In this document: piece after piece, positions 1 to 64,000 of the stretch
Layout of the letters: the number at the start of each line of letters is the position of its first letter
Numbering within the stretch: the stretch's first letter is position 1
NCBI GenBank assembly: GCA_030737835.1
Contig: CM060853.1
Coordinates: forward strand, 14,781,720 to 14,845,719
Origin: Acorus gramineus
Lineage: Eukaryota; Streptophyta; Magnoliopsida; Acorales; Acoraceae
Direction of reading: 5' to 3'
Length of the DNA: 64,000 nucleotides
Notes under the pieces: model-generated
Database searches by the model: none
What the model saw: only the letters and a program-made list of their open reading frames with translations
Told to the model about the DNA's origin: nothing
Position numbers and translations under genes: made by a program

Positions 1-563
1 CAAACAGAATACTTTGTCCGAGTTCATGCGTTTCTCGAATTGACAGCCTGTCTTTAATTTCGCTGTCCATGTGTCTATGATGCCATTTTTTTTTATGAAT
101 TTGTTCTCCTTCATTTGTAGTTTTTTGCATATATAGAAGGCTAATTATATTCTCCTGATCCAATCAACATTACTAGTTGTAGTATCCTAATTTTACAGTG
201 TTTTTGATACTCTCTATACAGAATTGTAATTATGTGATGCTCTATTGATCAAATGGAGTGATTGATGTTGAGTCACAATTGTTTCTAGACAATTGATTAT
301 GCTTATGCAAAATCAGTTTTCAAAAAATCGGTTCCAATTTGATATTACAGAACAGCTTTTACGATAAAGTTAATCGAGAGCAACTTTTATGAAAAAGCTG
401 TTATTGAAAATTGGTTCCAAACATACATATTATTTGACATCAAGAAAGGCTACTTACTCTGAATGTATGCATGCAAAATTTTTATGTGGTTGAGGTGGAG
501 TGAATTGGTTTGTATGAAGCTATGATTAATTTCTCATGATCTCCTGTTTTTGTATTCCTCCAG
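1..563 (+). other. Intron sequence upstream of the last FLZ exon
   Basis: AT-rich non-coding sequence ending in a pyrimidine-rich tract and an AG at 562-563, directly before an exon with a clear FLZ reading frame. I infer it is the last intron of that gene; its donor and the earlier exon or exons lie to the left of the window. No other coding signal is seen here. Confidence 0.6.
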
Positions 564-726
564 GGGTGATACTGCGTTTTGTAGCTTAGAGTGTCGGCAG
601 AAACAGATGAATTTCGATGAGCGAAAAGAGAAGTGCTCGCTGACATCCATCAAGAAAGAAACAACTCCAGCAACAGCGACGGGCTCTGAAGCTTCGAGCA
701 GCACTGAAACAGCTGCAGCAGCTTGA
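564..726 (+). CDS. FCS-like zinc finger (FLZ) protein, last exon (5' part outside window)
   Basis: The last exon starts after the AG at 562-563 in the middle of an arginine codon. It reads [15 protein letters not shown]..., the second half of the FLZ (formerly DUF581) zinc finger. The FCS..C motif supplies the second pair of zinc-binding cysteines and is followed by the family's basic RQKQM/DERKEK stretch. About 28 residues rich in Thr, Ser and Ala follow to a TGA at 724-726. FLZ proteins are small plant adaptor proteins that bind SnRK1 kinase subunits through this finger. The first cysteine pair and the N-terminus are outside the window, so the subgroup cannot be named. A split of the FLZ domain by an intron just before the GDTxFCS motif is usual for the family. 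The identification is firm at the domain level. Confidence 0.88.
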
Positions 727-2196
727 GTAGACCCTATAAATAGGTCTTCTACCTCTCCCTTTTATATACAGACAAGCTTATAGAAATCCCACAGCTTTTG
801 TATGGCTGGGGGTCTTCAAATGGGTATTGGGTGCTTATCGATTTCAGTTATGGATGGGAAAAAAGAAAGAAAGAAATGCCTCCTCTCTCTGTTGATATGG
901 CTCTGTGTTATTTTTTTAGCTCTGCTTTGCTAATAGATGAGAAGGTTGGGAAGTAACTGTCTCTTTCTTTATTTTCTTTTTTACTTGGAAAATGTTACAG
1001 TCTCTCTGTGTCACCAGACTGCCACAAAAAGTAAAATATATGCTCAAATGAATCAAACACATATGTGTTTTACATTTTTCATAATAGAGTTCATATTAAC
1101 ATAGTGGACTATGGAGATGACATGGTGCTTACGAATGTGAAAGGAGAGGAAGGGATTAAAAATGTTTTCAGTTTTTCTTATTTGATGAGAGGCTATATTA
1201 ACCAACCCCCCCCCCCCCCCCATTTGGGAAGTGATATTCACCTATTTAATCCTGATAGTTATACTGGAATAGATAATAATTCATGCAGAATAAGTAAATT
1301 TTTGTTTAGTTAACTATTCTGTTATTCTCATTAGGAAACATAAAGTGCAGAATTTTGTTGTTTGTCTCACCCTGGATAGGGTAAACTGTGAATAAATGGT
1401 TGATAAATGATAGATAATGAGTTATTATTTTTAAAATGTCAACTTTGCCTCTGGAATATAAGTTTTTGTTTGGCGTAGTTGATAGATATAAATTAATCAA
1501 TGATGAGTGTAATTAAATCTGGACTATCCATCTTATGTAATATTTTATGATGGCCAGATCCATTGATCGGACTGTGCAAATTAAAGAAGGTGTATCATTG
1601 GGGTTTGTATAAGTAAGTGAGAAAATGTTTTTGTAATGATAGTGATGGGTATTTTTATTCTTAGGGATAGATAAATCCTAATAAGCTATTATCATCTTTT
1701 AGTAGAATTATTATCATGCATTATCCTAGCTTATTCAGGCATAGTTATCAGGGTTTATCTACGCCAATTAAACAACAAATAAGTGCTATTCTACTGTTAT
1801 TCACCTTTTTATGTTAGGAGGGGGGGGGGGGGGGGTGTTGTGGAGGTTTCATGTACTCCTTCCATCCCCAGGAGTTTGTGATAGTGGTCTTCACTGGATT
1901 TTGATTTTGGGGAGCAGCAAAAATTACATGGCTGATTTATAAATTGCACGTATCTTCACATCAAAACAAAAAGGACCCCATCTTCAAAGGAACAATTAAA
2001 CATTAATATCATGGCTTTGTTTTGAATCTACATATTCCTTCTGGACTTCCAATTTGTGCTAGTGGATTCCTTATTTATCATGCAAGTTGTGTGTGATTGA
2101 ATTGCCTTACTGGATGTGTAAGCCAACTTAAAAGTTAAGCAACCAGTTTATTCCAGTTATAAGTACACATCTGATGATGTTATGTTCTTTTTTTAA
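727..2196. other. 3' flank of FLZ gene and intergenic DNA
   Basis: The first few hundred bases are probably the FLZ 3' UTR. After that I see no coding signal. The stretch carries a 16-C run (1206-1221) and a 16-G run (1820-1835), unusual in such AT-rich DNA. Short open frames here have no recognisable protein character. Confidence 0.5.
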
Positions 2197-3276
2197 GAGC
2201 ATCTCCAATCCTATACTTAAACTTTTATTCAAATTTAAATTTGAGTAAAAATGACTCAAAACCCTTTCCAACCATTTACCTATACCCATACCAAATTAAG
2301 CTTTTACTCAAATCTTTACCCAAATCATGGAAGACTCAAATTTTTACTCAAATTTTTAACATTTTTTTTCCCTTTATCTCCACATTTTCTTTCAATGTGA
2401 TAATTTTTTTCCTTTAACTCTACATTTAGTTGAATCATATTAGATGTCTTCTCACCCCCCAAAATTTTCACCATCTCTTGAAACAAAAAAAAAGGGGATT
2501 TTTAATTTTAAGCCCTTGTAAACATGTCTATTTAGGGATCAGTCTCTCACTTCTTCATATTTCTTTTTTAGTCCTCATATTTAACCACCTATTTGGTTTT
2601 TAGTCCCTCCGTCAAACGTCCGTCCATACACCGTTAATTTGTGAAATGCAATTTTATTTTTAAGTCTCTATAAACTATGTTATTTAGTGATCAGTCCCTG
2701 TAAACTATGTTATTTAGTGACTAGGCCCTGTAAAATATAAAAAAGGAATGGACTAATCACCAAATAACATAGTTTACAGGGACTTAAAAATGAATCACAT
2801 TTCACAAATTAACGGTGTATGGATGGATGTTTGACGGAGGGACTAAAAACCAAATAGGCGGTTTAATATGGGGACTACAAAGGAAATATGAATAAGTGAG
2901 GGACCGATCCCTAAATAGACATGTTTACAGGGACTTAAAAAAAAAATGGTCTTCTTTCTTAAGTTTTCATTTTGTTTTTTAAATTCTTATTTTTATTTCA
3001 ATAAAAAATATTATTTTTACCTTTTTTTCAAATAATTGGATGATAATAATTTTTAAATTTAAATATTTTGAAGAGAAGAAAAATTGAGTATTAAAAATGT
3101 TTGAGGAAATGACTTTAAAAATGCTTATAGGAAATAATTAGAAGAAGATGTGAATTTTTTAAAAGATTTGAATAAAACACAAAGTGATGGTTGAAGACAC
3201 ATCATATCAAATCAAGCTTTTATTCAAATTTTAAGTGAAATTTAGGTATATGTTTGAATAAGGGCTAGAGATGACC
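2197..3276. mobile_element. PIF/Harbinger-type MITE (1.08 kb) with nested foldback
   Basis: The left end reads GAGCATCTCCAATCC and the right end is its imperfect inverse (GGGCTAGAGATGACC). Both are flanked by TAA (2194-2196 and 3277-3279), the 3-bp target duplication typical of PIF/Harbinger elements. No transposase is present. The first ~220 bp recur with roughly 80% identity at 42694-42930, which shows a dispersed family. Much of the length comes from a second element inserted at about 2505-2940. Confidence 0.65.
2505..2940. mobile_element. Foldback (inverted-repeat) element nested in the MITE
   Basis: The two halves are near-perfect inverse copies of about 190 bp, from TAAGCCCTTGTAAACATG at the left to its complement at the right. 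The loop contains a ~34-bp direct repeat around AAACTATGTTATTTAGTGA (near 2667-2735). There is no open frame. The arms share the TCTCACTTCTTCATATTT region with the foldback at 32274-32515, so both belong to one family. A transcript would form a long hairpin. The exact target duplication is blurred by A/T runs. Confidence 0.7.
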
Positions 3277-6200
3277 TAAGAGAGCAGACTGGGGAATTGT
3301 TTGGTGCTGATACATATATTATTTTACATTTAATTCTTCGACTGCATCGACTCTATGATTGACCCATCTTTAACAATTTTTTTTTAGTCTCATACACTTA
3401 TTTATTTTCAATTACCTTGCGTAATGAAACATTTTTTTTTAATAAAAAAATAAAATATATATTCCAATAAATTATGTAGACTTGGAATGTGTACACAATT
3501 TTCTTTTGAAATACATATATGATGGAAATTACTAATGAGATGTATGAAACTATAAATAAGACCTTCATTACATGGTGGAGTTTGCGGTGGGGGAATATAT
3601 GGGCACTGTCAGCTCACAGGAAGGTGGACCACTGGACCCCAATTCTCATAAAGCAGGAAGAGATTCATTTTGGAGGGGTCCGAATTGTTTTCTTTATTCC
3701 TTGATCTGTGTGGGGGTAGTAGACCCACTGATTCTGGCATTTTTTGGACCCCCCCCCCCCCCATATTTATCACCTTCCCAACCCCCTCACTTGACCACAT
3801 ATCTCTCTGCTGGTCCCTTCTCCTCCCTCTCCCTGTCACTTTTTCTTTGGAAAATGTTATACCTGGCAATTTTTGGAGTCACTTTTGTCGACCGCATCCA
3901 TATAGTTTAAAATTTTATTGAAATATATATTTGTATAAAAGAATTTAAATAATACTCGAGTGAATTGAATGTTTATAATAGATTGGTATATATTGCGTTT
4001 GATTTTTTTTTTTTTTTTTTTTTTTGAGAAATGATAGAGCTTGCTATGATCACTTATATTAAGATTTAAAATAAATGGGTTGCAAGTCTGAAATGGGGGT
4101 GAGAATATAAGAGAAGAAAACATGAAAGAAAGGGGGATGGAGGGAAAAGATGGGAGTTTGTAGGAATAACTATGTCTGAGTGTAACACGACCATCTAGAA
4201 AGATTGAGTGATGCACCTGGTGTATGTCAAAAACCCAATTCTACCTTTCATTAGATCTAATAGGATAGGTTTAGATGGAAATAAAAGTGTGGGTTATCTT
4301 TATTTAGGTAGAAGTTGCATGCAGGTTTAAGATCCTGTTTCATTTCTGCCACTATTTTGGATGGATTTAATAGTAGTGAACCTGTACATAAAATAGTCAT
4401 TATTTTAACACATGAATGTGTTTTAACAGTGAAAATTTATGCTACTGTCCTTCCACGGAATGGTCACTAAAATGAATGACATTCTGATACAACAAAAAAT
4501 TGTCAAAATTTTGTTTCTGATTTTACATAATCATATTTAATTTAAACATATTTTCAAAGGTGTGATCTGAATTCTAGAGAAAAAAAAGAGTTCTTTTTTA
4601 TTATAAACAACGGGGAAAAGGCTTTTCAGTGATTTAATAAAAGTGTGCTTTCACCAAGAAAAAAAAAAAGTATGCTTTTTGATAATCTAATGTTAAAAAC
4701 AGTTTTAATTGAAAGACTCATTTTACACCTTGTTTTCAATTGATATCTTGAGTCATGTTTGTTTTTAACTTTTATAGAGGTCACAATTTGACAAACTTGG
4801 GCTGGGGCCAATGGATGCACTCTAATTATGAAACTCTTTAATAAAAAATAAGAAGCATATGTTCTAATCAATCCCCCAATTGATTATATTAGTTGGGAAT
4901 ACATAAATAATAATGATAATAGTGACAACACATTGTAATTAGACAAAGTTCAAGTAGAATAACAGATACAGTATACCAAAAAAAAAAGTAGAAGAACAGA
5001 TATTAGAGGGGGACCCGCCTATTCATAGTTCTCCCACTAACTTCCTTCTTAAATAATCAAGATTTGATTTTTTTTTTCTTCCCCAATATTTTTTTCTTTT
5101 TAGGAAAAAATTGCTTACAATGGCCGAAGTTGAAGTGTCCCCCCACAGCACATTAGCCCTGCCGTGGACAGGGAGATCACACCATAATTAAAATAACCCA
5201 AGCTTTTTTTTCTAGGTGTTTTATGTTTCTCTGATTTGATCCTCACTTCAAAAGCTTGTTTAACAAGAAGATAAGTAATGAGATAAAGAGATGAATTATT
5301 GGGATACGTGGAAGAGATGATAATATATCTCGTTTGATATAAAAAAATTATCAGGATAAAATGTGAACAATTATCCTGATTTTAAAATAAAAAATAGAGA
5401 CTTTTTGTTCAATCCAAATACTATAATAATATTTATCCTCATTTTTTATCACAATTTTAACATATTTGAACTTTTTATTTTTTAAAATTAAGACAACTTA
5501 TCTTAAAAACTTTAACCCCTTACCAAACTAGCCCCAAGCGATTTGCATTGGAAGACTCAAATTTACCGAGCCTGTATTATTAATCAGTTAAAGTACTTAA
5601 TTAGATTAACAATGGGCTTAGATTAAATTATGCATCAAGCATAACCTTATCAATTACAATCGCCTCGAATTGCAGTCAACGTTGTCCAAGACTTCCCAAC
5701 CTTAATAAAGTAGAGTTTGAAAAACAAATTTTTACTTAAAATAAATTTTAAAAACAACTTTTTAACAACTAGGGATTTTTGAAAATTAGTTTGGATTCCA
5801 TTACCTTCAAAAGTTTTTTAAACCCGTTTACAAAAGTTGATACAACATGATTCTGATTGGTGTGCATCCTTTACTTTTTCCTATCCATAAGATTCTAATT
5901 TAACAGGTATGCTCATTAGATCCACATTGATTTATTCTTAAGAGAATATAATCACTACTCAAGCATCTATCTCTAAACAGCTAATTAATGGATGTTGTAT
6001 GAAAATTGAACACCCATTTTATGGGTGATTTAAAAGCAAGTCTGGATTACGCATATGGTATAAGATTATTAAATGGTGCCGGCAGCTTTGCATGTGTTAA
6101 AGAAGTTGCAATCACAAACTGATGTAATTTAATTGTTACTTGGTGTTTCACATATATTCTAGAATTAGTTGGTGATGGTTTTGCTTGTCATGAGATTCTC

Positions 6201-8636
6201 ATAAGTACAGTTGACAACCTTAATTAAATTTTTTCATGATCCGCTGTTTAAAAACCACATGAAAAGTATGATTTTGTATAATACAGTATGATTTAGTAAA
6301 ACTTAAATCCTAGAAAGCTCAATTTTTTTTCTTTTTAAAAATGTATTAAATGCTAAAACAAACTTTTTTTAATTAAATATTGTTTTTTCAGAACCATTTA
6401 AAAACATATTTGATTTTTTCGATTTCATTAAAAGCAAAAGCTCATCTAAACATGTTTCCAAATGGAGTTTAAAGCGGTTTGAAAGTTGAGAATAAAATTG
6501 GTGGATGTTCAATTGTCACTACATTCTTATTTTATTTAACTTATTTACCTCATTTATTTCAAAACAATGGAGAACATAAATATAATTAAAATTTTAAAAA
6601 TATATATTCCTTAAGAATATGACTATATATAAAATGTTACTTAATTAACAATTATGTTTTTTTTTTAATGCTGACTTGTCCAATATAGCCGAATAGACTC
6701 TATCCCTTAGGGAAGAACTGTGGAATGTGTAGTGAATGGAGCTATCTAGAGATGATATGAGAATAAAACTATTTAATCATTTATTTACATATTAACTAGC
6801 TAGGAACAGTACTAACCTTAACATATTTCGACCATGCTTTAATTTTCTTTTTCTTTTTTCAAAAATAGCAGGAGCTTGAGGCCCTCCTTGTCCCTGAGTG
6901 GCTCAGCCCTTCTTCTCCATGAGACAACATAAACCTTAAAATTGATAGTTTTGCAACGATAAATTCAATAATGATGTCAAGTTGGGTACAAGTCTTCTTG
7001 TTTGTTTTATTCAATAATGATAAAGAGTTCATTTCTCAAACAATAGAAATAATGATAAAGAGTTCCCTCTCAACAAAGGATGAAAGAAGAAGGCAACGTG
7101 GATGACTCAATTCCATGCATGTGTACTTGTTTTGTCTTACATATCTAATAATACTTGCCAAGTTGCATTTTTTTATTGTCTCCATGCCATACTTGATTGT
7201 TGTTTATATATTATCAATTAGATAGGTGGAGATTACCAAAGGAATCAACAACCAAGTTGACACAAAAAGCCAGCTGATTCACAAGACAGTGTACTAAAAC
7301 AATTTATATATATATACAGTGCCTATATTAAATCCAAATGGCCTTCTATTCTATGTATCAAATTAGTCCTCTTTAATGTATCAAATAATTCTTTGATGAG
7401 AACAGCAGCGTTGTTGATGTGGAGATAGCAAACCTCGATGTGAGTCCTGTTATTGAAACCATCTGCGCAGTGACAATGATTTTGATAAAATTTTAGATTC
7501 TGAATAGGAGATTGAACGTCAAGTAACATAATAAATTAATAATCGAATAATTTGGTTATATGTACTGTGAAGGGAATCCATACGCCGGTATGAATTGAAT
7601 CCCACCCAATTTGATTTTTTGAAGGAAAAAAAATGTGATTTTAGTATTCAGATTCAACTCAAACCTGAACATGAACTTAAGCAATCTAAATCAATTTGGG
7701 TTGAGTTTAGATTGAAATAGATCAGTTAATTCAAATCTAATATAATAAGTGATAGATTTAAATTTTTATGTCAAATTTGAAATGTTTATTTTTTAAATGA
7801 AATTTGAAATGTCTAATTTATTTTTATTGTCAACTGTATAATTTTTTTTAGTATCATTTCACTATTCTCCTTATTATTACTTGTAACCATTTTTCATTTT
7901 TATTGCTCTTTTCATGCATGACACTGATTGAATCTAACTTAATTTGAATAAAATCCTAGCCTCATTCGAATTTAAACCAAACTCTATATATTGCATTTGG
8001 GTTGACCTCATCAAGTTTGAGGCCGGGTTGGGATTAATTAACTAGGTTTGAGTTGACAATCTTCAATGACGTGATTTTGTTTAAATATTCTTCTATGTAT
8101 GATGTCATATGCTATGAATGCTAAGAAAGTGTTTGACAATGCTTTCTGGGCCTCCGCAGTCCGAATAATCGACACAGCATTTAGGGAGAGTTGTTTCAAT
8201 TCGTTGGAAAACATAGAAAAAATTATTTTTCACCGCCACCACTCCCTTTGAAATACAAAGGCCGAAGTTTTGTTTCGATGAGCGTTTGTGTTTGATGGTG
8301 TTTTCAAACACTATCGCCGGTCTAATGCATTGCCATACAGTCTTTGAAACTACTCACACAAAAATAGAGAGAACCACTAGCTTAAACCATGTTGTAACTT
8401 ATAAACATGTCTGGCTCCTTTTTTATGTATTTTTTTCAAAGGCTCTTGAGGAGCTACGTATGTGCCCGTGCCCCGTACACTACGGGTCAACCTATCCCAC
8501 TAATTAGTACAACTATAACAAGTCAATACCAAGCCCACAACCATATACTCTGCAGACACAGCCCATGAACCAAGCCTAGTTGGGCTTTTCCACCTTTTCT
8601 CTTGCCTTTGGTAAGGTCAGATTTTACGGCTTTAAA
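3277..8636. other. Long AT-rich intergenic region, no gene recognised
   Basis: Both strands were read. Open frames are short and show no domain, codon bias or plausible exon chain. The stretch holds a 14-C run (3749-3762), several poly-A/poly-T tracts and scattered AT-rich repeats. Segments near 7640-8060 repeat a Leu/Ile-poor AT pattern that may be decayed transposon sequence, but no ends could be found. Confidence 0.4.
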
Positions 8637-8868
8637 GGTAGCGTTTAGTTATGCGATTGAACAGTTTTTCGTTTGTAAAAAATTGGTTCTGTAATTGTAC
8701 AACAAAACAATTTTATAATCACAACTTCTTGCAAACAGATTTCAGACAAATAGGTGTCAAAAAGTTGTGATTGGAGAAAGCTGGGGGGAGGCTGCTTCCT
8801 GTAGAAATCAGTTTTAAACCTAGCATTTATAAAAAATCAGTTTTACAATCTCGCTAACAAACGCTACC
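8637..8868. mobile_element. Small MITE (232 bp) with ~25-bp imperfect TIRs
   Basis: The left end GGTAGCGTTTAGTTATGCGA is matched by the inverse of the right end (GGTAGCGTTTGTTAGCGAGA), with further matching inward. Flanks contain TAA on both sides, though the alignment is one base off, so PIF/Harbinger or hAT origin cannot be settled. There is no coding capacity. Confidence 0.6.
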
Positions 8869-9239
8869 TAAGAAGTGTGGTGTCCACTACTAGGCGAACA
8901 AGCTTCATAGAACTATTAAAGTTTGAAAAAATGTTACACAGTTCATTTTACATTTTAAAACGCAGGTCACACACTTTTTTTTTTTTTAAATCATATACTT
9001 TATTTAATGAGATATGTAGTTTTATAAAAGCTGAAGTATATATTCCAATTACTTGAATGATATTATTTAATAAAAAATGTTGAAATTTTTTAAAGATGTA
9101 TATATCTTAATATAATTAGTGGAGGGGATAATGAGGAATATAGGACCATATTTGATATTGTAAAAATGTATAAACCTATGGGTTAATTTTTCATTTACAG
9201 ATAAAGAATATTCTATTCGGTTAATCTTGATTGAAAATA

Positions 9240-9408
9240 CAGTATACCAAAAACCTCCATAATATGTTAAAAAATATGAAAAATTTTCTGGAAATGACGA
9301 ATTTACCTATCTGAATAGCGTTTTATAATCCACTAAGAGGGATAAAATTGTCATTTATAGAGAGTTTTTCACATTTTTAATACATTGTAGGGAGTTTTAG
9401 TATACAAC
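9240..9408. repeat. Foldback MITE-like hairpin (~169 bp)
   Basis: The segment beginning AGTATACCAAAAACCTCC and the one ending GGGAGTTTTAGTATACAAC are inverse copies over about 70 bp with modest divergence, separated by a short loop. It lies about 230 bp past the CP24 stop codon, so it could fall within or near the 3' UTR. Confidence 0.55.
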
Positions 9409-9636
9409 TCATCTATCAGCGAAAGTTTAACTCAATAGGTTATTTGGATTTACACATATATTTTCAAGGAGATATATTAACTTTAGGAAAAGTTAGGGGA
9501 ACTTGAATCCAAATCCCCTCAATAGAAAAACGTACTTCCACAAGAACCAGCAACAACAAATCTGAATCTATCTCCATCATAGATTAAAATTTACAAATGC
9601 TAGCTACAGACACAAGGTCTATATCTTCTCATTTTT

Positions 9637-10999
9637 TTACAATCCGAGCGCCCCGAGCGGGGTCTTCCCCTGCCCTGCCTCAAAGTAGAAGATAAGCATA
9701 GCAACCATAGCAAGCCTCGCGTGCTTGATCTCCGCGACCTTCAGTCTCTCCAGCTTCTCCACGTCGGGCACATAAACCCCGCCCTTCATCGTCCCCGCGA
9801 ACCCGAGCGGGTCGAAGAACCTCCCGCCCGGGTACCCCTGCTCGCCCGTCGCGTTCGCGAAGTTCTCCGCCGTCCTCGACCAAGGGGTCGCCCACTCCAC
9901 GGACTGCGAGTCCGGGTTAAAAAAGTCTACCCATCTTTTGCTCTCCACCCACCCCATCAGCAGGAGCTGGGTCCCCAAGAGGGACCCGAACGAGAACGGC
10001 GCGATCGCGCCCGGGTCCGCGCCTGCCTCGAACCACGGGATGCCGCTCCACGCCTGGCCCACGAAGATGCCCACCACCGCCGCCATCGCCCAGCGTCCGT
10101 GGATGAGTTCCGCTTCGCGGTACCACTTCAGGAAGGCCGGGTCCTTGCCCAGGCCTAGTGGGTCAAAGCCGTAGTCCCCCGGAAGCCTTCATTCAACATA
10201 GTTTTGTTTTTGAATATGTTAGGATGAAAAATGTATATGGTTGTATTTCAAATTGAATGAATAAAATTTTAGCAAGAGTAGAACAAAAATAATGAATCAC
10301 ATATGAAACCGCACTTGGGGTTGTAAAAAAAACCTCTATAACAGTGCCTTTTTTTTATTTTTTTTGTGTTGGATTGGATGAGAGTGGGACGATTAAAACT
10401 TTTTATATCATAAAAATTTCATGATAAATCATTCAAATTAAATAAAAATCCAAATTAATTGTGAAAGTATTAGTCCCTGGAAGGCTTCATTGGACATGCA
10501 TTCTTGTTAGATTATGATTGATTAACTATAATTAAGCAAGGATCCACTCAATACGCGCTATGTGTGTATTCATAACTAAACAATAAGAATACAGAGATAA
10601 TAAACTTTTTTTTCTAAAAGAAAGTCATTAGACATATATATTGATTTTTTTTTAATGTGAATATGGTGAAATAAATGTGATTAACTTATAAATTTATAAA
10701 AAATGTAATAAATAACCCAGACTAAAAGATTAGAATTGATCAATAAGTACAAAAAGATATGTCATAGGAGAGAGAGAGAGAGTGCGCGCTTACGATCCAT
10801 CGAGCCACTCGGGATCAATGAGATTGCCGCCGCCCCTGACGGCCGGGATCCAAGACTTCTTAGGGGCGACGGCGGCGGAGACAACGAGCTTGCGTGGCAA
10901 GGGAACAACGGCGTGCCCGGCGACGCCTTTGGAGAGGAGGTTGCGATTGGAGCCGGACAAGAACGGGCTCTGAAGAACCGTAGCGGATGTAGCGGCCAT
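9637..10999 (-). CDS. LHCB6: Chlorophyll a/b-binding protein CP24, photosystem II antenna, precursor
   Basis: There are two exons on the minus strand: 10999-10794 and 10186-9637. The donor is GTAAGC and the acceptor is AATGAAG, and the split codon joins as Ser. The product is 251 aa, near the usual ~255 for CP24. Residues 1 to about 45 form a Ser/Ala/Arg-rich plastid transit peptide starting [10 protein letters not shown]. The mature protein begins near [13 protein letters not shown] helix signatures follow: ELIHGRWAM (first helix, with the Glu/Arg chlorophyll ligand pair), the central [18 protein letters not shown] segment, and [15 protein letters not shown] (third helix). The C-terminus is [10 protein letters not shown], as in CP24. 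The protein is a minor antenna of photosystem II that links trimeric LHCII to the core in the thylakoid. The inner ATG was chosen over an upstream in-frame one because it matches the family N-terminus. Exon 2 is strongly GC-rich compared with its surroundings. Confidence 0.97.
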
Positions 11000-11146
11000 A
11001 GCAAAAGCTTTTGTGTTGGTCTCTGATGAAGTGGGTCTTTGGAAAGGATTGGGAAGCTTAAGTTGGGTTAGGAGGTGATATGGAGAGGATAGATTACTGG
11101 CCAATGAGATGAGACCTGACATCCACTTCATCTACTGCTGACCATA

Positions 11147-11152
11147 CACGTG
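11147..11152. promoter_or_regulatory. G-box (CACGTG) upstream of CP24
   Basis: A perfect CACGTG palindrome lies about 150 bp upstream of the CP24 start codon, with a CCAAT motif nearby at 11101-11105 (plus-strand reading). G-boxes bind bZIP and bHLH (PIF/HY5-type) factors and are common in light-regulated antenna gene promoters. The site is seen directly; its function here is inferred from position. Confidence 0.5.
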
Positions 11153-11538
11153 GAGCTCTGTTTGTTTTTACTTAAACTTATTATTATTGGCCCCCACCTT
11201 GGCAAGCAAGATTTTGTTTGTGGTTTTTGTGTCACCTGTGTTGGATTCTTTGATGTTTGTGGCAACCAAAGGCCTGGTGAGTTTGAGGTTTGAGCCACTC
11301 TTGCGCTGAACAACCACCACTCCACTCTCATTCCCGAGTTGCTAAACCAAGGGCCCTTTTGACACTGAGGGCAGTTAATAACACCCCCATCGATTTCTCA
11401 ACCCACTGTATATTATTATTATTATTAGTATTAGTATTAGTATTTTGTGTGTATTTGAAACAAATCAATCTCACCCATTTACAACCTAACCCACTCCACT
11501 TTCCTACAAAAAAATCTTTTTGGTCATCCCTACAGCTA

Positions 11539-12063
11539 GGTCTGTCAACGGGTTGGGTCTCGTTTGATTGTCGGGTCTTTCAGGTCCAGTCGGGTCATTA
11601 ACAGGCCTAGGTCAGATAAAGAGTGGTTGAAGAACTTCATAAGGGCTTACAATGGCTACATTTGTTTTTTTTAAAAAAAAAATAGAGTCCAATATATTAT
11701 AAATAGTTATTCATTATTTTGAATTTTTAATGTTTTATGAGGAAACATTTGGAATATTGTTTGGATTGCTATGGTTTTACGTGAAGTCAAAAGGTTGTAA
11801 AAAATTTCAAACGCTTACATTTTAAATGATTATAAGTATTTAGTTATAAACGTTGGGTTGGATCATAGGTGTTGGGTTAGATCATAAATATAAAAAAATC
11901 ATATAGTTTTTGAGTTGGGTCAATCGGGGTCCATAGGATCAGGTCTGGGTGGACCCATACCCGATCTGTTTTGATTGTCAGATTCTTCAGATCGGATATT
12001 TATGCATTTCATTGGGTCAGGTTTAGGCCGGGTGCGGGTCGACCCACGACCCGTTGACAGGCC
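11539..12063. mobile_element. TIR element (525 bp) flanked by TA, GGGTC-rich ends
   Basis: The left end GGTCTGTCAACGGGTTGGGT is mirrored at the right (inverse GGCCTGTCAACGGGTCGTGG). Both ends abut TA dinucleotides (11537-11538, 12064-12065), which suggests a Tc1/Mariner-type target, although a 2-bp match is weak proof. The right half has diverged relatives at about 26041-26195 and 57873-57975. It lies about 540 bp upstream of the CP24 start. There is no transposase. Confidence 0.6.
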
Positions 12064-12473
12064 TACCCACTGCCTTATGAGCTCGACAACCTCACCCTCT
12101 TCCATCACGCCACCCTATCTTTAACCCTCTTTTATTATTTAGGAGACTCACATGTCGATTTCATTTGCTGAATATGAAGTACGCTCTGAAAGAGGTGAGA
12201 GGAAAAAAGAAATACAAAAGAAAAGTACAATTGCTGAACCCTCCTCCCAGTTAGAAGAGACATCTAAACGGGCAAAGCAGTCGATCTCAACTGTGCACTA
12301 TTTATAAATCTTATCCACATTTTATCTACAATTTATCAATGATTATCGGAAATTCTCAACAATGAAAACTTATTAATATAAATCGGGCAAAGCGGTCGGT
12401 CTCAAAAGTGAGGACTTATCAAAAATAATTCATTCTTTATCTATATTAAAATAATAATCTATCATAAAATAAA

Positions 12474-14567
12474 AGGGGAATTGCCCAAATACCCCTTCAC
12501 CAACCCCTCTATTTTTTTTATACCCCTGAACTTTTTTTAATTTTTTCTTTACCCCTGTATCTTTGTTCAATTTTTTTTTTACCCCTATTTTTTTTAATAC
12601 CAGAACTATCTCTCATATAAGTGAAACACAAATCACATTCCCTTCTTTCCTTTTCTTCTTCTTCGTTCTCTTCCTCTTCCTTTTGTGTCCCCCTTTTTTA
12701 GGATTTGTGAGAGGGACCGGGCGATTGGCAACACCACCGACCTCACCACGCGCCTCCCCTCCTCGACCAACCCCCGCCATCTGATCTGTGTACCCCCACC
12801 ACCCACACAAACCACAACCGCCCCTCTCCGCCCCATCCCCACCACCCCCAAAATCCTCTCGATCTCCTCCCTCCTCTTCCCGTCCACCACCGTGAAATCC
12901 ACCCACTCCGCTCGACCACGACTCTAGTATCATCTGCGCCCTCCAACCCCCTGCCATGGCAGCAACAAGCTCCACCACGTTGGATCCTTTGGAGGGTCCG
13001 TCATGGCCGTCCAAATAGGGCCTTCACTGTGTCGATGTAGGCCTTCGTTGCCGTCTCTGGACACCACACCATCTCTCTCTCTCTCTCTCTGACACACACA
13101 CACGTAGCTCTCTCGATTGATTCATCGGTTGGGTGTGTTTTTGGATAAAAATTGAGTCAGAGATTTGATCTTCGTGAGTTAGTTTTTGCCTTTTTTTTGT
13201 TTGGTTTTTATGTGATGGGATGTTGGATGTTATTTCGGGTTGAAATTGAGCTAAATATCTTGTAATTGTGTGTTATGTTTTTTTGTTTGATTTCTTTGAT
13301 GGGATGTTATTGAATTTGAATTTTATTTGTTGATTATATTATAAATGGGATCTTGGATTTTTGATGTGGTTGATTTGGGTGTTTTAGACTGGATAGAGGA
13401 TGGGAGGTTGTGGGCTTATGATGCAAATAATTGATTTCCTTATATTTAAAAGGTTCAGAATTGGTAGGTTTTATAAGTGTTTATCAAGTTTTTGTAATTT
13501 TACATTTTATATTTGTACATGGTTATTACATTTCTATAAATTTGTGTAAATCTGTATCATTTATATATTTATAAATAGTTAGTTTAAATATGTAATTGGG
13601 AATTAACTGTAGCTATTACATTGGGCATTACATTATGTAATTGTGTTGTAGTTGTCATGTGAATGATAGATGATATTACATTAGTAGTTGTTACATTGGG
13701 CATTACATTTTATAATTGTATTGTAGTTTGGACATTAGTTTAATTCCATAATTTGATATATCTCTGTTTTGTAGTTTGGGCATTACATGATGTATTTAGT
13801 GTAATTGTGTTGTAGTTGCGACATTACATTATGCGAATGAAAGTTTTTGTTGTAATTAAGTAATCTTTGTAATTGGATTATTTCTTTTCTGTAAATGATG
13901 GTTTATGTTATGTAAATTGTAGTTTCTGTAATTTATTAGAATAGTTAAGTTAATAATTATATTTATGTGATTGGACGTTATAGTTTTGTACTAATTTGAT
14001 GTGCATATATCTTATGCAGAGGAGATCCATCACAGGAGTTATATAAAATATCTCAGAGACATGTTTGCCATGGTCAGACCCAACGTAGACTATCTGTTCC
14101 TTTTTAAAAAGACTCTATATACAGAACATAAACTCCCATAACTACAATATATATAATAAACATATATAATGTAACAACTACAACATAACTAACTAGGACT
14201 ATTTAATTATGGTTAATTTGAGATGCAATAATATTGTAACAATCATGTATTAAGTATTTTTCATTAATTAACAACTTGAGCAATAGGACATGTCAGAATA
14301 AATTGAGAAATTACAATGGAATACCTAATTACATACATGACTATCAATTACAGAAATGTAATATCAATTTACAAATATGTAAATGATCAATTACAGAACA
14401 TCACATTTTTTCTGTGGGGACAGTTTAGATAATAAAATGTGATGTGACAAGGGTGAGGGATAAAAAAAATATGAGACAGCTCTGCAGGGATAAATAAAAA
14501 ATAAAAAAAATCCAAGGGTACAAAAAAAATAGGGGGGCTGGTCAAGGGGTATTTGGATAATTCACCC
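12474..14567. mobile_element. Non-autonomous Mutator-like element (2.1 kb), copy A
   Basis: The left end AGGGGAATTGCCCAAATACC and the inverse of the right end (GGGTGAATTATCCAAATACC) form TIRs that continue into a C-rich/poly-T stretch. A perfect 9-bp direct repeat, TAAAATAAA, flanks the element (12465-12473, 14568-14576), the hallmark length for MULEs. The interior has a GC-rich, Pro/Arg-coding-like section (12700-13020) with no credible gene, a (CT)n/(CA)n stretch (13070-13100), and an AT-rich part with repeated TTACATTGGGCATTACA-type units. Its interior is homologous to 35446-36367, to 40655-41418 and to 63250-64000. No transposase is encoded. Confidence 0.8.
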
Positions 14568-14902
14568 TAAAATAAATTATAACGGTACGCAAAACATAGA
14601 CAAACAGAGGGTAAACTGTTAAAGTTGTGTATACATATTGAAGGGGTGCAAATAGACACCCAGCATGTATATAGTTTTTGAGTATCAAAGCGGGAGTCGG
14701 ATAAGGGAGGAGAAACATAACCCCACCACCCGACTCAATCATCCGTCCGTTTCTCGCGCCAAATCTGAACAATCCCTCGCCGTCTATTTATTTTACAGAT
14801 CCTAATCTAATCCGTTCTCACAAATGCAGTACAACCTCTCAATCTCCCTTTTCACTTGATCTCGAAAGCGAAACATTCAATTAAAAAAAACAATACTTTT
14901 CA

Positions 14903-17900
14903 ATGGCGGAGACCTTCTTATGGTCTCTCGAACTCCGCCGTTCTTGCCCCCTCCTCTCCTTCCCCACCAGGTCCTCTCTCCGAGCTCCTCCCTCCGTACG
15001 TCGCTCCGCCGCCCTCCGCCTCCTCCCGTGGACCCCGTCTCCCGCCGTCTCCGCCTCCTCCGCCGAAGTGGAGATCGTCTCCGCAGACGGTACCGTTTGA
15101 CAACCCCCCCCCCCCCTTTTAGTTCAATTTGAATAGAAATAAAAATGATTGAATTTAGAGATAGTAGGGTTTCGGTGGTGTCGTTTTTCTTGGCGTGTTT
15201 GCTGATGATCGAATGGGGTTCGGTGGTGGTGGCGGCAGAGCGGTCGGACGGCAGCATCGTCTTCCGGTTTGGGGACCCGGATCTCGAGGTGGCGGCGGAG
15301 GTCTCCGGTGATGGCGCGGGTGAGTCACGGCAGTCCGATTCGGACGATGATCGGTCGATGATTGCAGAAGCCTCTGAGAGGGCAGCATTGGGAGAGAGTG
15401 AAAGCGGTGACACCGCGATGGGAGGAGAAGAACTTGAAATGATGGAGTCTGTGAATTTAGTAAACCTTGAAACAGGAACAGGTGTAGCAGAAACCAGTGA
15501 TTCGGAGAGTGATTTGGTGGCCGGAGACGGTTTTGTGGACTCTGAAGAGAAAAATTTTTATGGGGATGAAGAAGATGTTGATTCGAGGCAAGCGCAGATG
15601 TTTGGGACGGAAGAGGGTAAAAGTCGGAGAGAAGATGGAGATTTGAGTTCTGATTCTGTAAAACAGATGAGCAGTTGCACAACGGATGATGAGCCCGTCG
15701 GTGTGGAGTTGGTTGGTGTGAGAGAAACTGCTGGGTTCTATGAATATAAACAGAAGATGGTTGAAGCACTAAATAACAGCATGGTGGCTTCGGCTGAGAG
15801 TTTTTTGGAACAACCGACAACTTCTGAAGTGGTTCCTGCCAAGCCCCCGATAATGGTTTGTCTTGCCTCTACTTATATGTGTTCCTTGTTTCTTCCTGTG
15901 AAAAATTATTATTCTCTATCAGTAGGTGTGTTTTTGACCACACGAGTAAGTGGTAGTTGTTATCTTCTCAGGCATGTTTGGTGCACTATTTCGTGGATGA
16001 AGTGTAGATACAGATTCAATGGCTAACACAGATTTAGAAGAAAAAAAAAGTTTGAAGCAAAGGCCATAAGTGATTAACAAAATATATCATATTCAATGGC
16101 TAAATATCAGTTCCATATTTCGAAGTGCTTGATAGCTGTGTTCTTGGGCAGTCAATTCATCTTCAATCATCAGATGATAAGGAAGTGAATGTAACAAGAA
16201 TGCATTAAACATTCCCGTTGTATTTAGAGATTTAATTAAGCATAAACAACAAATAAAAGAGCTATAGTTTGAGAACTGTGTTTTTGTTGAAATGTATAAA
16301 CACTTAACAAAAAATTGAGTTTAACAGCTGTCAATGTTGTATGGTCCTTTCTTTTTATTTAGTTCTCAACATCTGGAAGAGCTGGTTCATGCAGATCACT
16401 AAAAAGAAGACATCGTAACCTGAATTATAATGTTTATTTATTTATTTTCTATTTTTCTTTCAGTTAGATCTCATGTTGTGTTAGTAGCATGCCAGGAGTA
16501 AATGTATTATATGTTGCAACTTTGATGTTCAAAATTATGTTTTCAAATGGTTCATTTCTTATTCTCTCACTGAATCAAGGCATTTATTTGTACTGATTTG
16601 ATTTAGATATATTTTCTTATCAATGGTCTGAATATAGATTATAAATATACAAAAGAGTCAGGTTTGAGATCATATAGTAGAGGGTAAAACTTGTTACATT
16701 TACTTTTGGAAGTACACCAAACTCATTTAAACATGGGAATGGATATCTTTTACACTTTTCCTACTGCAGACATATCCTTTCCCTTTCATTCATTTATTCA
16801 TTCATTCATTTTCTTCTCGTCAATCTCACTTTGCTGCTTACCATTGACTATGAAAAAAACCTTGAATCAGGTTCAACAAGAAAGTCCAAGGTGAATTGTT
16901 AATACCATAACCTGTTACTATGAATTGTCCCCCAAATGTCGTTTAGTTGTCTTTATTCTATTTTTGAATCCTCTAATACATTGCTCTTTAGTACTTAGAA
17001 AATGTGAACATGTTGAGGAATGCACATTATGCGAGCCCCACTCCCTTTTCATTTTGTAGAGAAGCAAAACATATATTCACAGTCATTGTTTTTTGGTGAT
17101 ATATTCAGTATTGAATACGACTTTCGTCATGTTTTTGTGCCATCTATAGTCAAATTTCATTAATATGTATCCAGTTTGACACCCCCACCCCACCACACAC
17201 ACACAGTTAACAAAATGGAAATAATATCTTAAGGAATCCTGCCCTTTAAATGCTAAAATTTTGAGTGAAGGCCTCGGTGCCACGATGATTCAATTTGCAG
17301 ATTGATTAATTGACATGTTGGATTTTCAACCAGTACTGAAGTTCGTTTACATTTCTCTATGTTTTGCAGGAAAAAGAGTTTACACCTCCGATAAGTTTCC
17401 AGCAAGAAAATACCGAGGGAGATGAACAGCACAATGAGACTACAGAATCAACAACTTCAACACTTTCTCAGATGCCGCATACTGGAAGTTCTTCTGATCC
17501 AAATAAGTAAATATCTTTCTTTTTGGCTTTCTTGGTTCTTAATTTTTAGTTGGTTCTTTTTCCCTTTACTTTTCTGTTTCGACTGGCTTTTTTTTTTGTG
17601 TCGGGTTTTCGGAGAGGTGATGTTAGCTGATCAGTGCATATTAATAATATTTGGAATATGATGCATATAAGGATGCTAATCATGGAGCACAGTTTTAGAC
17701 ATAATATCTAATTCTCCCTTGGGTAAATGAATCTGCAGTTTGGTGACTTTTCTAGTGGGGTTTTCTCACTAATCCTCTCTAATTAAATGATATTTTAATT
17801 ATGTTTGAATGTCTTAGAATTGCTTCGAAACCTACTTGTTTTAGGCAGCTGTAGTTTATCACTTGCAACTCTTCTTTAACCGTTCTTCATGTTTCTCCTT

Positions 17901-20900
17901 GTACAAACAATTGTTTACACATCTTGGAATTACTGAGGGATATCTAATATGATAGTTTGTATTTATTGATTATAAACGGTTATAATTTCTTCTTGGCTTT
18001 ATTTCTTTTCATTTCTTATGCTGTATTTTTTTATTTTGGAGATCTCTCATCTCCATAGTTAGAAGGATTTTCATTTGATTTAATTTAATCAGGGGAGTTA
18101 CAACCTTCATTTAAAAGGTTGTTATTTACTATTGGGCATTGCATGGTTTTTTCTATTAACCTACTTGGAGATATAAACTATTGCTTCATTCTAGTTTTTC
18201 TTTACTTTTTTATCTGATATAATTTATTCTAGTTTTTCTTTCATTCTTAATTTGATATCATCAATGGTTAATTCCTAATAGGGAGTTGGCCTTGTCGTCG
18301 CCAAGACTTTTCCTTTCTTCTGGTGCTTCTATTTTACCACATCCTTCTAAGGTACTTCTTAACTTCTTGAATTTTTTTTTTTTATGGGCTTTGTCGCATT
18401 TTCATATCCCATTGAAAGAAAACTGCAAATCTCTGAATTTATATGTTATCATGTTAAAGCAGTTTATGTAGATCTTTTCCTGAAAAAATGACTTGAACCT
18501 TTGAAATCCACCTGTTTGTAATTTGCTGCCTGAGTTTATAGGCACTGAAACTTGATGTGATTTCAAAATCATGCAATGATTTTAGAAACTGCTGAATGTG
18601 ATGTCGAAATGGAATTCTTTTTTGCATTTTAACATAGCATCCTAATTATTTGTCACATGCCTGCCTAAACCCAAATATTAAGGAAATAAATCTGGAAATA
18701 GTTATAATATTAAATCAAATAATTATTATATCAAACTTGTACAATTTCTCAATGAATTGATATTTGGAAGCATTATCTTTTTGAAATAATCCACCAGAAT
18801 TTTTTTTTCCCCTTTTGTTTCATGCCTTGTTTAGAGCATCTTGCTTTTGTGCTAAACAGATCAACTATCTCATCTAAATATTAGAATTGTTGTTTACTTT
18901 CCATTTGTGTTGCCGATGTACTGTGATAATGATGTATATAATTCCAGGCATTGACAGGTGGGGAAGATGCTTATTTTGTAGCACATGAGAACTGGTTGGG
19001 TGTAGCTGATGGAGTCGGCCAATGGTCTCTAGAAGGTTACTTTCGAAAATGTTTACTCAGTTGCTTCTTTTAACCCAAGGCTTGAGAAATCATTTGCACT
19101 TATTTTTTTCAAGAGTATGTCGTAATCGAACACATAAGTTAGCATGTAAGTGAACAAGCAACATCAAACATGTTTTCATCTTATTTAATTTACATTTGGC
19201 TATGTATATTATAGACCAGGCAAATGTTAAATTTACCATCCCATCTATCAGGAACATATACCTTTGGTCTTATTTAGCATCATTAATTTTGCTGGTCCTT
19301 TTTGTCTTTTATATGATGCTCTGTCATGTCTTGACTGCGCGTTTATCGAGGAAGGCCACTCTATGATTTGGCCCCTATGCGAAGTGGAAAATGAGACTGG
19401 AACATTTGTTCTGTAGATGTTCATTTGCACGAAGATTATGGACAAATCTAGAGAATCTGCCGACTTAAAAATAAATTTTACAAGCTTAAACGGACTGGGA
19501 AGCTGGAAAAAATCTGAGGAAACAGGGTGATAGAAGTTTACGCGCCAAGTTTTCGCAAATTATCTTTCCCATAGGCTGTTGGGCCATCTTGCTGACGCAT
19601 AACGAGTTGGTTTTTTTAGGTTTCTGTGCAATATTCTGAGAATGTTCGTGATAGTGCCTTTTAATTCATTAAAGATTGGGCAAAATATTGTGTTTGAATT
19701 CAGACCGTTGGGTTGAGTAATGGGAGATTTGTAATAACTAAGCATCATCTGTCTGAGGTGGAAAAAAAAACATCTGTCTGAGGTGGGGTGGGTTCCAGGC
19801 TGATGCTTATGGCCCTGTTTTGCTTTTGATTTTTCTCTCTTCATCTTTTGTTTATCTAGCTTCATTGGTTTTACTTTATCTCTCGGGCGGGGCTGTACTC
19901 TTTAACTTCAGTTGAAAATACTTGAAATTAAGGTGTTAGTGTCCCTTTAATTTTTTTTTTATATAAAAAAAGTCAACAATCCCCACTTCCCCATTCCCCA
20001 TAGTTAGGTTGGCTTAATGAATACTACAAACTGTCAGGACACATTGACCTTCAATATGACGAGGGTCTCTGTAAGTTTTGTGATCTGCAATTTATTAACT
20101 TAAATGCATGTTACAGGGTTCTGACTTTTACTTTAATCCAACTCCCATTCTATTTGCAACCTCTGCAATGATTTGGCGGGGGGGGGGGGGTTGTTGTTGT
20201 GGGTTTCTAAAACATTTATCAATTGTCCCTTGCTAATGGATGCAGATTGAATAAGTTCAATATAGAATTAAGATAGAATTCTACTTTATGTTTGTCTTCA
20301 CTACTAGCACGTGGAAGATGTGCCATATATCTAGTTCTTGATAAGATGGATAGTTTTCTTGGTTAGATCTCCAAACTTCTGCAGTTTCAAATTCTAATTT
20401 TTATTTATCCTATTACAGAATTTGTTATAAAAAAAAAAATTTCTACCCACACTTTTCACTTCTGGACACTGAAAGGATGTACAATCCTGCTATTTCTTTA
20501 TTAGATGAGTAAGTTACTTTTGTCACAACGAGCCAATTTCTTCATAGTTTCAAATCCAATTAATATTGAATTACTCAAATATGAAGAAAATTTAGAACTG
20601 ATAATATACTCTGCTATCATTTTTCATATAGATTTGTTTTACATTTGAATCTTTCTTTTCTCAAGATATTAATACATACATGCACAGAAGATAAGGTTTT
20701 TCTAATAGTTTTGAACTGGTGCAATCTGTGGTACTTCTGCAGGAATAAATGCAGGACTATATGCTCGAGAACTCATGGATAATTGTGCAAGATTCGTTTC
20801 AGAGTTGCAGACAGTTCCTGGAACCAAACCGGAAGAAGTTCTTATTCGGGGTGCTGCAGTAACACGATCTCCTGGCTCATCCACAGCTGTGGTTTCTTTT

Positions 20901-22663
20901 TGTGATGGGCAGGTATGTTTTACCTTCTAGGTTGAATTCTGATCATTATATGAGCTGCTCAAGACTCAAGTCAGTATTAAAACTCTTGTCAGTGTCTGTC
21001 TTGTGAATTAGCCATCCACCGGTAGTTATTTTGCATAGAAGGTATCATATTACCATCATGATTGTCTGCACATAATTACTGAATTCCATAACAAGTTTAT
21101 TTCAGTTTTTTTTTACATCTTTAATTGACAGTGATCTGGATTGTCATTTTCTGTCTGTGATGATGAAACCATCCACAGTGGCTAACTGGCTATATATGCC
21201 GTTTTTTCCAATCATAGTATTTTCTGATTCCTTATTTTTGTCATGGTTTTTCTTTATGGGAAATGCTAAACATTTTGTAAACAGTTTTCCAACACGTCAC
21301 TACAACTATCTGATGAGCGATCCATTTTCCAAGTGAAATTGATCACCTAGATGTGGTGGATCCACATCATCAATGTATTGAAAACCTGTCCACAAAACCT
21401 TTTTGTTTAACATTGCTCCTTTTCTTCTTTTACTTGTTACCTAGGAAAATGCTACAATAATATTAATTATCAACCCCTTTCACATTTCCAATTTTTTATT
21501 TGTGCAGCTTAAATAGTAGCTTTCTCTGTGAATATCAACCCAACTTATCTTTAAGGATCTTTGCCAAAACCTGGGCTTTCAGTCCACTTATGTCAATTTC
21601 TAAAACTTTCTAAACTCTAAAAAATTATTATCAAATCTGCTCTCCTTGCTTTATATGATAGAGGCGAGATGTGATCACATATAATAAGGGCATTTATAGA
21701 GGAAGCCGATGGATGTCAATATGGATTGTGGGACACCCAATTGATCCATCATTTCTTTGACTTGCCAGGTCTGCAGACTAGTGAATAAAATCAACAAAAT
21801 ACAGAACAGTTATGAGAGACCTGAAATTTTACTCTATTTCATATTATGTAATTGGAGAACTTTAACGGTGTTGACCTTTACTTGTTAACCCTGCTTTATT
21901 TACTACCCATTTCCTTGTCTTCCTCTGCTTGATCCATCTTTTCTTCTTTTGGCTACTGAGACAATCTATGGTTAACAGGTTCTCCATGTGGCAAATCTTG
22001 GGGATTCCGGATTCATCATAATAAGAAATGGTGCAGTTTTTAAAAGGTCCACCCCTATGCTCTATGGATTTAATTTCCCCCTGCAAATCCAAAGAGGGGA
22101 TGATGCTGCACCACTTATAGAGGTATGTATTACTATGTCTTTCTTTCCTTTTCCTTCAACCATTTAACTCACTCTAAGAAATGGGTTTAACAGTAACACT
22201 TAAATTCTATTGGCCAGAAACATTATAACACATTTTAACTCCCAAATTGGATGATATAAATGTCTGCATCTCTCTATCAGACATACGCAATTGATTTGCA
22301 TGCGGGGGATGTCATCATCACTGCCACAGACGGCCTCTTTGACAATCTGTACGAGCAAGAAATTGCTGTGATAGTTTCGAAGTCCTTGCAAGCCAGTTTG
22401 AGCCCATCTGTAAGTACCAAATTTGTTCCTCAACATCTTGAGTTGATCAAAGGATAGCTTCAAGTTCCGTCTTCTCAATCGCATATGATATGCTTGTTCA
22501 GGAAATAGCGGAGTTCTTGGTGAAGAGAGCTCAAGATATAGGGAAATCTGCATCATCAAGAAGTCCATTCGCGGACGCAGCACATGCAGCTGGATACTCA
22601 GGATATACAGGAGGCAAGCTTGATGATGTCACGGTCATCGTCTCCATTGTTCAGAGCTCATGA
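14903..22663 (+). CDS. Protein phosphatase 2C (PP2C 62-like, probably plastid), nine exons
   Basis: Exons: 14903-15089, 15239-15855, 17370-17506, 18282-18351, 18948-19035, 20743-20912, 21979-22122, 22281-22409, 22502-22663. They join in frame to 567 aa. Residues 1 to ~60 are Ser/Arg/Pro-rich and look like a transit peptide. Residues 63 to ~310 are acidic, Ser/Glu/Asp-rich and probably disordered. The C-terminal ~240 residues are a PP2C domain of the short PBCP/PP2C-62 class. It has GGEDAYF near 341 and GVADGVGQW with metal ligand Asp358. It also has SPGSSTA near 400, LGDSG at 430-434, ATDGLFDN with Asp488, and [11 protein letters not shown] with Asp555/Asp556. The predicted activity is Mg/Mn-dependent Ser/Thr dephosphorylation; the substrate is unknown. 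Every intron has GT-AG ends. All metal-binding aspartates are present, so the enzyme looks intact. The plastid location is inferred from the N-terminus. Confidence 0.9.
19240..19960 (+). mobile_element. LINE (L1-type) 3' fragment in PP2C intron 5
   Basis: One frame at about 19390-19460 reads [16 protein letters not shown], the zinc-binding zf-RVT motif found after the reverse transcriptase domain of plant L1 LINEs. Further Leu/Ile-rich LINE-like frames follow near 19560-19620. The fragment is interrupted by stops and frame changes and lacks the endonuclease and reverse transcriptase, so it is a dead 5'-truncated copy. It lies in sense orientation inside a 1.7-kb intron. A 19-bp direct repeat (CATCTGTCTGAGGTGG unit) sits near 19746-19786. 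The exact ends are uncertain. Confidence 0.5.
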
Positions 22664-23300
22664 GGTTCATTTTCTTCATCTCTTGTAGTCTGGGTTTTGT
22701 TTCTTATTTGCAGTCATTCTGTGATTATTGAAGCAGCAAAGCATATTATTCGTATTGTATAACAATGGTAGAAACGAAGGTAGACCAATCTAAAGTGCAT
22801 CTATTGTCTGTAATTTTAATCAGGTGTTTTTGGGGAGTACACACATATAAGGGACATCTACGACAAACTTCATTTCATGGATAAAATTGAATATAATTCC
22901 AAAATACATATGGCACCATATGTACTATAAACGCTTCACATTTCATTATAATGAGAAGATGCAGATAATCAATTGATGATTTGATTTCTACAAGTTACAC
23001 AAGCATTACAGCACATTTTAGTGATTTGGTTGTCTTGTGGGACAGGCATGCTGAATTTTTAATTATTTAGGCATGCATTATTTTTGTTAGAGTAGTGTGG
23101 CCACTTGAAAAATGACAATCTTTAAAGTGTCACGGACTCAAATAACCATTATGTTGATTGAACTGAGTTGAGATCTAAATCTTTTTTATATCACTAATTG
23201 GGAATATTTCTAGAGAATAAGTGTTGAGATTTAGAGCAAAATTTAGGCTCTGTTTGGTAAACTGATAAATCAGCGTTTATTTCGCTTAAAGCTGAAATTC
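22664..23300. other. 3' flank of PP2C and intergenic DNA
   Basis: The first ~150-200 bases are probably the PP2C 3' UTR. The rest is AT-rich with no coding signal. The text AGGCTCTGTTTGGTAAACTG near 23250 resembles the start of many plant hAT MITEs, but no matching right end was found. Confidence 0.4.
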
Positions 23301-23431
23301 AGCACTTATTACTGAAACAACAAACTGTTTATAGTGGCCACCCCATTATAGGACCCAAAATTCATATTCCGTTTTAGAATGTGAAAACAGGGTAACCTCT
23401 CCATCAATACTAATCACAAACTGTTATTTAA

Positions 23432-23629
23432 GGGTTTGGATCCCATGCTTGTTTTTCTTCTGTTTATATCTTACTTGACTTTTATCGTGGGATTGTCAGA
23501 TCATCACAATTAAAATCAAACGGTTATAAATATATCAAATCATGAATGGATAAATGGATTCATTTTATTGAAGAATTTATGATCAAAGCACAAAATAAGC
23601 ATGGAAAAACAAGTAGAGGATCCAAACCC
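23432..23629. mobile_element. 198-bp Mutator-type MITE with perfect 9-bp target duplication
   Basis: The ends GGGTTTGGATCC and GGATCCAAACCC are exact inverses. The flanking GTTATTTAA occurs on both sides (23423-23431, 23630-23638). The paralogous position in the second LTPG unit (near 30582-30593) is an unoccupied site with a single CATTTAAAGC-type sequence. This directly shows insertion after the duplication. Confidence 0.85.
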
Positions 23630-24077
23630 GTTATTTAAAGCTTAAACAAATCACGTGCGCACACAAAAAAGGTGATATTGTAGCCTTCAAACACCTAAAA
23701 AGTTGATTATGCAAATTTGTCAGCTGAATTGAGCATCAGATCCGGTTTAGTTTACTCAAGTGCCCATACAAGTGGTTGGTGCTCCAGACCTCTTGGCGAA
23801 TTTTGCTCTTCGGACTCAAATGCGAGTCATGACAGATGGGTAACAACATGATAGTATTAGGGGTCTTTTAAATTCTGTATAGCAAAGCTTGTTTATTACA
23901 CAGGCTTACCTGAACACGAGACTTATGTGTGAATGCTCGAATGTCCACCTGATTTTTATTTTTATTTTGATACATATTAAATACATGTCCTTTCACAAGG
24001 GCCTTTAAGTTTCAAAAAAAAAAACAATCTCCACAACAACAACAACAACAACCAAAATGTGAAAATGAGTGTCCAGT

Positions 24078-25103
24078 TCAATAGTGAAGAGAATAAGTGG
24101 AGATGAAGATGGTGATGAGAATCACAAATGACCCAACTGAGTGTGCTGAAGCTCCGCCGGTCTGAGATTTCGGTGACCCGGCTGGGACTCTTCCGACGGT
24201 CATCTCCGATGTCGGTGACGGGGCTACATTTATAATTTCACAAATATAAATTCATATATCAGCCTAATTCATATATTGATAGAGCCCATAAAAAAAAAAA
24301 TGAAAAAGAAAAAAAGAACAAGATGTTACGCACGGTCCATTTTACAAGTTTTTATTTTTAAAAAATAATAAATATATATTTTTATAAAATGTTAAATACA
24401 CGTAAAATTGCATTCAGATTTTAAAAATAAAAGCTTAAAAACAAAATACTATACACCCAGAATGAGAACATGATATATTGGATATATGTTCTTTTTTTGA
24501 AATACAATATATGTTCTTGAATCTTTGATATTATGAAAAACCCATTAAAGAAGGACCCATTATAAAGAAAGGCAGAAAATACATACCAGGAGCAAATTCA
24601 GAACCAGTGACACTTGAAACTGCAATAACCCAAAAAAAAAAAAAAAGAGTGAATCAAAAGACACCAACCAACCATTTCAGGCCACAAAGTACAAACACAA
24701 TTTTTGTTTATTTTTTTTTTTTTGAAAAAGAACAAAATCACTTACTTCTACAGTTACTCAAGGGAGGGGTGGAGACACCACAAGCAGAGGGAAGCCCAAG
24801 TGCCTTAGTGAAATCCACAGAAATCCCAAAACTTGAACTGCTTTTGAAACCCTCACAGAGGCAACCCACCTCCCCTGCCTTCAACAACCCTTCAAGACCT
24901 GTACAGCAGGACTTCTTTGGCTCTGCTGTGCTGCTTCCTTTCACAATATAACTCAAACAGTCTGCCAGACCCAGAATGGCAATGTTGCAGTCCACGGCAG
25001 GGGAAGGAGCAGGGCTTTGTGGGTGGTGGTGGGGTTTGGCCTCAACTTGAACCATGAATGCTGAGACCAACATGGTCAGGACCACCAAAACTGGTCTCTC
25101 CAT
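24078..25103 (-). CDS. GPI-anchored non-specific lipid-transfer protein (LTPG), copy 1
   Basis: There are three exons on the minus strand: 25103-24746, 24619-24587 and 24223-24078. They give 178 aa. Residues 1-22 are a signal peptide (MERPVLVVLT... ending QVEA). A His/Pro/Ser stretch follows. The eight-cysteine motif is complete: Cys39, 49, 66, 67, 81, 83, 108 and 118, spaced C-x9-C-x16-CC-x13-CxC-x24-C-x9-C. Exon 2 is only 33 nt. The C-terminus is a Pro/Ser-rich spacer (FAPAPSPTSE) followed by a small-residue GPI-attachment region and the hydrophobic tail SFVILITIFISTYSLHY. Such proteins sit on the outer face of the plasma membrane and help export cuticular lipids; the substrate here is unknown. 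Donors are GTAAGT and GTATGT. Its paralog lies at 30747-31815. Confidence 0.92.
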
Positions 25104-25452
25104 TGTTGAAAAGGTTGGGAAGTGAGAAAGCTGTAATGAGTCTGTTCAGGATTTTCAAAAGGTCCGGATCCCATCAGTTCCTAAATATATCAGTTCGGTC
25201 AGTAACAAATGAAATGGGTGTGAAAACGGAAGCTCATCGTCAACTCACACGTTCTAATTTTTGTTTTTCTTTGAATTTTTTTTCCATGACACCCTTTCCC
25301 ACACGAATGACCTCTTTTTTTTTTTTCTACCCCTCCTTCCTTGAGCTCACCACCTTGGTTTCTTTCTTCCTTCCTTCCCCACCTCTCCACCCACTCAACC
25401 TCTCAAATATAATTTTTTAATTCTTTTAATGAGAACAATCAAATGGGGTTTA

Positions 25453-25712
25453 CATTTGACTAGTTAAAACACTAACCACAGTTAACTTGAAAGATAACAT
25501 ATGATAGGTGGGGCCCGCATTTAGCTTTTTTTTAACCCTTTCATTGGAACAACATTTTTACATGTTTTGTAAAAATCTGACACCACATTTGGCTAGCTAA
25601 AACACTAACTACAGTTCACTTGAAAGATAACATATAACAGGTAGAGGCTCACATTTAACTTTTTTTTAACATTTTCATTGAAGTAACATTTTTACATGTT
25701 TTAAAAAATCTA
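25453..25712. repeat. Tandem duplication of a ~130-bp unit
   Basis: Two adjacent diverged copies each read through GTTAAAACACTAAC, then TTGAAAGATAACATAT, then a poly-T, then TTTTTACATGTTTT. The second starts near 25585. There is no coding content. Confidence 0.75.
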
Positions 25713-26040
25713 ACACTAACTAATTAGTTAACGTGTCCATTAAGATGCTATAAACAACGCTTGAATTTTTTATTTACATCTCCTAGTATGTTATTGCATT
25801 ATTATTAATTGTGTCAGGTGATAGATTTGAAGGGTTCAGGGAGGTGGGAAAATCATCTACACCTCTAAACAACACTTTGAATTTGTGATTTTACATCTGC
25901 TAGAATGCCATTGCAGTATTATTAATTGTTTCATGTGATAGATTTGACTTGTACATATTCAATGATCGTACCATTTTTTTATGTCATATTAAAAGAGTTT
26001 GAATTCAGTCTGACTTGATACCATTAGTATCATCAGTCTC

Positions 26041-26195
26041 CAGTCAGATCCGGGTAGGGGTGAACTAAAACTTGATCCGTTTTTATTGTCGGATCCTTTG
26101 GATTGGGTCCATATCAAGTCTCGAGTCTTTTGAGTCAGTTACACCCTTTTTTGGGTCTGGGTCGGGTCCCGGTCGACCCACTGGCAAGCCCAGTC
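26041..26195. repeat. Diverged copy of the GGGTC-rich TIR element (right half)
   Basis: It resembles 11930-12063 in order and motif. A GATCCGTTTTTATTGTCGGA segment comes first, and the copy ends in GGGTCGGGTCCCGGTCGACC near CCACTGGC. It is truncated and nested within the long-TIR element at 25744-27488. Confidence 0.5.
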
Positions 26196-26639
26196 AAACT
26201 AGTAGAGGCCGGACTTGAAGAAGTGAGGGACTTCTTAAATATATACAATGGCTTCCTTCTTTTTTTTTTCCCTTCAAGCCTTCTTTCTTAGGGGGAGAAA
26301 ATAAAGGGTTTGAGAAAGGGAAAGGAGAAGAGGAGAAGAAGGTGAGGAGAATTTTGGTTTAGTGAGAAAGAGCACCCACATTGGGGGTGATGGAGACCAC
26401 GCTTTCTTTGTTTGAATTTTTTTCATTTCTATTTTTCATTCAAATCCTGTAAAATAGGGATAATACATAAATAAAACAAATAAAACAAAAAAAATATGGA
26501 TAAGATTTAAAAGCTAGCGGAATTAAGTTTTATTAAACAAGAGAGATGAGTGGAAATGTTCAAATTTCTAAAAAAAAAAGAAGTTAATTTTAATCTAAAT
26601 GCTTAATATAATAAAAAAAATCCTGGATGTTGGGGTCTC

Positions 26640-27175
26640 ATTGGGGAGGCACCAGGGGTTCTAGGTGATGATGAAGTACTCATGAATCAAACTAAACAAC
26701 ATATAAATGGAACTGAACACCATATTAATTAATTGAACTAAACTACTTATTAATCGAATTGAATAATGCATGAATACAACTGAAGTTTGACTCATTCATT
26801 GTTCACTTTGATTAATAAATACTTTAGTTTCATTCATGCATTGTCCAGTTTGATTAATAAGCAGTTCAGTTCAATTCATATAGTGTTCAATTTGATTTGT
26901 ACATTGTTCAGTTCAATTAAATGGTACTTCAGTTTGTTTCATAAACACATTATTTCCATTCATTGATTGTTCTGTTTAATTAACATATAATTTAGTTATT
27001 TTTCAATTCAAATAACAAGCACATTAGATTCAATCATTGTTCAGTTCCATGAATAAATATCACATTTTGATTCATTCATTTTTTTAGTTTGATTCATAAG
27101 TATTTCAGGTTAAGTCATTCATCATTCAGTTCAATTAACAAATATTTCAGGTCAATTCATGTATTTTCCATTTTC
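26640..27175. repeat. Degenerate AT-rich minisatellite
   Basis: Many imperfect units of roughly 30-40 bp are built on TTCAGTTYRATTCAT and its complement (for example around 26790-27120). There is no open frame of note. The units are too diverged to give an exact period by eye. Confidence 0.5.
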
Positions 27176-27488
27176 AATGTTTATGACATACCAGTCGAAT
27201 TGCATTTCATGTGATTGTTTACTATGTACGTAAAGTTTTAGCGGGACATAAAAAGCTGGTATGATTATTGAATATGTACAAGTTAATTCTATCACATGAA
27301 ACAATTAATAATGATGCAATAACATACTAGGAGGTGTAAAATAAAAAAAATCAAGTTGTGTTTAGAGGTGTAGATGATTTTCCCACCTCCCTAAACCCTT
27401 CAAATCTATCACCTGAACCAATTGATAATAATGCAATAACATACTAGGAGATGTAAATTAGAAATTCAAGTGTTGTTTAGAAGTATCC

Positions 27489-30465
27489 AAATTATTAGCC
27501 TTCAAATGGGTGTTTAAAAGGTTGAAATAAATGAGAATCCATGTGTTAGAATTAACTGGTATAAAGTGATATATGGATTCTAACCAATCCCTGTAATTAA
27601 GTTATTTCAGGTTATTCAACCCAAAAGAATATGTGTGTACATTATCAAATCAACTATCATCACTTCGTATATATCAATTGTCATTATTTTTTTATGTTTT
27701 ATAATTATAAATTATTTTCATATCTTATTCACATTTTATTCAACCAACAAAACTTTATTATTACATCTTCTAACAAGATCATAAAAAAAATCACTTTATT
27801 CTTATTTATATTAGAATAGTCATAAACCCCATAATATCTTAATTCTCTATCTAGAGAGAGGTTGTTTTCCACATGGGGATGTATGCTCGGGGGGATGAGA
27901 GGAGTGCAACTGGTGAGAGGCGTGCTCCAATTTGATCAGAGATAGACGAGGGTGGTATCAGATGGGTTCTCGCTTGAGCTTTCTTGGCTGGGCTGCCTTC
28001 TATTCAGATGTAATTTTCCTTTCCTTATTTCGATTTGTTCGGATGGGGAGGGAATCATACATCTTGTGTGACTCTCTTTTCGTTTAAACTCACTCGAATG
28101 TTCTTTTTTATTCTCTTCTTTTCTCCCTTACTTGTTTTGAGACAAGTATTCAACCAATTGTAACTTCTGTTTAAAAGTTATATAGTCTACCATTTTTTAA
28201 AAAAAAAAAAAAAACTTAAATCTCTATGTAAAAGGGGCCTTAGAAAAATATAGTTCAAAAATGTAGTTCAAGGGGAAGGAAGAAAGAAAACAGGGTTGGT
28301 GAGTTGAAGGAGGTGTAGAAAACTTGAGGTCAGAGGGTGTGAAGTAAAAAAAAAAAAAAAAAAGAACCGTTTTCACAGACATTTTTGTCCTGGACAAGTG
28401 TCAACCACTCAATTGTTACTGACCCAACTGATTCCGCATATAAAAAGACCTTCTAGATTTTATATTTGAAGTTCTAGATTTTATATTTGAAGTTGGATTT
28501 TTAACGACATGGACGGCAATAATGGATGCTGGCCTACCGAAAGCAACGGTTGGTGATTGACGAAGCCCATGGTCTGAGTCTGGTCGTCGAATCTGTTTTT
28601 TTGTGACGATGGTCAAGCTGGATTGGGATTTCTTTGTCCAGCTGACGTGTACTCCGGAAACTATACAAAAATGGGGACGGCCATGGTCACCTTTTTAATT
28701 ATGTAGGTTAATTTAGTGAGTAGTGAGTGGTGTGGGTATTTTAAAAATATTACTATTTTTTAAAATATGGCTATATTTTATAGTGTCACGGACTCAAGTA
28801 AACATTTAATTAACAATAATGATTCACATGTCTCATTTCACAAGCTTCATGAGGTGATACAAGTATTAATATCTATTTTATCATTTTTATCTTTTTTTTT
28901 TAAATTACTTCCTATAATCAATGAGTTGGTTAAAATGGATGATGTGTCATGATTTTTTGAATTGGTTTGGAGGATCAAATTTCATGATTTTTTTTTAATT
29001 AATAGTTTTCTCTCTTTTGCTTTATAACATGAAAAAAAAAAATACATGATCTGTCTATCTGTCCATCTACGGCTTTTTTTTTTCTTCTCCACCTAAAATA
29101 AAATTTGTATTTGGGCCACATTCCTTGTTTTGCATTTGTTATAATTTTTTATTATTGAATTTGATGCTAAATGTTAAATTCGATAACTCTTTTATAACAT
29201 TTTTTTAAAAAACACATAGTACCATATCATAAGGTTGTTTTGGAGGTTTTTCAAGCATTGATTTGTTTTTCAGATGACTTTTTTGCATCCGATCGGATTG
29301 GAAATCATAATTGAATAATTGGATGTCGTTTTCAATGTTTGTCGATTCATGTGTGTCCTTTTAGTTTTTGTTTGTTTTGCATTTGTTATAAAACATTTTT
29401 ATTGTTCGGTGCTAGATGTTAAATCTGAAATTTTATTATTATTGAATGTGGTGCTAGATATTAAATTCGACAGTTTTTAATCTGGGGCGTTTGATCTTTA
29501 AATTATTTAACAATTAATATCTAAAAGTCAGTTACATTATTGAATGTAACTAACTTTTAATTGCTTTATATAAACGAAGTCAGTTACATTTGCAAATGTA
29601 ACAGACTTTTAATGCAATTTATTGTTAAAATCAAGTTACATATTATAAATGTAACTGAATTGTATTCCGAACTCTAATGTTATACTGTAATTTGTGTTTC
29701 ATTTATGCATTTATTAAAAAAAAATTGCATCAATTACAAACACTTTGTTTGATGATTGGAATCGAAAAATTACAAATTAGAAAATAGTGTTTAAAAAAAA
29801 AAACGCTGATTATTCTTTATCACCATGGTTTTCTAGTTGAATGAGAGGTCACAAACTAAAATTTGGTGTTTTTTTATGTTTTTGATGAAATGAGTTTCTT
29901 AAATGATTTCATTTTTCAGTTTCTTTTTAAAAAATTCTAGAAGATTTGAATTTTGTTTTCATAAATGTAATTAATAATTTTTTTTTATTGGTTTTGAAAA
30001 AATAGGTTTCTTGAAATATATTGAATATGTTGATATATTTATCAAAAAAGGTGGAGATGATTTAATGAAGAGGATAATATTGTATTTTTTCTTTAACCTT
30101 TTTTAAAAGTCAAACAAACAACCAATAAAATAATGACATCTCATGAAACTTGTGAAAGAGGTCTAAATAGTAGGACTTATATAATAGGACTCTTTAATTA
30201 ATGAGTGGGATGTGTAATTAAAATGATGAGATTTTTATAATCTTATGTTTTAAATTTAATTTTTTAAAAACTTTGTTTTATTGGTTTTTTTAACCGAAAA
30301 ACAAATTCTATCCATACACACATATCGAGATTTTTATTAGAGTCCCCCCCTCCCATTCCCATCTATACTGTCCCCACCAATCAGAAAATTTCACGGGTGG
30401 TGGGGTTAGATGGTCCCCTTCCGACAAAATAATATGCGATTTATAATGTGGGCACTCGGAGACAT
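27489..30465. other. Intergenic region between the two LTPG copies
   Basis: No gene was recognised. The stretch contains a possible transposon-derived segment (27870-28200), a 21-bp tandem repeat (TTCTAGATTTTATATTTGAAG units, 28451-28491), a repeated TTTTGCATTTGTTATAA segment near 29130 and 29375, and the array of palindromes at 29531-29655 reported separately. Confidence 0.4.
29531..29655. repeat. Three GTTACAT palindromes at an exact 52-bp period
   Basis: GTTACATTATTGAATGTAAC (29531-29550), GTTACATTTGCAAATGTAAC (29583-29602) and a 21-bp version (29635-29655) start 52 bp apart each time. Each is a near-perfect dyad. The spacers share CTTTTAAT and a TTTAT-rich segment, so this is a 52-bp tandem repeat whose dyad is best conserved. 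Confidence 0.75.
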
Positions 30466-30469
30466 AATT

Positions 30470-31868
30470 ACTACAAACTGTTTACAGAGTGGCCACCCCA
30501 TTATTCGACACAAAATTCAAATTCGGTTTTAGAATGTGAAAACAGGGTAACCTCTCCATCAATCAATGCCAATTAAAAACTGTCATTTAAAGCTTAAACA
30601 AATCAAGCGCGCACACACAGAAAAAGGTTGAATTGTAGCCCTTCAAACGACTAAAAACTTTGAAATTGAACAATCTCCACAACAACAACAACAACAACCA
30701 AAATGTGAAAATGAAAAAGAAAACAAAAGCCAAATGAGTGTCCAGTTCAATAGTGAAGAGAATAAGTGGAGATGAAGATGGTGATGAGAATCACAAATGA
30801 CCCAACTGAGTGTGCTGAAGCTTCGCCGGTCTGAGATTTTGGTGAGCCGGCTGGGGCTCCTCCGACGGTCATCCCTGATGTCGGTGACGGGGCTGCATAT
30901 ATATTTTCACATATATAAAATCATATATCAGCCTCATCAAAGGAAAAAAAAAATAACACACAGCCCATTTTACAAGTTTTTATTTTAAAAAAAATAAGTA
31001 TATACTTTTATGTGAAATTGTATGTGCAAAATTGCAATGAGGACGGTAAAAATCTCGATCAGGTGGAGGGGGTTAATGAGACATGTGAAATTGTATCTAA
31101 GACTGTAAAAATAACTGAGTATAAAAAACTATACACCCAAAATTAGAACATGATATATGTTCTTTTTTGAAATACAATGTATGTTCTTCTTGAATCTTTG
31201 ATATTATGAAAAACCCATCAAAGAAGGACAGTGCATGTTCTTGAATCTTTGATATTATGAAAAACCCATTAAAGAAGGACCCAGTATAAAGAAAGGCAGA
31301 AAATACATACCAGGAGCAAATGCAGAACCAGTGACACTTGAAACTGCAATAACCAAAAAAAAAAAAGGTGAATCAAAAGACACCAACCAACCATTTCAGG
31401 CCACAAAGTACAAACACAATTTTTTTTTTTAATTTAAAAAAGAACAAAATCACTTACTTCCACATTTACTGATGGGAGGGGTGGAGACACCACAAGCAGA
31501 GGGAAGCCCAAGGGCCTTATTGAAATCCAGAGTTATCCCAAAACTTGAACTGCTTTTGAGAACCTCACAGAGGCAACCCACCTCCCCTGCCTTCACCAAC
31601 CCTTCAAGACCTGTACAGCAGGACTTCTCTGGTTTTGTTGTGTTGCTTCCCTTCTGAACATAACTCAAACAGTCTACCAGACCCAGAATGGCATTGTTAC
31701 AGTCCACGGAAGGGGAAGGAGCAGGGCTTTGAGGGTGGTGGTGGTGTTTGGCCTCGACTTGAACCATGAATGCTGAGACCAACATGGTCAGGACCACCAA
31801 AACTGGTCTCTCCATTGTTAAAAAGGTTGGGAAGTGAGAGAGCTCTAATGGGTCTGTTCAGGATTTTA
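30470..31868 (-). repeat. Tandem duplication unit 2 (LTPG gene plus 3' flank)
   Basis: This is the paralogous unit of 23320-25157. It lacks the 198-bp MITE of unit 1. It has its own changes in intron 2: a ~61-bp tandem duplication around 31190-31280 (TTGAATCTTTGATATTATGA repeated) and an extra segment near 31035-31090. Confidence 0.8.
30747..31815 (-). CDS. GPI-anchored non-specific lipid-transfer protein (LTPG), copy 2
   Basis: There are three exons on the minus strand: 31815-31458, 31343-31311 and 30892-30747. Exon lengths (358, 33, 146) and splice phases are identical to those of copy 1, and the product is again 178 aa. The signal peptide, the eight cysteines at the same spacing, the Pro/Ser spacer and the 17-residue hydrophobic GPI tail are all intact. 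Differences from copy 1 concentrate in the mature LTP fold: SYVQKGSNTTKPEKS replaces SYIVKGSSTAEPKKS, EVLKSS replaces EGFKSS, and TLDFNK replaces SVDFTK. There is also a change in the spacer (GMTVGGAPAG). No disabling change is seen, so both copies could be active. The lipid-transfer role is inferred from the family. Confidence 0.92.
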
Positions 31869-32273
31869 ATGGGGTTGGTTTCAAAATGAGTGAAATGATG
31901 ATAGACAGATAGATAAAGAAAGAGGGGAGGGGAGGGGGTTTGTGTTTTAATGGAGAGATTTTTGGATTCTCGAAACGGCCAGTTGTGGATCATGTGCGCT
32001 TGCTTTATTGGAGGAGAATTGTTTGTCTGTTTGTTTTTATTTATTTATTTAAAAAAGCACTACAGACGTGTTGTTATTGGATTTTGAGTACACGCGTCTC
32101 TTGGGATTTTTCATGGCTTCCTTTGCGTATGCTGTTTGTGAGTTCTTTCTTACCTTAAAGTGGTTTCTCCTAATAAAAGGTTAAATATTGGGTGTCTTTT
32201 TTGTTGTGGTGTTTGGTTGGTGTGATTGTGCCATAACACTTGTCACTCAATGTTTTTATACAAGAATTTTTAT

Positions 32274-32515
32274 TTTTAATCCCATGAACCATAGGATCTA
32301 GTGATCGATTCCTCAATTCTTTTGTTTTAGTCATCAGATTTAATGGATATGTTCTTTTTTAGTCTTTGTGAGGGACCTATCCTTAAATTATTTGGTTTTG
32401 TTTTTAGTGTCTGGGAGGGACTAAAAAGAACATATCCTTTAAATCTATGGATTAAAACTAAAATATGAAGAAGTGAGAGATCGATTCTTAAATAGATATG
32501 TTTATTGAAAATTGA
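32274..32515. mobile_element. Foldback element related to the one at 2505-2940
   Basis: The left arm (GATCGATTCCTCAATTCTT ... GGATATGTTCTTTTTTAGTC) pairs with the right arm (GACTAAAAAGAACATATCC ... GAGAGATCGATTC). It shares the CTCACTTCTTCATATTT core with the foldback near 2.5 kb. There is no coding capacity. Confidence 0.6.
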
Positions 32516-32835
32516 AAAACACTTTCATATATTTTTTAAAGTTTGGGATGCTATGATTACTAGGTCTCTTTCGGAGTGAATGCTTTGAAGTTTGAATGAT
32601 ACTTATAAGTGGGAGAAGGGTTTTCTTTTTGTGGTGGAAGGGGATTGGTTGCATCCAGTTAATTTTTTTTTTAAAATTAACTTAAAATTTTAAATTAATT
32701 TTAATTCCTTCAGGTCACCCTCCCTTGAGGACCCTGCGTGTCATCTCGTCCTTGTGTCGTGATGGAAGGGGCAAATCTAAAATTGGACCGGAACAAAAAA
32801 AAAATTTGTTAACCTGAAGTAAATATTTAGAATAA

Positions 32836-33792
32836 GGGTTAAAGACATCTAAGTCCCTACAAACATGGAAAAACTCATATAAGTTCCTACTAAAATTAGG
32901 ACAGATGTACAAGTCCCTGAAAACTCAGAGAAACCCAATTATCATCCCCGAGTTAAATTTTCATCCGAACTTAACGGAATATTTTCAGAATATTCTGTCA
33001 CATATAATTGTGTTGACATTGAAGTCCTTATAAACAGTCATAAAGACAAATTAGTCCCTGCAAAAGACAAAATTACCCCTGAAAGACTTTTACATTAAAT
33101 TGTGTACACATTGCAGTCCCTGTAAACAATCATAAAGATAAATTAGTCCTTGCAAATGATAAAATTACTCTTGAAATTTTTTTACATTTAATTGGATAGA
33201 CATTACAGTCCTTATAAATAATCGTAAAGACAAATTGGTATATGTAAAATACAAAAATGCCCCTGAAGAATTTTTACATTTAATTGTGTAGAAATTGCAG
33301 TATTTTAGAGGGTATTTAATTTTTAAATTGCAATGTCTACACAATTAAATGTAAAAATCCTTCAAGGGTATTTTTGTCTTTTAGAGGGACCAATTTGTCT
33401 TTACGATTGTTTATAAGGACTGTAATGTCTATTCAATTATATGTAAAAGCCTTTCAAGGGCAATTTTGTCTTTTGCGGAGACTAATTTGTCTTTATGATT
33501 ATTTATAGGGACTACAATATATACACAATTTAATGTAAAAGTCTTTTAGGGACAATTTTATTTTTTGCAGGGACTAATTTGTCTTTATGACTGTTTATAA
33601 GGACTTCAATGTCTACACAATTATATGTGATGGAATATTCTAGGAATATTCTGTTACATTTGGATGGAAATTTAACTCAGGGATGATAATTGGGTTTTTC
33701 TGAGTTTTCAGGGACTCGTACGTCTGTCCTAATTTTAGTAGGGACTTATATGGGTTTTCTCATGTTTGTAGGGATTTAGATGTCTTTAACCC
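32836..33792. mobile_element. 957-bp foldback Mutator-type element with repeated arms
   Basis: The element starts GGGTTAAAGACATCTAA and ends with its inverse. A perfect 9-bp duplication TTAGAATAA flanks it (32827-32835, 33793-33801). The whole element is one near-palindrome folded at about 33310. Each arm contains three to four direct repeats of a ~90-bp unit (ATTGCAGTCC..TATAAACAATCATAAAGA..CAAATTAGTCC..CATTTAATTGTGTAGA). There is no open frame. A related single arm lies at 41682-41850. Confidence 0.85.
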
Positions 33793-34196
33793 TTAGAATA
33801 AATTAATTTAATTTATGGGGATAAAAAAAATATTATTTTTATTTAAATTTATATTTGATAATGTATTTTGTTATCATCATTTTTTGTGTTTTTATCCTTC
33901 ACTTTGTATTTGAATCAAATGATCTAAAATATATAATAACTTCAAAAAAAATTTAAAAAATATCAAGTCTACCATTTCTATTAATGGGTTATTAATATTG
34001 TTGAATTTGGTTTCATGAAGTTTTTTTTTTTTTTAAGGGCAGTCATAAATGTTATCTATGTTTTGCAAAATGAGGTTAAAAAATGAGGACAAAATATGTT
34101 CCATCTTTTACTTAGAATAAAATATCTCCACATTTTCTCACAAAATATAGACAATTATCCATGTTTTATCTTTTTTTCTTATGCTATATGGGATAA

Positions 34197-35445
34197 TGTG
34201 GGCGCTAAATTTTCTGGCCCCCTAAGGCGGGTCGGATCCTAGAAAGCCTAGTACCCAACCTGGCAGGTCCACGACCCAATTAGCCCAAGCCCAACAAGGC
34301 TCGACCCGCTGGCCCTCTTCAATCCGACGAACATCCCTAGTCAGTATATTTTAGATCATATTTTTTTTTGATCCCCTAAAATATATTCACTTGATTTGGA
34401 GTTATCAACATTTATTTTCCAAATCACAAAGAATATATCATAGGATCAGGTCATTCTAATCCAGTAAATCCCAATAAAATATATATATTTGTCAGGATAT
34501 GATTAACAAAATCCCCAATATATATCTTTTGCCCCCCCCCCCGAAAATCATGGATCTCTTCTCATTCGTCCGATGAGAAGCGATCGACCAGTAACCCTAG
34601 GGCAATCCTGGACCCTCTATAAATAGGGAATACTGAGAAGGTATGCACAATTCTTTTTCACAAAACCATTCTTTGGTCACCTTTACTAACTTGAGCGTTG
34701 GAGGGTCTTTCGCAGGTCTTATCCTCCATGTGTCTTCGATGTTCGAGAGTGCTCACCGACGGACGACAACTAAACGAGGCGGAGGAGAGCGAGAGCGGAC
34801 ATATTTGATTACCCGAATTTGGTAAGCTGAATTTTGTCCCTTCAGCTTGGCGCCATTTGTGGGATCCGAACAAAAAGCCTAGCTCGTCGTTATAGCTCCC
34901 AAGAGAACTCTTCCGCCCGCGTCAGTTCCAGCCAGCGCGTCAGTGGCCAACCCATCCTCTCTCCCTGGCGTGACCGAGGGCGACGACCCCAACCTCGAAG
35001 TCGTCGCTTTGCAACAGATCTGCGATGAGGCCCTGGCCCGAGCAGAACGGGCCGAGAAGCGGATCGAGGAGCTAGTCCGCATCATCGAGGTGGCGCGAGA
35101 GGAGAACGAACATCTCTGAGCCAAGCGAGACAACGTCAGTCCTCCGAACCAGTGTCGGTCCGTGCTGCCGGTGCCTAATGATCCTCGACGGACGAATGGT
35201 CGTGTCAACTAGCTAGGGAATGACCACCCACCCCGGAGCAGCCAGTGGTCTCCTCCAATGTGGTCACAAGCTCCAAGTGACCTCGCGAAGCAAACCACCT
35301 ATGGCAGAACAACGTGATGAAGGAGGTAGACCGTCGCATCCTCCACAACTTGAAGCCTCGGACTCCAGCTGACATAGTTATGCAAACGGCGCATCTCATC
35401 AACAACTCCACATTTGTCGACGAGATCGTCCGGAGGGTCCGTTAT
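34197..35445 (+). mobile_element. LTR-retrotransposon fossil (Ty3/Gypsy-like): one LTR plus start of gag region
   Basis: The candidate LTR runs from TGTGGGCGC at 34197 to TTCA at 34844 (~648 bp) and contains a TATAAATA box near 34616. Just after it lies a primer-binding-site-like TTGGCGCCATTTGTGGGA. A leader and a short gag-like stretch follow, with charged coiled-coil-like coding character. The element is broken and truncated: no protease, polymerase or second LTR is in the window. Its right end is joined directly to MULE-type sequence at about 35445. The last ~165 bp recur at 63093-63250. It is an old fossil; with one LTR it cannot be dated. Confidence 0.6.
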
Positions 35446-37150
35446 GGCCGTCCGATAGGGCCTTCTCTCTCTCTCTGACACACACTCGCAGCTCTTGTCT
35501 ATTGATACATAGGTTGGTTAGATGTGTTTTTGGATGAAAATTGAATGAAGGATTTGATTTTCATGTGTTAGTTTGTGGCTTTTCCATTTGGTTTTTATGT
35601 GATAGGATGTTGGATGTTATTTTGCGTTGAAATTGAGATAAATATCTCATCTTTTAATGGTGTGTTCTGTTTTTTTTTTAATTATTTATTTCTTTGATGG
35701 GATGTTCTTGAATTTGAATTTTATTTGTTGATTTGATTATATTTTGGATCTTGGGTTTTCAATGTGGTTGATTTGGGTGTTTTCGACTGGATAGAGGATG
35801 AGAGGTTGAGGGCTTCTGAAATCTTATTTGCTTCAACAATTGATTTCCTTATATTTAAAATGTTCAGAATTGGTAGGAATAATCAACAATTATATTCTAT
35901 AAATGTTTATCAAGTTTTATAATTTTTCAGTTTATATCAGTACATGGTTATTATATTTCTATAAATTTGTGTAAATCTCAATTATTTACATATCTGTAAA
36001 TAGTTAGTTTAATTCTGTAATTGGGAATTAATTGTAGTTTTTACATTGGGCATTAAATTTTGTAATTGTGTTGTAGTTGTCATATGAATGATGTATGATA
36101 TTACATTAGTAGTTGTTATATTGGGCATTATATCTTATAATTGTGTTATAATTTGGGCATTAGCTTAATTCTATAAACTAATATATCTTTGTTTTGTAGT
36201 TTAAGCATTACATGATATCCTTAGTGTAATTGTATTGTAGTTGCTGCATTACATTATGTGAATGATAGTTTTTGTTGTAATTAAGTATTATGTTGGTAGT
36301 TGTTGTGTTGTAGTTGTTACATCAAATACGGTCTTAATTGCGTTACCTCAAATACCTCCCGTTGGTTGCCTTGTTGGGGTTCAGAACTCCTGTGTGTGTA
36401 TCACAGGCCGACCCTGTGAACACCAACCAAAATCAAGCACGTGGATGGTGGGATCCACGTGAGTGGCATGTGAGATGCCTGCCATGTGACGCCGTCAGCC
36501 TCTTTGTTGGCGTGAAAAGCCGTGAAGAAACGGGCGTGAAGAAACTCTGTTAAGGCAGCCCATTTGTTCTCGTGACCCTCTTTGTTTTCTTTTTTTTTTT
36601 TAAAGTGGTTCTCTGTTTTGTGTTTTGTGAAAACCCTAGCCACCATTGTCAATCCCCTCTACCACACCGTCTCCCTCCACCGCTGGTTCCCACGTTGAAT
36701 CAACCACCATTGTCAGCCTCCTTCCACCGGCGATCCCTTTTTAAGGGTTTGTATAATTTTTTTAACATAGTCTTGATGAAATTTTGCTTATGTAGGGCTT
36801 TGATTCATTGATTGTTTTGTTGAATTACTTAGGGTTTTTTTCCTTCAAAAATGGGTTTCTAAGTTTTGTTGGGTTGTTTCTTGAAGAGTTTGTAAAAAAT
36901 AAAATTCAAGGGTTTGCCTTTGTTATTTTGTCTGTAGAAGTTATTTATCCTAAATGTTTTATTTTTTTTAACAAATTTGTTTTTATTTTATAATGCATCA
37001 GTTAAGAGTTTGCTTGGCTAGATTTTAAAGTGCTTGTAAGGTTTTCTATAATGTTGGATTATAAGGATTTTTTTATATTTTGATTTTATTTTTTATCCAT
37101 GCCTGTTTTTTTTTTTAACAGATTGGATCTTAGCTGAATATTTTATTAAC

Positions 37151-39492
37151 ATGGAAGGAGACAATGAGTTTGTTGAAGAATGTAGTTATAATTGTATGCC
37201 TGAAATTGGTATGGCATTCGATTCTGAAGATAGTGCCTATCAATTCTACAACACATATGCTAGATCAGTTGGATTTAGCATTCGAAGAAGTGATGCACAT
37301 AAGTCCAATGGCATACTACGTAAGCGAAAATTCTGTTGTTCTAAAGAAGGGTTCAAAGGGGTTGATAAACGAAAAGCTTTGCAGCCACAGCCCGAGACAA
37401 GAACAGGATGTGAGGCACATATGGTTATCATTTATCAATCTTCTGGTTCGTATCTTGTCAGTAAATTTGAAGAAAACCACAATCATGATCTTGTTCCAAC
37501 CCCCTTGCGCCATAATTTGAGGTCACATAGAAAAATTGGAAAAGCTCAAGCTGCTCAGGTTGATATCATAGATGGTTCGGGATTAGCACCGAAGACAGTT
37601 ATAGATTTGATGAGTGGACAAGTTGGAGGTAGAAGGAATCTTGGCTTTGTTTTAAATGATGTGAAATCTTACCTCCGCACCAAAAGAGAAACAAGAATGG
37701 AGAATGGAATTGCGGGTGCTCTTATTCAGTATTTTAAGAATAAGCAAAAGCAAAATCCTTCTTTCTTTCACTCAATGCAACTTGATACCGATGAACAAAT
37801 AACCAATGTGTTTTGGGCCGATGCTAGGTCTATTGTCGATTATGCACATTATGGAGATGTTGTTTGCTTTGATACAACCTATCGTACAAATAATCATGGA
37901 AGACCATTTGCACCATTCGTTGGGGTTAATAATCATAGGCAAACAATTATTTTTGGTGGTGCATTACTTTATGATGAGACGGCTGACTCATTTATTTGGT
38001 TGTTTGAAACTTTTCTTGAAGCAATGTCATGAAGACGTCCGAAGACTATTCTAACAGATCAGTCAGCGGCGATGGCCAAAGCTATTTCAATTGTTCTACC
38101 AGATACTCGTCATCGGCTCTGTATTTGGCACTTGACTCAAAATGCAACAAAACATCTTGGACATCTTTATGCTACTGAAGGTTTTAGAGATGACTTCTAT
38201 GCTTGTATTTATGGGTATGAGACGGAGGATGAGTTCTTAGATGCTTGGAAAGTGATGCTTGAAAAATACAATCTTGAAGGTAATAAATGGCTACAACAAA
38301 CTTTTGCTGAAAAGGAGAAATGGGCTCTAGTGTATGGGAGGGATACATTCTGTGCAGACATGAAGAGTACACAACGTAGTGAAAGTTTGAATGCTCTTCT
38401 GAGACGCTATTTGAACTCAAAGCACGATCCATTGCGTTTCTTTCAGCATTTTGATAGGGTTATGGATGACCGACGTGAAAGTGAATTGAATGCTGATTTC
38501 AAGATGATGGATACGATCCCCGTAATTCCATTTCATGCTCCGATGGTGTCATGTGTCGCATCAGTTTACACGCCAGAGATCCTTGAGTTGTTTCAAGCAG
38601 AGTATGGAAAATCTCTTAGTTGTTCTATCTACATTCATGGGGAGGTGGGACATATGATACAGTACAAAGTTCACAGATATCGTGGTAGTGAGAGGACCGT
38701 TTTTTATAATCTCTCTACTGATATGGTCACTTGTAGCTGTAAAAAATTTGAATTTATGGGTATCCAATGTTGTCATGTTTTAAAAGTGCTTGACCACAGA
38801 AACATCAAGGAGCTTCCACAACTATATATCTTGAAGAGGTGGACCAGAGATGCAAAATCTGGCGTTGTGCTTGATTCATGTTCTTCTTCAGTACAGGTTG
38901 ATCCTATATCTGAATTGGGAAGACGCTTTCAAGAATTAAGTCATGGTCTCATTCAAGTGGCATCAAAGGCGGCTGAAACACACCATTCAACAAATCTTGT
39001 AAAACGCCGCACAAATGAGATGATGTAGGAGATTGAGGAAGACTTGAGAAAATCTTCTACAACATTTGAAGATGATAACGTGCAAGATGATGATGGAGAC
39101 GATCCTAGTAACAACGAGGTCGCCAAAGGCTTTAAAAGAAGAGGAAAGAAGACTGTGGGAGGGAAACCCCAAAAAAGATGGATCGGCGGGATGGAAAGGA
39201 GATCACGAGGTCAAAGCTCCCAAACTCAACATGAACCCCATATTGCGAGTCACAGTGTTCCATTATTTCAGCCAATGGTTGGGAACTATGATAATAGTGA
39301 AGGAATGCATTCAATGACTCAATTGCTTCAGGTATATTTCATATCCCTTAATACTTTTAGAAATATTTATTAAATGGCGCATTAATATATGAATTTGTAT
39401 CACAGGCACAAGAATCTCTTTTTTATCCTACTCAAATGAGTCAATCTTCTCAAAATTTATCTGAAGAATGGAGGAGGAATACAGATTACTGA
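37151..39492 (+). pseudogene. FAR1/FHY3-like MULE transposase, two in-frame stop codons
   Basis: One frame of 755 codons runs from 37151 to 39331 and, after a short intron (39332-39405, GT..CACAG), from 39406 to a TGA at 39490-39492. The FAR1 DNA-binding zinc cluster spans residues ~25-115 (Cys62/63, Cys87, His110, His112). The MULE transposase core has CFDTTYRTN with the first catalytic Asp near 241, ILTDQSAAM with the second Asp near 302, and CIWHLTQNA. The SWIM zinc finger reads CSCKKFEFMGIQCCH. A basic/acidic tail follows. The frame is broken by TGA at 38030-38032 and TAG at 39026-39028, with no frameshift between. Transposases of this family bind TIRs and excise or insert MULEs in the nucleus; FAR1/FHY3 light-signalling factors descend from them. 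The TIR location shows this is the mobile form, not a domesticated FRS gene. Confidence 0.9.
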
Positions 39493-39560
39493 GCAGATCA
39501 CAGTTCTATGCTTATAATGAAGAATGTTTTGGTTTTTTGGGTTTTATTTAATTTGGGTGT

Positions 39561-39771
39561 CTTTGTTATGCTTGTACTGAGGAACATGTATTAAGAACTA
39601 TTTTGGATGTCTTTGTTATGCTTGTACTGAGGAACATGTATTAAGAACTATTTTGGATGTCTTTGTTATGCTTGTACTGAGGAACATGTCTTAAGAACTA
39701 TTTTGGATGTCTTTGTTATGCTTGTACTGAGGAACATGCCTTAATAACTATTTTGGATGCCTTTGTTATGT
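39561..39771. repeat. 50-bp tandem repeat, about four units, downstream of the transposase
   Basis: The unit is TTTGTTATGCTTGTACTGAG followed by GAACATGTATTAAGAACTAT and TTTGGATGTC, repeated about 4.2 times with few changes. It lies just past the transposase stop and could form its 3' UTR. Confidence 0.9.
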
Positions 39772-41681
39772 TTTCTAGATGGATAACATCTTTAGTTGGA
39801 GGCAGTTCTTTAGTGGTTACATGCTTGGATGTTATTGGCTAGATTTTTTTTTTATGGAGCTTTCAGTTATCCCTTAATTTTATTTACAAATTCTTTGAGG
39901 TTTTATTCCTTAACTGATATTTGTATAATTTTGGTTGTTGTACAGGTTTGGTTGTATTTATATCTCTGTAATGATTTTCTTTTGGTGATTATTGTTGTCT
40001 GTGTGTTAAATTATTGCTGGGTATCATTATTTGTTGAGGTTCATAGCTGCTGTAGGACAATTCATTCGTTGTATGAAAAATTCAACCCATATTGATGTAA
40101 GCTTCTGTGCAGCTTGTTTGATTTTTTTTTACCTGTATAACTATACTTATTCTCTGTTTTTGTGTATATATGTACATGTAATATATTTATATTACAAGAA
40201 GTTGGTGATTGTGGAAAGTTCTATTAAATGATGGGAATTTAAATTCAAAGCAAGTTCAGTTCATAGTTGTGAAAGTTCCAATTCCTACAAAGTTGAAATT
40301 TTCTTCATTTGATTAGATGTGATCAATGGGTAATTGTTGAATGCCTATATGCTAATAATGTAAAGACAAGAAGTTTAATTAAAATCCCATGCATATTTCA
40401 ACTCATTGGCTGTGTCCCTTCATAAAAAAAAAGAAAACAAAGAGGGTCACGAGAACAAATGGGCTGCCTTAACAGAGTTTCTTCACGCCCGTTTCTTCAC
40501 GGCTTTTCACGCGAACAAAGAGGCTGACGGCGTCACATGGCAGGCATCTCACATGCCACTCACGTGGATCTCACCATCCACGTGCTTGATTTTGGTTGGT
40601 GTTCACAGGGTCGGCCTGTGATACACACACAGGAGTTCTGAACCCGCCTTGTTGTGAGAAATGTAATATTAATAGTTTTTGTAATTGATGGTTTCAATTC
40701 TTAGTAATCTTTGTAATTGGATTTTTTTTTTTTTGGTAAATGATAATTTCTGTTATGTAAATAATAGTTTATGTTCTATAAATGATAGTTTCTATAATTT
40801 ATTAGTACAATTATGTAAGTTATAATTATATTTCTTTGATTGGGAATTACAGTTTTGTACTAATTTGATGTGTATATATTTTATGCAGAGGAGGTCCATC
40901 ACAGGAGTTACATAAAATATTTCAGAGACACATTTGCCATGGTCAGACCCAACGTAGATCATCTGTTCCTTTTTGCAAATACTCTATATATATAACATAA
41001 ACTACCATAACTACAACATGATAAACATATCCAATGTAACAACTACAACATAACTAACTAGGATTAGTTAATGATGATTAATTTGAGCTCCAACAATACT
41101 ACAATAACATGTATCAAGTGTTTTTCATTAATTAACAACTTGAGCTATACGACAAGTCTGAATAAGTTAAGAAACTATAATGTAATACCTAATTACATAA
41201 ATAAATATCAATTACAGAAATGTAATATCAATTTATATATATATAAATGATCAATTACAGAACATCACATTTTCTTTGTGGGGATAGTTTAGGTAACAAA
41301 ATGTGATGTGGCAAGGGTGGGGTAAAAAAAAAATGAGATAGCTTTGCAGGGGTAAAAAAAAGTTTAGGGGTATAAAAAAAAAAGGTTTAGGGGTCAATGG
41401 GGTATTTGGGCAATTCACAAAAAAATTGTAAATTTTTATTAGTAGATCTTCAATATAATTTAGGACGGGTTCATGAGGCCAACAATCTTAAACCTCATCA
41501 ATGTCACAGTGACTAGTTTATAAGAGACCCACTGACTGTTCTCGGCTTGTTGGCATGAAATTCAATTACCCATGTTATATCACCAATATTTTCGTGGTAA
41601 TTTGATTATTTTAAAACAACTAGCTTGCCTACAGCTTATTTGAAGTAATAAAAGATAATGTTCTTAGTTTGTTAATAAAAA

Positions 41682-41850
41682 GGATTAAAGACATCTAAAT
41701 CCATACAAACACTTATAAGTCTATATAAATCCTTGTAAACTTAGGGTAGGACATACATGTCCCTACGAGCACAAAAAATATCATATAAATCCCCAATGTT
41801 AATTTTGTTAGAATTAACTATGGGTGTAATTTGACTATTATACCCTCTAA
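41682..41850. repeat. Single arm related to the 957-bp foldback element
   Basis: It begins GGATTAAAGACATCTAAATC and continues with the same order of motifs (ACAAAC, ATATAAATCC, TAGGACATAC, GTCCCTA) as the left arm of 32836-33792, without a partner arm. It is probably an old truncated relative. Confidence 0.5.
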
Positions 41851-42563
41851 ACCTAAATCCTTCTATATTATGATTTTTGTTGAAGCTTACAACGAAAAGA
41901 GTGTCTGTCTGAGTCACAGATCATCCTACAAAGTTTTCTCCAACCTTTGATGCATTCTAATTTGTTCTTATATTCTTTGCATATTATTTATGGGATTTGA
42001 GCAATCTCAAATCTGAATATTTAAATTAAAATCGGATCATAGATAAAATAATCTTCTTTATAAATAAAAAAAAACCCTAATAGACTACTCTGCATCACAT
42101 ATTGTTCTCCGTAGATGTTATTTTTATGTGCACTTCGTATGATTTAAAACTCATACGTGGGTTCTGGACGAGGGTGATGAGGGTGTGGGTGGAAGATATC
42201 GGATCCCCGTCAAGCATCACGTTGTTGACGTTTCTCAGCCTCTATTTCTAAGGTTTAATTTTTTTTTCACAAATAAATTGTGTATGTGTATGCAAAAACA
42301 TTGGAAGATGCAAAATCTTATTATGTGATATTATATGTATTTGACAATTATTCAATAGTTTGGTCAAAGAATTATCTGGTTGTGTTATATGTATTTAACA
42401 TCCTATATATCATGCTTCGGCAGCATGATTTATGTATTTAATATAATCATTTTATGTTATTTCTAATCATATGTACACAGGGAGAATAAAAAATTGAGAA
42501 ATTACTATTCACGTAATGAAACATAAAATGATTATTAATATATATGGTATATTAAATAACATA

Positions 42564-42631
42564 TAAATAGATAAGAAGAGGTTTTATTACATTTTATTAC
42601 AATAAATAGATAAGAAGAGGTTTTATTACAA
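42564..42631. repeat. 39-bp tandem duplication
   Basis: TAAATAGATAAGAAGAGGTT followed by TTATTACA occurs at 42564 and again at 42603. Confidence 0.8.
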
Positions 42632-42693
42632 TTCAGGACCAAATCACAACCAAAATCAAAAGCAAAATAACAATAATCAGGACTACATAAGAG

Positions 42694-42930
42694 CATCTCC
42701 AATTTTATACTCAAACCTTTACTCAAATTTAAATTTGAATAAAAATTATCAAATATTATCTCCAACCATTTACCCATACTCATACCAAATCAAGCTTTTA
42801 CTTAAACATTTATCAAAATCAAGGGAGACTCAAATCTTTACCCAAATTTTCAACATTTTTTTTTCATTTATTTTCTTTCAATGTGACATTTTTTTTCTCC
42901 TTCAACTCCACATTTAATTGAATTAACCTC
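42694..42930. mobile_element. 5' fragment of the GAGCATCTCCAA MITE family
   Basis: It is homologous to 2197-2430, starting GAGCATCTCCAATTTTATAC and including TTACTCAAATTTAAATTTGA. The right end of the family was not found downstream, so the copy looks truncated or too decayed to delimit. Confidence 0.6.
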
Positions 42931-44400
42931 AAGGAAGACAAAAAAATTCAGAAACAAAATCAGAAAATGAAAACCAATTCAGAACTGAATCGAAAACTCA
43001 CAAATGCCAAATTATAAATGCCATATCACAAATTCTAAAACACAAATTCCATTTGAAAATCAAATAAAAATGCCCTAATCACAAATGCTATTTGAAATCG
43101 AACCCTACAATAGCCTAATCGTAACCATGCAAAATAAAAAATTAAATCATTTCTGAAACATACCCTACAAAACCTTAAATCATGCATTACAAGCTCTAGG
43201 TAACAACCATCTGAATCTTGATTTTTTTAATAAGATAGGAACTTATTTTGGGATTTATCGATTTTATAAGAATTTTTTTCTATTAACTAAGTTTTTAAAA
43301 AGTTATATCGATTTTTTTCCAAAATGAAAATAATGAAAATATATAACATCGCGAGTTTATAATGTTATGAGTTTCAGTTATATTAATTAATAAATTATTT
43401 GAAGTAACAAATGAAACTCAATAATAAAGCTAATGTATGAAACTCAGCAAAGAAATTCCACTTTTAATAATTTATTATTCTTATGTTATTAACCGATGGT
43501 ATTACTAATATAACAATATATATAATTACATTGTCATAATATATCTTTGTTTATATTTCATTTTTAATAAAAAAAAACTTAAAAAATTATTAAAATGAAA
43601 ATTTGATAATTATGTAAAGATTTTATAAATTATTTTATATTTTTATAAAGTTTATTTATTGATTATTATTAATTAATATATTTTAATAATATCATCGCAA
43701 TTCAAATCCGATTGACACTTACTCGTTCATTCTTTTGGTTTAATGAACAGATTGATTTTTAAAATATTATAAAATATTTTTAAATAACCATATCTCACCA
43801 AGAAAACACACACACACACACAATTGTAAACCCTTAAAACGAAGCTAACAAGTCACAACCAAAAACATAAACCCTGAGGGCAAAATAAATATCAGCATCT
43901 CAAAGATACAGGATTCTCTTTTTTTAACAGACATTCATCTACAGCAAGATTAATAAGAGAAGAACAATCACATGTTCTCATCATTATATACAAAGCTTAA
44001 TTAATCTATCACCAAGGGAGTTATGTAAAACAATGGATTGTGAAGATTATATTTTTCTGGAATTTACTAAATGTCCAGAGATTTTTTATTTTTAGCTGAG
44101 ATGACTAGTGAGAAATAAATCAATAATGAAATGAACTGATGAAACAAAAGCACATCAATAAATAGATAAATAAATAAATAAACATATGGATTGCATAAAA
44201 CAAGCAGCATAGGAATAGGTGAAACATACCAAAAAAGGACATAGACCATGTTTTATACACGAGCTATGAACATGCTCAGTGAGAATAGGCCTAAGAAAAA
44301 GATTAATTCTATTCAGGTAATGGGAAAAGAGAAGGTTCTGATCAGCATCCCATAAACTCAGCACAAGTTGTTCTGCTACTGGCAACCAACTTTACTTACA
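42931..44400. other. AT-rich intergenic DNA
   Basis: Nothing codes recognisably here. It contains a (CA)n microsatellite (43807-43822), a TAAATAAATAAATAAA run near 44162-44180 and long AT-only tracts. Confidence 0.4.
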
Positions 44401-44535
44401 CTTTATGGTTTAAATCTGTGACTCGCTACCATACAATAATTTTTTTCCCACTTTCACCAAAGAGGGGAAAAAAACAGATCCCCACTTCTTCACTTAAGGA
44501 TCCGTTTTGTTCCAAGTGATCTCAAATCATGCAGA

Positions 44536-47500
44536 ATTCATTTTAATTGCATCACGTAATCGGATATCCTCTACCTGGAAAAGATGCAACTTTCTTTGGA
44601 GTTAATAATGCAGAAGAAACATAAGACTATTTATAATTCAAAACAACATCAATGAGGATAGAAAAACAATGGCATGCTATAACACAAGAAGAATATGTAA
44701 CAAATAGATAAATTCACATCCTAAGCAAATCAATACCCAACAAATCCAAGAAATTATATTAATTGTAAATCTCAGGACTCTGTAATACCTCTACAGGAAA
44801 ATCATGCTTCTCAACTCCTATACACAAGAAACCCCCATGTGGTTACCAACATAGACCTATCCAACACAGATTGGTATTTCATTGAAAAAATGACTTTGTG
44901 ATTTGATCGTGTCATTGAATTTGATAATAAATTAAATCATGTGAAGGAAAATTGTCAGTTCTTATTTTTACTCATTAACTTATGGTCAAAGATCAATGTT
45001 CAAAAAATTGGAGAGCGAGGAGTGTGCAGTGGCTGGGGATGACAGTATTGAGGCTGCATTGGAGAGAAAGGGTGGAATAAGGTAGTGGGGCATTGAGGAC
45101 AGCCTTGAAAAAGAAATCAGTGTTTTAAATATTTTGGTGGCGGGATCAGTTGATTTGAAAACAAAACAAAATATGTTTTTTTAATTTTTTAGGTTGGTGA
45201 AAATAGTGAATCGATTGGTGGGGATAGATGTACACTTTGGGCAATTGCCTCATTCTTAATCGCTATCAATAGGCTTTTGCCTACCTTCACTTAAGAAAAA
45301 GGACTGGTATTTCAGGATAGATAACTATCATGATAGTTTTCATTTTATTACATTTTTCTTATACAGTTATCATCACTTTTGTTTTTAGTTATAAATTGAG
45401 TTTGTGTAAAGCATGGATAAGGCATTGTCGCACCCCTCGGAATTATTATCTAGGCTTATGTAGCTCATCCAATTGTATTTGTCGGGTTTATCCACACGAA
45501 ACAAAGTTATTTTTTTGCTTAATAGGCCCTTATATCGCTAGCCAAAGGGGGCAGAAGGGATCAGGTCAGCTGTATCATGCATATAGTTTTCTTTGATGAT
45601 AACAAAAGTCTTTCCTATGTAATATTCAGCTTATCATGGATTGGGGCACGTAGCTATCCGGGGCATCAGTGATGCACTTCGAGGGAGGGTGTCTATATTT
45701 GGAGGAGTAGGTTTCAGTTGATCTGAAATCTGGCGGCCTCTCGGCCATTGGGTGTCAGATCCGCACTATGTATTTCCTTTTACTGCTTTTGCTTTGCTTT
45801 GTATCTTCTATTTCCTCTCATCTCCATTTAGTTATTGTTATTACATTCTAAAAAAAAAATATATGTAATATTCGATCAAAGTAATATGGTTTAGAATCCA
45901 TTGCTCTACAAACATGGTTGCGCTACATATATATCTTAAATTTACAAGTTATGATGCTAGCAAATTTTTTTTCTTTTTTCTTTTTCTAAGGAAGGTTGCC
46001 TACTACCATTTCATTAAAATGGGGCAAAGCCCAAAACACACGAAATAGCATACCTCAAATTATTTCCATGGCTTTGTTTCAGTTTGCATTATTAATTTTT
46101 AAAATCAAAATTGCTAGTTCGTTTTGATAATAAGCAGCAATTTCATTCAAGAGAATAACAAAAGAGAGAACACTAAAGCCTAATTGCTATAAATTAATGA
46201 AAGACAATCATGATGAGCTTCAAAGTATCACCCCTTGAATAGTCCAACAATTATCATATATGTGATGTTAGATAATCTATTTATAGATGTTAGTTTGTCT
46301 TCAAGGGTCCAGAATATATGTAGAAAATATATGGGAGATGGTGATCCATTTTATCAGACTGGGGCCGCTACTGTGCTGGGGCATATAGTATCTCATTGGC
46401 AGGTGGTAGATTGCGTATTACCGAGAAGGCAAGGGTGTGTGAGCGTGTGTTGGCTAGGACTGGGTAGAAATCTCTTCTACACGCATCCCTGGTTTTTCTT
46501 TATTGCTGGGTTTATGTCCTGATAAAGGTGGTTTTATTTTCTCATGCTTGTATGTTTTAGGCACTCTCTAAGGATTAATAAATTCAAGGCTGAAAATCTC
46601 TTCTACACACGTCCCTGGTTTTTCTTTATTGCCAGGGTTTATGTCCTCATAAAGGTTGTCTTATTTTTTCATGCTTGTATGTTTTGGGCACTCTCTACGG
46701 ATTAATAAATTCAAGGCTGAAAATATATTTATAGATCAGAAAAGTACCTGAATGGATGTGCCTTCCTTAAACTATCCGACAAAATTGCACCCCTATATTC
46801 CTGTATCAAAAGCATACAAAAATTATTATAAATCATTACATTTACCTACATAAGGAACACAAGGATAATTTTGAGAAACGCAAAGAAAAATGTTCAATGC
46901 ACATTCTCAGCAGCAGAAAGTGATTCATTTCTATCATCTTTGACCAGACTTAACATCTCCTCCTTCCATTTAACCTGACAATTTCCATATCCAACAGATC
47001 AGCACTGACATGTGATAGAAATATAAGAGCCTCCTTACTCATCTGTTTTAACAATAAAAAACTTACTAAAAACATTACAATTGAGGTACATAATGTACAC
47101 TAGGATAATTAAAAAACAACAAAGGACTAGGCATCAGAAAGCATATTATTCCTATTGTGTTTGTACTTTGATCTAATCTAACAATTTTCATAGCCGGCAG
47201 AGCATCTCCAGTAAATGTCAGATCAAGAAAACAATAAATTTGGCTTCCCATTAAAGGGTTGGAAAAACAAAATTTTAAACAAAGAAAAAGATTTAAAAAC
47301 CACAACTATGACCAATTTGGCGACCCAAGCTGAAGTGTACTAGTAATAAAAGGATAACCAACTCCTCTCAAAAGTGATATGATGATATCTTTTTACCCTT
47401 CTTTATAAACAATTTGGGTCACCAAATTGATCAAACTTTGGATCACTGGAACAGAACTCTTCCTACAAACTCTTTGAAATAATGTGAGGAAGATAAAGGT

Positions 47501-47900
47501 TACCTTGTGACTGTTCCCCATAAAAAGTTGTACATAGCGCTGAACAAATGTACAAACTCAGTTATTTAAATGGAGAATATACAAAAGTTGTACTTAAACA
47601 TGAAGAATACACAAAAGAACAATTGTTATTTACATGGAGTACAGAGCGTAGATGAGGATCCATCCGTAGATGAAGATCCATCCCATAATCACAGCGCTGA
47701 ATAAAAAGATAACAAGATATTAAAAGATAAATAAGTAAAAATATTTAAACACGGAGAAGAGAATTAAAAAGGAACAAATTCTATTTACTATGCATTGGCT
47801 TGGATAGGTAACAATCCCACAAAGAATTTATCCAGCTCTGCCTCATCTCTCACTCCATTCTTATACCTAGGGAATCCTGCCATATGAGTAGATTAATTTT
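44536..47900 (-). other. Scattered minus-strand exon-like segments, unrecognised
   Basis: Several short minus-strand segments have AG before and GT after an open stretch. They are VEDIRLRDAIKMNSA-stop (about 44577-44535), EYRGAILSDSLRKAHPFR (about 46797-46747) and VKWKEEMLSLVKDDRNESL (about 46972-46900). Another pair (about 47882-47640) joins in frame to end in a hydrophobic AVIMGWIFIYGWILIYALYS tail. I could not connect them into one frame or match them to a family. They may be parts of a degraded gene or chance open segments. Confidence 0.2.
46468..46720. repeat. 126-bp tandem duplication
   Basis: Two adjacent copies start AAATCTCTTCTACAC (46468 and 46594) and end TAAATTCAAGGCTG. The content, TTTATGTCCT..ATAAAGG..TTAATAAATTC, resembles the 3' tail of a LINE, but no coding part is attached. 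It is similar in style to the poly-A-ending stretch at 45410-45860. Confidence 0.7.
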
Positions 47901-48943
47901 CTGCATAATAAAAAATATCAAAATTTTCAAAATATCTGCTTGGGTCCCTGTCGATACACGATTGATATATCAAAAATTTGGTAGATACATCAATTGAGTG
48001 ATTTTGAAGGAGGAAAAAAATGTTACCCGATAGTACTGATAGGTAACAGATCAGAATCAACATGTAACAGACTTGTAACAAATAACAAATAACTTCGTAT
48101 TGTATTTCAAAACAGAATAGTGATTGTCACATGTGAAGCACATCACTGACATAACTTTTCCAACCCTAAAAAAGGAGAGAATGAGAATGAAGGTGGCCTT
48201 CTGCATTGAAGATCCATGGATTACCTCTGAGGACCAATAAGGGTGTGCCATCTAGATGCACAAATTTGTTTTTATATGAACAGGAAAGATTTTTTTACAT
48301 AAATATCAAATAAAGTGACAGCAATTCCCACTACAGTGATTTTTGCCACTTATATGGCATTTCTTCATTGGCCCACAGATGGATTTTCTATGTTTCCTAC
48401 AAAAAAATGCTTCGTGTTTTCGACATAGATGATACCCCACCCCCAAAAAAAAAATCATATATTGAGTCAATATATCAAATTCTCGATCACAATTTGAAAC
48501 TACGATGTGATGAAAAATTGATTGAAACAGTAAAAAATAAAAGGCATAACGGCATGTTTCACCTTCCCATACTCGTTTTCGACAAAGAATTCCATGAGCT
48601 TGTAATGTATTTCAATGTTCTTGCACTGATGGAAAAGAAAGATACGCAACTGCACATATGTGGGACATTATATCAGCATACAATCTTTAAAGTGATCAGA
48701 TCATTCCAACGAGAAAATATGTATTCTACTTGCCCCAATATAAAAATAGTAAAATTTTTCCACGATGGACGGATATGTCTGCTTTAGATGCTCCACATCA
48801 AGTTTACGAAAAATAACCTGAAACCCACTTTCAACCCGTGCAATTATCCAATAAAAGGAATCTCACCAATAATTCAAATTCCAATGCATGTGTCTAATAG
48901 AAAAATAGAGAGAAAAAATCAATTTTCATTAGAAAGAACTTAC

Positions 48944-49632
48944 CATTAAAAAATCTTCTCCCTCAGACTCAATTTGCTCTCTAACACATGGGCGAAATTC
49001 ATGGACTGCAGAAAACTTGCCAGGCATCAAATGCGCACCAAAGAGAAAAACTGCATGTCCTACTTAATTATGTTCCTCAACACACTGCATCATTGTTTAT
49101 CACAATCTTGCATGGAATCCATGACTTCAAATCCTATTCCTACATAACCCAAAGTACATACAATCCTTCACATGTTGTTTCAAACATCACCCACCAATGG
49201 AAATTGTTTCGAAAGGAAAGAAGCAGATGTTTCTCCACAATGCACTATGCAAAGACAAATACTAAGATTTTATATATATAATCTAAACTTAAGGGTGGAT
49301 AACCCGTTCTCATTTAGCAAAAAACAAAGATGAATAAAATGATGTGATTATGAAAATACAAGAAACGGCAAAATTACTGCGGCTAAAGATGAGTGTTTTC
49401 AGATCATCTAGGAAAGCATACCGCTTCTCTGAAATCATCGAGGGAAGGCCTACAGTCCTGCAAAATTAAAAGAAACCTTTGGAGGTTATAAAAATAAAAT
49501 AAAGATCAGTGAAAATGAACAACTACAAGAAGGGTGAAGAAAAACAAAGCATCTTACATCTGCCCCTTGCACCTTAAGAGACTTTAACTCACTCCTAAGC
49601 TTCTCGAGCTCTTTTTCTAATGATTTGCTCAT
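48944..49632 (-). CDS. Possible short coiled-coil protein gene, three exons, unrecognised
   Basis: Candidate minus-strand exons are 49632-49558 (MSKSLEKELEKLRSELKSLK.., a heptad-like charged coiled coil), 49457-49422 (DCRPSLDDFREA) and 49005-48944. All have GT-AG borders, and the first two join in frame. In the same phase the third gives SMNFAHVLESKLSLREKIF and a TAA, for about 56 aa in total. Another frame of the third exon (HEFRPCVREQIESEGEDF) is also open, so the junction is uncertain. I do not recognise the family. It may be a gene remnant. Confidence 0.25.
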
Positions 49633-49994
49633 AGAACTGCTTGATAAACGAAGAATATCATGTATTGAAATAACATGCAACCTTTATAACTACAAATAAC
49701 TACAAACTATTAGAAATAATAAAGAAAAAATCCGTATGTGAATTTATGGCTTAAAGATATATAAAAACATATTACATGGAGATGGATATATGGAAGGGCA
49801 TAAAATGTTTTAATGTAAAGCGTACGATTGGGAGCCGAAATGTACATGCGGACGCATTATGACCATGCTATTTCCCATGTGAACGTGCACCAAACTTTGA
49901 TCATGTACCAAACACGTACATACAAACATGTACTGAACTTTGACCATGACTGCCCAACACCAACTCTTGCCCATATACCATATTCTTAACACCA

Positions 49995-50441
49995 TTGTTT
50001 CCCATGACATCACTCCCCTTGAGCATGAATGATACTATGAAGGGTAGGACAAAATTATTACACATGATTGGTGCAAGAGGGCCACTTGATCTTCATAGGA
50101 TCATTTGGCGTGTTGGTGTTGATGTTGCATCCTCCATGCCCAAGGTGGGGTCCCTGCCATTTGGAGTTTTAATCATCCAACTAATTGATTCATTTGAAAA
50201 CAACATTGTTTCCGACGAGCCATTGGTGAACTCAAAGGTTCCAATTAATTCTGTTATAGGGAAAATGAGTGATGACCAGCTAAAGAAGAGGACAACTATT
50301 GGTGCATCGTCATATGGGACTGTAGGGGATGAAGGTCACCATGATGAGGGTGTCACTCATCAAGCTGGAAGCAAATATGTTCATATGGATGATATCCCTC
50401 GTATGACCAATGAGGATATAAATCCGATCTTGTGTGCATAG
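49995..50441 (+). pseudogene. Open frame resembling a plant transposon-associated domain
   Basis: A 148-codon frame includes ARGPLDLHRIIWRVGVDVAS and LPFGVLIIQLIDSF. From memory these resemble the putative plant transposon domain found next to retroelement and MULE genes. The C-terminal part is hydrophilic. No flanking element ends were found. I treat it as a broken mobile-element relic; the family assignment is tentative. Confidence 0.3.
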
Positions 50442-51525
50442 TTAAATGTGTTGGCACACTTTGACATTCTTGAACTGGAATTTATTATGCTTCATCACGA
50501 GGTCACCGGAAGGCGAAATTTTGCATCACCAGATTTCTCTATGCCATCTATGTGCCTCATCTTCTCCACTATTCCATTTCAAAGTCAGCTGAACCAAGAT
50601 GATGAGACTCAAGCATAGGTGGCTGACTTAATTCAATAACTTTCCAAGTTCCAAGTTCAAATACATCTTTGAAATCTTTGATGTTTTAAAGTTGAAAACC
50701 TCAATTGAATGTATTTTGTGTCTGAATGTGTTATGTTTGATTGTGCAAGGTTACAACTTATTTTGTGGTGAATGTTGATGTTCAATTTTTTTTTGTGGTG
50801 ATTGATGAATTTCTCATTGGAAAACGGTGAGTGAATATATGGTTTTTTTAAAAAAATTACTAATATGTCAGTTCGATCCCATTCAAATGGTCATTCAATC
50901 ACAAAAAAAAAAAAAAATGTGCTCATTGTCTATGAACGAAATTAAAATGACCAAGGCTCTTTTGAAGAGACCATTCGAACGAAATGGGATCATCTGAACT
51001 GTCTCTAAATAAAACTTAAAAAATGTGGAACGTGCACCGCACATGCCACATCTACCACATTGTGATCGCAGGTGCACGACACATGCCACATCATATGCAG
51101 TAGGGGTCAAATGATATGTGCGGCATGTGCAGCTGCACTAAAAACATTGGGGGTGTATAATATGCATAATAAAAAAAATGATGATAATTTGATATTATAT
51201 ACATGTGAAGCCCCACGTGCAATCTCCATATGGTTAAGATAATGTGACAAGCATTACCTTCATATATATACTCTAATGAATTCTATATACTTATTGACAT
51301 AAAATGAATAAAAAAAACATGTTTCATCTAATGAAATATATGATTAGTTAGTTAAATGGAATTAAGTACATACTGGAAATATGGATGGCAAATAACAGCA
51401 TTCATAAAAAAATATGCACAAAAAAAGGATATTCTACAATCATAGATATAGAGACTAACCTTGTGGAGGGGGAATCACCAATCCCATGGGTCTGGTCTCA
51501 CCTCACCCCTTCATGGTCTCACCTC

Positions 51526-53073
51526 ACGCCAACATGTGGTGATTCAGAACTCACCGTTTCCTCAACTATTCCGTATTTTTAAGTCGTTGTTGTACCTGAG
51601 CCTCCTTTGACTCCTTCATATGTTAATAGTTTTGGGTTAATAATTATCCATATTATTATTATTATTTTTTAATCTTTTTATTTATAATATTTATTATATT
51701 TCATTTTTTTTTAAATAGAGTGTTCCATGAATTCGAAGAACATCCACACCCGTTTAATGGTGAACACTTGTAAACTGGCGCATTTTTTACAAGAACGCAT
51801 ATTTTGTCAAAGAGGGGGTAGTGTATTGAGCAGTGTCATCATTTATAAGGAAATTGATCCATCTGTAGTAGGGCAACTACAATTTATTATTTATCCAAAC
51901 CTGATGAAACCCCTTTATATCCAGAAGGTTTTGGAAACCCTTCCTAGATATTACTTGGCGTACGACATCACCAAGGTCGACTGTACCCTAATAGATTTGG
52001 TCAAGGATCCCTGCTATTGTACAATTGTGTATGATGCAGAACATTCCGATCTTTCACCGAACTTAAATATAATAATTAGGTGTTAATTTATATTTTATTT
52101 AGTTTTTTATATTTTATATACTATTAAACTTGTAATTAACTATTTTTTAACATTACAGGCAGATTATGATGGTTGTGGAATATTTGAGTGGAAATTTTAG
52201 ATTTCACTTCAAAATAAAGAGCGATAGCATCTATATATAGTGTCTAGGGTCCCACATACTTAAAATTGGAATCTATACATTTGAAGGTAATGATCTTGTT
52301 AATATATTTTCTTTTCTTTTTTTTTTTTTTTTTGACATAATTTTTTTTTTTTTGCAGACCATTCAATTTAGGATAGTTTCATTATAAGAGAACAGTTACA
52401 TAAATTTGAACTGAAGTTGAAAGATCTTGCCCTAAGTTTGAGAGTCAAGCAATCGAATGAGTGCCATCAATTATTTGATGATTTGATAAGTGGCCGCAAC
52501 CATCATTTAAAGTATATTTTCTTTCTTTCTATTTTTTTGTTCCTCTCACATGTTTTATAACAAGAACATGGATTAGCTTAGATTTTAAGTGTAGAAGTAG
52601 CTTAATGTATGGAATTAGTTTTTCGTAATTGTCTGATTAGGTTAAAAAGTTCAAGCAGTTCAGACCAATGCAACCCCAATCCAGGTCTGACAGTCTCAAT
52701 CTAGGACCAATCCACTAGTGAAAGTGTGTGTGAGTCTCAATCCAAGTCCAACTCATAGTCCTAGCATTTGACATTCCCAATTCAGGCCAAGCCACCAGTT
52801 CAGACTGAATGATAGTTTAGTCTAGTCGTGTGACAGTCCCAATTAGTGAATTCTAAGCTCATCAGTTCAGTCTCCCTAGTCTGTTCCCATTCTAGTCCTG
52901 TCTCCTCAGTCCAGTTAATTCAATCTAGTCCAAGCAGTTCACTCCAGTTTAGGCAGTCCAGATTCCTAGTGCAGTCCCACACCAAGCACCCCTGTCCAGC
53001 CCCAGCGCAACTCATTTTCCCAATCCAGTTCATGCCTAATTTAGTACTATTTTAGTCCAAGTTCATCCAATTG
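51526..53073 (+). repeat. Left arm of a large inverted duplication (gene-like content)
   Basis: This ~1.5-kb arm is the inverse of 53818-55294, with roughly 85-90% identity by eye from CCAACATGTGGTGATTCAGA at its outer edge to TTCATCCAATTG at its inner edge. It holds a 119-codon open frame (51727-52086), a splice-like TTACAG at about 52160 with a second open stretch, and TTTTGCAG at 52358 with a third (FELKLKDLALSLRVKQSNEC..). The inner third is a degenerate CAGTCC/TTCAGTC minisatellite. The protein family is not recognised. Stops lie between and within the later segments. Confidence 0.85.
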
Positions 53074-53817
53074 TAGCCCATGTTGTGTACCAATTACTTT
53101 ACCATCCCATCCAATTGGATTACAAGCAATGGAGCACAATATCCTTGAATTCGGCTTACAACAATGGCATTAAAACAACAAGAAGATGGTGTTATTAGGA
53201 AAAACCATATGTTTGGAAGATAGAATGAAAGAAATCCAAACAGACCAAAAGAAGATTACTTGAAATCTATGAATCACAAGCCTTTGAAAGTGGGTTTTGA
53301 AGCCTCACACCGGACCGTTGGGAGGAGGAAGGGAGTGATTTGGTGCAATAGTGAGGAATCCTTGTTTAAGGACCAGATCGTGGGCTGCCATGGATGGGAG
53401 ACTAACCACCATCCTGTTTTTGCACCACCATCAGGCGTTTCTGGGCAGATGCACTGTCATTTGCCTTCCAATACCTTAATCATCTCCTGAAGACTTGGAC
53501 CTGCCTTGCCCTCCCATGTCACCACTACGCTAAGGCCAAGATTTTTGGCTCTAGCCTCCAACAACGGTGATCATTCCAGTGCAACCACGTACAGATCCTA
53601 GGGTGGTGGGTGGCAGTTACGCCCCTCCCCCATGTCAACCTCCCCCTACCTAACCAACCAAACGAATTTCCTTCTTATGTTGGTGGACCGTGCAAACTAA
53701 ACTACAATGTCCAAATCTCGTACATGTCCAGCGACACACCTTCGTGAGATGGCCAGTACCTAAGCATTGGAAGCACTTGAGATTCTTGCTTTTCCTCCTG
53801 ATTCCCTCCTGTGTCTG
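53074..53817. other. Spacer of the inverted duplication, with a zinc-knuckle relic
   Basis: This is the 744-bp loop between the arms. On the minus strand, about 53700-53785, one frame reads KCFQCLGTGHLTKVC, a C-x2-C-x4-H-x4-C zinc knuckle of the kind found in LINE ORF1 and other retroelement proteins. The surrounding frame is short and broken, so only a relic can be claimed. Confidence 0.4.
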
Positions 53818-55294
53818 CAATTGGATGAACTGTGACTAAAATGATACTGAACTAGGCATGAACTGGATTGGGAAATGAGTGGGACGGGGGCTGTATAGAG
53901 GTGCTTGGTGTGGGACTGGACTGGGGAGTCTGGACTGCCTGGACTAGAGTGAACTGACTGGACTAGAATGGTAATAGACTAGGGAGACTGGACTAAACTA
54001 CCATTCAGTTTGAACTGGTGGCTTGGCTTGGATTGGGAATGTCAAATCCTACGACTATTGAGTTGGACATGGATTGAGACTCACACACACTTTCACTAGT
54101 AGATTGGTTCTGCATTGGGACTGTGAGATCTGGATTGGGGTAGCATTGGTCTGAACTGCTTATACCTTTTCACCCAACCAGACAATTATGAAAAACTAAT
54201 TTAATGCATTAAGCCACTTCTACACTAAAAATCTAAGACAATCCATGATCTTGTTCTTTTTATAAAAACATGTGAGAGGAGAAAAAAACAAAAAGAAAGA
54301 AAATATACTTTAAATGATGATTGCAGCCACTTATTAAATCATCAAATAAGTGATGACACTTATTTAATTGCTTGACTCCCAGACTTAGGACAAGATCTTT
54401 CAACATCAGTCCGACTTCATGTAACTGTTCTTCTATAATAAAACTCCCTTGAATTGGATGGTCTACGGGAAAAAAAAATTATGTCCAAAAAAAGAAAAGA
54501 AAAGAAAATATATTAACAAGATCATTACTTTTAAATGTATGGATTCCAATTTTAAGTATGTGAGACCCTAGACACTATATATAGATGCTATCACTCTTTA
54601 TTTTGAAGTGAAATCTAAAATTTCCACTCAAATATTCCACAACCATCATAATATGCATGTAATGTTAAAAAATAGTTAATTACAAGTTTAATAATTTATA
54701 AAATATAAAAAACTAAATAAAATATAAATTAACACATAATCATAATATTTAAGTTCGACGAAAGATTAGAACGTTCTGCATCGTACACAACTGTACAATA
54801 GCAGAGATCTTTGACCAAATCTTTAAGGGTACAGTCAACCTTGGTGATGTCGTACACCAAGTAATATCTAGGAGGAGTTTCTAAAACCTTCTGCATATAA
54901 AGGGGTTTCATCAGGTTTGGATGAATAATAAATTGTAGTTGCCCTACTACAGATGAATCAATTTTCTTATAAATGACGACACTGCACAATACACTACCCC
55001 TTCGTTGACAAAATATGCGTCCTTGTAAATCATGCGCCAGTTTACAAGTGTAAACCATTAAACGGGTGTGGGTGTTCTTCAAATTCATGAAACACTCTAT
55101 TTTAAAAAAAATGAAATATAATAAATATTAAAAATAAAAAAAAGATTAAAAAATAAAAAATATATATAGATAATTATTAACCCAAAACTATTACGATAGA
55201 AAGGAGTCGAATGAGGCTTAGGTACAACAGCTACCTGGCGATACAAAATAGTTGAGAGGAAACGGTGAGTTCTGAATCACCACATGTTGGCGTA
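53818..55294 (-). repeat. Right arm of the large inverted duplication
   Basis: This arm mirrors 51526-53073. Its minus-strand 119-codon frame (55088-54729) aligns without gaps to that of the left arm. Both share EIDPSVVGQLQFII / KIDSSVVGQLQFII and VDCTL.DLVKD.CYCT.VYDAE. The exon-like order and the splice-like signals are kept. The minisatellite part is shorter than in the left arm. Confidence 0.85.
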
Positions 55295-58200
55295 CATTCT
55301 CTTCTCTTGTCCCCTCTCTCTGCCCCCCTTCAACGATCTTATTGATAAAGAAGCCCTCTAACAAAAGGAAGAGATTTTCGTCAAATAATTTATTAAATGA
55401 TAAAATTTTGCATAATGTATAAAAAATAATAATGAACCTTTGGTGTATATATAATAATAATAATAAATTATATAATAAAATTTATAAAGTTTATTGAATA
55501 AATCCTTTTGAGTACATGGACCAACCCTTGATGGTCCATTGGGAAAACCGATCTGGGTCAGTCCACTGGGCTAACATTGGCTCCCCTTATACATATGGAA
55601 AATGTTAGAAAGCCCACTTTCTGTCCCATATATAATCCTCACTCATTTTGATTTTTTTGAGAATGTAGGCAGTTAACGAGGTAAATGGAGCTGTAAAATG
55701 AGCTAAATGTAACAACACTATACATATATATTAGTTAAGGGCACATACCAAAGCATGTATAGTATAATCTAATGCAAGAGGATTGCAAATCTTCTTTTTT
55801 TTGTCTATATGAAAAAATTGAGTATTTTTCAGAAAGACTTAACTCAGTAATACATGAAGATTTAAATATTCACCTGATATATGGGGGATACTAATTCAAA
55901 TTAATAGACACTTGAGGTTCTGCGATCCAAAACAATCCAAGCTCAATGGCAAAGACAATATATCCTAGACACACCAAACAATTGCAGGCTATTGCAAACA
56001 TAGAAGCATAATTGAAGAAAAATTATACATTTTAGCAAGGTCTGAACATAGTTACAAGAAAATTTAGATCCAAACCAAAATTGCTAATACCAATCCAAAC
56101 CCTAATTCTAAAGATTCATGTGAAAATAGCATCATAACCCTGGTCAAAGGTAAATTTTTTAAAATCATTAATTATACCAAATGCAAAAAGTGGAAGTCCT
56201 TCAAATCCAATAATACTAGAAACATAATAAAAATGAAATTTTATATATTTGAAATAAACATGCTAAAACCTAGGGAAAAACTCACATTTTCCACATACAT
56301 ATGCTAAGCCACATACCAAAACAATGATTCAACACAAATAAATGTAGCATCAAAATATCTCCAATAATCTTGCTCACTTCCACATTGGGCATAGATTCAG
56401 GCTCTAAAGTAAATGGACACTTCAATTTTATTAAGTACCGGACACGTGCCCGATGTATGGAACACGTTTGGGACGTGTCCAATGAAATGGGCCCAGTTTT
56501 GTAGTTAAGACACGGCCCAGGACGCGCTAGCCCATTTGTAACAAAACTAGACTCCCTCTCTCTTGAAACTCCAACCCAAGCCCCTCTCTCTCTCTATCCA
56601 ATCATTCTCTCTCTGTCTTATATATCTTTCTTTTGTTTTGTTCTTCTTCTTCTTTATTATTCTTCATTATCTGATACACTGGTTGTCTTCTTATTCTTCA
56701 TGAAAGAGGTCAGGATATCAAATGGGGAGTACCAATTTTCAAAAGAAAAAAAAAATCTAGAATCCATGACTTATTAACTTGCATTTCAAGTTTGTATCTG
56801 GTGCAATTCAATGATAGCTAGTTCCATGTCGGGTGGGCAGTGCGTCCACTGTCGGGTGGGCAGTGCGTCCACCGAACCCACCTTCATCACCTACCAGCAT
56901 CAAAAGATTGAAAACTTCCAAACAATAACAACCTCGGCATTACATTAAAGGAAGAATCCAAAAGTTTTTTTTTGAGGGGAGTAAAAGTGCAGCTATATAT
57001 TAAATAATCATTACAAATATAATACATTCTACAAATGAAGCTATCAAATGAAGAATCCACCACCATCTCTGGTGGACTTACCAGCGCGAGGAGACTCGGG
57101 TGGCGGTGGGGAAAGACTGAAAGCGTAGATAGTGAAGTTAGGTCACATAAAATTGAGAGAGAGAGAGAGGGATCAGAAATGAAGTTAAATGAATTTGGGG
57201 TCACATAAAGTTGTTTTTGGTTTCACGGTCGGGTCAGGTAAAACGTTGGGCCGGTGGTTGGGCCATGGGTGATATTAGGTGAGTGCTGTTACACAGTTTT
57301 TCATATGCGTCCATGAAAAATCACCATAGCATAAACTCATATTAACGACAAGGTATATGTCTTAATAGAAATTTTTTATATTTTTTTTACAAATACATCT
57401 AAAAACATCTATATATGCTTCATTTTTTATAAAACAATGTATCTCAGTAGATGAGTTATGCTATTTTTAAAAAATTCAAAATATATTTAGACTAGAATTG
57501 AAAAATAGACTTGTACGCAACATTTTCCTAATAAGTTGGATGGGATTCGGGATCACAAATATAATTATACCTAGATTTTATGAGGGATAATGTCGTACAG
57601 CCCATTTTTTAGCCCTAATTTCAATCTACATATGTTTTGATTTTTCAAAAAATAGTATATCTAATTACATGCTATGATAAAAAAAAAAAAAATATAATCC
57701 AATGAATTGCATAGAAGCATTTATAGAAAATGAAAAAAAAATTCATAAAACATATAACCTGTTAACGAGAGTATATGACGCTAACAAAACATACAATATT
57801 AGAAGAGGCTGGAAAAAGACCTGGTGTAACAGTTTTGTGAGAGATGAGAGATGTGGGTGAGTGGATCAATCAGATCCATAGGACTGAGTCAGGGTGGACC
57901 CGGATCCGACCTGTTTTAATGATTGGGTTTCGTTGGGTCGGATCAATATGAGGTCTTGGTTCCGTCAGATCAGGTATTTACATATATTGTAACTCCTCAG
58001 GTTTACACAACAGGATATTGTTCGCTTTGCTCCTGATTAGATTCACATATTTAAAATGCGTCTTAGTGTGTAAGAGTTATCCTTGACTAAACACATCACC
58101 ATCATCCAATCCATAGATCTCTTGAGACTGTTGGACCTCTTAGCTATCCTGACCCACCACCCCCTCAACGTCCGGGTGTCATATAAATCATCCTAACACT

Positions 58201-58880
58201 CTTCAAATTTAATCTCTCCAGTTTGAAGAAAATGATGGGAAACAGAGATATTTAAAGTACAAGCAATATTAATGCCAACCAACCACCTAAAACCATATAT
58301 CCTAAACAAAATTGGTCCTAAAATACATCCATCCAAATGTCTTGAAATGTCTTTTTGCCTTATATCTATACTCTAAACCACTCATACCTTCCCCAAATTT
58401 GATCATGGACAATCAAAATTCTACGACCAAGAATATTATATGAACAAGGCAATTACAAAAATAAGGAAACTAAAATACCAATCAAAGATCATCATACTCA
58501 GTAAAGGCCGAAGTTGGCACATTGTTCTTTTTTGGATCATTTTATGGTCAAACTTATGAATCATGACACAAAATTAAGGCATGATAGGTGATCATTCCAT
58601 AAACCAAAAAGCAACATGATCGTTTTTCTAGTCGGTATGCTTGCTTATGAGAAAAGAGGCAATTATTCAGAGGAGATAATTCTACTTCAGAAACCGCATT
58701 ATATGTTTCATCTTGGATTTTACTTCACATAAACCAAATCAGTTCTTAGATCTACACTTATAGGTTTCCATATATTCATCTTCTCCAATATTACTACCTA
58801 ACATTTTTTGATCAAACAACAAGCAAAAAATCCCTTCAATTACGAAATTACATAAATAAAAACAATTAATAAGGGCTTAC
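55295..58880. other. Intergenic DNA, no gene recognised
   Basis: It contains a (TAA)n-like tract (55448-55470), a CT-rich stretch (56560-56660), a 22-bp tandem repeat (GTCGGGTGGGCAGTGCGTCC.. twice, 56827-56872), and a GGGTC-rich repeat fragment at 57873-57975 related to 11539-12063. Open frames are short and unconvincing. Confidence 0.4.
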
Positions 58881-59029
58881 CGTGCTATGTAGATGTTGCC
58901 ATTGATCAAAAAGTACCAATCAAGCTCGTGTTTGAAGATTTCATGGTGGATTAATAAGTCTAAAAGTTGTGGCTGTATTAGCATTTCTGGGTCTCTGAAA
59001 TCAGGCCATGAGAATTGATGCAGGCAAGT
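58881..59029 (-). CDS. Orphan exon candidate, unrecognised protein
   Basis: A 149-nt minus-strand segment is fully open between a good acceptor (TTCTTGCAG) and a good donor (GTAAGC). It reads HQFSWPDFRDPEMLIQPQLL and then DLLIHHEIFKHELDWYFLIN.., amphipathic and protein-like in composition, with no low-complexity bias. No neighbouring exon in a compatible phase was recognised on either side. It could be an exon of a gene with large introns, or a captured or dead fragment. I do not know the family. Confidence 0.35.
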
Positions 59030-59287
59030 CTGCAAGAATGAAGAAAGGTTTCCTATATGGGTTTTCCAGCAATTCCTATTATTCTTTCTTGTGTTTCACT
59101 CATTGCCTAATATTTGAGTTCTTGGAAGTAGCCTTGCAGTATCCCTTGAAGTAGTACTATAGTGATAGCAGTATTTAGTAAAAGGTGCCTTACAGATGAG
59201 ATGAAACAAATTTTACTTTACGTTTGATTTTATTTTAACATTTTAATATGTTCATAATTATTTTCTAAATCGATAACTCTGAACTAA

Positions 59288-59627
59288 GGGTCAATTTAGA
59301 AACACAGATTGAAAAATAGCTTTTAAAATAAAGTTGTTTTTTAACATGATTTTAAATCTTGATTTTTATTGGGATGTTTTTTTTTAATTCATGAATTAAT
59401 ATTTCAAAGGAGTTGATGTTTAGCAGAGAAAGTTATTTTTCAATTCAAAAAATCGATTCCGACAAAAAAACAATGTTTTTTAGCTTTTTAAAACATGGAT
59501 TTTGAGAAAAAAATTAAAAAGAATCTAGCTTTCGATTATGAATAAAACTGTCCCATTTGACGGTACGATTTTAACTTTTTAGTTTTTCAAAAAACAAAGC
59601 TGTCTTAAACGTGTAACCAAACGGACC
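59288..59627. mobile_element. Possible MITE (340 bp) flanked by TAA
   Basis: The left end GGGTCAATTTAGAAACAC is imperfectly inverse to the right end (inverse GGTCCGTTTGGTTACAC), with TAA on both sides (59285-59287, 59628-59630). The interior is AT-rich with further weak inverse matches. The TIR similarity is modest. Confidence 0.4.
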
Positions 59628-59630
59628 TAA

Positions 59631-62600
59631 GAATTGATCAACAATTGCACGTTAATTCCCTATTCTCTTGTCTCATATTTGAAATTCACTTATGATAGAA
59701 GATTCCTTTCTATGCCATGTTTTTTTTGAAGGAATTTGTCTTTTTAAGTGCCCTTTTTTTTTTCCTATGCATAACCTCTATTTTTCATACATACAACTGG
59801 TCGATGTAGATTTTTGATGATGGTGGTTGTTAATCTGATTTTTTCAAACGTGGTTCTGATTCACGCGTGGCGTACCGAATCACCGTTCGAAAGATAGTTC
59901 AAGTTTGTTCGACTGCTCACTAAGATTCAATTGTAATTGTCACTTGCTTTACTTCAAAAGCAAGAAAATAAATTGATCGCTTCGCGGGGGATTATAGATT
60001 CTCTTCACGTTGACGCAGCAAGCCACGCAACGCGGTGAAGATCATGTACCCCGCACAAAATGATTAAGATCCGGTTAGAACAAGGGTGTAGTAAATTATT
60101 CTAAAATAAATAAAAAATATAAAGATATTAAATATGAATTTTAAACACCCACCGTGTTGACTTGTTTGAGGAGGGGACTAGCAATGATTTTACTAACCCC
60201 TCCCCAAAAGGTTTACCCCTTTGAAATGTAATAAAAAACGGGTTTGGATGATAAGGCTTTCAATGAAACAAATAAAAACTTAACACTCACTGTTTTTGTT
60301 TTTTTGAGCTCCTACATGAACTTCTTCTCTCTCTCACTCTCATTGTCTCTCTCTTTTGTATAAAACCCAGGAACCCCCCTCCCTCTCTATGTGTTAATCA
60401 AAAACACACCAAAGAAAAATAAAAATAAAATAACAAAAATTCTTTTTTAAATCCTCTCACATTAGCACTCATTCCCCCGATAAATCAAAATCAAACTCTT
60501 TTTTTTCTCTACCCACTCCCACTCCCACTCCCACTCCCACTCCAAAAACAGCCCGGATCCTGTTTGAACGAACAGCCAAGTATCCCCTTTTATAGCCTCT
60601 GGAAAACCATATTTCAACCCACTGTTTTGAGCATTCCTCCTCTCCATCACTTTCTCACTTAAAAAAAAAAAAAAAAAAAAAAGCTAGACTGACAACTAGT
60701 CACTTCTCCTTTTAATTGTTCATGTACTTCTCCAGCACAGCCACCATCTTTTTCTTAACCCCTAGGAAAGAGACAAAAGTATGCTTCTCTTACTTATAAA
60801 TCGCAGTACGGCTACTCCAAGCCCCAGAACACGCCACCTATTTGTGTGGGCCCACATTGTTTTTTTTTATTGATGGGTCCACATGGTTATGACAGTGAAT
60901 GAATTTGAATTAATTTGTTTATTTGATATATTTGTTTAGCCGGACTCTCAATTTTTTTTTTGATTTTTTTATTAGCTCAAAAAAAAAAAAAAAAAAAATC
61001 CACTATCTAATTTTTTTTTTTTTTATAATACATTTACGTTAAAACAAAATGCAACGCTAGGTATATCATTCATTCACAGTATAATAAAACCCAACATTAG
61101 TTAGTCCTCATCTTAAATAACAAACATTATTTAGTCCCCCATACCCAACTAGGTGTGTATATATATATATATGTTGTTAAATTTTTCTTACATTTTATGT
61201 AAATGATATATTCAATTTATTAAAATATGTATTTCACTTTTTATAAATGTACATATATTTATATGATTTTAAAAATAAAAACATAGCTAAATTGTGTTTG
61301 AGACTGTAAAAATGATAAACTGTAACTGGATTCGGTCAATTCGGTCAGTATCGAACTGGACGAAGTGAAATTCGAATTGCACCATCTATAAATTGAACTA
61401 TACAATCAATTATTGGGTATATATTTCACTTTCCTATTAGATACTGATGATAATTAAGAATTCATATTTTTTTCAATAGTTTATTGGATTCAATAAGAGA
61501 GTGAAATATATACTCAATAATTGACAGTGTAGTTCGATTTATAAGTAGCACAGTTCAATTTTTACGTTATTCAGTTTGATACTCACTGTAACATTTTGCT
61601 AATTTACATTTTGAATTTACATTCAAACAAAATCAGCATAAATATTGTATCATGCATTCGTCATCCATACATAATCAACATAGATAATGCATTATGTACT
61701 TAATATCCTTATAAAACCATCACAGATGAAACAACCATACGAACCCAAACACAAAAAAATCTTCAAAAATATCTCCAAGTTCATTCTTTTTCTTAAACTT
61801 CATCAAAATAATTTGGTATTTTCATGATTGAACCTGTAAATGGATAGCAAATTTTATTATTTTTATAATAAAAAAAAATTCATAAATCCATAAAAAAAAA
61901 AAATAGCTGGACTGACAACTAGTCACTTCTTTTAATTGTTCATGTACTTCTCCAATTCAACACAGCCACCACCCTTTCCTTAGCCCCAGAGAGAAATAAA
62001 GCATCTAAATATAACATGCCATCCACTCTCAAATAAAAACATTAAATGCTCTTTCTCTCTTTAATTTTTCACCATGCATGCTTACTTCTTTGGATACGTG
62101 TGGAGTGAGAGTGTCACATGAGAAGTGGTGTAATATGCCATATGTATGGTTAGGCATGCATATATATGATTTTTGATGAGCAAGTCATAAGTTTGGATGG
62201 GTGATATGCATGACTAATGACTTGTGTGCATGAGAGACGTGAGAGAGTGAGTGTGATGTATGTATTTATAGGGTGCATGACATAGGATTATACATTTATG
62301 AAATCATAGCATAGTAAAAAAATAATGCATTTAAAATAAGTATTGAACTGATTCAGATATTGTTAAAAATAAGTAAATTAAATCATAAACAACCTACTTT
62401 TTGAATGATTGAGTGCATATTTGTTTCATGCTTATGCCAATAAGTATTTAGCTGATAGCTTATTTAAATGATTACTGATTGCTAATATCCAGAGCAGGTC
62501 ATTTATTGAAGAGTCACAGGCTGGCATTAAGAAATCACCTCAAGATATTAACTATGTTGGGTTAAATGATAGGCTAGTGACGCTGACAGGGTTCTTAGAG

Positions 62601-62650
62601 GCGGGCAATTTATTTAATTTTGTCAAGGTTATCAGAAGACATGCATTATT
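59631..62650. other. Intergenic DNA with promoter-like and repeat features
   Basis: No gene was found. A CT-rich stretch followed by GTATAAAACCC (60357-60367) looks like a TATA region, but no downstream reading frame follows it in the window. A CCCACT hexanucleotide microsatellite lies at 60511-60542. A segment starting GACTGACAACTAGTCACTTC occurs at ~60688-60760 and again at ~61909-61975 in direct orientation. Several long poly-A/poly-T tracts are present. Confidence 0.4.
61370..61580. repeat. Imperfect hairpin repeat
   Basis: The left part (AATTGAACTATACAATCAAT then TATATATTTCACTTTCCTAT) pairs with the right part (GAGAGTGAAATATATACTCA then ATAATTGACAGTGTAGTTCG), with a loop near 61440-61480. 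There is no coding content. Confidence 0.5.
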
Positions 62651-62656
62651 CTCAGT

Positions 62657-63050
62657 CTACGCCCGTTTGGATCGGAGATAGATTTTATTCTTAAATATAT
62701 ATTTATCTGAGCATAAGTGAATATAAATAAAAATAAAGTGATTTTATGTTTGGTTGTGTTTTGAATTATTCTTGTTGATAAACGTAAGAATAAATGTTTT
62801 GTTGTTTAGGTAAAATATGAATAAAGTATGAATAAAGATTTAAAAAGATAAAAAAATAATGATAGCTGATTTGACAGGTGATTTATAAGAGGTGATGACA
62901 GCTGATTTGACAGTAGACCCACATATTCTTTAAGTGGAATAACTTAGGATAACTTTAATTCCAGGGATTGATTGGAATCCATATACCACTTTATACCAAT
63001 TTATTATGACATATTTTATCAGGGGTTATCCGGGATAAACAAACACACTA
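62657..63050. mobile_element. Possible hAT-type MITE beside the chimeric copy
   Basis: The segment opens CGCCCGTTTGGATCGGAGAT and closes near GGGATAAACAAACACACTAA. These read as weak inverse ends of the GTTTGG..GGATA type common in plant MITEs. A GATGACAGCTGATTTGACAG repeat lies near 62862-62912. No target duplication could be fixed. Confidence 0.3.
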
Positions 63051-63092
63051 AAATTCTTATCCAGAGTTATCCAAGGTTATCCATAGGCTTAT

Positions 63093-64000
63093 ACCTCGCA
63101 AAGCAAACCTCCTATGGTAGAACAACGTGATGAAGGAGGTAGACCGTCGCATCCTCCACAACTTGAAGCCTCGGACTCCAGCTAACATAGTTATGCAAAC
63201 GGCGCATCTCATCAACAACTCCACATTTGTCGACGAGATCATCCGGAGGGTCCGTTATGGCCGTCCGATAGGCCCTTCTCTCTCTCTCTCACACACACAC
63301 TCACAGCTCTTGTCTATTGATACATTGGTTGGTTAGATGTGTTTTTGGATGAAAATTGAATGAAGGATTTGATTTTCATGTGTTAGTTTGTGCCTTTTCC
63401 ATTTGGTTTTTATGTGAAAGGATGTTGGATGTATTTTGCGTTGAAATTGAGATAAATATCGCATCTTTTAATGGTGTGTTCTGTTTTTTTGTTTGATTTC
63501 TTTGATGGGATGTTCTTGAATTTGAATTTTATTTGTTGATTTGATTATATTTGGGATCTTGGGTTTTCAATGTGGTTGATTTGGGTGTTTTTGACTGGAT
63601 AGAGGATGAGAGGTTGAGGGCTTCTGAAATCTTATTTGCTTAAACAATTGATTTCCTTATATTTAAAATGTTCAGAATTGGTAGGAATAATCAACAACTA
63701 TATTCTATAAATGTTTATCCAGTTTTATAATTTTACAGTTTATATCAGTACATGGTTATTATATTTCTATAAATTTGTGTAAATCTCAATTATTTACATA
63801 TCTGTAAATAGTTAGTTTAATTCTGTAATTGAGAATTAATTGTAGTTTTTACATTGGGCATTAAATTTTGTAATTGTGTTGTAGTTGTCATACGAATGAT
63901 ATATGATATTACATTAGTAGTTGTTATATTGGGCATTATATCTTATAATTGTGTTATAATTTGGGCATTAGTTTAATTTCATAAACTAATATATCTTTGT
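63093..64000. mobile_element. Chimeric LTR-fossil/MULE copy C (cut by window end)
   Basis: From ACCTCGCAAAGCAAACC at 63093 the sequence follows 35280 onward. It has the ~165-bp retrotransposon-derived stretch, the same junction GGAGGGTCCGTTATGGCC, the CT/CA tract, then the MULE interior up to the window edge. Identity to copy B is very high by eye, higher than to copy A. The retrotransposon part is a broken fossil. The right end lies beyond the window. Confidence 0.75.

Follow-up and report, generated by a model that had tools for sequence, protein, structure and literature searches.

We propose that the insertion at 36377-40645 of the 64-kb window (the whole stretch of DNA analysed, in which all positions are given) is probably a recently inserted, coding-defective Jittery-like (FAR1-type) MULE whose 222-bp 3' TIR was copied from its own 5' end, replacing ~2 kb of sequence. 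The features of this 4269-bp insertion, hereafter the window element, and of the repeat that hosts it are collected in Table 1.

Table 1. Features of the window element and its host repeat, in window coordinates.
Feature	Position	Strand	Remarks
Host-family copy A, without insertion	~12474-14567	+	112-bp TIRs, 79%; possible TSD TAAAATAAA
Host repeat copy B, left part	35424-36376	+	83% to copy A over 35464-36302
Left target-site duplication GCCTTGTTG	36368-36376	+	single GCATTGTTG at this place in empty paralogue L046
5' TIR, 222 bp	36377-36598	+	tip CTCCTGTG-TGTGTAT-CACAGG; same 5' end in L043 and L044 (97-99%)
Transposase coding exon (FAR1/MULE/SWIM)	37151-39331	+	two stops inside
In-frame TGA, codon 294	38030-38032	+	within the MULE catalytic domain; in 0/21 other copies
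In-frame TAG, codon 626	39026-39028	+	in 0/18 other copies readable there
Predicted GT-AG intron near gene 3' end	39332-39405	+	five relatives have frames of 752-756 codons once it is spliced out
Last predicted coding exon	39406-39492	+	TGA at end
50-bp tandem repeat, ~4.5 copies	39549-39773	+	downstream of the predicted stop
Junction	40396-40423	+	~78 bp absent relative to L044 and L026, then switch at an A-run into inverted 5'-end sequence
3' TIR, 222 bp	40424-40645	-	inverted near-identical copy of own 5' end, 2 mismatches
Right target-site duplication GCCTTGTTG	40646-40654	+	identical to left TSD
Host repeat copy B, right part including its right TIR	40655-41431	+	

The insertion can be read from the sequence itself. 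As the original prediction had it, the two 9-bp TSDs are identical, the ~222-bp TIRs differ at two positions and a tandem repeat lies towards the 3' end; the target is single-copy in an empty paralogous site on the same contig, ~140 kb away, which the joined flanks match over 600/600 bases at 97% identity. This empty site, together with the identical TSDs, upholds the view that the insertion is recent. Dating it by TIR mismatches was dropped because the 3' TIR appears to be a copied 5' end, so that TIR identity dates the copying and not the insertion. To judge by the TIR pair of copy A, the host repeat is MULE-like; the possible 9-bp TSD of that copy was read by eye in AT-rich sequence. Nesting within copy B of another MULE family had also been claimed: insertion into a different, MULE-like repeat is borne out and the right TIR of copy B matches copy A, but the left TIR of copy B was looked for and not found.

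The transposase retains every domain that had been predicted. Profile searches place a FAR1 domain at the N-terminus (PF03101, E 2.4e-25) and a SWIM zinc finger at the C-terminus (PF04434, E 3.5e-07), and the MULE domain (PF10551) scores above the cut-off on either side of the first stop, which splits the match into profile positions 1-59 upstream and 64-99 downstream. The single open frame of the original prediction does not survive: two in-frame stops, numbered in a 756-codon model that includes the predicted intron, interrupt the gene, and the reading as an intact element was rejected on their account. Both are private to this copy (three of the 21 relatives have no match at the place of the TAG in the fetched stretch, leaving 18), and each sits in a cluster of adjacent private changes; the window copy has seven private changes in 2342 bp, five of them in two clusters. 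In sequence this highly repeated, the stops may be errors of assembly. A 5' UTR intron, judged by eye, is plausible. Because of the two premature stops, the window copy cannot be assumed to produce transposase.

Its family, all of whose members were drawn from one genome, was recently mobile, as foreseen: at least 14 copies, the window copy included, share the transposase region at ≥98% identity in a genome search, several relatives are bounded by perfect TSDs, and the frame is open in five of eight relatives for which a gene model was made. Copy counts are minimum values, since this search scored 40 of 239 candidates and another genome search 40 of 53. The transposase body is 98-100% identical, with 5/14 copies free of private substitutions in ~2.34 kb, and against L036-L038 its dN/dS is 0.33-0.45. 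The earlier suggestion was that the family could drive non-autonomous relatives, and elements of that kind whose tips are similar are present in L015, L050 and L055.

Around this near-identical body, the ends differ strongly; among copies with a transposase, the TIRs measure between 50 and 894 bp. Our analysis of the ends covers the group at 92-100% identity, with the 85% and 88-89% sub-families outside it. Going outwards, the identity of the window element to six relatives drops beyond position ~187, and that to two others beyond ~565. Its closest sisters, L043 and L044, share its body and its 5' end (97-99%) but not its long 3' TIR, so that one 5' end is found with three different 3' sides; hence we read the 3' TIR of the window element as its 5' end copied in inverted orientation. 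Compared with its own 5' end, the 3' end of L043 is 86% identical over 50 bp and that of L044 97% over 67 bp. The 222-bp end type is rare, its inner part (71-222) being complete at only three of the 46 other ends read (the 5' ends of L043 and L044 and the 3' end of L045). The absent 3' region and the junction are likewise visible in the sequence. That the short window form is derived follows from the long 3' region of L044, which is common in part to L026, L030, L033, L034 and L012, and from the 78 bp absent from the window element, which exist in L044 and L026. At the 3' end of L045 there is also a 5'-type tract in inverted orientation, with a different join; because this copy has no TSD, it may have arisen by recombination and not by transposition. 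The two ends of L031 are 93% identical over 894 bp, and up to the join with the body its 5' side resembles other 5' ends only at the level of the tip.

The outermost tips match within elements, as the aligned ends indicate. Tip similarity is 0.87 within and 0.47 between elements, a difference reached in 0/20000 shuffles of 14 elements, and the coupling holds in three variant sets (p 1e-4 or less); the shuffling leaves kinship between elements in place. L012 (broken 3' tip) and L035 (a twin of L033) were first excluded and later added, with the result unchanged, and L032, L037, L038, L039, L040 and L042 were excluded for want of both ends. The matching extends for only 50-73 bp in 8/13 transposase-bearing elements (L035 not counted). 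Matched tips are not strictly needed, given that tip spacers are non-identical in 5/14 elements and that L043, with clearly mismatched tips, has a perfect TSD.

Longer relatives carry a convergent GRF-zinc-finger ORF. Genome search gave no GRF match at the corresponding place in the window element, which by this measure lacks the second convergent gene of a mudrA/mudrB-like arrangement; in this respect too the element is not the intact-looking one first described. The ORF is full-length at 12 of 22 loci searched and stop-free in all 12. Eleven GRF copies at ≥96% and a 90% copy at C3:10448523 each lie 0.7-2.0 kb past a transposase copy, in convergent orientation, in a comparison of two match lists that took in 12 of 81 GRF rows. 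With a dN/dS of ~0.7-1 within the family and 0.58 against a 74% relative, the ORF is under weaker constraint than the transposase, and we treat it as a candidate accessory gene.

How the window element came by its ends may be pictured as follows. Some 222 bp of the 5' end would have been copied in inverted orientation onto the 3' side, creating the long TIRs and replacing ~2 kb that in relatives holds the convergent GRF ORF. This probably happened when a break at or near the 3' end was repaired with template switching, as in gap repair that follows excision; the ~50-67 bp of common tip sequence could have primed the repair. The element was most likely mobilised by transposase from elsewhere, or before its own stops arose. 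The route of repair, the sequence of steps and the supply of transposase in trans are our inference; direction and order rest on relatives within the same genome.

Other histories have to be weighed against end copying. The earlier reading, a recent insertion of a FAR1 MULE that is intact and autonomous and whose TIRs were inherited in the ordinary way, would explain the perfect TSD, the 99% TIRs, the complete domain set and the recent mobility of the family, yet it is hardly credible when two in-frame stops are absent from the relatives (a contradiction that holds unless they are assembly errors) and the 222-bp TIR is missing from the 3' ends of the closest sisters. We also consider it very unlikely that the ancestral element bore a 222-bp TIR on either side and that the sisters lost theirs when their 3' side was replaced: the occurrence of the 5' type in three elements and of a related 3' end in L045 fits such an ancestor, whereas the partial sharing of the long 3' region of L044 with five other elements, and the retention in L044 and L026 of the 78 bp that the window element lacks, point the other way.

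A broader alternative holds that old, separate lineages each inherited their own TIR pair while gene conversion homogenised the transposase region only. In many elements both ends do diverge jointly from those of others, the body is nearly invariant down to copies with no private substitutions, and end types are common to non-autonomous and transposase-bearing elements. As the whole story this is unlikely, because the window element, L043 and L044 combine one 5' end with three 3' sides, the matching in most transposase-bearing elements is confined to the tips, and end copying would still be required for the window element and L045; the two processes can coexist. Copying of the 5' end thus remains our preferred origin for the 3' TIR of the window element.

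Comparison with known systems, by their descriptions in the cited papers, suggests a place for the element in the clade that unites Jittery and FAR1 (PMC3903597), with which its N-terminal FAR1 domain, C-terminal SWIM finger and long TIRs agree. Jittery and TED of maize have TIRs of ~200 bp and a 9-bp TSD, as here, and are described as having no mudrB homologue (PMC9569675); the window family differs in pairing a near-constant transposase region with variable ends. A Jittery sub-group of dicots and monocots likewise has an N-terminal FAR1 domain, SWIM and TIRs of 39-292 bp, but is tabulated with one ORF and a TSD of 8 bp or unstated (PMC6446971), whereas longer copies of the window family add the GRF ORF and the window copy is defective. 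An extra ORF in the Jittery clade is not new in itself: the Jittery-like Jitvine MULEs of grapevine have several potentially functional ORFs, and some carry an additional ULP1 coding sequence downstream of the transposase, which in MULEs can point either way (PMC2528002). Likened by description, the extra ORF of the window family is instead a GRF zinc ribbon. Abermu, of barley and other species, also has an ORF opposite the transposase (ORFR), whose origin and function are called unclear (PMC9168764); the resemblance to our longer relatives is again one of description, and Abermu stands nearer MuDR. For the ends, the closest parallel is Galileo of Drosophila mojavensis, a P-superfamily element with TIR length changes and chimeric copies, for which copying of TIR1 and internal sequence onto TIR2 during repair was proposed (PMC3573991). 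The process is similar, in another superfamily and another host, but in the window family the replaced 3' sides are directly visible in 98-100% relatives. Multiple or tandem TIRs, with acquisition considered as a cause, are described in MULEs of tomato, maize, rice and Arabidopsis (PMC3310237), and these too show TIR rearrangement; the window element instead has one end replaced by an inverted copy of the other. In the open-licence literature searched (end copying, TIR rearrangement, FAR1 MULEs, GRF in MULEs), we found no description of the present case.

For the family at large, we tentatively suggest that a near-identical transposase cassette circulates among many kinds of ends built on a tip frame, CTCCTGTG-N7-CACAGG-...-CCTGTGAACACCAA, with a hypervariable spacer, and that tip matching may be continually renewed by end copying, possibly as the transposase prefers two matched tips. 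A MULE family of this kind, with a constant transposase and variable ends, would be the mirror image of maize Mu.

These observations caution against using TIR identity to date DNA transposons and against calling elements intact from their ends alone. The natural series on one 5' end, from mismatched ends through a 67-bp match to a 222-bp match, makes the birth of a long TIR traceable base by base, and, should the matching of tips answer a requirement of the transposase, an excision assay could test end symmetry directly.

The element, a 4269-bp FAR1-type MULE copy at window positions 36377-40645, partly bears out the architecture given in the original prediction: it is flanked by identical 9-bp target-site duplications (TSDs; GCCTTGTTG), its terminal inverted repeats (TIRs) span 222 bp with two mismatches (227 bp at 98% by a repeat finder), FAR1, MULE and SWIM domains are all found with Pfam, and a 50-bp tandem repeat lies downstream of the predicted stop. 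A 600-base empty-site query, in which the two 300-base flanks meet with a single duplication retained, matches C7:14960314-14960913 on the same contig, ~140 kb away, over 600/600 bases at 97%. The target is single there, as GCATTGTTG, in sequence that continues uninterrupted. This establishes the insertion as real, and the simplest reading is that it postdates the duplication of its target region. The host region is also duplicated within the window (35280-36192 versus 63093-64000, 96%; 97% at C7:14.96 Mb), and a ~1-kb palindromic repeat block lies near the host element, at 32817-33813.

Nesting within a second MULE, as had been proposed, is a reasonable but incomplete reading. The flanks are 83% identical to copy A, a host repeat without the insertion (13078-14582), whose paired TIRs span 112 bp at 79% and whose candidate 9-bp TSD, TAAAATAAA, was read by eye in AT-rich DNA. 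Copy B, which holds the element, retains a right TIR matching that of copy A, and a search for its left TIR found none. For maize and rice, PMC3903597 reports few coding MULEs located within other TEs.

The transposase is not the single uninterrupted frame once claimed. The frame from 37151 is broken by TGA at 38030, seen in 0 of 21 other copies, and by TAG at 39026, seen in 0 of 18 readable copies (three others have no match there in the fetched stretch). A predicted gene model with one GT-AG intron (39332-39405) has 756 codons, with these stops at codons 294 and 626, the first of which divides the MULE domain match. In five of eight relatives modelled likewise (L026, L027, L030, L031 and L045, all loci of the same genome), the frame runs uninterrupted for 752-756 codons; a 1-bp deletion alters the frame of L028 near its end, and L043 and L044 carry other disruptions. 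Compared across the 14 full-length copies at ≥98% that include it, the window copy shows 7 private changes in 2342 bp, of which five fall into two small clusters coinciding with or adjoining the stops. These clusters of adjacent changes (38029-38030 and 39026-39032), each holding one premature stop, may reflect mutation of several bases at once, traces of repair or an error in the assembly.

Ends and coding region behave differently across the family. At least 14 copies are 98-100% identical in the coding region. A genome search with the window's TIR gave at least 47 matches; among those listed, query aside, three are near-full at 98-100% (one being the window's own 3' TIR), one further is near-full at 91%, and most of the rest span 38-60 bases. 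In bins set after seeing the local matches, L045, L012, L030, L028 and L029 are 96-100% identical to element positions 188-3116 where aligned (except L029, 91% at 565-774), versus 68-90% at positions 1-60, with 58-89% coverage at 61-187. Local matches start at element position 187 for L026, L027, L028, L029, L039, L041 and L045; L030 matches weakly from position 1, identity drops near 565-579 in L031 and L033, and that of L026 is lower at 388-774, its tandem-repeat stretch. A ~138-142-bp unit (element positions 388-529) occurs in up to ~8 tandem copies on the 5' side of L026, L028, L029 and L041, and once in the window element.

The window element shares its 5' end with L043 and L044 at 97-99%, and the three differ in how far each end matches the other: 50 bp at 86% in L043, whose 3' end differs, 67 bp at 97% in L044, whose 3' flank is L012-like for ~110 bp (93-94%), and 222 bp at 99% in the window element. 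Among 46 other ends read, only the 5' ends of L043 and L044 and the 3' end of L045 contain all of positions 71-222, the inner portion of the window element's 3' TIR. The window element tracks L044 up to element position ~4022, lacks the next ~78 bp that L044 and L026 have, continues as they do for ~25 bp, and then switches, in an A-run, to inverted 5' sequence; its 3' part is 1149 bp, versus 3110 bp in L044. L045 has a similar inverted tract with another join, and L031 has 894-bp TIRs at 93%; up to the body join, its 5' side resembles other 5' sides at tip level only. We infer that the 222-bp TIR arose by repair with template switching between element ends, the type of event proposed for Galileo by its authors (PMC3573991).

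The two tips of an element also resemble each other. Over 14 variable columns in 14 transposase-bearing elements, own-tip agreement is 0.867 versus 0.474 between elements; 0/20000 shuffles reached the own-tip value, in a scheme that leaves relatedness between elements in place. The result holds (p ≤ 1e-4) with L012 and L035 added, with L044 and L045 dropped, or with nine elements kept, and p is 0.003 (six columns) for seven non-autonomous elements taken by themselves. The 7-base tip spacer, strongly variable from element to element, is identical in 9/14 own pairs versus 11/182 cross pairs, and the tip pattern with this spacer left free occurs at 50 genome places versus 0 for a reversed control. 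One 745-bp locus with these tips, L050 (C4:10376237-10376981), is a MITE-like non-autonomous relative; its TIRs measure 139 bp at 99% and its TSD is perfect.

TSDs were scored in 15 transposase-bearing elements with both ends read (window, L012, L026-L031, L033, L034, L036, L041, L043-L045), allowing small shifts, which somewhat favours matches. Identical 9-bp TSDs flank 8/15 (L029 and L031 only with a 1-2-base shift at one end), 8/9 bases agree in L027, L028 and L041, L036 has 8 bp, and L012, L034 and L045 have none at this tolerance. L033 (C8:19.11 Mb) and its twin L035 (C8:18.99 Mb) have the same TSD, CCTCGATTC, so the pair probably stems from a segmental duplication and not from separate insertions.

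The 3' region of L026, L030, L044, L034 and L033 holds a 177-codon ORF (stop-to-stop; 143 residues from the first in-frame ATG) that encodes a GRF zinc ribbon (PF06839, 35.2 bits, cut-off 25.9) and a hydrophobic C-terminus. It is full-length and stop-free at 12 of 22 loci searched, partial in L014, L031, L036 and L038, and was not found in L028, L029, L041, L042, L043 or L045, the L041 stretch stopping short of that element's end. A genome search with the protein (108/108 candidates scored) gave 81 matches and none at the window's element, which is without this second gene of its longer relatives. About 9 of the 81 have unbroken 148-aa open frames. In grapevine, Jittery-like MULEs are already known to carry additional ORFs (ULP1) downstream (PMC2528002).

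Positions of the full-length GRF ORF in relatives of the window element
Feature	Locus	Position in locus	Orientation
GRF ORF	L026	6205-6633	convergent to transposase
GRF ORF	L044	2463-2891	convergent to transposase
GRF ORF	10 other loci		convergent to transposase

By its domains, TSD and TIR length, the element fits the Jittery/FAR1 group of MULEs as outlined in PMC9569675, PMC3903597 and PMC6446971. PMC2528002 describes Jittery-like families of grapevine in which several ORFs are potentially functional, and PMC6808082 links a mobile element bearing FAR1 to the duplication of EPSPS in kochia. The element thus belongs to an already known kind; what is unusual is the clarity with which its family displays the turnover of its ends.
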